From Planctomycetota bacterium (GTDB taxonomy: Bacteria; Planctomycetota; Planctomycetia; Planctomycetales; Planctomycetaceae): DNA of 38,858 nucleotides. A model generated the notes under the pieces. That model searched no databases, was not told where the DNA came from, and saw only the letters and a program-made list of their open reading frames with translations. The position numbers and the translations under genes were made by a program. The stretch's first letter is position 1. Every line of letters starts with the position of its first letter. The stretch spans positions 1 to 38,858 of the forward strand of contig JAURQH010000016.1 in the NCBI GenBank assembly GCA_030836185.1, written 5' to 3'. This document shows positions 1 to 38,858 of the stretch, piece after piece.

Positions 1-46
1 CGTTTGACGAGCAAACGGGGCTACCCGATGTGAATTGCTTGGGTGG

Positions 47-74
47 CTGTGGATGACCGACAGGTCACCCACAG
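47..74. repeat. Inverted repeat, 12-bp arms with 4-base loop
   Basis: CTGTGGATGACC (47-58) faces GGTCACCCACAG (63-74) across the loop GACA. Eleven of twelve positions pair; the exception is an A-C mismatch. No T-run follows on either strand, so this is not a standard intrinsic terminator. It may be a structured intergenic element. Confidence 0.6.
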
Positions 75-272
75 AACCAGGGATTTGGGGGTTCACTACG
101 TTCGTACCCAGGCACACCTGTGATTCAGCCAGCAGCGTGTTCAACAATGACGACCACTGCAACGTGAGAAAGAGAGCGATTTCGCGTGGCGTGGAAAATG
201 CGCACCGACATTGGGGTACTATTTCACTCCCCACGCGTTTTGACGCAAACCGAAGGAGACCAACAACTTGCT

Positions 273-367
273 CAAGATTCGGGAAGATTCGGAATCAAGA
301 TTTGGGAAGATTTGATTTCAAGATTCGGAAAAGGCACCCCCCCAAATCATCGAATCTTCAAATCTTG
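273..367. repeat. Imperfect 23-bp tandem repeat with inverted partial copy
   Basis: Units start at 273, 296 and 319, each opening with CAAGATT(C/T)GG. The first two are 23 bases long and contain a second internal AAGATT(C/T)G; the third breaks off after about 16 bases. At 352-367 lies GAATCTTCAAATCTTG, the approximate reverse complement of a unit, so a transcript could fold on itself. Nothing coding overlaps it convincingly. Confidence 0.6.
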
Positions 368-460
368 AAACGGTGGTTGAGCGTTTGAAAATCGGGGGTT
401 CAATTCTGATGAGAATCTGTAATTCCGATTTGTCATCTCAGCGAGAGACTGTCAGGAAAA

Positions 461-2803
461 CTATTCGATCACAATTTTCGCGCGGGCGATGTTTTTTCGA
501 TCTGCACGTTTGGAAAAATCTTCTAGCATGACCCGAACATCCTGGTCGACCAATTTTCGGGTGAGAGTACCACGAATCGTTAAGGGCTTCTCAAAATTGA
601 AGATATCAGGAGTCAACCAAAGTGTAACCTGGGCAGGTTGGTTTCGAGTAAAATAGACTTTCTGTAATTCAGATGTTTCCACAAGTTTGGCACCGATGGA
701 AAGTGGGCTAACCTCTTTGGGGTTCCCGATCGGATCATTCGCAAAGAGTACCTGTGGCAGTGCATTTAATTCGTACCAGTGAAAGCGGTTCAAACCGGGA
801 CGCACAATTTCCAACTCGACTTCTTTCACCCCTCGTTCGAGTCGATGCAGTTCCATCCAGTCGAACAACTGATGGATTTCTTCGTAGAAATCATCAATAC
901 CTCGTCCCATGTATTCTGCATAAATGATGTCTTTATCTTTTTTCATCATCAGGTTCAGAATATCTGCGTTCAGATTGAGAAGCTGTCGATCCTTTTCGCC
1001 ACTGATTACGTATAGAGACAGGTTCGGGTCATTATCTTTCGTCCATCGGCAGTGGTGCTGGCATCGTCCCGAAATGGGGATCACACCAGCAAACAGGCCT
1101 GGTTGAGACATCCCTAGGTCAAACGCGGCGTCTCCACCATCTCCATGCCCGACCAGATAGACTCGATCAGTATCAATGTGAAAACGCTTCATCGCATCGC
1201 GTGTCGAGCGTTCGATTTTGCTTAACGCAGTCGGAGAGTAATCGTAATCTTCTTTGTTGGGTTCCAGATATTCGGGGACAATCACAATGTAGCCACGCCG
1301 AGGAGCCTGATCGCTCCACCAGGTAATGGCCTTGTCGGAGGGAATACTTGGAGGCCGGAGTTGCACGATTAATGGGTAGGCACGATGCGGTGAATATTCG
1401 ATGGGTAACAACACCCGGTATTCGGCAGGAGCGATATTGGTCGTACCTTCAAATGTTTCGAGCACAAGTTGCTGAGGAGTATTCAGATTGGGTTTGAGTG
1501 ACAATGTGGGGATGAGAGCGGGAAGGTTTTCGAGGATGGGGATCAGAGTTGAAGGGCCGATTCCTTCTGATCGCTCGATGCTGTCGATCAATGATGCGAT
1601 CTGAGTTGGGTCGGTATTCCTGAAATAGTCGAGTATTAAGCTACGAGCATCCCACTGTCGAAGAGTATTTTTCAGATCCGTGTTGGCCAGCGCAGGCCCC
1701 ATAATCCATCCTGATAACGCCAACGCCGTTTTTTGCTCCGCCGAAAGCGAATCGTCACCGGCAAGGTTAAGGAACGGCTCTAGCCGTGATACTCCCTCTG
1801 CATCAAGCGAGCTAACAATCATCATGCGGACGCTATTGACTTGTGCCCGCAGTTCTTCGTCTTCGATTTTTGCTTGGAGATCTCCCAGAAGAAGTCTGGC
1901 ATCTTCAATCTGTTGGCTCAGTTTTTTTTCAGTCGATTGGATTTCACGAATTTTCTGACTCACTTCCGGCGTCAAATTCGGAATCGTTTTCAGGAACTCT
2001 TCGGTTGCTTTCATGGCGAGTTGATGTTGTCCTGCACGCTGTCGAACTTCGAGATCTCTCAGTAGTTGGCCGGCCCACACCGTCTGCAACTTGCCCTGCA
2101 TGGTTTGGACTTCATCCGCGATTGCGGGAAAGCTTTTTTGAATATTTGCCAGCTCGACCATTGCGAGAAAAAACTGTTCGGTTTGTAGGTAGAAGCGGGC
2201 AATAGCCATGCGGTCAGATTCATTCGTCGGATCGATGCTATTGTCGATAATTTTTCGGAGCAGAGGTGCCGGGATGGAGGTTGTCGACTCTGCATACTTC
2301 CATTCCACGAGATTGACCGACTCCCATTGCACATAGAAGGGATTAATTTCCGTGATGGCCAGAACGATTGATTTTGGACCTTTGGGAGTCTCGACCTGAA
2401 CCGTTTTTCTGCCGAACTCGTTGACAGGTTGAAGCTCTTTCACAAGGCCAATGTTATTGAGTTGAAGATTGGTGCGTTTTACTTTCTGAGGGATTTTGAA
2501 AGTTTCAAATTTAGAGAGTTCGGCTTCCAAATTGACCCGGTTTGCAGGTGGCTTCGGCAAGAAATATCGACGCATACCGTCATCAATCAGCATGATTGAT
2601 TTGACGTTAATTCCACCTAGTCCACCCACTCCAGCTCGATTATCCATCGCTTGTACCGGTACGGGAGTTCCACGAATCACAAACTCATATTCGGTTTTGA
2701 CCTCACCCGCTGATAGCATTGAACAAAGACAAACCTGGAATATCAGGCTGGCTATGAGGGTTGGGCTACGTTTTACCCGTTGTTGAAATTTTGATAAATG
2801 CAC
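461..2803 (-). CDS. Exported alpha/beta-hydrolase-like protein lacking the catalytic serine
   Basis: A 780-residue protein with an N-terminal signal peptide (hydrophobic stretch about residues 14-32). Residues about 35-450 form a planctomycete-type region of unknown role, probably helical around 195-340. Residues about 455-660 resemble an alpha/beta hydrolase of the predicted-peptidase/PHB-depolymerase type: a YRVLLPIEYSP entry strand, a GYIVIVPEY strand, a nucleophile-elbow-like VYLVGHGDGGDAAFD and a SGEKD loop. The nucleophile position of GxSxG is Gly554, and the expected late catalytic His region reads GRGIDDFYEEIHQ, so catalysis by the usual triad looks impossible. The start is GTG at 2803 with AGGA nine bases upstream, and this start alone gives a proper signal peptide. 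About 220 bases separate it from the upstream minus-strand GH3 gene, so it may have its own promoter. Function unknown. Confidence 0.8.
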   Translation of the reverse strand: MHLSKFQQRVKRSPTLIASLIFQVCLCSMLSAGEVKTEYEFVIRGTPVPVQAMDNRAGVGGLGGINVKSIMLIDDGMRRYFLPKPPANRVNLEAELSKFETFKIPQKVKRTNLQLNNIGLVKELQPVNEFGRKTVQVETPKGPKSIVLAITEINPFYVQWESVNLVEWKYAESTTSIPAPLLRKIIDNSIDPTNESDRMAIARFYLQTEQFFLAMVELANIQKSFPAIADEVQTMQGKLQTVWAGQLLRDLEVRQRAGQHQLAMKATEEFLKTIPNLTPEVSQKIREIQSTEKKLSQQIEDARLLLGDLQAKIEDEELRAQVNSVRMMIVSSLDAEGVSRLEPFLNLAGDDSLSAEQKTALALSGWIMGPALANTDLKNTLRQWDARSLILDYFRNTDPTQIASLIDSIERSEGIGPSTLIPILENLPALIPTLSLKPNLNTPQQLVLETFEGTTNIAPAEYRVLLPIEYSPHRAYPLIVQLRPPSIPSDKAITWWSDQAPRRGYIVIVPEYLEPNKEDYDYSPTALSKIERSTRDAMKRFHIDTDRVYLVGHGDGGDAAFDLGMSQPGLFAGVIPISGRCQHHCRWTKDNDPNLSLYVISGEKDRQLLNLNADILNLMMKKDKDIIYAEYMGRGIDDFYEEIHQLFDWMELHRLERGVKEVELEIVRPGLNRFHWYELNALPQVLFANDPIGNPKEVSPLSIGAKLVETSELQKVYFTRNQPAQVTLWLTPDIFNFEKPLTIRGTLTRKLVDQDVRVMLEDFSKRADRKNIARAKIVIE

Positions 2804-3025
2804 AATCGAAATTCCTGAGTGGAGCAGCGTTTTTCGAGGGGAGCCAGACTCTCCTGAATGAGTCGCGTACGTCTTATGCTCTACGATTTTAGAGAATCAA
2901 TCCAGAGGAGATTGCGAAGCGGGTGCTGCAGCATCAAATATTAAAGAGTATGATCGAATTTCGTTGGCGTTTTTATATCTGTTCGGCAGAAACATCAGCA
3001 GAGCACTTATCGTCGCATTCTCAGA

Positions 3026-4747
3026 TTAATTTGCGGAAGAAGCGGACAGAGTTTCGATCTGTGGCAACTGATCGATAAATTCGAGGTCGGCAATCAGGCA
3101 GGGGTGCTTGTATTGCTCCATACTTCCCCCTTTTCGTTGGCTCCGTTGTTTTGCCAAATTCTCCATTGTCCCATTTGAAACAAAATGACCAACCAAAGGA
3201 GAAAGTCGGTCGCTATCTCGTTTTTCACAATATTCGACATTTGATCGACAAAGGTTTTCGTCTACACGAACCGCCAACTCATCCATTGTTTCGGGGGAAT
3301 CAAACTCTCCCGATTCCACGAGAAGTCGATAGCCGGGAGGTTCCCCCCAGACCGGGACAACTACAAATTGAGGGACTGAAACATTGAGATCAGAAGCAGC
3401 ATCACGCACTGCATCGACCACTTGCGACTCAGTCACTTTTTCACCAGTGATGCTCGATATGTGAGCGCCTTTGTGGAGAAACTTCAGGATGGGAGTCGTT
3501 CCCTCAAAGCCGGTACATTTCACGACGTCTCGAATGTTATATCGATACAGTCCCGAGACCGTTGTCATGAGAATGAAGTAGTTTTTCCCCTCCACAAGTT
3601 CATGTGCGAGAATTGTCTCTGGTGATTCCTCTTCAGCTTGATCCTCGGGAATGAATTCAAAGAAATGTGAGGTGATATCGAGGACGCCTTCACTTGTTCC
3701 GCTTTCCAAAGGGATGGTCATGCGGCCTTCACTGGCGTGCAAACCATGATCTCGAATCGAGACTTCCCCAAAGAGCGTACGAATTTTGGGGAGATAGGCT
3801 CCAGCGCTTCCTCCTGTCCAAATGGCCAGAAGTTTGAGTCGTGGCCAGCATTCTTTAGGAATCAGTTCTCCTTGCTCTTTCAACAAGTTCTCTAAGAACT
3901 TGGCTCGTTCTGGAGAACGCGTACTGAGCACTTTTTGGAGAGCTTTACGTTGAGGCTCCGGCAAATCGACGGAGATCGTTCCCGAACGAATATCTTCAAT
4001 TAACTGAGGAGCATGTTGATTTAGCAGTCCCGAGAGTTTGACCAGTGTGCCGGGATTGGCAGTGGTAATCCATGTGATAGTTTCGTCAGCCAATGCAATT
4101 CGTAACACCGTATAGTATTTGATTTCAGGGTCTTCGATGTCAGCAACCGCCGCAGGAAGCGTATAAAGTCGGCTTAAGACCCGGTTTTGCATCGAGGTGA
4201 CCAGCCCGCTGATGTTACCACACGGAACTCCACTCTCTGTCCTGAAACGATCTTGTGAGCTTGTGATCTGAAAAATGTGTCCTCGATCACAGCCAGCATG
4301 GCCGTCAATCGCACCAATTCCCCAAATTCGCCAGCCAGCCCGATAATCGTTCAGAAACGGTTTGGTAATCGGCACATATTTCGATTCGCTGGTCGTCCCA
4401 CTACTCAGAGCAAACATGAGCAGCTCATTGTCGGGACCAAGCAGCGCGGAATGATCATCGGCTCTCATGCGATCAATGTATGGCTTGAACAACTCATACT
4501 CGCTGATCGGAAACTTCTCGCGAAATTCGTTCACCGTCAATTGAGGTGACAGTTGAAAATCGTTTGAGAGTTGACTGCCTTGATTTAGCGACAGAATTCG
4601 TTTGAGCGTTGCCTGTTGCGTTTCCTCGCACTTTTGGCAAGAGACGAGGAAACGCTGGCGGATTCGTCGAACTTTTGCGCGAAGTAGAGCACCGACTCCT
4701 TCGATGAAAACCGTTTTTAAGGCATGAAGCCCGCTCACCGGATTCAT
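3026..4747 (-). CDS. GH3 family acyl-acid-amido synthetase-like protein
   Basis: A 573-residue member of the GH3 family in the ANL adenylating superfamily. Plant GH3 enzymes adenylate a carboxylic acid (such as indole-acetate or jasmonate) and join it to an amino acid; bacterial substrates are mostly unknown. Visible motifs are the ATP-binding SSGTTSESKYVPIT (about 115-128), GGSAGAYLPKI followed by GLHASEGRM (about 312-342), the GLYRYNIRDVV block (about 399-409) and GEKVTE (about 435-440). The length is normal for the family and no signal peptide is seen, so it is probably cytosolic. The start is ATG at 4747 without a strong ribosome-binding site. It follows the small basic protein gene by 84 bases on the same strand, so cotranscription is possible. 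Family confident; substrate unknown. Confidence 0.85.
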   Translation of the reverse strand: MNPVSGLHALKTVFIEGVGALLRAKVRRIRQRFLVSCQKCEETQQATLKRILSLNQGSQLSNDFQLSPQLTVNEFREKFPISEYELFKPYIDRMRADDHSALLGPDNELLMFALSSGTTSESKYVPITKPFLNDYRAGWRIWGIGAIDGHAGCDRGHIFQITSSQDRFRTESGVPCGNISGLVTSMQNRVLSRLYTLPAAVADIEDPEIKYYTVLRIALADETITWITTANPGTLVKLSGLLNQHAPQLIEDIRSGTISVDLPEPQRKALQKVLSTRSPERAKFLENLLKEQGELIPKECWPRLKLLAIWTGGSAGAYLPKIRTLFGEVSIRDHGLHASEGRMTIPLESGTSEGVLDITSHFFEFIPEDQAEEESPETILAHELVEGKNYFILMTTVSGLYRYNIRDVVKCTGFEGTTPILKFLHKGAHISSITGEKVTESQVVDAVRDAASDLNVSVPQFVVVPVWGEPPGYRLLVESGEFDSPETMDELAVRVDENLCRSNVEYCEKRDSDRLSPLVGHFVSNGTMENLAKQRSQRKGGSMEQYKHPCLIADLEFIDQLPQIETLSASSAN

Positions 4748-4831
4748 TAGGTGACCATTTTACAGGAGTGTCTACTCGACTTGGGAAAGGCAAACCATCA
4801 AAACAGGCTGCCCACGACAACTTCAGTTTTT

Positions 4832-5038
4832 TTAATCGTCTTCTTCTTCTTTTGTCTTCTTCTTCTTTTTCTTACCTATCACAGTACGCTTCACGCGAAC
4901 TTTCGGCATACCCAAGATGGTTGAATTCTCAGACCATCGGTCTTCAGCCTCAAGTTGGCTGACTCGTTCTGCCCGCTTCAATACATTGCGCGTCCCGGAC
5001 ATTTTGTTTCCACGGCGCAGACTCTTATCCAAACTCAC
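4832..5038 (-). CDS. Small basic protein, Planctomycetes/Verrucomicrobia type
   Basis: A 68-residue highly charged protein. The pattern MSLDKSLRR, then RNVLKRAERV, then LGMPKVRVKR, then a lysine run and an acidic end matches the small basic protein family conserved in Planctomycetes, Verrucomicrobia and Chlamydiae (TIGR04137 as I recall it). Its role is unknown; strong charge and conservation suggest RNA or ribosome association, which is inference. The start is GTG at 5038, supported by GGAGG eight bases upstream (the segment reads ACGGAGGATACACAA before GTG). It is the first gene of a minus-strand pair with the GH3 gene and is divergent from ilvB. Confidence 0.85.
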   Translation of the reverse strand: MSLDKSLRRGNKMSGTRNVLKRAERVSQLEAEDRWSENSTILGMPKVRVKRTVIGKKKKKKTKEEEDD

Positions 5039-5358
5039 TTGTGTATCCTCCGTTAGCCGAGCTCTTTATGAAGTGCAAATGCTTCTCAGAACGTTCGGCA
5101 AGATTACGCAAACCCTTATAACAGAATACCATGATAGATGTCGTCGACTTTCAATTCAAGCACAGGAATGCCGTCGATTTGATGGAATCTGTGATGATTG
5201 GGGATGTCCCGACGGTCGGACGGAAATTTCCGGTTTCTCACTTTTTTTCCACTGTGGGGAATCTTCAACCGAACCACAGCCTCGAAATCTCACTCTCAAC
5301 TACATAAAATACTAACTCCTCGAAAAAGCACCTGACCGCTGCGCACCGTCGGGAGTAC
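5039..5358. other. Divergent intergenic region (small basic protein / ilvB)
   Basis: A 320-base spacer between two divergently transcribed genes, so it must hold promoters for both. A TATAAC at 5117-5122 with TTCGGC 17 bases upstream is a weak candidate for ilvB. I saw no leader peptide rich in branched-chain residues and no attenuator hairpin. The open frame crossing it has no recognisable motif and is not called. Confidence 0.5.
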
Positions 5359-7218
5359 ATGGGGAGTAATGAGTTACGTCTTCCTGCACAGAAGGAAACC
5401 GCTGTGGCTACGATCGAAAAATCAACTGAAACCCGCACACTCACCGGAGCAGATATTCTTGTTGAATCATTGATTCATGAGGGAGTCTCTGCGGTTTTTG
5501 CTTATCCAGGCGGTGCCAGCATGCCTTTGCATCAGGCATTGCGGCTCCAACGTGATAATATTCGTACCGTTTTACCTCGACACGAGCAGGGTGGGGGATT
5601 TGCGGCTCAAGGGGTTTCCAGAACCTCTGATGAAGTGGGCGTCTGCATGGCGACCAGCGGCCCAGGGGCAACCAACCTAGTAACTGCAATCGCAGATGCG
5701 AAAATGGACAGTGTCCCTATGGTTGCAATCACAGGGCAAGTTCCCCAAGCCGTCATCGGAACTGATGCCTTTCAGGAAACTCCCATTGTCGAGATTTGTC
5801 GGGCAGTGACCAAGCATCATTACATGATTACAGCCGATGATTATTCGAATCCAGCCGACGTTCAGGCGGCATTGCTTTCGATTCCTCGAATTGTCAAAGA
5901 GGCGTTCCATGTCGCCAAGACAGGACGACCGGGACCAGTTCTGGTCGATTTCCCCAAGAACATCCAATTGGCGACAACAGATCAACCCATTGATTTTGAT
6001 CCTCCGATGGATCTTCCCGGATACGCACCCATTACGAATAGTGCTGCTCCTGAGCAGATTCGTCAGATTCTGGCCGCAATCCGTCGTGCCAAGAAACCTG
6101 TTTTATATGTCGGTGGTGGCTGTATTAATTCGGGAGCCTCTGAGGAACTTACCAAGTTTGCTTTGAAAACTGGAATTCCTGTCGCCATGACTGTCATGGG
6201 ATTAGGAGCGTTTCCCGGTGATCACGAACAGTCTCTGCATATGTTGGGCATGCACGGCACTGTTTACTCGAACTACGCCGTCAATGAAGCTGATTTGCTG
6301 CTTGCCTTCGGAGTTCGTTTTGATGACCGCGTGACCGGAAAACTGGCGGAATTTGCGTCGCATGGGAAAATTATCCACGTCGATATTGATGCTTCGGAGA
6401 TGCACAAAAATAAAGAAGCACATATTCCTGTTGTTGCCGATTTGAAAAGAGTGCTCGAACAGTTGAATGAGGCAATGAGTGATGACGACGTTCCGCAAAT
6501 CGAGACTTGGTCGGAACAAATTGCCGAGTGGAAAGAAAAATTTCCGATGCGTTATCATTCGGAAGGTGACTTTATCGCACCGCAGCACGCCATCGAAGAG
6601 CTTTGGAAGTTGACCAAAGAAAAAGATACTTATGTTGCAGTCGGCGTGGGACAGCATCAGATGTTTGCCGCGCAATACTACAAATTTGATAAACCCAACC
6701 GTTGGTTATCGAGTTCTGGTTTGGGAACGATGGGCTTCGGCTTGCCGGCTGCGATGGGTGTGCAGTTAAAACACCCAGATAGTCTCGTCATTGACATTGA
6801 TGGTGACGGCTCGATTTTGATGAACATTCAGGAACTCGCCACACTGCACTGTGAGAAACTTCCAGTGAAAATTCTGCTGCTGAATAACCAGCATCTTGGA
6901 ATGGTGGTTCAATGGGAGGATCGCTTCATGGAGGGCCGTCGGGCAAACACCTATCTGGGGCCCGTCGATCACCCGGAAGCGTTAGGAGAAGGAGAGGGTG
7001 GCCACTATGAAGAGACCTATCCCGATTTTGTCTCAATGGCGAAAAGCTTCGGAGTGGAAGCCGCCCACGTTCGTAGCAAAGAAGCGTTGCCTGCCGCATT
7101 AAAAACGATGATCGAACACGATGGGCCTTATCTGCTCGACGTGATTTGTCCTTATCAAGAACATGTTTTGCCAATGATTCCCGGTGGTGGAACGGTCAAA
7201 GACATCATCATTGAATGA
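5359..7218 (+). CDS. ilvB: Acetolactate synthase, large (catalytic) subunit
   Basis: A ThDP- and FAD-dependent enzyme that condenses two pyruvates to acetolactate (or pyruvate plus 2-ketobutyrate to acetohydroxybutyrate), the first common step of valine, leucine and isoleucine synthesis. Its 619 residues show the ThDP-site glutamate in RHEQGG (Glu76), a GPGATNL segment, the central FAD domain (KPVLYVGGG onward) and the Mg/ThDP motif DGDGSILMN followed by LLLNNQH (about 481-512). The ATG at 5359 has GGGAG only three bases upstream. A GTG at 5404, preceded by AGAAGGA at good spacing, gives a protein starting just before the usual homologous region and may be the true start. No regulatory subunit (ilvN) follows; a terminator comes directly after. 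Confidence 0.93.
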
Positions 7219-7247
7219 GTTTCATAAAACTCATCACCTGACACTGA

Positions 7248-7287
7248 ACACCCTCGAAGAGCGAGCCTCTTGGAGGGTGTTTTTTTT
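7248..7287 (+). terminator. Rho-independent terminator of ilvB
   Basis: ACACCCTCGAAGAG (7248-7261) pairs with CTCTTGGAGGGTGT (7267-7280) with one central mismatch and a five-base loop. Eight T residues (7280-7287) follow. It begins 30 bases after the ilvB stop codon. Confidence 0.92.
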
Positions 7288-7297
7288 GCGATGACGT

Positions 7298-8491
7298 TTA
7301 CGCGATTGCACAAGTGTGTGTCGAAATGGTGACTCGCTCCACCGCTTCGGTATCGACAGTCATGCCCAGTCCCGGGCCTTTCAGGGCTTTCGCAGTTCCG
7401 TCGATCCAGAAGGTGAGGTCTTCTTTTGTCAGGCGTTCTTTAACCAGGAAGTTGTCGAAGCTGCCTTCCGCAGCCAACCAGCCCCCGATGGTTGTGACGA
7501 AATGACGTCCTGCGGCAGTCAGAATTCCAGTCTCACCCACCTGAGAACCTAACTGAAAGCCGAGCCCTGCCTGTTGTGCCATGACGGCTAGTTTGACGCT
7601 GTTGACGATGCCGCCACATTTGGAAAGTCGAATGTTGAACAGGTCGCAGAGCCCCTGATCGATTGCCCGTTGACCATCTTTAAGACTACACAATGACTCA
7701 TCGAGCATGATGGGAACAGACAGTTCCGGACGAATTGTTGCTAATTGATCAACGGCTTCGTGTCGGAGAGGTTGTTCGATCGAAACAATCTGGAATTGTT
7801 CGAAGGCTTTTGCATTTGCTGCTAACTCTTCAGGTTCCCAGGCTTCATTGGCGTCAACTCTTAATGCGATGTTGGGGCCTAACGCTTTTCTCGCCAGACT
7901 CAAGAGTTCTAAGTCATCAACTCCTTCGATTCCGACTTTGACTTTACATTGACGAAATCCCGCACAGCGATACAAACGGCAAAGCCATTTGACTTTCTTG
8001 AACGTGGATGACGCGATAATTCCGCTGTATCGAACTTTGTGTTGAGGGGCAATCAGCGGCTCGGTTCCCTCAATGTGACGAATATAGTCACGAAAGGGAA
8101 ATTTGAGACTTCGGCTCACCGCATCGAGGATGGCCAACTCAACGGCACAGCGTAGAGGGTTTCCCAAGATGTCCCGAGGGTTCTCATCCAACATGGGAAA
8201 GTGGATGTTTTCGACGACGCGGATGGCATCGGCGGGGGAGTCAATCTGTGATGAGAGCAGATGTTCCCAGTTTGTCGAGCTGAAGAGTTTCAGGCTGCTT
8301 TCGATGGTGTCGCCAGTGACATAGTCCCGTGGGAGTCCTTCTCCCCAACCGACTGTCCCATTATCGAGACGACAACTCACAATGATCGAATCTGTGCTAG
8401 TCCGTTCGTGAGAAGCGTGTTTGACTTTCCGTTTTAACGGGATTTGGACATGCCGGCATGTCAGTTCAGAGATTCGCATCGACGATTCCAT
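7298..8491 (-). CDS. Enolase-superfamily protein, muconate cycloisomerase/dipeptide epimerase type
   Basis: A 397-residue member of the mandelate racemase/muconate lactonizing enzyme group. The barrel carries the expected catalytic set: KVK (Lys183, Lys185), RVDANEAW (Asp213), SIEQPL (Glu239), MLDESLCS (Asp264) and a lysine before CGG (Lys291). These fit the MLE subgroup, which includes L-Ala-D/L-Glu epimerases, o-succinylbenzoate synthase and muconate cycloisomerase. Catalysis by proton abstraction next to a metal-bound carboxylate is expected. The substrate cannot be told from sequence; dipeptide epimerization for peptidoglycan recycling is one possibility. The start may be ATG 8491 or ATG 8479 (MRISEL). 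It lies 33 bases downstream of groES on the same strand. Confidence 0.82.
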   Translation of the reverse strand: MESSMRISELTCRHVQIPLKRKVKHASHERTSTDSIIVSCRLDNGTVGWGEGLPRDYVTGDTIESSLKLFSSTNWEHLLSSQIDSPADAIRVVENIHFPMLDENPRDILGNPLRCAVELAILDAVSRSLKFPFRDYIRHIEGTEPLIAPQHKVRYSGIIASSTFKKVKWLCRLYRCAGFRQCKVKVGIEGVDDLELLSLARKALGPNIALRVDANEAWEPEELAANAKAFEQFQIVSIEQPLRHEAVDQLATIRPELSVPIMLDESLCSLKDGQRAIDQGLCDLFNIRLSKCGGIVNSVKLAVMAQQAGLGFQLGSQVGETGILTAAGRHFVTTIGGWLAAEGSFDNFLVKERLTKEDLTFWIDGTAKALKGPGLGMTVDTEAVERVTISTHTCAIA

Positions 8492-8524
8492 CCGATCAGG
8501 TTGAAATACTTCGCTACGTTGGCA

Positions 8525-8812
8525 TTAGCCAATGATGGCCATGATTTGAGATTGAGGCATGATTAAGAAAGTTTCGCCATCCACCTCGATTTCCGATCCC
8601 GCGTAACTGACAAACAAAACGCGATCTCCTTCGTGGACTTGCAGTTGACTGCGAGAACCGTCAGGAAGTAGCAACCCGTCTCCGACACTTAGAATCCGTC
8701 CTTCGGCAGGTTTCTCCTGAGCCGATGTCGGCAGGACAATGCCACCTTCAGTTGTTTCTTTGGCTTCGACGCGCGCGACAATCACATTTTCACCCAGAGG
8801 TGTTAATTTCAT
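8525..8812 (-). CDS. groES: Co-chaperonin GroES
   Basis: A 95-residue Hsp10 that caps the GroEL chamber and helps fold proteins in the cytosol. It begins MKLTPLGENVIVARVEAKE and shows the mobile loop TEGGIVLP (about 21-28), the roof segment near GDGLLLPDG and the closing GDRVLFVSYAGSEIEVDGE block. Length is typical. A longer frame would start at a TTG (8839) and add nine residues outside the family; the ATG at 8812 is preferred. groEL is not adjacent: the next gene is the enolase-superfamily protein. No CIRCE (HrcA) inverted repeat was seen upstream. Planctomycetes often carry several groES/groEL copies, so this may be a secondary copy. Confidence 0.92.
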   Translation of the reverse strand: MKLTPLGENVIVARVEAKETTEGGIVLPTSAQEKPAEGRILSVGDGLLLPDGSRSQLQVHEGDRVLFVSYAGSEIEVDGETFLIMPQSQIMAIIG

Positions 8813-9050
8813 AACGAATCTCAATAAATAATGGAACAAGGTTTGTCGTGATACGGACTTACGACAAAATCTTCACGTCTCACACTATCGCATCGTCGAA
8901 TCAGATACCATCCTGGAAACGACTTTCCACTCTTTTTCTGAGCACACGCGACTTGGTTGATTGGATAATCAGTCTACTGAGAGCAAACTCGTGTTGCTTA
9001 TGACAGGGCAAGAAGCCTACATTTCCTGCAAATTGCGGAGATGAGACTCA

Positions 9051-11603
9051 ATGAACCGAATAATGCTTCACCTTATTCTGGCGTTTCTTATGATCTGGGG
9101 GCTCCCCACGGTCATCGTTCATGCTGCGCCTCAGAGTGAGAGTGAGGCCGAAACTCAATTTTACGAGGGTTTACGCCAAAGAGGATTGTTTACTTTGGTG
9201 GAAAGCACATTACAGGATCAGCTTGCGGGAGTGGCTTTGACTCCCGAAAAAGAGGATTTTTTACGCTTGGAGTTATCGAGGACTTATGCCTCTCATGCAG
9301 GCCATCGTCTAGGGGAAGAGCAAATTGAGCTGTGGAGATTAGCGAGGGAGACCATCAACAAAGATGTGACTGCGAGTTTTCGTTCCAAGTGGTCAGCTTA
9401 TCTTCAAGTCCAGAGTGCTTTGATTCCCTTGCAAGAGACTCGATTTCAACTCGAACAGTTTCGTTTAACACCCCACAACGGAGACTTGCGCAAAAGGGTT
9501 GCTAGCGAGTTGCAAGAGCACTTGAAATCCTTGAGAAAAGTTGAGACGACTCTCAGTCAACAATCGAATCAGGTGTTGGCTCGATTTCGAGAGAATCCGC
9601 GTTCGATGGCACCATTTGAGTTTCGTTCGGTACAAAAATTGATGATTTATGAGGTGGCACTCACACTCAGTCAGATCGCAGAAGTGGAATTCGGTTCGGT
9701 GGAAGGAAGACGACCTGCGATTCGAGCTGCTCTCGAACGACTGCGTACGCTGACAGGAGGCGCTGAAGACGAGTCAATGACATGGGAAGCTCGTGTGCTG
9801 GCGATTCGATGCGAATGGTTGCAAGGGGACTATGAAACCGCACGGACCCTCGCCAAAAGGTATTCAGGCGAATGGCCTCACACTTTGTTGGACGAAGTGT
9901 TGGCCGAAGAGGCAGAAATTGACCTTGCTACGGGACAACCCGATTTGGCGTTCGAGCGTTTGACTCGCTGGAAACTGGATCAAGGATATTTAGGTGGCGA
10001 ACTCACGCTTTTGAACTTAAGAGCTCTAGCCGCACTTTGGGAAATCGCCTGGCAGAGAAAACGTGAACAAATTTCGACGGATTTACTGACTCAAATACGA
10101 CAGGAGTCAGATCGTGTTCAACGCGAAGTCGGCGGTATCTGGGCATGGAGGGCAAGGCTTTTTGTAGAACAGATGCAACAAGCTGTTCAATATGGCCCCG
10201 AAATCGCAGAGCTGATTCGTGTCGCGCAAATAACCTATCAGGATGGCCAACTTGATGAGGCAATTATTCGTTATCAACAGGTTGCCGATCTTGCCGTGAA
10301 GCGGGAACGCCCTGAGATTGCCGTTGAAATGATGTTCACTGGTGGGTCAATACTGTTACAACAGCAACAGTTTGCAGAGGCTGAAAAGTTATTTCGAAAG
10401 GGTGTGGATCGATTTCCTGAGACAGAGCGTGCTGCAGATTGTCATCTTATGTGGGCTTGGTGTCTGGGTAAACAGTACGAACAAAAGCCAACGAAAAGTT
10501 ATCGCCTCCGTTACACAGAGTCTCTGGATGAACATCTCGAACTGTTCGGGACACGCTCTACGGCTGGAGATGTGCATTTGATGTACGGACAGTTTCAGGA
10601 AAATCGATTGCAGGTCACAAAGGCGGTAGAGCATTACTTGAAAGTTCCGCTTGGTCATCCCAAGTCTGTGATGGCAGATGTTGCCGCATTACGAAGCTAT
10701 GAAAAAATACTCAAGCTTCTTCGCGACCAAAATCGTTCCGTTGATGCTTGGCAGGATGAGGGAATTTTGCGTCTGATGCAACGAGTTTCATCCTACCCGT
10801 CGGAGTCAACTCAGCTTAGCTTAATGCATTGCCATGTTTTGTTGGGGGTTGTCAGCTTGCAATTGGGGGAAACGGAATTGGACGATCTGGCTATCTCACG
10901 TGAGTTATCTCGCGTGATTGAAGCCTGTTCGCTGCAAACTCAGCCTTCATCGAACGTGCACCAATGGCAAGAGATGGCACTAGCCGCATATCGACTGAAC
11001 ATCGTTTTTCTCGCTCAATCAGGAGAAATTCGGAAAGCGGAGGCATTGGTGTCCCGAGTTGCGCAAGCGGGACGCCAACCGTTATTGGAATTATTGAATG
11101 GTTTGTCGGTGGCAGCCGCTCAGGCAAGCCCTCAAACAAAACGGGGAATCGGCGAATTACAGTTGCAAACATCTCTCGCGCTCAATACGCAAAGAGACCA
11201 GCTTTCTGAAGAAGAACGTACTCTGTTGGATCGGAGCCTGGCTCGTGCCTATCTTTTGTCAGAACGATCACGTGAAGCTCATGAACTATACGAGAAGCTT
11301 CTGGAAGAAAACGCGAGTGACATTCAATTGCGACGCGAGCTGGCAGAATCGCTTTCGAAATGTGGAACAGTTGCCTGTCATCGACGGGCTTTGGTCCACT
11401 GGAGATATCTCGAAGGTCAGAGCAAGCAAGGAACCACCGATTGGCTGCAATTGCGAGCAGAGGTGATTGAATCTTTGGTGATCGTTAATCAGAAAGATGA
11501 AGCCAAACGCCTGATCTCTGTGACTGAGCTTCTTTACCCGCAGATCAATAACGAATCTCTTAAGCAGCGTTATGCGGAATTGAAACAAAAAATCGGTCGC
11601 TAG
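9051..11603 (+). CDS. Exported tetratricopeptide-repeat protein of unknown function
   Basis: An 850-residue protein with a clear signal peptide (hydrophobic about 5-20, likely cleavage after VIVHA). The rest is almost entirely helical and contains TPR-like helix pairs, for example around residues 390-460 (AIIRYQQVADLAVKRE, then FAEAEKLFRKGVDRFPETE) and again near 740-760. TPR arrays are protein-interaction scaffolds; no catalytic domain is visible. The ATG at 9051 has GGAG ten bases upstream. It is divergent from groES and convergent with the secreted-protein operon, so it is probably a single-gene unit. The role is unknown; a periplasmic scaffold is an inference. Confidence 0.8.
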   Translation: MNRIMLHLILAFLMIWGLPTVIVHAAPQSESEAETQFYEGLRQRGLFTLVESTLQDQLAGVALTPEKEDFLRLELSRTYASHAGHRLGEEQIELWRLARETINKDVTASFRSKWSAYLQVQSALIPLQETRFQLEQFRLTPHNGDLRKRVASELQEHLKSLRKVETTLSQQSNQVLARFRENPRSMAPFEFRSVQKLMIYEVALTLSQIAEVEFGSVEGRRPAIRAALERLRTLTGGAEDESMTWEARVLAIRCEWLQGDYETARTLAKRYSGEWPHTLLDEVLAEEAEIDLATGQPDLAFERLTRWKLDQGYLGGELTLLNLRALAALWEIAWQRKREQISTDLLTQIRQESDRVQREVGGIWAWRARLFVEQMQQAVQYGPEIAELIRVAQITYQDGQLDEAIIRYQQVADLAVKRERPEIAVEMMFTGGSILLQQQQFAEAEKLFRKGVDRFPETERAADCHLMWAWCLGKQYEQKPTKSYRLRYTESLDEHLELFGTRSTAGDVHLMYGQFQENRLQVTKAVEHYLKVPLGHPKSVMADVAALRSYEKILKLLRDQNRSVDAWQDEGILRLMQRVSSYPSESTQLSLMHCHVLLGVVSLQLGETELDDLAISRELSRVIEACSLQTQPSSNVHQWQEMALAAYRLNIVFLAQSGEIRKAEALVSRVAQAGRQPLLELLNGLSVAAAQASPQTKRGIGELQLQTSLALNTQRDQLSEEERTLLDRSLARAYLLSERSREAHELYEKLLEENASDIQLRRELAESLSKCGTVACHRRALVHWRYLEGQSKQGTTDWLQLRAEVIESLVIVNQKDEAKRLISVTELLYPQINNESLKQRYAELKQKIGR

Positions 11604-11626
11604 AATGAATTCCAGCGACCGATTTT
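11589..11626. terminator. Bidirectional terminator overlapping the TPR gene stop codon
   Basis: AAAATCGGTCGCT (11589-11601) is the perfect reverse complement of AGCGACCGATTTT (11614-11626). The plus strand ends in TTTT and the minus strand continues into a longer T-run (the A-run at 11587-11592), so it can serve both the TPR gene and the convergent operon. The left arm overlaps the TAG stop (11601-11603). Confidence 0.85.
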
Positions 11627-11650
11627 GATTTGTTACAAATTACTCAGAAA

Positions 11651-12400
11651 TTAAATTTCAGAATCGGCTTTCTTTTCGACGGCCGGTTTTGGTGCCAGAT
11701 CATGAGGGTGAGCACCGTGGTGTCGTAGGTGTCCACCGACTTTTGAGGGACCATGCGGGTGCTGAACATCAACCCGACGTTGCCACATGACAGGATTTGG
11801 TGCGAGCGGGTAGTTGGCACGATTCGGCATCCATTGTGGCACATGCTGGTAAGTGAAGCCGAGTTGTGTGGTATCCGTGGGCGTATGGACCATTGGATAT
11901 TGCACAGCCGAATACTTCATGCCGGGAGTTCCGTAGAACTGATTGGGCAAGTATCGTTGATAAGTCACCGGCTGATTAAAGACTCTGGGTTGTGATGTCG
12001 GGGGATAGAAACCGTAGTTCGGTGGAAGAGTTCCAGCATACGGGTCTTGACTAAACCAGACATGTACCGGAGTCGCGTATGATTTCGGTGTCCAAACTTT
12101 TCCATTCACATCAGTAATACCGTGACGATGATGCTTCACCACATTCCCGTGCTCATCACGAATGATGGCACCTTCCGGGATGGGTGAAATGGAATGAGCG
12201 GGATGAGAAACATCCATCTCTCCAGTGACTTCCGCCGGAAGAGGGACCGGTGCTTTGTTTGGCTCATTCGCGGCGGTTTGTTGAATACCATCCGAGATTC
12301 GAACCATTCCCGGTTCATCGGCGGATGCGGTTAGCTGCGGAACAATTCCGACACCGAGCATCGCAGTGGCTAACATCGTTCGAACAGAGGGAATGATCAT
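11651..12400 (-). CDS. Secreted planctomycete-type protein, Tyr/Pro/His-rich
   Basis: A 249-residue protein with a signal peptide (about 1-27, cleaving near ASA/DEPG). The mature end carries GMVRISDG. The body has no recognised domain: a segment with GNVVKHHRHGITD (about 105-117), a long stretch rich in Tyr, Pro, Asn and Gln (about 125-215), and a His/Pro-rich tail. It is the last gene of a three-gene minus-strand operon, 76 bases after its upstream neighbour, with which it shares the early VRISD motif. The ATG at 12400 has AGGA nine bases upstream. Function unknown; composition suggests a cell-surface or periplasmic structural protein. Confidence 0.72.
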   Translation of the reverse strand: MIIPSVRTMLATAMLGVGIVPQLTASADEPGMVRISDGIQQTAANEPNKAPVPLPAEVTGEMDVSHPAHSISPIPEGAIIRDEHGNVVKHHRHGITDVNGKVWTPKSYATPVHVWFSQDPYAGTLPPNYGFYPPTSQPRVFNQPVTYQRYLPNQFYGTPGMKYSAVQYPMVHTPTDTTQLGFTYQHVPQWMPNRANYPLAPNPVMWQRRVDVQHPHGPSKVGGHLRHHGAHPHDLAPKPAVEKKADSEI

Positions 12401-12476
12401 GTGACTGAATCCTGAATGTGTAAATTGACGTAATACGAATTCAAAAGGAGTGTTTTCACACTCCCTCAGTTTTGGT

Positions 12477-13142
12477 TTACGGTAGAGGTATCACTTTAGT
12501 CTGGGGATAACGGACAATTCCTGGCATGGCGGGAGCAGGCAAGGTATTGGCGACTGGAGTCAATCGGCTGCTGGGGATTCCCCATCCGTAGTTGTATGCT
12601 GCTCCGACATTGGGAGCCAAAGGAACAGAGACATTGACGCCATATCCTTGGGCAGAATACAGCGAACCATCTCGTCCATCGAAGTATTGGGGATTCACCG
12701 GATAAGCCATTTTGTAGCAACCAAAGGGTGGTGCTTGTGCCGGCTTGAAGTAACCGAACTTACGACTCGATTGGCACTTTTTTCCGTGGTGATATGGGCA
12801 ATTTCCGTTTTTGCAATGAGGGCAATTCGGGTGTGAATGTTGTTGCTGACAACGGGGGCAATCGCCACGATAGCGGTGCAATGTGAACATGCCACTAAAC
12901 AGTCTACGATACCCGCAACTATTGCAGTCTTCACACTGATCGCATGAGTCGCAGGCAGAGGATTTTTCCGTACATCCAAGATCTTCTTGAACGGCGTACG
13001 ACTGAAGCTTCATTTGGCTTCCCACGGTATCCTGGTCGCTAATGCGAACGACGCCGACGGTCGGTTCCTGGGCATTTGCCATTGTTGCTGCGAAGGCAAC
13101 AATGACGACTGAAAGACCAGCCAATCGATTCAAAAGTTTCAT
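12477..13142 (-). CDS. Secreted Cys-rich protein with a CXX repeat array
   Basis: A 221-residue protein with a good signal peptide (MKLLNRLAGLSVVIVAFAAT, cleavage after MANA). The mature N-terminus contains VGVVRISDQD, matching the downstream neighbour. There follows a run of five cysteines spaced three apart (CDSCDQCEDCNSC), then more Cys/His pairs (CPRC, CPHC, HSHPNC, CPYHH); I count 13 Cys in the mature protein. This could bind metal or form disulfides. The C-terminal half is Tyr/Gly/Pro-rich, with motifs such as FGCYKMAYPVNPQYFDGRDG. The start is placed at ATG 13142; an upstream in-frame extension to 13214 would bury the signal peptide. Middle gene of the operon. Function unknown. Confidence 0.75.
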   Translation of the reverse strand: MKLLNRLAGLSVVIVAFAATMANAQEPTVGVVRISDQDTVGSQMKLQSYAVQEDLGCTEKSSACDSCDQCEDCNSCGYRRLFSGMFTLHRYRGDCPRCQQQHSHPNCPHCKNGNCPYHHGKKCQSSRKFGYFKPAQAPPFGCYKMAYPVNPQYFDGRDGSLYSAQGYGVNVSVPLAPNVGAAYNYGWGIPSSRLTPVANTLPAPAMPGIVRYPQTKVIPLP

Positions 13143-13237
13143 GGCGTTCACCAATCCCTTTACTGTCAATGCGTTTGTTTTATTCTTAACCAGAAGGATT
13201 GATTCTTGTATCAATCCCCTCTCGGCATTGGTAACAA

Positions 13238-13777
13238 TTACCGTTTGAATCCACGAAAGCCTGAGAACACCCCATACTTGGGTTTGTATTTGACGTCGAC
13301 CGTACTACCGGTCAATGTCCAGACATCGTTACTGCGAACTCCAAAGGGAGTCACAACCCATCCACCTTTGACGACGTAGTAAAACGGTGGATACATTGCT
13401 TTGTAACGGTGCTTGTACAGCATTTCATGTGGATAAAATGCTTGGTTTGTGTGCATTGTTCCGCCCACTTGATAGGGGACGTTAGGAATGGGAGATGGAT
13501 ACAATGGTGCGCCGGTTTGCGGGTAGGCGTTGATCGCTTGCCCGGGAGCGGGTTGCATTGCGTTTGGCACGCCTGCCATCTGCTGCTGCGACATCATGGT
13601 CGCCCCATGGTGCATTGTGTGTGCCGGTAACAAAGATGGTTGAACCCCACCTGTGTATTGAATGGCTGAGTTTTGGCCAGTCGGTAAAAATTGCGGTGAT
13701 TGGGCGTAGGCACCGTTGAGAACAAACGCGGTCAGCCAGATGGTAACCACTGTTTGAATGATCTGTGAGCGGGACAT
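13238..13777 (-). CDS. Small secreted planctomycete-type protein
   Basis: A 179-residue protein with a signal peptide (hydrophobic about 8-22, cleavage after AYA). The middle is low-complexity, rich in Gln, Pro, Met and Ala (about 25-100). The C-terminal 65 residues look like a compact domain: HEMLYKHRYKAMYPPFYYVV, then KGGWVVTPFGVRSNDVWTL, then VDVKYKPKYG. The ATG at 13777 has a strong AAGGAGG about six bases upstream, the best ribosome-binding site in the cluster, suggesting high expression. It is the first gene of the three-gene operon, 95 bases before the Cys-rich gene. I do not recognise a named family. Confidence 0.75.
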   Translation of the reverse strand: MSRSQIIQTVVTIWLTAFVLNGAYAQSPQFLPTGQNSAIQYTGGVQPSLLPAHTMHHGATMMSQQQMAGVPNAMQPAPGQAINAYPQTGAPLYPSPIPNVPYQVGGTMHTNQAFYPHEMLYKHRYKAMYPPFYYVVKGGWVVTPFGVRSNDVWTLTGSTVDVKYKPKYGVFSGFRGFKR

Positions 13778-14252
13778 TCCGTTCCCTCCTTGGGTTCAAT
13801 GTCTCATTCTTCGTCGGGTGGGGGGTAAAACGTCGAGTCCTCCGACGTACACTCCCAACGATGCGAATAGTCATCATTCATTTTCGGCACTCCGGGTTCG
13901 GTTCTATGAGGTGACTTCTGGCAATGAGTGACCTCGGCAATCAAAAAGAGACGTGCAACCCGTCAAAGCGTTATAATCGGCAATCCTTGTCACGACTGGC
14001 CAGATCTGGCTAAGATATGCGACGAAGGTTCACTCGGCACCTGAACATTTCATGTCAGTGTCCGTAAACACTGGTAACATAGGGCAATCCATACTTGATC
14101 CCGGCGAACAGGAAAGAGACACTGTGTGAACAGAGATGACTGACTGAGTGAAGCTGGGCAGCCTTGAGTGACTGTACCAGTTGTATCGATATTGCCAAAT
14201 TCAACGGGCTGTTAACAGCGAGAACAGCACTGTCAGGAAGACGGAGTGACCA
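13778..14252. other. Divergent intergenic region with small inverted repeats
   Basis: A 475-base spacer between the secreted-protein operon (minus) and the topoisomerase pair (plus). ACGTCG/CGACGT arms lie at 13830-13848 and CAGTGT/ACACTG arms at 14056-14073; either could be an operator. A TATAAT (13972-13977) on the plus strand has no good -35 at the usual distance, so it is only a weak promoter candidate. No coding region or known RNA was recognised. Confidence 0.5.
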
Positions 14253-16613
14253 TTGGCCCCCAGAAAATCTGCAGACAAGAAGTCCGAAGATTCTGATCGT
14301 ATTCAATATGTTCCGCTGAGTGCGGAGACCAGAAGACGCTATCTGAATTATGCGCTTTCCGTGATAACTTCACGCGCGCTTCCCGATGTGCGCGATGGAT
14401 TGAAGCCAGTACAAAGACGTATTCTTTACGTCATGTATCACGACTTGCGTCTCACGCCTGACGCAAAGACTCGAAAGTGTTCAAAAATTTGCGGTGATAC
14501 GACGGGTAACTATCACCCTCATGGTCAGTCTTCTGTGTATGACACTCTTGTTCGAATGGCGCAAGATTTCAGCCTCCGATATCCTCTGGTGTTCGGTCAA
14601 GGAAACTTTGGTTCGGTGATCGGCCTCTCTCCGGCAGCAGAGCGATATACTGAGGCGCGTCTTGACGCGATCTCAGAAGAACTGATGTCTGAGTTGCGGT
14701 ATCAGACAGTCGATATGCGCCCGAATTACGATGCCACACGCGAAGAGCCTGTTGTGCTTCCTTCGCGTTACCCCAATTTGTTGGTCAATGGATCACAGGG
14801 AATTGCGGTCGGTATGGCCACAAATATTCCCCCCCACAATCTTTCCGAAGTGGTGAAGGCCGCGATACACCTCATTGATGCCGATAATGCGACCGTTGCA
14901 CAGTTGATGAAATATGTCAAAGGACCCGATTTTCCGTTGGGGGGACGCATCGTCACGGATCGAAGAGAGATTCGTAAGGCGTATGAGGAAGGCCGAGGGG
15001 GCATCAAAGTCAGGGCAACTTGGGCTTTTGATAAAAAAGGTCGAAAGACCCTCGATACTCGAATTGTGATTAATTCTGTTCCTTATGGTGTCGAAACTGG
15101 ACCATTGGTTTCTTCCATTGGCGAAATTGTCGCGTCACGAAAAATCCCGCAACTGATTGATGTCTCCGATGAATCCGATGAGGAGCAGGGGTTGCGATTG
15201 GTGTTGGACATCAAATCCGCTTCAGATTCCGAAGCGGTCATGGCGTATCTCTATAAACATACAACACTCGAACAAAACTTTTCGATGAATCTGACGGCGT
15301 TGGTTCCCGATGAGCAGGGGATGCCGATTCCTGCTCGATTGAGCCTGGTCGAAATACTCAGGCATTTTCTGGACTTTCGCTTGATTACCGTTCGCAAACG
15401 ATTCGAGTATCAACTCGAACAACTACGCAAACGCATTCATATCCTGGAAGGGTTCGGCATCATCTTCAAAGGCCTCGATAAAGCCTTGAAGATCATTCGG
15501 AATAGTCAAGGAAAGCAGGATGCGGCTGAAAAATTGATGAAGGCGTTCCCGCTCGATGAGGTCCAGACGTATGCGATTCTGGAAATTCAACTCTATCGTA
15601 TCTCTCAGTTAGAGATTGAACGAATCCTGGGAGAGCTAAATGAGAAACGAGCCGAAGCAAATCGAATCGAGAAGATTCTGAAATCGGAATCTCGCCTATG
15701 GAAAGTCGTGAAATCAGAACTGAAGGATTTGGCCGACAAGTTTCCTGATAAAAGACGAACCGAGATTGGTAACTCTGATGAAATCCAGGAGTTTGATCCT
15801 CAAGCCTATATCGTGCGTGAAAACACTAATGTCGTGATCACCGTCGATGGCTGGGTCAAACGAGTCGGTCGGTTGGCATCAGTCGAGGGAACACGGGTTC
15901 GTGAGGGGGATGCGGTACTCGATGTTATTCCGGGGAGCACACTCGATAACGCCGTCTTTTTGTCGTCTGCCGGCGTGGCATACACGATGTCGATGGCCGA
16001 TGTCCCCGCTTCGTCGGGATACGGTGACCCGATCTCAAAGTACGTGAAATTGGGGGATGGTGAGAAAATTATCGGGATGATAACAACCGATGTTCGATTC
16101 ACTTCAGAAGACTCTCCTGCCAATGATCCCATGCCCGAACCTTATATCATGATTGCCACGGCGCAAGGACAGGTCTCGGCCATCTCGCTCTCGCAATATC
16201 GGCCTACTTCCACCAAAGCCGGACGCCGGTATGCTCGGTTGAGAAAAGAAGATCATGTGGTCTTTGCCAAGTTGATCACCGAGGAAGAATCCATCTTTTT
16301 AGCCACTCGGCAAGCACGCATTGTTCATTTTGGTTTGTCTGACGTACCCGTGCTGGGCAATCCCGGGATTGGTGTCAAGGGAATCAAACTTGAGAAGAAC
16401 GACGAAGTTCTTGGGGCTGCCATGATGGCAAGACCCAGTGACTCATTGAAGATTTTGAATTCCAACGACACTGTCATCACAATCGGCCAGCAGAAGTACA
16501 ACATCACTTCTCGTGGAGGCAAAGGTATTAAGACAAGCCAAAGGAATACCTTTGTTGAAATCCAACGGCCTGAGATTGATTTGGTCGACTGGAATGAGAT
16601 GGAAGAAGAATAA
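14253..16613 (+). CDS. Type IIA DNA topoisomerase, subunit A (ParC/GyrA-like)
   Basis: The DNA-cleaving subunit of a gyrase or topoisomerase IV heterotetramer, 786 residues. The breakage-reunion domain shows ALPDVRDGLKPVQRR (42-56), GNYHPHGQSSVYD (85-97) and RYTEARL with the catalytic Tyr132. The C-terminal part (about 520-775) has repeats typical of the beta-pinwheel DNA-wrapping domain, and SRGGKG near 753-758 resembles a GyrA box, but at the end rather than in the first blade. It ends in an acidic tail. The usual DGQGNFGS-DGD loop reads FGQGNFGSVIGLSP, losing acidic residues near the active site. An in-frame stop (14247-14249) and no suitable ATG leave TTG 14253 as the start, with GGAG eight bases upstream. 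The B subunit follows 46 bases later. Confidence 0.9.
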   Translation: MAPRKSADKKSEDSDRIQYVPLSAETRRRYLNYALSVITSRALPDVRDGLKPVQRRILYVMYHDLRLTPDAKTRKCSKICGDTTGNYHPHGQSSVYDTLVRMAQDFSLRYPLVFGQGNFGSVIGLSPAAERYTEARLDAISEELMSELRYQTVDMRPNYDATREEPVVLPSRYPNLLVNGSQGIAVGMATNIPPHNLSEVVKAAIHLIDADNATVAQLMKYVKGPDFPLGGRIVTDRREIRKAYEEGRGGIKVRATWAFDKKGRKTLDTRIVINSVPYGVETGPLVSSIGEIVASRKIPQLIDVSDESDEEQGLRLVLDIKSASDSEAVMAYLYKHTTLEQNFSMNLTALVPDEQGMPIPARLSLVEILRHFLDFRLITVRKRFEYQLEQLRKRIHILEGFGIIFKGLDKALKIIRNSQGKQDAAEKLMKAFPLDEVQTYAILEIQLYRISQLEIERILGELNEKRAEANRIEKILKSESRLWKVVKSELKDLADKFPDKRRTEIGNSDEIQEFDPQAYIVRENTNVVITVDGWVKRVGRLASVEGTRVREGDAVLDVIPGSTLDNAVFLSSAGVAYTMSMADVPASSGYGDPISKYVKLGDGEKIIGMITTDVRFTSEDSPANDPMPEPYIMIATAQGQVSAISLSQYRPTSTKAGRRYARLRKEDHVVFAKLITEEESIFLATRQARIVHFGLSDVPVLGNPGIGVKGIKLEKNDEVLGAAMMARPSDSLKILNSNDTVITIGQQKYNITSRGGKGIKTSQRNTFVEIQRPEIDLVDWNEMEEE

Positions 16614-16659
16614 CTTTTAGAAGCTGTAACCTAATAGATTCGCTCGAAACGGATGATTC

Positions 16660-18591
16660 ATGGCGACTGCTGCGAAAAACGAAAATAACAAATACAACGC
16701 TGACGATATCGAAGTTCTCGAAGGACTCGAAGCGGTCAGGCGTCGGCCATCGATGTATATTGGTGGAGTCGATAATCGAGGGCTTCATCACTTGTTGTGG
16801 GAAATTGTCGATAACTCCGTCGATGAATATTTGGCAGGAGAAGCGGATCGCATCAGCATCACTCTCCATAAGGATAGTGCCTCCGCAACGATTGGAGATA
16901 ACGGTCGCGGTATCCCCGTCGATAAACACAAGAAACTCAAGAAGTCGGCTCTTGAAGTCATTCTCACGACTCTACACGCCGGGGGAAAATTTTCAGACAA
17001 AAACTATGCCCGTAGTGGTGGATTGCATGGTGTCGGCTCTTCGGTGGTGAACGCACTCTCTGAAGAGATGGTGGCCACCGTGCATCGTGATGGTTATGAA
17101 TGGGTCCAACGATACAAACGCGGACGCCCCACGACTCCCGTGAAGAAAGTGAAGAAATTTCGTGGTCACGGAACCTCCATTTTCTTTCGTCCCGATGATT
17201 CCATTTTTCGCAAAACCATATTCAATGCCGAGACGATCAAGCAACATCTGGAAGACATTTCCTATATTCATGGTGGTTTGAATATTTCATTCGAGGATGA
17301 AGGGAAAAAAGAAAAAGTTGAATTTCATCATCCAGAAGGGATTGCCGGCTATCTGGAAAAAATCACGAACGAAAGTGGGAAGAAAGTCGTTCACGAGCAA
17401 ATGTTTTCAGCGGAGAAAGAAGACGGAAACACCAAAGTTGAAATCGTCTTACATTGGACCGAATCGACCGACGAACAGATTCGTAGTTATGTGAACGGGA
17501 TTCGTACTCATGGAGGAGGGACACACGAGAACGGGTTCAAATCAGGAATCAACAAAGCCATCCGTAACTATATGGAGGTCCACAATATCAAGCAAAAAGG
17601 CCTCAGCATTACGGCAGACGATATCCGTGAAGGGTGTATGGCAATTACGTCCGCCTTTCTCTCAGACCCGATGTTCCAAGGACAAACCAAAGAGAAACTG
17701 AATAATCCCGAGATGACCGCTTGGGTGGAAGGTCTGGTTCGTCCCGCTTTGGAAACTTGGCTCAATAACAATCCATCGATTGCCGATGCGGTTGTTGGCC
17801 GTATTGTCTTGGCAGCACGAGCACGTCTGGCAAGTCGTGAAGCCTCCAGCGGTGTGAGGCGAAAAAGTCCATCCAAGCGAACCAGCTTGCCCGGCAAGCT
17901 GCTCGATTGCCGCTCGACCAAATCGGACGAATCCGAATTATTTATCGTCGAAGGTGATTCTGCCGGTGGTACAGCCGCAATGGGAAGAGACAGCCGCACA
18001 CAAGCTGTGCTTCCATTACGCGGGAAGATACTTAATACAGAATCGCTGTCAGCGTCGAAGGCAACTCAGAATCAAGAAGTCAAAGACCTCGTCGAAACTT
18101 TAGGAACAGGGATCAGCGATCATTTCGATATTCATAATCTGCGATACGGAAAAATCATCCTCCTCATGGATGCGGATAGCGATGGCTATCACATCAGCAC
18201 ACTTCTGCTGACCTTCTTCTTCCGTCATATGCCAGAATTGATTCGAGCAGGGAAACTTTACCTGGCTCAACCACCTCTGTATCGGATTCTGGTTGGTAAA
18301 GAAACTATCTACGCTCAGGATGATGCGGAGAAAGAAGAAATTCTGAATAGCCTTCCAGAAAATCGAAAAACTGAAGTGATTCGATTTAAAGGGCTCGGTG
18401 AAATGTCAGCCAAACAACTGAAAGAAACGACTCTCGATCCCGCAATCCGAATTTTGCTCAAAGTGGATATCGACAGTCAATTGGAAGCGGATGCGACGTT
18501 TTCCCAACTCCTGGGAAAAGATGCGTCCGAACGATACAAGGTGATCATGGAAGAGGCGAGCTTCGTCGATCTCGAAGAGATTGATCTCTAG
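16660..18591 (+). CDS. Type IIA DNA topoisomerase, subunit B (ParE/GyrB-like)
   Basis: The ATPase subunit paired with the upstream A subunit, 643 residues, the usual length for ParE or a GyrB without the proteobacterial insertion. The GHKL ATPase has EIVDNSVDE (Glu48 as general base, Asn52), GDNGRGIPV (79-87) and GGLHGVGSS (120-128), with a QTK loop at 342-344. The TOPRIM metal site has Glu431 in VEGDSAGG and DADSD (504-508), where GyrB usually has DADVD. RFKGLGEM (575-582) is near the C-terminus. The ATG at 16660 has a weak GGAT upstream. Cotranscription with the A subunit is expected from the 46-base gap. Gyrase and topoisomerase IV cannot be told apart safely by eye. Confidence 0.92.
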   Translation: MATAAKNENNKYNADDIEVLEGLEAVRRRPSMYIGGVDNRGLHHLLWEIVDNSVDEYLAGEADRISITLHKDSASATIGDNGRGIPVDKHKKLKKSALEVILTTLHAGGKFSDKNYARSGGLHGVGSSVVNALSEEMVATVHRDGYEWVQRYKRGRPTTPVKKVKKFRGHGTSIFFRPDDSIFRKTIFNAETIKQHLEDISYIHGGLNISFEDEGKKEKVEFHHPEGIAGYLEKITNESGKKVVHEQMFSAEKEDGNTKVEIVLHWTESTDEQIRSYVNGIRTHGGGTHENGFKSGINKAIRNYMEVHNIKQKGLSITADDIREGCMAITSAFLSDPMFQGQTKEKLNNPEMTAWVEGLVRPALETWLNNNPSIADAVVGRIVLAARARLASREASSGVRRKSPSKRTSLPGKLLDCRSTKSDESELFIVEGDSAGGTAAMGRDSRTQAVLPLRGKILNTESLSASKATQNQEVKDLVETLGTGISDHFDIHNLRYGKIILLMDADSDGYHISTLLLTFFFRHMPELIRAGKLYLAQPPLYRILVGKETIYAQDDAEKEEILNSLPENRKTEVIRFKGLGEMSAKQLKETTLDPAIRILLKVDIDSQLEADATFSQLLGKDASERYKVIMEEASFVDLEEIDL

Positions 18592-18631
18592 TAATCTTTC
18601 CGAAGCGAGAGTCGAGTATTATGGTAGGTTT

Positions 18632-19882
18632 CTAAATTGAAACTTCGGCCAAATCGTTCTCTCCCTCTGGTTGATACGGTGAGTATTCCACCAAGTCAAA
18701 CTGTTTGCCCCGCTTGCGGCGGTACAGAATCCCCCGCCATTCAATTTTGCTGATCCACATTGGTCGCACCACTCCCCAAAAATGAGTGAACACGGCAACG
18801 AACGCTGCCGAAAAAGTCTTGTGATCGAAGACTGATTTTCGAACTGAGATACCTTGGGAGACCAGTCTTTTTTTGACGACTCGACCTGTGAATGTTGCTT
18901 GCAGAAGGACAGACAAGTTCTGAATAATGATCGCTCCCGGTAATAGCCAGGCGATTCGATTTCCTTGCGAGACTGCTGCAATAAACGCTCCGACGGCCAT
19001 CAAAGGTACTGTCGCATTCAAGACACCCGGTAACATCACTGAGAACCAGCGAGGGTGATAAAGTTGTGCGAAGTGTAGCTGTCGACCAATGAAACGAATC
19101 GCACTGGGAAGTGTTGTGGATTCGCGATTGATCATCAGAGCTTCCGGCACTGTCTCGAGTTTGCGTCCTGTCTTGACGAGCGCTCCTGCTAGCGGTGTAT
19201 CTTCACAAAGACAATGTGACCAATGCTCGAGTAAATCTCCTTCTTCAAAAAAAGAACGTCGAATCGCCAACGACCCACCCCACGGAATTTGAAACAGGTA
19301 CATCTGAATGATGGCTCCAATGTTCCAATGTCGGCGGACCATGTTCCCCAACTCTCGCTCTGGCGGCATGAACCAGCGAATGCCGCTACTTGCTGCCGAC
19401 TCGGGGTTGATGACCAATGGTGTCACCAGTGAACGCAACCAGTCGGGTTCTGTGATGACATCTGCATCCAGCACGGTGACAATTTCATAGCGAGCGTCGA
19501 GTTGCCTAATCACTTGAATCAGTGCGGAGACTTTCAGGCTGCACGAGGGGAGAGGATCTTTCAGGTAATGAACCTCGATGTTGTTACTTTCACAGCTCTC
19601 CAGAAACTTTGCCACCACCGCCGCCGCAGGATCAACTTCTGAATCAATAATGATTTTGATGTCGTAGTCAGGGTAATCTTGGTGGACAAGTCCGTTAAGA
19701 CAATCAGGAAGAAACGGATCAGCGCCGCGCATCGCTAATAAAACCACTGCGGGCGGCAAGTCCTTTTCAGGACAATGAGGTGGCTCGCGCAGAAGCATTC
19801 TCTGGAATTTCGCAGCCCAGGAAAAATTGACGGCTGTGAGGATGAACAGCAGGACAACAAAGCCCACACATAAAAAACTCAT
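18632..19882 (-). CDS. Membrane glycosyltransferase, GT2 family
   Basis: About 416 residues. An N-terminal membrane segment (about 4-24) is followed by a GT-A nucleotide-sugar domain: PAVVLLAMRG, a LDADV metal-binding motif (about 139-143), PWGGSLAIRR (about 201-210) and CEDTPLA (about 227-233) with the base-type acidic residues. A QLYHPRW segment sits where processive GT2 enzymes have QxxRW. Two or three membrane helices follow (about 284-335, 355-375). The pattern is close to ceramide-glucosyltransferase/HpnI-like enzymes, but the acceptor is unknown. Two adjacent starts exist (GTG 19885, ATG 19882); AAGGTG at eight bases favours the ATG. It is convergent with the topoisomerase pair. Confidence 0.82.
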   Translation of the reverse strand: MSFLCVGFVVLLFILTAVNFSWAAKFQRMLLREPPHCPEKDLPPAVVLLAMRGADPFLPDCLNGLVHQDYPDYDIKIIIDSEVDPAAAVVAKFLESCESNNIEVHYLKDPLPSCSLKVSALIQVIRQLDARYEIVTVLDADVITEPDWLRSLVTPLVINPESAASSGIRWFMPPERELGNMVRRHWNIGAIIQMYLFQIPWGGSLAIRRSFFEEGDLLEHWSHCLCEDTPLAGALVKTGRKLETVPEALMINRESTTLPSAIRFIGRQLHFAQLYHPRWFSVMLPGVLNATVPLMAVGAFIAAVSQGNRIAWLLPGAIIIQNLSVLLQATFTGRVVKKRLVSQGISVRKSVFDHKTFSAAFVAVFTHFWGVVRPMWISKIEWRGILYRRKRGKQFDLVEYSPYQPEGENDLAEVSI

Positions 19883-20038
19883 CACGTAGACACCTTAATA
19901 CATCGTTGAAATCACGAGAATTTTGCGACAATACTTAGTTAACTATCATATCTATTCGCGAGAAAAGAAACAGACACACAAGCGGGGACTGGTTACAATG
20001 AATAGATTCCCGCAGCAATTACTGACTGAGCACTCTTT

Positions 20039-21361
20039 ATGGTACGGATTTTCTTATCTCTTCTGGTCATACTGGTTGGCCTCGTCGGTGATGCTATCGC
20101 GGACGATGTGCCAACAGATCTGAAATTACAGGAGCTCGTGAAGAAACTCGATGATTCATCGCGTTCAATACGTCAAAAAGCAGAGTCACAACTTTTGGCA
20201 ATCGGACCATCAGTGATTGAACGGCTGGAAAAAATGGAGACTTCCAACTCGATCACCGGGGAGAGGGAACTCAACAGAATCATTCGGAGTCTGAAGTCTC
20301 GGGCTGCTGTCTTAAAACAGACGCTGCCCGAATTAGAGCTACCCGATGCCCCTTTAACGCTGAGTCAGGCTGTCGAATTGTTGATCAAGCAGATCGGACA
20401 CGATTTGCAAATCGCTCGCGATCTGAAGGTGGGTGCAAAGACCATCCATTTCTCGGCAAACAAACTCTCCTATTGGTCGGCGATGATTGAGCTACTGAAT
20501 CATTACCAGCTCGACCTGGCAGTCAGTGAGAGTGGTCGTGTTTATATATTGAAGTCACGAAAAGAGCCCCGTTCTTATTTCGCGTCTTTGGATTCCTCTT
20601 TGGCTTCGCCAGATATTGCCTATCGGATCAATGGAGTTACTCGCAAAGCAGTCATCGGCCAAGATGACTTCGACTTGTTGCGTATCAACTTCCAAGTTTT
20701 GTTTGCGCCCTCCCGATATCCGTTTTATCTACAGGTCTCAGGAAACCAGGCAATGACTTGTACCCCGTTGGAGGAATTTCCTGAGGCTGTGAATCACGTG
20801 CCTCCTTTTTCGCCCGAAGCATTGACGGAAATTCCCTGTCAGTTGCAATTGATTTCTCCTGAGTTTCGAATTGATTGGCTCATCTCTAAAACTTTTCATC
20901 CAGATTCAGTGGATTTGTGTCTCATAATCAAGACACTCGAAGCGATTGATTCGCAAGAGTTTGCCTTCGAAGACTGGTCGGCTCCACGAGTGAGTCAGCG
21001 ATTGGGGTTGGCGGTTGTCACGCGAGAGAAGGTTTCCATTCAAGAAGAAACCATCTCGGTATTGATGCTGGTACTTCATTCTGATCGAGGTGCTCCTTTT
21101 GAATCACATCGCGAGTGGATGTCGAAGACAAAAATCAGGCTTACCGATGGAGTCCGGGAAATCTCTCCAAGTCGTCCCGCAGAAAAAATGTTGGAGGCGG
21201 ATGGCACCACGGCGTTGCGATTTACATTTCCACGTCCTGATTCATCCATTGAAGACTGGAAGTTAATCTATCAATTACCTACTCAATTTAATGAATTTCA
21301 ACAATCTGCTCGTTCACGGATTGATCTGAATACTTGGTTGGATCAAGAGTCAGACAACTAA
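20039..21361 (+). CDS. Exported protein of unknown function with helical N-terminal repeat
   Basis: A 440-residue protein with a signal peptide (hydrophobic about 4-17, cleavage near DAIA). Residues about 28-95 look like HEAT-type helices (LQELVKKLDDSSRSIRQKAE, then LLAIGPSVIERLEKM), a composition common in planctomycete exported proteins. The remainder is mixed alpha/beta with no motif I recognise. ATG 20039 gives the signal peptide, but the upstream ribosome-binding site is weak. The stop codon abuts the ATG of the DinB-fold gene, so the two are probably cotranscribed. Function unknown. Confidence 0.75.
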   Translation: MVRIFLSLLVILVGLVGDAIADDVPTDLKLQELVKKLDDSSRSIRQKAESQLLAIGPSVIERLEKMETSNSITGERELNRIIRSLKSRAAVLKQTLPELELPDAPLTLSQAVELLIKQIGHDLQIARDLKVGAKTIHFSANKLSYWSAMIELLNHYQLDLAVSESGRVYILKSRKEPRSYFASLDSSLASPDIAYRINGVTRKAVIGQDDFDLLRINFQVLFAPSRYPFYLQVSGNQAMTCTPLEEFPEAVNHVPPFSPEALTEIPCQLQLISPEFRIDWLISKTFHPDSVDLCLIIKTLEAIDSQEFAFEDWSAPRVSQRLGLAVVTREKVSIQEETISVLMLVLHSDRGAPFESHREWMSKTKIRLTDGVREISPSRPAEKMLEADGTTALRFTFPRPDSSIEDWKLIYQLPTQFNEFQQSARSRIDLNTWLDQESDN

Positions 21362-21889
21362 ATGAAACGGTCCTCGAAGCCTAGGAATAAAACGAAAATG
21401 AACACTATCGATACGATTGAATATTCACTCAATTCCTCCAATATGTTCGTCCATGCTTATGTTGATGATCTGTCTCCTGATGACTGGATGGTCAGACCGA
21501 CAGAAGGAGCCAATCATCTCGCCTGGCAGTTCGGGCATCTCCTGACTGCAACGAAGGCTCTCGCCGAGGCATGTTTTCCCGGTGAACTGCCTGAGTTACC
21601 AGAGGGGTTTGGAGAGAAGTACACGACTGAAACAAGCAGTTCCGACAACCCCGAAGATTTTCATTCAGTCGATGAATTAATCGCTCTCTATGAGGCACAG
21701 CGTCAGGCTTTGCTGAAAGCGGTTGCCGGGCTTTCAGAAGATGATCTTGTGAAACCAGCTCCTGAAAATTTGGAACAAATTGCCAAAACCGTTGGTGAAG
21801 TGTGCGAGTTTCAGGCATTGCATTGGATGATGCACGCCGGTCAATGGGCCATCATTCGTCGTAAGCTGGGGCACCCTGCCAAATTCTAA
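21362..21889 (+). CDS. DinB-fold putative metal-dependent protein
   Basis: A 175-residue four-helix-bundle protein of the DinB/YfiT superfamily. The likely metal ligands are His59 (in WQFGHLL) and His154 and His158 (in HWMMHAGQW); the HxxxHxGQ pattern is the family hallmark. Members include thiol-dependent transferases and damage-inducible proteins of unknown activity, so no reaction is assigned. The first ATG directly follows the stop of the upstream gene. A second ATG at 21398 (MNTIDT) fits family N-termini better, and AGGA lies upstream of it. The end overlaps the convergent rsmB stop by four bases. Confidence 0.85.
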   Translation: MKRSSKPRNKTKMNTIDTIEYSLNSSNMFVHAYVDDLSPDDWMVRPTEGANHLAWQFGHLLTATKALAEACFPGELPELPEGFGEKYTTETSSSDNPEDFHSVDELIALYEAQRQALLKAVAGLSEDDLVKPAPENLEQIAKTVGEVCEFQALHWMMHAGQWAIIRRKLGHPAKF

Positions 21890-23253
21890 TCGGTTGCTGT
21901 TTGATGAGTCAGTAAGGCCTGAAACCCGCCGTCACTCGGACTGCCGGGAAGATAGAGTTTCTGTGAAGTACAGACAAATTGTGTATTCGTTTTCAGAAAC
22001 TGTTCGACCACCCGTTCATTTTCTTCCGGTTCAAGGCTGCATGTCGAATAGAGAATTCGTCCACCGGGTTTCAAGTGCGAGGCGGCTTGAGTGAGTAGAC
22101 GAAGTTGTAATTGAGACAGTTCCTGAATGTCGGCTGGTGAAATTCGCCAGCGGGCATCGACTCGTTTTCCTAAGACCCCCGTGTTGGTACAGGGGGCGTC
22201 GATCAAAATTCGATCAAACGGGCCTGCGGGGAAATCGTCACCCTCATACCCGATTTGAACCGTTTCGATCAACTTTGCATCACAGCGTTTCGCGTTTTCA
22301 CGCACCTTGGATAAGCGGTCCTCACTGACATCCGCGGCGATAATCGAACCTTCAAAGTTCATCAGTTCCGCGAGGTGAATCGTTTTGGTGCCGGGAGCCG
22401 CACAAAGATCGAGGACGGTCTCTCCCGGTTGCGGGTTTAATGTTGGGGCTGCCTGTTGAGCTGTTTCATCCTGAACCGAAAACAGACCGGTTTCCCAACC
22501 GGGGAGTTGTGTCACCGAGTTCGTTTCAATATCCAGCAGCGATGTGGCAACATTCCCCAAACGTCCTTGAGAATCTCCCTCTGCGAAGAGCGTGAGTAGT
22601 TTATCGCGAGAAATCTTATTAAGATTCACGCGTAGGCACATTCGTGGAGAACTCAAGAACCAGTTCGCGATTTTTAGAAGTTGCTCTTGATCAAACTGTT
22701 TCTGCCAGCGGTCGATTAACCAACGGGGCAAACTGAAGGCGGCGGAAACGTATCCTGCAAAATCTTTGTCTGGGTTGGGAAAGTGATCCCGTTTCAGAAG
22801 ACGCAACTCATCGATGGTTTGCGCGGGATAAACATTGGAGGCGAATTTCGAGGGGGATTCGTCGGTACAATCTCGATCAATGTTTCTGAGAACACCATTC
22901 AGCAGTTTGCACCAGTGCGGTTTACCAATCCGACGGGCGACTTCAACGGTTTCATTCACATCGGCATGTCGATGATCGGAAGCCCCCAACAGAACTTGTG
23001 CTGTTCCCAGCTTTAACAGAATCCACAAGTCGGGTTCAATGACGCGATTGACAAACTGTTTCAGAACGGATTCGAGTGTCAGCTTTCTGCGGATGACGGT
23101 TGTCACCAAATAGCGAAGCCGGGTGAGGTCGCGAATGTCTGACGCGGCTGCAATTTTCTCAATCAGAGTTTCTGCGAATTCTTCCGAGTTTGCGGCTTCG
23201 ACGAGCACATGGAATGCCTGTTCTCTTACCGTTTGAGGGCGGGGCGATGTCAT
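21886..23253 (-). CDS. rsmB: 16S rRNA (cytosine(967)-C5)-methyltransferase RsmB
   Basis: A 455-residue SAM-dependent enzyme that methylates C967 of 16S rRNA. The N-terminal NusB-like helical domain (about 1-140) contains [20 protein letters not shown]. The C-terminal Rossmann methyltransferase shows [12 protein letters not shown] (SAM binding), [13 protein letters not shown] (motif IV cysteine) and [11 protein letters not shown] (motif VI, catalytic cysteine). A frame starting at 23268 is possible, but ATG 23253 overlaps the aroA stop in an ATGA arrangement, indicating translational coupling. The stop lies inside the end of the convergent DinB gene. Confidence 0.92.
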
Positions 23254-24533
23254 GATGGGATTTGACACAATCGTTCGAGATCGTCAAAAAAGTGAGGATA
23301 AGTTTTCACTGTACATCCCGGATTGTCGATGACAACTCCCTCTGATTTTAAGCCGATTAAAGCAAAGCTCATCGCCATGCGATGATCGTTATAGGTTTCG
23401 ACGGTAGCAGGAGTGATGGGGGCTGGATGAATCGTCAATCCTTCTTCTTCCTCATCGACGGTTTGTCCCAGTTTTCGCAATTCATTGGCAACCGCAGAAA
23501 TACGATCCGTCTCTTTATGTCGCATATGACCGACATTCGTGATTCGAGTCGGGCCTTCTGCAAAAACAGCCACGGCAGACAGCGTCTGAGCCGTATCACT
23601 GATTGCATTCATGTCAATCTCGATGCCATGTAGTGGTCGTCCGATGACGGTGACCGAATCATTTTTCCAACTCACATCGCAACCCATTTGCTCCAACGCA
23701 TCGACGAATCGGACATCACCTTGCAGGGCGAGTTGAGAAAGTCCCTCAACAGTCACAGTACCACCCGTGATCGCGGCAGCAGCTAAGAAATAACTGGCGG
23801 CGGAGGCATCTGGTTCGATGAAGTAATGTGTCGACCGATAGCTTGCCGGCTCAATATGAAAATGGTTGTCTGATTGTATCTCAACGGCGACGCCGAACTG
23901 TGCCATCACACCCAGCGTCATATCGATGTAGGGTTCAGAGACGAGAGGTCCATCGACGATAATCTGAGTCGAAGACTTGGCGCAAGGTGCCGTCATTAAT
24001 AAGGCACTCAGATACTGGCTGGAAATATTCCCTTTGACGCGGGTCTCGCCTCCCTGAATACCTTGGGCGTGAATTTTCACGGGCGGGCAATCGTTCCCTT
24101 CGCGACATTCCACTTGAGCGTTCCATTGGGTTAACGCGTTGACGAGATGACCGATGGGGCGTTCGCGCATGCGACTATTACCATCGAGCAGGTATTCACC
24201 GTGACCGTTGCAGCATAAGGCTGTCAGAAAACGAATACTTGTCCCGCTGTTTTCGAGCCACAATTCGGCCGACGGTGCCGGAGGAGTTCCCGCACATCCG
24301 AGGATTTTGGCGGTGTTGTTTTGAGCGTCATGAGTGACCGAGATGCCCAGACGGTTCAGGCTCTCCATCATAACGCGCGTGTCTTCGCAGTCCAGCAATC
24401 CGGTCAATTGAGTTTCGCCATCGGCGAGAGCTGCCAAAATAAGGGCTCGGTTGGAAATGCTTTTCGAGCCGGGCGGACGAATGCTTCCATTCACCGGGCC
24501 TGAAACAGGTTGTATTTTGCGTGTTTCTGACAT
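23250..24533 (-). CDS. aroA: 3-phosphoshikimate 1-carboxyvinyltransferase (EPSP synthase)
   Basis: The sixth step of the shikimate pathway: transfer of enolpyruvate from PEP to shikimate-3-phosphate. The 427 residues are a normal length. Visible signatures are [12 protein letters not shown] (Lys24, Ser25, Arg29), [11 protein letters not shown] (95-105, with the glyphosate-contact glycine retained), [11 protein letters not shown] (about 116-126), [18 protein letters not shown] and the closing [11 protein letters not shown]. The motif set is complete, so it should be active. The rsmB start overlaps its stop by four bases. It is probably transcribed from the 351-base spacer upstream. Confidence 0.95.
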
Positions 24534-24884
24534 GAATTAGGTCATTTTAGAGTCTGTCGGCGGCTATCTTTGGCTACTACTGTGATTTCTTGGGCAGTCA
24601 ATGTGAAGTCTGTCTGGCAATATTGTACTGATCCACGCCCAGAACCGAAGTAGCACGAACTCTTTGTTCATCAAGAAAGTGCTTCCAATTTCAGACTTAG
24701 AACCATCATAACCGGCCCTTCGCCCACTCTGACGGCAGAAGAGCTTGAAACAGCCGTTTTCTTCCAAAGCCGTATATCTTACCAGGACGATGTATTTTAA
24801 AGGAAATGTACTTCTCAATAAAACGGGAGCACGTTTCGAAAATATCTTCGAGACAAGCTAAACGCCTGAAATGGATTTTCACGG
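24534..24884. other. Divergent intergenic region upstream of aroA
   Basis: A 351-base spacer between aroA (minus) and an exported or membrane-anchored protein gene (plus). It should contain promoters for both. An 84-codon open frame inside has no motif or credible start and is not called. A short nested stem (GAAC/GTTC near 24657-24672) is present but unremarkable. No known RNA was recognised. Confidence 0.5.
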
Positions 24885-25556
24885 ATGTCTACAATTCACG
24901 TTCGCATCACACTTCTGACACTTGCCACAGCCATGTTTGGCATGATCTGGTCACATGATCACAAACCTGTGGTTGAACCGAAGACGGTGGTCGCTTATGA
25001 CTTTGAATGGCCTTGTGCTGTGAAAACCGTTGATCCAATGATTCAGATGGTCTCTTGGCAACAACTCGATGAAGTTGTCTTGCCGTTATCTTTGGAGAGT
25101 GAAATTGTGATCGACGATTTGGTCGAACAGTCGAATGAGACTGTGAATGTGATTGTTCCAGAGTTCATAGAAGTGAGTCGGCTCGCTTATCCTTTACCAT
25201 ACGATCTGGCGGTCGGTGATTATCGCGTCATTGATCAGCATGGTGGCGTACAAAACTTATCAGTCACGGTAGAAAACGTAAGTGATTGGGGACTCTCGGC
25301 GTCCAATTCATCGCAAAACTCCTATGAAATTCACAGTCACGATTGTCGCTGGCATTTCATCAAAATCTCGGAACCAGTTGCCATCGTCTCGGAAGAAGAC
25401 AAACCGAGTGATATCGAGATGGAAGCCGCTTGGGGATCGGTGTTGAGTTTTGCAGGGGAAGCAATCAATCCCGCCGTTCAAAAAGTCTCCAAACCATTCC
25501 AAAACTGGCTGAGCGAAGATGTCAGGCTATCCGCGAAACCGTCCCAGTTGAATTGA
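24885..25556 (+). CDS. Hypothetical exported or membrane-anchored protein
   Basis: A 223-residue protein with one N-terminal hydrophobic segment (about 5-22, RITLLTLATAMFGMIW). It could be a signal anchor, since no clear cleavage site is seen. The remaining part is acidic, with predicted strand-rich sequence (about 50-165) and a short amphipathic C-terminal end. I recognise no family, and no catalytic motif is visible. ATG 24885 has GG(A) close by but no strong ribosome-binding site; an ATG at 24871 is in another frame. A HicB-like gene follows after 49 bases on the same strand. Confidence 0.62.
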   Translation: MSTIHVRITLLTLATAMFGMIWSHDHKPVVEPKTVVAYDFEWPCAVKTVDPMIQMVSWQQLDEVVLPLSLESEIVIDDLVEQSNETVNVIVPEFIEVSRLAYPLPYDLAVGDYRVIDQHGGVQNLSVTVENVSDWGLSASNSSQNSYEIHSHDCRWHFIKISEPVAIVSEEDKPSDIEMEAAWGSVLSFAGEAINPAVQKVSKPFQNWLSEDVRLSAKPSQLN

Positions 25557-25605
25557 AAATGCAGACTGGTATCGAGAGCTTCTACTGGTACAATCTGCCA
25601 CAATC

Positions 25606-25902
25606 ATGAATCATTCTTTACCAATCACCGATGGCCCCAACGATCAACCACCCGTCTATGATTGTCGCGTCGTCTTAACGCCTCCCACGGGAGACGACTT
25701 CAGCTATCAGGCTTTCGCGGGAAATCTTCCCGAGATTACGGCAACTGGTCCAACAGAACGGGATTGTCTGCGTGATCTGGTGGCTCTCTTCAAAGAGGCA
25801 CTGCAAAACTACCGCGAATCGGGTGAGCCCATTCCCTGGACCGAGCCTCCAATTGCTCCCACACAGGGACAGCAACAAAGATGGATTCCCGTTCATCTTT
25901 AG
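25606..25902 (+). CDS. HicB-like antitoxin-fold protein without HicA
   Basis: A 98-residue protein resembling the partial RNase H fold of HicB antitoxins: an opening strand (YDCRVVLTPP), the FAGNLPEITATGPTERDCL turn corresponding to the usual pattern of aromatic residue, leucine-proline and TxGxTxEEA, and a helix (LVALFKEALQNYRESGEPIPW). The C-terminal tail lacks the DNA-binding domain seen in long HicB proteins. No HicA toxin gene lies beside it, so it is either an orphan or a planctomycete protein that reuses the fold for another purpose. The assignment is by pattern only. Confidence 0.65.
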   Translation: MNHSLPITDGPNDQPPVYDCRVVLTPPTGDDFSYQAFAGNLPEITATGPTERDCLRDLVALFKEALQNYRESGEPIPWTEPPIAPTQGQQQRWIPVHL

Positions 25903-26111
25903 AGATCCCGCAAAGTCTTCTTTTATATCCCAAAGCCCCTATTCTTCCGAGGCAGATCTTTCGCCATAATCCTTCCGTCCCCGCTTGGATATTGGTGACC
26001 GAAGCTCTCGTTTGTTGTCCGGTTATGTCGATTCTCAGGATTATCGTAGCGAGATTGGGTGGTAATGCTGCGCAATCTGTCGTCTTTGTTCACTGAGATA
26101 TCAATTCATAA

Positions 26112-29100
26112 ATGCTTCTTAACCTGCACAACAACATATGCTTAGGGATATTGTTGAGTCTGTTGATGGCCGTTGGGTGTCAAAGACAGACGACGGTGCG
26201 CGCAGTGATCGATGACTTGCCGGAAGAGTCTCACTCGAATCGATTGGTGGTTGATGCCCGGTCTCAGTGGGTGGAAACAGGTCTGAATCTGAAAGCAGGA
26301 GAATCGATCACGATTCGGGCTTCGGGGGAAATCACCGCGGGAAAATCATCGACTCTCAATCAAGACTTTAAGATCGGACCTGAAGGGACATTCTTTTACA
26401 CCGACGAGGTGGCCGACAAGTCATTTCCGCTTGCCGCCGCAGCTTCAGGGCCAGCGGCTTGCTTTGGGCTCATTGGACGAATTGGAAACGGCTCACCATT
26501 TGTTGTCGGGGACCAGTCCTCCTTGCGAGTGAAGTCTTCCGGGCCACTGATGCTCGGAATCAATGATTTCAAGCACTCAGACAACGCCGGGCAGTTTGAG
26601 GTCAGCATTGAACGTGGGCTGTCCCCCAAACCGGTTCGTATGGAAGAACAGATATTAGAGCCGATCTCACGACCGATGCCTCCCGTTGATCAAGCACGGG
26701 TTGTTGTCTTTTATATGGATGGTTTACGCCCCGATGTCGTCCATGAAATGTCGGCCATGGGACATCTCCCCAATATCACAAAGTTGTTTGTCCAAGGTGG
26801 GACGTGTCTGGGTGAAACATTCACAGGGTTTCCGTCCAATACGATCACCTCCAATGGAACCATGTGGACAGGTTGTTTTTCGGATCGGCATGGGTTGAAG
26901 GGACAAGTGAGATTTAGCCGACGATCCCTCGCATCCGAATCTTATCTGGAACCATTAGGACCAAATCGAAGTAGCCGTTTACTTCAACCAAAAGGTGCCG
27001 ACTCACTGATTCAGAAAGCACAGGTCGAAACCATCAATTACGGCGTGGGTGATGGGGTTGGAGATCGTTGGGGCCAGTCTCAGACCTCGGGAGTGCCTCC
27101 TCTTTATGAGCACTTGCAATCGCGCGGTCAAAATTGGGCCACCGGTATTCTTCCCATGATGACGGAAGTTCCACCGATGTTATGGACACGCAGTCTGATT
27201 CGGAACATGCCCTATTTTCGCGCTCACGAGGCATGGAAGTACATTGATGATGCAAACACACACTTCGCGTTAAAGCACCTGATCTCACAGGATCTCCCCG
27301 TTAGTATCATTTGGCTACCTGAGACCGATTCTGTGAGTCACAAAGAATCACGCGGGCAGTTTGGGAGCACTCGACGAACCATCGCGCTTGCCGACCGACT
27401 GATCGGCAAGGTGGTGTCAGCGCTAGAATCTCGGGGGCTACTCACCTCGACTTATTTCATGTTAGTGAGCGATCACGGGCATCATGGTGGACGCAAACAA
27501 TACCTGACGAAGTTCGACCTCGCCAACGAACTATTCCATCGCCCACGAACGATCGATCAAGCCGGCAACTGGATCGGTGGCGGTTTGGGACTCTCTGTAC
27601 GGCAGCATCGTTTCTGGAATCGACATCCCGAAGACAGCACGAGACAGTTTGTATTCATCGATGGGGACTGTGATGGAGCAGCCCGTATTTTTCTTCCCAA
27701 GGGCCATTATCAATCGGAAAAATGGATGGGAACTTCTCAGCCTGCGGACTTATTGCAGTATCGTATCAACGAGAAGTCATCTCCTGTCAATTTACCATTC
27801 ACCATTGCCGCTACCCGTGGCAAAACTGGGGCGGACGAATGGGGGCACCCTATTGACCTGGTGTTAATGAGACTCTCCGAAAATTCGATTTTGATAACGA
27901 CCCATGATCGCGGTCAGGCAGTGATCGACCGGCGAATGACTCTCGAAAAACGATGGGTCTATCGCTATCGAGTGGTACAAAATGTACGCCCCTTAGAAGA
28001 TGGCACCGTGGGTTTTGACGAAGTTCAACGACCTACTGCCGACCCTCTTGGCATCTCGTTGGTTGTTCCGGTGGAATCATGGGGGAAATTTTTGAACGAG
28101 CAGGAGTGGTTGCAGATCACGGCAAAAACCGATTATCCAGACAGTGTGGTCGCGATCACTCGGCATTTGTTATGGCAAGATAATCTGAAATATCGAGAAG
28201 ATGAATATGCCGCCGATCTGGTCGTGACGGCCAAACGCAACTGGTACTTTGGAACAAAGAGCTCCCCCGGAACGATGCACGGCTACCCGTTTCGTGAATC
28301 GATGCGAGCGACCTGGTTTGTCTCCGGTCCGACCATTCGTCGAGGCGCACGATTGCAAAAAGCGACCCGCTTGGCAGATCTCACCCCGACAATTCTCGAC
28401 TTGATTGGTTTTCAGGATGAGGAAGTTGAATTCGATGGTCGTGTTGTCTCCGAGATTTACACTCGCCAACGGAGTTATGAAAATCAACGTCAGGATCGTC
28501 CCGTCTATTGGCAGGACGTTGATTTGGCGGCTTGGGATCAGATTGAGTATCAGCCATCAGAACCCTATGAATATTTGCCCTGGACGATGAACCGTCCTGA
28601 GAGTCCCTTAGATTTGAATATCATGGCGGGGAATTTGATAACTCTGGGAGACATCAGTTTCTGGAGGCTTTTTGACGATGTGATCTCTCCGCTCACCGGA
28701 GGTGAGGACTATGTGGTCGAGGCCGTTGAGTCTCTGGAGCAAGCATCTTGGAGTTTGGGGGAACCTGTGGGCGAAGCAGCTAGAGTGATTGATCTCTCCG
28801 GTTTGACATTAGGCGATTACAGTCAAACATCGATTGGTCATGTGAAGCGAGCTGATCGGGCCATCGACTGGATCCAGGAGCGTTCGTTAGAACTCGACCA
28901 TGCGATCGTCTCACCGATTGGCTATCGACAATCACCACCTGCGAAAATTTTGAATGGTGGAGTCGATGGAGCACAATTCGCCGTCTGGGAGACCTACCGC
29001 TTCGTGCAAAGAGTGACAATGCAGATTATTGATGAAACGATCCTTAACGGCATCGAGAATGTCACTGATCGGTCCGTCAATCGATTTCGGATCGTTCCAG

Positions 29101-29138
29101 CAGAACGCAAAGTTCACGTCTTGCAAACAACGGACTGA
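26112..29138 (+). CDS. Lipoprotein with LecA-like domain and alkaline-phosphatase-superfamily domain
   Basis: A 1008-residue protein. The signal ends in a lipobox (LMAVGC, Cys23), so it should be lipid-anchored outside the cytoplasmic membrane. Residues about 45-168 resemble the PA-IL/LecA sugar-binding fold (WVETGLNLKAGESITIRASG, GLIGRIGNG, LMLGINDFKHSDNAGQF). Residues about 195-770 are a phosphodiesterase/sulfatase-type alkaline phosphatase domain: VVVFYMDGLRPD (Asp203), FPSNTITSNGTMWTG (nucleophile Thr244), LPETDSVSH (Asp407, His411) and SDHGHHGG (Asp455, His456). These are the expected metal ligands, so it is probably active. Residues about 800-1008 have no recognised domain. The substrate is unknown; phosphodiester or nucleotide hydrolysis guided by glycan binding is inference. 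Its stop directly abuts the convergent PfkB kinase gene. Confidence 0.82.
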   Translation: MLLNLHNNICLGILLSLLMAVGCQRQTTVRAVIDDLPEESHSNRLVVDARSQWVETGLNLKAGESITIRASGEITAGKSSTLNQDFKIGPEGTFFYTDEVADKSFPLAAAASGPAACFGLIGRIGNGSPFVVGDQSSLRVKSSGPLMLGINDFKHSDNAGQFEVSIERGLSPKPVRMEEQILEPISRPMPPVDQARVVVFYMDGLRPDVVHEMSAMGHLPNITKLFVQGGTCLGETFTGFPSNTITSNGTMWTGCFSDRHGLKGQVRFSRRSLASESYLEPLGPNRSSRLLQPKGADSLIQKAQVETINYGVGDGVGDRWGQSQTSGVPPLYEHLQSRGQNWATGILPMMTEVPPMLWTRSLIRNMPYFRAHEAWKYIDDANTHFALKHLISQDLPVSIIWLPETDSVSHKESRGQFGSTRRTIALADRLIGKVVSALESRGLLTSTYFMLVSDHGHHGGRKQYLTKFDLANELFHRPRTIDQAGNWIGGGLGLSVRQHRFWNRHPEDSTRQFVFIDGDCDGAARIFLPKGHYQSEKWMGTSQPADLLQYRINEKSSPVNLPFTIAATRGKTGADEWGHPIDLVLMRLSENSILITTHDRGQAVIDRRMTLEKRWVYRYRVVQNVRPLEDGTVGFDEVQRPTADPLGISLVVPVESWGKFLNEQEWLQITAKTDYPDSVVAITRHLLWQDNLKYREDEYAADLVVTAKRNWYFGTKSSPGTMHGYPFRESMRATWFVSGPTIRRGARLQKATRLADLTPTILDLIGFQDEEVEFDGRVVSEIYTRQRSYENQRQDRPVYWQDVDLAAWDQIEYQPSEPYEYLPWTMNRPESPLDLNIMAGNLITLGDISFWRLFDDVISPLTGGEDYVVEAVESLEQASWSLGEPVGEAARVIDLSGLTLGDYSQTSIGHVKRADRAIDWIQERSLELDHAIVSPIGYRQSPPAKILNGGVDGAQFAVWETYRFVQRVTMQIIDETILNGIENVTDRSVNRFRIVPAERKVHVLQTTD

Positions 29139-30041
29139 TCATGGTTGAAAACGAGCGATCAATTCTGCGAAGTCTTCCTTCAAATCGGGCATGGCTCCCG
29201 AAGACGAAGCCACTTTTGCACCGACACAATTGGCGAATTCCCCAGCCGTCTTGAGGGGCCAGTTCTTCAGTAATGCAGAGATGAGTCCTGCGGTAAACGC
29301 ATCGCCTGCCCCAACTGCATCGGCGACTTCAATCTTCTCTCCCGGCACGTCGACTGTTTCATCGGCAGAAATCAGGAGGCAACCGTTTTCACCGCGCGTG
29401 ATGATGACGAGATCAACGCCGAAGCGGCTTTGAATCTCATTAGCAAACTGACTTTCTTCCGTAGAAGTGTTGAGGAGTTGGCTGATAACGACCAACTCTT
29501 CATGATTCAATTTCACAGCACGACATGCATGCAAAGATTCTTCCAGAACGGTGGTTGAGTAATAGTCTTGTCTCAGATTGACATCATAAACGATCAAGCA
29601 ATCGTCGGTGGTCGCCGCTAAGCATTGTTGGATTGTTGTGCGAGATGGTTCACGACGTTGTGCGAGTGAACCAAAGCAAATTGCGGAGGCTGACTGCATT
29701 AACTGCTGCCAGTCTGGTGTGAAGTCCATCGCATCCCATGCCACATCTTGATGGATGGTGTATTCGGGATGGTTTCCTTCTTTTATCTCAACTGTCACAG
29801 TTCCTGTTGGATGATTGGCGTCGAATTGGAGTGTTCGTGTGGAGACTCCTTGCGTTTCCAGGAACGCGGTTAATTCTTCTCCCAATTGATCCTGTCCAAT
29901 TCGAGAACAGACAACACCCTCACAATCGAGTTGGTTGGCTTGAAATGCAACATTGGCGGGAGCGCCACCGGGGCGTCGAGAATCTGAAAAACAGTCCCAC
30001 AGAAGTTCCCCGAGACCAATCACAAGCGGTCGATGATTCAT
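29139..30041 (-). CDS. PfkB family carbohydrate kinase, fructokinase-like
   Basis: A 300-residue ATP-dependent sugar kinase. The first PfkB signature is seen as GGAPANVAF (25-33) after GELLWDCF, a combination typical of fructokinases. The second is DAVGAGDAFTAG (241-252), with Asp247 as catalytic base. Length is normal. It probably phosphorylates fructose or a related sugar in the cytosol; the exact substrate is not certain. The ATG at 30041 has GAGG about five bases upstream. It is convergent with the lipoprotein gene, with no space for a separate terminator. Confidence 0.87.
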   Translation of the reverse strand: MNHRPLVIGLGELLWDCFSDSRRPGGAPANVAFQANQLDCEGVVCSRIGQDQLGEELTAFLETQGVSTRTLQFDANHPTGTVTVEIKEGNHPEYTIHQDVAWDAMDFTPDWQQLMQSASAICFGSLAQRREPSRTTIQQCLAATTDDCLIVYDVNLRQDYYSTTVLEESLHACRAVKLNHEELVVISQLLNTSTEESQFANEIQSRFGVDLVIITRGENGCLLISADETVDVPGEKIEVADAVGAGDAFTAGLISALLKNWPLKTAGEFANCVGAKVASSSGAMPDLKEDFAELIARFQP

Positions 30042-30223
30042 GCTTCCTCGTAATCGCTACAGAAATAATTATTTCTGGCATTTTATAGGATGAACGATGA
30101 AAAAACGACTCGCGGTAGTTTTGGTTCATCCGACTAATGCGTATTCACATTAAGACTTGACGAAAAGCGGACATGTCACTCCCATTCTGGATTATTCAAC
30201 GATTCAGAAATACGAGAACAAAC

Positions 30224-30634
30224 ATGTCCGTCGACTTACTCTATCATGGCTTCGGGCTCAAAGGCTACTGTGTGCAAGCCATTCGACACGAGGACAACGA
30301 GATTATCCTCGATACCCGTCAGCCGCGGAAATCATTCCGCGGCTCGTCGTGTGGCTCCTCCCGCGTCTTCTCCCAAGGGCAGGTCCTACGCCGCTTTCGC
30401 GCAGTCCCCATCGGGACGCAGCCCGTCATGATCGGACTGGCCGTTCCGCGAGTCCGTTGTCGCGATTGTGGTCTGGTTCGACAGGTGAAGATTCCCTTTG
30501 CTCGAAGGAAGAACCCGTCTCGGGCGATATTTTTTCCCACCAGCGCTACGTTTTCTGACCGATGTTTACAGTCGTCACAGCAAAACGCCAACAAATCTCA
30601 GGCTGAACCTGAAAAACCTATACGTGTCGGATGA
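30224..30634 (+). pseudogene. Decayed ISL3-family transposase N-terminus
   Basis: The translated frame begins MSVDLLYHGFGLKGYCVQ and continues with IILDTRQPR, SSCGSSRVF, LRRFRAVPIGTQPV and VPRVRCRDCGLVRQVKIPFA. This order matches the N-terminal zinc-binding part of ISL3-family transposases. One expected cysteine of the first CxxC pair reads Gly (SFRGSSCGS), and homology stops at KIPFA (about 30500). After this the frame runs through unrelated sequence to a stop at 30634, and other frames do not restore it. The DDE catalytic domain and both terminal repeats are missing. A dead insertion-sequence fragment next to tRNA genes. Confidence 0.75.
30321..30344. repeat. Perfect 10-bp inverted repeat inside the transposase relic
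   Basis: AGCCGCGGAA (30321-30330) and TTCCGCGGCT (30335-30344) are perfect reverse complements around the loop ATCA. It falls where the zinc-ligand codons of the transposase should be. Without a T-tract it is not a clear terminator. Confidence 0.7.
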
Positions 30635-30689
30635 AAAGCGGAAGTCCAATTCAAGAATTCAGCTCTTGAATTTCAGAGGATTGTTTCGG

Positions 30690-30719
30690 TTGCAGAATCC
30701 TCCCCGAAACGACTACAAT
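30690..30719 (+). promoter_or_regulatory. Putative promoter of tRNA-Pro
   Basis: TTGCAG (30690-30695) and TACAAT (30714-30719) are 18 bases apart. The -10 box ends 10 bases before the mature tRNA 5' end, a fitting distance for a short leader. The -35 match is only partial. Confidence 0.4.
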
Positions 30720-30729
30720 TTGATATGAA

Positions 30730-30806
<77 letters not shown>

Positions 30807-30814
30807 CATAGAGG

Positions 30815-30841
30815 CTCCGAGATGATTTTTTCGGAGTTTTT
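30815..30841 (+). terminator. Terminator after tRNA-Pro
   Basis: CTCCGA (30815-30820) pairs with TCGGAG (30831-30836), followed by five T residues. It begins 12 bases after tRNA-Pro. A further stem (GTGACC 30860-30865 / GGTCAC 30879-30884) lies just before tRNA-Ser. Confidence 0.78.
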
Positions 30842-30890
30842 GGACAATCAGAATAGAGAGTGACCTGGTCTTCAAGCCGGTCACTTTCCC

Positions 30891-30979
<89 letters not shown>

Positions 30980-30988
30980 CGATTGATT

Positions 30989-31020
30989 GCCCTTGAGCTA
31001 TCACTTCATAGCTCAAGGGC
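30989..31020 (+). terminator. Strong hairpin after tRNA-Ser, likely terminator
   Basis: GCCCTTGAGCTAT (30989-31001) is the perfect reverse complement of ATAGCTCAAGGGC (31008-31020), with a 6-base loop. The following ATTTGCATTT is only moderately T-rich. It begins 12 bases after the tRNA-Ser 3' end. Confidence 0.7.
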
Positions 31021-31183
31021 ATTTGCATTTCTGAAACACTCTCAGAGTTCCCTGTTTGTGGCATTTTGTGGCAGAGAAGTTCTCTGGAAGTTGGCTTAAT
31101 GGCTTCCAAAACATCTTTTCGCAGTGGAGTTTTGGCAGTGAATTTTCGCGGCGATTTTCCTCCTCAAATAGTGAATCGAACCC

Positions 31184-32467
31184 TCAATTCTTCCAATACA
31201 ATGATTCCTGAGCAGCTTGATACGAGACCGACAATTGAGGCGTCAGTTTTCTTTGTTCGTCTTGGGAAAGCGATTGTAAACAAGCCTGCACCATGCCGCT
31301 CGTCAACATGGTACGTTCCACAGGATAAACGGCCTTCCCAGTCGTAAACATTGTTTCCGCATGAGCCATTAATGCGGCGGAATAAACCACATTGGGAACA
31401 GGCGGTAGATAGAACAGAGTGGAAAGAGGTTTGTCCTGATTTTTGAGCTTGGCGGCAAATGTGAAGTCATTCACGAGTCCATTCATCAACAGCATCGTCG
31501 CTTTCAGACCATCTCGATATTCAATGCGGTATGCAATCGGGTTTTCGACCCATTCGCGCATTTGTTCGGGTGTCGGGTAGCGATGACTATAGGTCTCCGG
31601 TTGAGCTAAAGTCTGGCTGCGTGAAAGACAAGCTTCAAACAGCTTGGGATTCCATCCACCGGCTGACCATGATTTTTGCGACATCGCATTCCAGACAGCA
31701 TCACCACTCAGGGCTCGTACGGCGACAACTCCGGTCTCTCCACCTTTGCGGCGTTCGGCCATGCATTGCATCATTTCGAGAGTATGAAAGTCGTAGATAT
31801 CGGTCGAGCCAAATGCGATTCCCATAATTTCTTCCAACTCGGAACCCCAGGGAAGATCGACATCCGGCATACGCCAAGTGACCGGGAGAGACGATCCCGC
31901 TTGAAACGCGAAATTCAATTCCTTCGAAGTCGAGACCATTTTATTCGCCCAGTCGAAGTTCCAAGAGAGATGCTTGTCATTGAAGACCGGAACCGCACGG
32001 CCATCAGCACGAAAGACTTTTTCGATCTCTGTGAAAAAACGGTAGCGAGGATACTGTTTCTGGCCGAACTCGTTAATGGGATAATCGCCATGTTCCCCAA
32101 TCACCAGCACACCATCGACGGCGAGCTCTTTACCACCCGCACGAAGTGCTTCCTCGATGCTCGAATAAATCTTGAAACCATAACGATTTGCTCGATCACG
32201 GCTCAGATCATGATCACCGACCTGATCAACGTACGCGGATACGATTTCAATTTCGGGGTGATCCCATTCTCCCTGAATAGGATAACCGTGAAGAAATCGT
32301 TCCGCCATGTGCCAAGAGTGAGAGAACTCCCGCCAGACAGTCGTCACGACGGCAATCTTCTTTTTTGCTGGAAGAGACCCGGCATCGGCTGCCATGATAT
32401 TATTGACAAAAGGGGCAGCGAGAGTTCCCGCGCCGATTGTTTGTAGAAAATGACGTCTGTTTAACAT
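31184..32467 (-). CDS. Tat-exported protein of unknown function
   Basis: A 427-residue protein starting MLNRRHFLQTIGAGTLAAPF, a twin-arginine signal with hydrophobic stretch and likely cleavage near MAADA, so it is exported folded. The mature part opens with a Rossmann-like strand (KKIAVVTTVWREFSHSWH) and contains VDGVLVIGEHGDYP, VPVFNDKHLSWNFDWA, SSLPVTWRMPDVDLPWG and ERRKGGETGV. I recall this combination from a widespread planctomycete hypothetical family, but no reaction is known to me. The many His, Trp and acidic residues in conserved-looking blocks suggest a binding or catalytic site. A longer frame to 32533 would put 22 residues, including CWVCHHPHH, before the Tat motif, which is atypical. 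No clear ribosome-binding site precedes either start. Confidence 0.75.
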   Translation of the reverse strand: MLNRRHFLQTIGAGTLAAPFVNNIMAADAGSLPAKKKIAVVTTVWREFSHSWHMAERFLHGYPIQGEWDHPEIEIVSAYVDQVGDHDLSRDRANRYGFKIYSSIEEALRAGGKELAVDGVLVIGEHGDYPINEFGQKQYPRYRFFTEIEKVFRADGRAVPVFNDKHLSWNFDWANKMVSTSKELNFAFQAGSSLPVTWRMPDVDLPWGSELEEIMGIAFGSTDIYDFHTLEMMQCMAERRKGGETGVVAVRALSGDAVWNAMSQKSWSAGGWNPKLFEACLSRSQTLAQPETYSHRYPTPEQMREWVENPIAYRIEYRDGLKATMLLMNGLVNDFTFAAKLKNQDKPLSTLFYLPPVPNVVYSAALMAHAETMFTTGKAVYPVERTMLTSGMVQACLQSLSQDEQRKLTPQLSVSYQAAQESLYWKN

Positions 32468-32726
32468 GTTGGCGTTGCTTGAATGATGAGGATGGTGGCA
32501 CACCCAACACTCGGATGTTTCTTCTTCCGTCATACCCGGAAGCAGTCTGACAAGCTAGAAATTTCAAGAACAATCGTTGCCAAAAGCCAAATAGAATGCA
32601 GAGTATGAAGTCGCTTTCACTGAGATCAGCATCCGACTCGAATATTGCTGAGCGTTCGATTGGAGTTCGGTGTAAACTACGAAACGCACTTGAAAAACAA
32701 CAGGTACTCTCAGAGAGTTCATAACG

Positions 32727-33512
32727 ATGATAAATTCAAATCGAGTTGCACTTGTAACGGGTGCCGGTCGCGGGATCGGTAAAGGCTGTGCCCTCGAACT
32801 CGCTAGGTCGGGAGCAGACCTTGTCATTAATGATCGACCCGAGAGTACCGATCTTGAACAAACCGCCACAGAAATCCGTGCGTTAGGGCGTCAATGTTAT
32901 CCGATCTCTGCGAACATTTTTGATCATGCCGGTTGTCAACGACTCGTCGCGGAAGCCACTCAGAAAGCAGGACAGATTGATATACTCATTAGTAATCCCG
33001 CTTACAGCAAACGCGGCCAATTTCTCGATTACCCTGCCGAAGAGTTTGAGCGGACGATTCAAGGGACACTGACGAGCGGGTTTTATCTTAGCCAACTCGT
33101 CGCCCAACATTTTGTCAAGCATCAGATCGCAGGAAGGATCGTCTTCATCTCCAGTGTGCAGGCAGAACTTCCCGTCGGGCTATGTTGCGCTTATGGAGCT
33201 GCAAAGGCCGGCCTCAATCATATGATGAGGTCGATTTCTGTCGAGCTGGCAGAATATGGGATTCTGGTGAATGCGATTGAGCCCGGCTGGATCGACACTC
33301 CAGGTGAACACGCCACTTTCAGTGCGGAACAAATTCTGGAAGAAGGCAAGAAATTACCACTGGGACGCCTCGGCTTGCCAGATGAAATTGGTAAAGCGGC
33401 CGCATTCCTCTGTTCCGCGAAAGCCGACTACATCACAGGCACGGTCTTACCCGTTGATGGCGGCTATCGCTATAAAGATTGTCGCGTCGATCAGGGACGG
33501 CTGCGCCCCTAG
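32727..33512 (+). CDS. SDR family NAD(P)-dependent oxidoreductase
   Basis: A 261-residue classical short-chain dehydrogenase. It has the cofactor motif TGAGRGIG (11-18), the catalytic serine in ISSVQ (Ser142/143) and YGAAK (Tyr156, Lys160). The late PLGRLGLPDEIGKAAAFLCS and LPVDGGY segments are typical of 3-oxoacyl-ACP reductase/glucose-dehydrogenase-like members. The usual NNAG motif reads SNPA, an uncommon change near the cofactor. Substrate unknown; cytosolic. It is divergent from the Tat protein gene and convergent with the DUF1501 gene. Confidence 0.87.
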   Translation: MINSNRVALVTGAGRGIGKGCALELARSGADLVINDRPESTDLEQTATEIRALGRQCYPISANIFDHAGCQRLVAEATQKAGQIDILISNPAYSKRGQFLDYPAEEFERTIQGTLTSGFYLSQLVAQHFVKHQIAGRIVFISSVQAELPVGLCCAYGAAKAGLNHMMRSISVELAEYGILVNAIEPGWIDTPGEHATFSAEQILEEGKKLPLGRLGLPDEIGKAAAFLCSAKADYITGTVLPVDGGYRYKDCRVDQGRLRP

Positions 33513-33597
33513 AGCGTTTGAATCTTACGACTTGTATGTTACGGCTTGCTACGATATTCGAAGAGGAGATGTGAGGTACGCAGTCAGCATTCTCGAT

Positions 33598-35037
33598 TTA
33601 GCTCAGGATATCTATGACCACGTGCGCGGGGCGTTTGTTGGTGATGATCTGCTCTTGCCCACTGGACAGATAAAGCAATTCTTCGTGATTTAATCCAAAC
33701 TGATTCATTAGAGTCGCCTGAAAATCGTTCGGCGTGACTACATTTTCTACGGCACGATGTCCCACATCGTCGGTTTTCCCGTACGCTAATCCACCTTGGA
33801 TGCCACCTCCGGCGAGCCAGATACTAAATCCCTGACCGTTATGGTCTCGGCCCGCTTTCTTGGCAGCACCATGATCCTGAGTCACCGGAAGTCGTCCAAT
33901 TTCACCACCCCAATGCACAATGGTACTATCGAGAAGTCCTCTTTGTTTGAGATCTTTCACAAGTGCGGCCGCAGGTTGATCGGTCTTTTGACAGACCGAT
34001 GGCAAGCCGGTCGTGATGTTACTGTGGTTGTCCCATGGCTGTCCGCTGTGGAAAAGTTGGACGAAGCGAACTCCACGTTCGACAAGCCGGCGGGAAATCA
34101 GACAGCGAGTGCCGTATTCCCGACATTTTGGATTATCGAGGCCGTACATTTTTTGCGTGGCCTCGGTTTCCTGTGAAATATCAAGTGCTTCCGCGGCGGC
34201 GGTCTGCATGCGGGCCGCAAGTTCATAACTGGCAATGCGGGCTTCAAGTTCCGCTTCGCCGGGGCGTTTTTCGAGATAACGTTGATTGAGTGTTTGCAGG
34301 AGTTCGAGATTCTGCTTCTGAAATGTCCCTTGCAAATGAGCGGGGGCTTCGAGATTCAAAATTCGCGGTTCTCGCGGACGCAACACGGTCCCTTGGAACA
34401 AAGCTGGCATGAAGCCATTCGACCAATTGGTCACGCCGTCAACGGGCAATCCGCCGGGATCGCTCAACACCATGTAGGCTGGCAGGTTCTGTGTTTCAGA
34501 ACCAAGAGCATAGACGAGCCATGACCCGAGTGTCGGACGCCCTAGTACTCCGGGAATACCACCATGAAAGTATCGAATGGAAACTTCATGTCCGTTGGCT
34601 CCGGTGTGCATACTCCGTATCAGACAGATGTCGTCCACGATTTCCGAAGTATGAGGAAGCAGTTCGGAGAGTTCGGTACCGCACTCTCCATGTTTCTCAA
34701 ACTTCCAAGGTGAGCCCATCAGTTTCTTGCTTGCCTCATTCACAAAACTGAACTTGATGTCTTCTTTGTAATCGACTCCGTTGAGGCGGGTGAGCTCCGG
34801 CTTTGGGTCGGTAAGGTCCATGTGGGAGGGGCCGCCATGCTGGAACAACGAGATCATCGCTTGCGCCTGGGGCTCAAAATGTGGTTCGCGAGGCAGTAGA
34901 TCATTGTGGGGTTCACGCAATGTGACACTTTTCGGTTTCGCACTGGCTTGCTCCTGCTTCAGAAGCCAAGCGAGAGCAACCGAGCCAATTCCCATGGCTT
35001 GGTGAGACAAGAAGTCGCGTCGGGAAAAAGGATTCAT
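33598..35037 (-). CDS. DUF1501 domain protein, Tat-exported
   Basis: About 479 residues. It begins MNPFSRRDFLSHQAMGIGSV, a Tat signal. The rest matches DUF1501, a family in the alkaline phosphatase/sulfatase-like fold that is greatly expanded in Planctomycetes: MISLFQHGGPSHMDLTDPKP, ICLIRSMHTGANGHE, VRFVQLFHSGQPWDNH and VHWGGEIGRLPVTQ are characteristic blocks. The function is not established. The frame could extend to 35142, but that extension precedes the Tat motif and is rejected. It lies 59 bases downstream of the PSCyt1/DUF1553 gene; this pairing is a standard planctomycete arrangement and suggests a shared periplasmic task. Confidence 0.9.
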   Translation of the reverse strand: MNPFSRRDFLSHQAMGIGSVALAWLLKQEQASAKPKSVTLREPHNDLLPREPHFEPQAQAMISLFQHGGPSHMDLTDPKPELTRLNGVDYKEDIKFSFVNEASKKLMGSPWKFEKHGECGTELSELLPHTSEIVDDICLIRSMHTGANGHEVSIRYFHGGIPGVLGRPTLGSWLVYALGSETQNLPAYMVLSDPGGLPVDGVTNWSNGFMPALFQGTVLRPREPRILNLEAPAHLQGTFQKQNLELLQTLNQRYLEKRPGEAELEARIASYELAARMQTAAAEALDISQETEATQKMYGLDNPKCREYGTRCLISRRLVERGVRFVQLFHSGQPWDNHSNITTGLPSVCQKTDQPAAALVKDLKQRGLLDSTIVHWGGEIGRLPVTQDHGAAKKAGRDHNGQGFSIWLAGGGIQGGLAYGKTDDVGHRAVENVVTPNDFQATLMNQFGLNHEELLYLSSGQEQIITNKRPAHVVIDILS

Positions 35038-35096
35038 GTCAATCGATTTCTGAAATCTGGAAATTCGTGAGTTATCTGATTGCGGCGGAGCGAAGC

Positions 35097-38000
35097 TCAA
35101 TCGATGTAAATAAATTCGTTGGAGTTGAGCAGTACCTGACACAAGTTAATCAATACCTGACGACCTGCCGTGACTCCGGAAGGCGTCCCGCGATCATCTT
35201 GATGTAACTCGTTCAATTGGTTTGCGACAAACTGCATGGCAAGTTGCAACTCTTGGGGTGTTGGAGATCGCAAATAGGCCAGTTCCCACGCGGAGGCAAC
35301 CTGTTTCGGCAATTCGGCGTAGCTTTCCCGTGTTTGTGGCCCATGAAAGTCATCGGTGGCACTAAAGGCCCGACTCTCACCAGCAGGAGTTTTCAGTGTG
35401 ATGGTGACGGGCCAAGAGAATGAATCAGATGTTTCATGAGCGAGGCAGTCGGTGATCAAATCGATGGTGTCGCCCGGTTGAACATCTAGTTGGGGAACCT
35501 TTGTGGCCGCTTTGCCATTGTGGGCTTGCCACTCTCCGGCCAAAGCAATGCGCGAGGAAACAATACGTCCGCGCACTCCATCGCCATTTTCACTGCCATG
35601 TGACAGAGTTCCTGAAATGGTGAGAGTTCCTGCTGCGGGAGCAATCCAACGACGGATCGCGCTATACTCTCGCCCCGGATGACCACCTGATTGATTGACA
35701 ATCACCCAACCAATGGTTGGATCGGGGCGTTTTGATCCCCCTTGCCAATCCGATCCCGTCCAATGCGGGAGCGGAGTGAATTCGGTCAGCTTGGCCTGTT
35801 CATTAAAACGTCCGTAGCCGTATGCCCAGATGGCGGGAGGAGGCAAGGGAAGTTGTGGTAATGATTTCAGCAACTCCGCATCAAGCGGTTGCGGTTGATC
35901 GACAGCGCGTCCCGCGAGCTTCGCCGCTTGATCGAGCGTAAACTCTCCATTCATCAGCATCAAAGACTGTGTGGCAACCGTCGATACAGGACGGCGTTCG
36001 CAATTGACGTCCATCACGGGAGCATCGAAAGTCTGTAACATGGCCACCGGCTGAGAACGACGGACTTTGATATAGAGACTTCGGCGAGTCTGCGGACCAT
36101 CAACAATCACCTGTCCTGTTTCATCTTCCTTGATAGCGACAGGTCTCCCAAAGAGTTCGCGATTCAATGTCCCGGAAGCAGACATCATGCGGTCTCGCAG
36201 GATCTCGGCTTCCAAACGCTGTATTGGTTTCCGCCAGTAAAATTTGTTCTCAGGATCGATCTTGTTCATTTCAGGATCACGCATTGATGTTTGACGCCAA
36301 GCGGTCGAAGTCAGAATCAAACGGTGAAGATGTTTGAGACTCCATCCTTCTCGCATGAACTCATCAGCCAGCCAGTCGAGGAGTTCGGGATGTGTTGGAA
36401 CATCACCAAGTTTGCCGAAGTCGCTCGGCGTCGAAACCAGTCCACGACCAAAGTGATGCATCCAGACGCGATTGACCAGAACTCGGGCCACTAGAGGATG
36501 TTTTCCACTCGTCAACCACTCTGCGTATGCAAGCCGACGACCTGTGGTGGGAAGTTGATCATTGTTAACCGGAATACTTGGGCCAGCTCCTTCAGGGGCA
36601 GCGATCGTGAGTCCTGCCGGTGCAACTTCCTGTTTGGGTTGTTTGTGATCTCCACGATGAAACAATTTCGTGACCGGAACGTGACCTGGCTTTTCGTTGA
36701 GAACACGAAGAAACTCTTCCGGCTTTTTTTGTTTGCGGAGTTCGGCGATTTTCTGATCGAAGGTCTTCAGCTCTTTTGCGGCCTCAGGCAGATACTGGTA
36801 GAGAACTCCCGGGGTGATATTCACGCTCGGGTGCTTTTTCAACAATGCATTCTGATCAGCATTCCGTTCCTTGACGGGCGTTTCATAAGCCAGTCGTAGT
36901 TCCGCTCGCAGAGGCTCTTCGTATTTCTCTAACTCTTTGGACAATGCCTGAGCCATATATTCGGTTTGTTTGACCGATTTTTTAGCGGCGATCTTCTTCA
37001 CCTCGGCTTCCACTTCGGCCGCTTTTTCTCGATCAGCGGCTGTGTAGAGAGAAATTCTACGTTGAGTGGGGATTTTCCACTGCTGCCAGTCATACGCTGG
37101 TTCGAAGACCGACCGGAGCGCGAAATAGTCAATTTGCGAAATGGGATCGTAGCGATGATCGTGGCATTGGGCGCAAGCGACGCTCATTCCCAGCAGCGAT
37201 GAACTGACAATTTTAATCGTGTCTGCCATCACTTTGTTTCTTGCTTCAGGGCTGTTGTCACCTGATCCCGTTCCGTCTGCCGCCATCCGCAGAAACCCCG
37301 TTGCAGTCAGCAGTTCAATTTGCTCTGCCGTGAGGTCTCCTGCAATAGGTCCGGCAAGTTCATCTCCCGCCATTTGCTCAGTAATAAATTGATCAAACGG
37401 CTTATCCTCATTCAACGACCGAATGACATAATCGCGATATTTCCAAGCCCAAAGACGTTCCTCGTCGCGAAGTGTGTTCCCTTCGGAATCGGCGTAGCCA
37501 GCAACATCGAGCCAGTGACGCGCCCAGCGTTCGCCGTAATGGGGTGAGTCCAGTATTGAGTTGACGAGTTGTTCGTACCAATCATTGCTGGCATGGTTGT
37601 GCCAACGGGAGAGTTCATCCGGTGACGGAGGGAGTCCGGTGAGATCAAAATAGACACGTTTGATGAGAGTCAACCGGTCCGCATCGGGGGAAAAGGAAAG
37701 TCCCTCAGGCATTGCCTGTCGTAAGAAATGATCAATGGGTGTTCGGCTCTGATTGTCCTGCTTCACGGTGGGGACTTCCGGTCGATTGATCGGTTGGAAG
37801 GCCCAATAATTGCGTTCTTCAAGAGTAATCGGGATTCCGGGACCAATGGTCTCAGGTTCTGGTCGAAGAGTTTTTGCTCCTTCTGTAATCCAGCGTTCCA
37901 AGGTGGCGATTTTTTCTGCGGGAACGTGAGCTTCTCCCGGTGGCATCTCTCCACTCTTCACCCGGTCCAATAGATAGCTCGCCTCGGGGGCACTCGGTTC

Positions 38001-38237
38001 GATAGCGGCTCCCGAATCGCCACCCTTTAGCATGAACTTCACCAATCGTAAATCGAGAGAGCCATCCGGCTCCGAGGTCGCTCCATGGCAATCAAAGCAA
38101 AATTCGCGAAGGATCGGTCGGATGTCTTTCTCAAAAGATGTGGGAGACTGCGGTTCTTTCGCCTGCAATTTTTGAGGAGTGGTACTAATGACAGCACACA
38201 ACATCATAAACTTGATCGACAATGAAGCAGGATTCAT
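35097..38237 (-). CDS. PSCyt1/DUF1549/DUF1553 planctomycete cytochrome-like protein
   Basis: About 1046 residues, exported by an N-terminal signal (MNPASLSIKFMMLCAVISTT, cleavage near LQA). The PSCyt1 domain has CFDCH (Cys47, Cys50, His51), a c-type heme motif, and MPPGEAHVP. DUF1549 follows (TPIDHFLRQ, VYFDLTGLPPSPDEL, HYGERWARHWLDVAGYADSE and a second CAQCH). DUF1553 starts near RRLAYAEWLTSGKHPLVARV and includes NRVWMHHFGRGLV and WRQTSMRDPE. A beta-rich insert (about 800-970, with GREYSAIRRWIAPAAGTLTI and VQPGDTIDLITD) interrupts the DUF1553 end, which resumes at AWELAYLRSPTPQE. The start is placed at 38237, since a longer frame has no signal. It is the first gene of the DUF1501 operon. Role unresolved; electron transfer or polysaccharide breakdown have been suggested for such pairs. 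Confidence 0.9.
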   Translation of the reverse strand: MNPASLSIKFMMLCAVISTTPQKLQAKEPQSPTSFEKDIRPILREFCFDCHGATSEPDGSLDLRLVKFMLKGGDSGAAIEPSAPEASYLLDRVKSGEMPPGEAHVPAEKIATLERWITEGAKTLRPEPETIGPGIPITLEERNYWAFQPINRPEVPTVKQDNQSRTPIDHFLRQAMPEGLSFSPDADRLTLIKRVYFDLTGLPPSPDELSRWHNHASNDWYEQLVNSILDSPHYGERWARHWLDVAGYADSEGNTLRDEERLWAWKYRDYVIRSLNEDKPFDQFITEQMAGDELAGPIAGDLTAEQIELLTATGFLRMAADGTGSGDNSPEARNKVMADTIKIVSSSLLGMSVACAQCHDHRYDPISQIDYFALRSVFEPAYDWQQWKIPTQRRISLYTAADREKAAEVEAEVKKIAAKKSVKQTEYMAQALSKELEKYEEPLRAELRLAYETPVKERNADQNALLKKHPSVNITPGVLYQYLPEAAKELKTFDQKIAELRKQKKPEEFLRVLNEKPGHVPVTKLFHRGDHKQPKQEVAPAGLTIAAPEGAGPSIPVNNDQLPTTGRRLAYAEWLTSGKHPLVARVLVNRVWMHHFGRGLVSTPSDFGKLGDVPTHPELLDWLADEFMREGWSLKHLHRLILTSTAWRQTSMRDPEMNKIDPENKFYWRKPIQRLEAEILRDRMMSASGTLNRELFGRPVAIKEDETGQVIVDGPQTRRSLYIKVRRSQPVAMLQTFDAPVMDVNCERRPVSTVATQSLMLMNGEFTLDQAAKLAGRAVDQPQPLDAELLKSLPQLPLPPPAIWAYGYGRFNEQAKLTEFTPLPHWTGSDWQGGSKRPDPTIGWVIVNQSGGHPGREYSAIRRWIAPAAGTLTISGTLSHGSENGDGVRGRIVSSRIALAGEWQAHNGKAATKVPQLDVQPGDTIDLITDCLAHETSDSFSWPVTITLKTPAGESRAFSATDDFHGPQTRESYAELPKQVASAWELAYLRSPTPQELQLAMQFVANQLNELHQDDRGTPSGVTAGRQVLINLCQVLLNSNEFIYID

Positions 38238-38440
38238 GGCGGGAGCCTGATACAGCTTGGACGACTTGAAAAAACGACAATCGGCGAGTGAGAACATTGA
38301 AAAGTGGAGGAGGGACGTTTTGGGGGGTGTGTCTCTATTATCGACTCTGAATACATACATGCAAGAGCGTTCTTCAGACGACTTGCTTGTAAATCATTTT
38401 TACCGGAAGAAACTCAACGAAATTTCTCATGGAAATCGCA

Positions 38441-38740
38441 TCATTCACGGCGTTCGCAGACATGGAACAAGCCCGTGGCATCATCGTAGCGATAGCCGGC
38501 ATACAAAGTTTCCCAGTCGTCGTTTTGTAACTCCAATAATCTTTCAACCAGCGTGCCGTCGACATTGGTGTCCCGCTCTCTGACCATCTGGACATCGACA
38601 TAGCGGAGCCTCCAGACATATTGTCGATTGAGTTCGGTGTCGGTATCAATGCTTTTTCCGTTCTCTTTCAGAGGAGACCCGATCAAGTTTCCATCAGTTT
38701 GGTGAGTGCCCCAAACGAGTGCCCCAAACGAGGGAGTCAA
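38441..38740 (-). pseudogene. Rhs/YD-repeat protein relic with internal deletion
   Basis: The minus-strand frame carries YVWRLRYVDVQMVRERDTN (from about 38620), then LLELQNDDWETL, and directly GYRYDDATGLFHVCERRE before a stop. In Rhs repeat-associated core proteins the YVWxxRYVDAPVxRDRD segment and the GYRYDxETGLYHVRNR segment are separated by a longer region. Here they are fused, so an internal piece is missing. The N-terminal repeats and the C-terminal toxin part are also gone. The 40 codons before YVW do not look Rhs-like. The fragment sits between the PSCyt1 gene and a tRNA. Confidence 0.72.
38704..38729. repeat. 13-bp tandem duplication
   Basis: GAGTGCCCCAAAC occurs twice in direct succession (38704-38716 and 38717-38729). 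It lies at the 5' end of the frame that contains the Rhs relic and shows that this spacer has rearranged. Confidence 0.85.
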
Positions 38741-38784
38741 TGCGGGTGTCAGTCACGCATAGCACAGCATGCCAGCGCATAGAG

Positions 38785-38830
38785 AAACCCCTTGTCTGCA
38801 GGAGTTATTCGCTCCAGAGTAAGGGGTTTT
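38785..38830 (-). terminator. Hairpin terminator after the edge tRNA
   Basis: AAACCCCTT (38785-38793) pairs with AAGGGGTTT (38821-38829), and an inner GGAG/CTCC (38801-38804 / 38812-38815) extends the fold. It lies eight bases beyond the 3' end of the minus-strand tRNA. T-runs are short on both sides, so it is a likely rather than certain terminator. Confidence 0.6.
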
Positions 38831-38837
38831 CTGCAAA

Positions 38838-38858
38838 TGGGGCTGACAGGAATCGAAC
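38838..38858 (-). tRNA. Partial tRNA (3' end), cut by the window edge
   Basis: Read on the minus strand, the last 21 bases give GTTCGATT (T loop), CCTGT (3' half of the T stem), CAGCCCC (acceptor 3' strand) and discriminator A. The anticodon lies beyond the window, so the amino acid is unknown. No CCA is encoded. Confidence 0.7.

Follow-up and report, generated by a model that had tools for sequence, protein, structure and literature searches.

A conserved three-gene module for putatively exported, proline- and tyrosine-rich planctomycete proteins, often divergent from a type II topoisomerase gene

Results

Three consecutive genes with conserved cores

The window analysed here, a stretch of 38,858 nucleotides from a member of the Planctomycetaceae, carries three consecutive open reading frames on its minus strand, here called C, B and A in operon order. 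Gene C (13238..13777, minus strand) encodes 179 aa, gene B (12477..13142, minus strand) 221 aa when counted from its ATG (the longest open reading frame begins at a TTG at 13214), and gene A (11651..12400, minus strand) 249 aa; the gaps are 95 bases between C and B and 76 between B and A. A likely ribosome-binding site, AAGGAGG (13785..13791, minus strand), lies 7 bases upstream of the C ATG, in agreement with the initial annotation, which had called this site almost ideal. The dN/dS values against the two nearest genomes (L094 and L093) are 0.07-0.10 for C, 0.08-0.18 for B and 0.10-0.15 for A, which supports all three genes as coding, dS to the farther genome, L093, being 2.1-2.5 and thus near saturation. 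A 17-pair terminator-like hairpin (11589..11626, minus strand) separates gene A from a convergent gene for a TPR protein; the pattern scan that found it returned 6 such sites against 2.6 expected, and such a match is no proof of function. Between B and A there is also a 7-pair hairpin (12447-12464), with TTTT next on the minus strand, which could reduce A expression.

A signal peptide was recognised by eye at the start of each of the three products, with cleavage sites between AYA and Q in C, ANA and Q in B, and ASA and D in A. Neither Pfam nor NCBIfam gave a significant match for the C, B or A of the window, two Pfam hits of gene B below the cut-off (E 0.12 and 0.63) being at chance level, so the original description of signal-peptide proteins with no known domain stands. 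Sequence comparison with the PDB assigned the module proteins to no significant family, and no fold emerged from AlphaFold models built with three sequences per alignment (mean pLDDT 36.8 for C and 29.4 for A).

What the homologues conserve is one core in each protein. That of C (13241..13558, minus strand; profile A1) reads APLYPSP..ITNQAFAPHEMLYPH..YYY.V.G.W..TPFG..LxGTxVxVKY, and the C-terminal YYVVKGGWVVTPFG block singled out by the initial annotation belongs to it. The core of B (12525..12821, minus strand; profile A4) reads YxDxRDGxxYxAQGYGVPVxVPLAPNVxxxYNYGWGxPSSRLTP, and that of A (11741..12055, minus strand; profile A3) YxxYxPxxWYGxP..PxVYxPTDTTQLGYYYQxVPxW. The same annotation had singled out a VRISD motif behind the signal peptide, shared by two of these proteins, as the mark of the operon. 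The motif is real, as VVRISD in B (VRISD codons 13035..13049, minus strand) and MVRISD in A (12290..12304, minus strand), and among the 26 places in the window's genome that match a nucleotide pattern for VRISD and its near variants, only these two lie just behind a signal peptide (translated contexts, by eye). As a family signature, however, it fails: RISD-like motifs occur in a minority of the homologues of B (15/39) and A (19/39) and are absent from all 79 C and all 40 fused B-A proteins. VRISD was therefore rejected as the defining feature; the hallmark of the module is its three conserved cores.

Distribution across planctomycetes

When single proteins were searched against 59 relatives, 37 Planctomycetaceae genomes (the window's own included) were covered: 35 of them had a C match and 35 a B match with E below 1e-10, and 33 had an A match with E below 1e-6. 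No convincing C, B or A was found in two genomes of this family, G009 and G011, whose completeness is 95% and 79%; in two others, G024 and G033, B and A form a single protein.

A C profile and a profile of the fused B-A protein matched an identical set of 131 of the 248 genomes searched in the class (E up to 0.001; the two lists were compared by eye, and any row that went into a profile matches it by construction). There is one C match in each of the 131 genomes, of which 68 belong to the Planctomycetaceae (family f1 in our numbering) and 63 to 14 families besides (f5, f7 and f86-f97). Families f2, f3, f4 and f6 contribute none of these matches. In a sample of the whole phylum, the two profiles again matched the same genomes, 12 of 199, all of them inside the class. 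Homologues scattered with no co-occurrence, the outcome named beforehand as contrary to a module, are thus not what we found, and the proposal that the genes form a module is borne out by their operon-like arrangement and their conservation as a unit.

Family f1 was equated with the Planctomycetaceae, the family of the window, because it contains Planctopirus limnophila (genome G297, recognised as strain DSM 3776 from its plasmid, with 6000/6000 bases at 100%), in which the module is present, its genes lying at 150,235-152,692 of the chromosome. Likewise, f2 contains Paludisphaera borealis (G050) and hence corresponds to the Isosphaeraceae. Many of the other families that carry the module are probably Pirellulales, to judge from their topoisomerase VI, an enzyme that the available part of PMC11302465 reports in Pirellulaceae, Lacipirellulaceae and Thermoguttaceae.

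Gene order and the split of B and A

We compared 81 loci, 46 from the Planctomycetaceae and 35 from other families, chosen from the hits before their neighbours were known (genomes G013 and G031 contribute two each). In 78 loci C occurs together with B or B-A, and in 77 of these it leads, with both on one strand; L228 differs in that its called open reading frames overlap, yet its matched cores stand in the usual order. B precedes A in 38/38 loci. Three loci of the Planctomycetaceae (L117, L126 and L255) have an extra same-strand open reading frame of 159-219 aa between C and B, and in G036 (L127:7713-12563) gene B encodes 1616 aa, its signal peptide and its core being separated by a very long insert.

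Outside the Planctomycetaceae, the fused profile matched across both halves in all 35 loci; within this family B and A are mostly separate genes, and five loci are fused. In profile comparison the B core corresponds to the middle of the fused protein (E 7e-19) and the A core to the C-terminal part of that protein (E 1.4e-9), and hence B and A are complementary halves of it; the two cores barely match each other (probability 0.9%). Both split genes retain a signal peptide. Tandem duplication of a fused gene followed by complementary loss would best explain these sequences, the change presumably running from an ancestral B-A protein to separate B and A. In a FastTree phylogeny of the C core, all five fused rows of the Planctomycetaceae and one split row (L122) fall outside the rest of the split rows. 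A tree of the adjacent topoisomerase A subunit divides the fused rows of this family (four of the five were included) between two positions, and a single clade of all split rows was not rejected by an AU test (p 0.315). The five fused loci of this family may thus be ancestral or may have arisen by re-fusion through deletion.

Composition and export features

By a crude rule of our own (not SignalP), 190 of 197 module proteins have a signal peptide, and by another of our rules only 4/197 have a cysteine at +1, as expected of a lipoprotein; by eye, none of the three window proteins does. Proline and tyrosine are abundant. In the Planctomycetaceae the median proline content is 12.1% in C, 9.5% in B and 13.9% in A, against 5.1% in 317 neighbour ORFs drawn from the same loci, and the median tyrosine content is 6.6%, 5.8% and 5.8%, against 2.6% (the control ORFs include some spurious antisense ones, such as a cluster opposite the topoisomerase VI subunit B gene, top6B). 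Proline is high in all five groups tested. Cysteine is high only in B and A of the Planctomycetaceae (medians 4.5% and 2.5%, against 0.9% in the neighbour ORFs and 0.5% in C); the fused proteins of other families have a median of 0, with none at all in 18/35. Among the window proteins only B is cysteine-rich, its Cys/His-rich spacer holding several CxxC pairs and histidines, and the number of cysteines ranges from 0 to 35 among 39 B homologues.

Neighbouring genes

Divergently from gene C runs a type IIA topoisomerase A subunit gene of the GyrA/ParC type (14253..16613, plus strand), one of two copies in the window's genome, which is followed by a B subunit gene of the GyrB/ParE type (16660..18591, plus strand); both are conserved neighbours. 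Such a divergent arrangement of C with a type II topoisomerase gene occurs in 63 of the 81 loci, 35 with a GyrA/ParC-type enzyme and 28 with topoisomerase VI. In the Planctomycetaceae the type IIA A gene is divergent and within 1.5 kb of C, or overlaps it, in 32/46 loci, with the B subunit also seen in 19/46. Outside this family, C is divergent from topoisomerase VI subunit B in 28/35 loci, followed in many of them by top6A, and from a type IIA enzyme in 3/35; beside C, the GyrA/ParC and GyrB/ParE pair lies in the Planctomycetaceae and in three f5 loci. Neither enzyme was seen in the remaining 18 of the 81 loci, of which at least five (L103, L109, L111, L132 and L247) lie at a contig end.

The profile of topoisomerase VI subunit B (TIGR01052) scores above its cut-off in 53 of the 248 class genomes; the only genome of the Planctomycetaceae that matches it at all, G406, does so weakly, under the cut-off. 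In one f6 genome, G041, which has no match to the module, pieces of top6b lie on two contigs. In a choice of 25 genomes, a single type IIA A subunit was counted in each of the nine that have topoisomerase VI, and two in each of the other 16 (in G042, two fragments of one frame were taken as one subunit). The lack of topoisomerase IV in those members of this group that have topoisomerase VI has already been published (PMC11302465, in the part available). Our literature search found nothing on the two topoisomerases alternating beside this module, and it is this that we observe: two types of decatenase alternate at one place.

On the other side of the module, the convergent TPR gene of the window (9051..11603, plus strand) encodes 850 aa with a signal peptide (by eye), and a TPR homologue lies convergent downstream of the module in 18/81 loci. 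Outside the Planctomycetaceae this gene is followed by ExbD/TolR genes in 7/35 loci and by ExbB/TolQ in 6; the 46 loci of the Planctomycetaceae yielded no Exb gene. In L130, L219, L232, L236 and L237 a Tol/Exb-like operon stands convergent to the module, with genes for a weakly VWA-like protein, an uncharacterised protein, ExbB/TolQ, one or two ExbD/TolR and the TPR protein.

Discussion

The make-up of the protein-rich planctomycete envelope is an old open question. Taking together the gene order, the co-occurrence, the cores, the composition and the split and fused architectures, we propose, with a probability of roughly 0.4, that the module supplies structural protein to the SDS-resistant planctomycete envelope. 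C, B and A would be one transcription unit for Sec-exported proteins, each cleaved by signal peptidase I and consisting of one conserved Pro/Tyr-rich core and a fast-changing spacer. In the Planctomycetaceae, the Cys-rich spacers of B, and often of A, could form disulphide cross-links outside the cytoplasm, and the cross-linked proteins would join a protein layer that is SDS-resistant and rich in proline and cysteine. Such an envelope, rich in Pro and Cys, was described chemically for Planctomyces and Pirellula in the 1980s (Liesack 1986, as related in the available part of PMC3035269), and the proposed role fits that description, with Pro/Tyr-rich proteins throughout and Cys-rich B and A in the Planctomycetaceae. 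It also fits the absence of the module from the Isosphaeraceae, since the Isosphaera wall is described in the available part of PMC3072084 as being without cysteine, methionine, proline and tryptophan. Two limits apply. Because C and the fused B-A proteins of other families are not enriched in cysteine, disulphide cross-linking cannot be universal and would concern the Planctomycetaceae at most; and since peptidoglycan has been reported in planctomycetes (PMC4432640, in the text available), a protein layer would not be the sole wall. Our literature search recognised no paper on this module and found no proteomic, localisation or mutant data for it.

The gene neighbours point to chromosome segregation at least as much as to the wall. 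They could mean that the bud neck is where the proteins work, in the periplasm or outer layer and together with the Tol/Exb-like operon, and that their expression accompanies that of the decatenase at chromosome separation. The divergent topoisomerase, whichever the enzyme, and the convergent TPR and Exb genes speak for such a division role, which we nevertheless consider doubtful: its support is neighbourhood only, the module proteins carry no division-protein domain, the TPR protein scores under the YbgF cut-off, and the Planctomycetaceae loci are without Exb genes. Moreover, Isosphaeraceae bud, although they have no module. A bolder form, in which envelope proteins of the bud and the decatenase share a divergent control region as a locus for daughter-cell parting, the pairing being kept by selection despite an exchange of topoisomerase VI and a topoisomerase IV-like enzyme at this site, strikes us as a long shot. 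The linkage may also be inherited gene order with no functional meaning, to which we give a little short of even odds. That the module persists in the loci where neither enzyme was seen favours mere history, even if some of these end with their contig; against it stand the linkage with two unrelated enzyme types and the fact that, apart from the topoisomerase subunits and the TPR gene, no neighbour cluster occurs in more than 10 loci. Mere history can, in any case, be combined with an envelope, division, appendage or metal-binding role.

Two further roles bear on the proteins themselves. Signal peptides, richness in proline and tyrosine and fast-changing spacers would also suit a surface appendage or attachment protein (of holdfast, crateriform pits or fibres), and P. 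limnophila, which has the module, is stalked and forms rosettes (PMC3035269, in the part available). A single C match per genome and a core conserved over 14 families besides the Planctomycetaceae, with no adhesin or repeat domain in the 104 sequences scanned with Pfam, make this quite unlikely. The CxxC pairs and histidines of the B spacer might instead bind metal, in a periplasmic metal- or redox-binding protein, yet what is conserved is the core and not the spacer, and the cysteines vary widely among the B homologues and are missing from about half of the non-Planctomycetaceae fused proteins, so that we regard this role as highly improbable.

We therefore return to the structural envelope role as our working proposal. 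In the genomes searched, the module is confined to part of one class and present as a single copy per genome, and its place beside a decatenase, with two types of enzyme, offers a handle on a possible coupling of chromosome separation and envelope growth. Since it is present in P. limnophila, whose genes have been screened and modified (PMC10632474, in the text available), the proposal is directly testable.

The module resembles several known systems and differs from each of them. (i) Like Tol-Pal and Exb operons, some loci have convergent ExbB/TolQ, ExbD/TolR and TPR genes, but in Pfam and NCBIfam no module gene matches TolQ, TolR or YbgF, and the TPR protein falls under the curated cut-off. 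(ii) With the SDS-resistant envelope of Planctomyces and Pirellula it shares the proline-rich make-up, and cysteine too in B and A of the Planctomycetaceae, whereas that envelope is known, from the part of the source available, through a bulk chemical description that assigns nothing to the module genes. (iii) The YTV proteins (PF07639), Cys-rich proteins reported from planctomycete wall preparations (PMC8567305, in the part available), are likewise cysteine-rich planctomycete proteins with a signal peptide (by eye), and both kinds occur in the window's genome, which encodes two very Cys-rich YTV-domain proteins (L269 and L271). PF07639 matches none of the three window proteins, and no Pfam family matches any of the 104 sequences scanned; while YTV proteins are built of short Y/V/C-rich repeats, C, B and A have one conserved core each.
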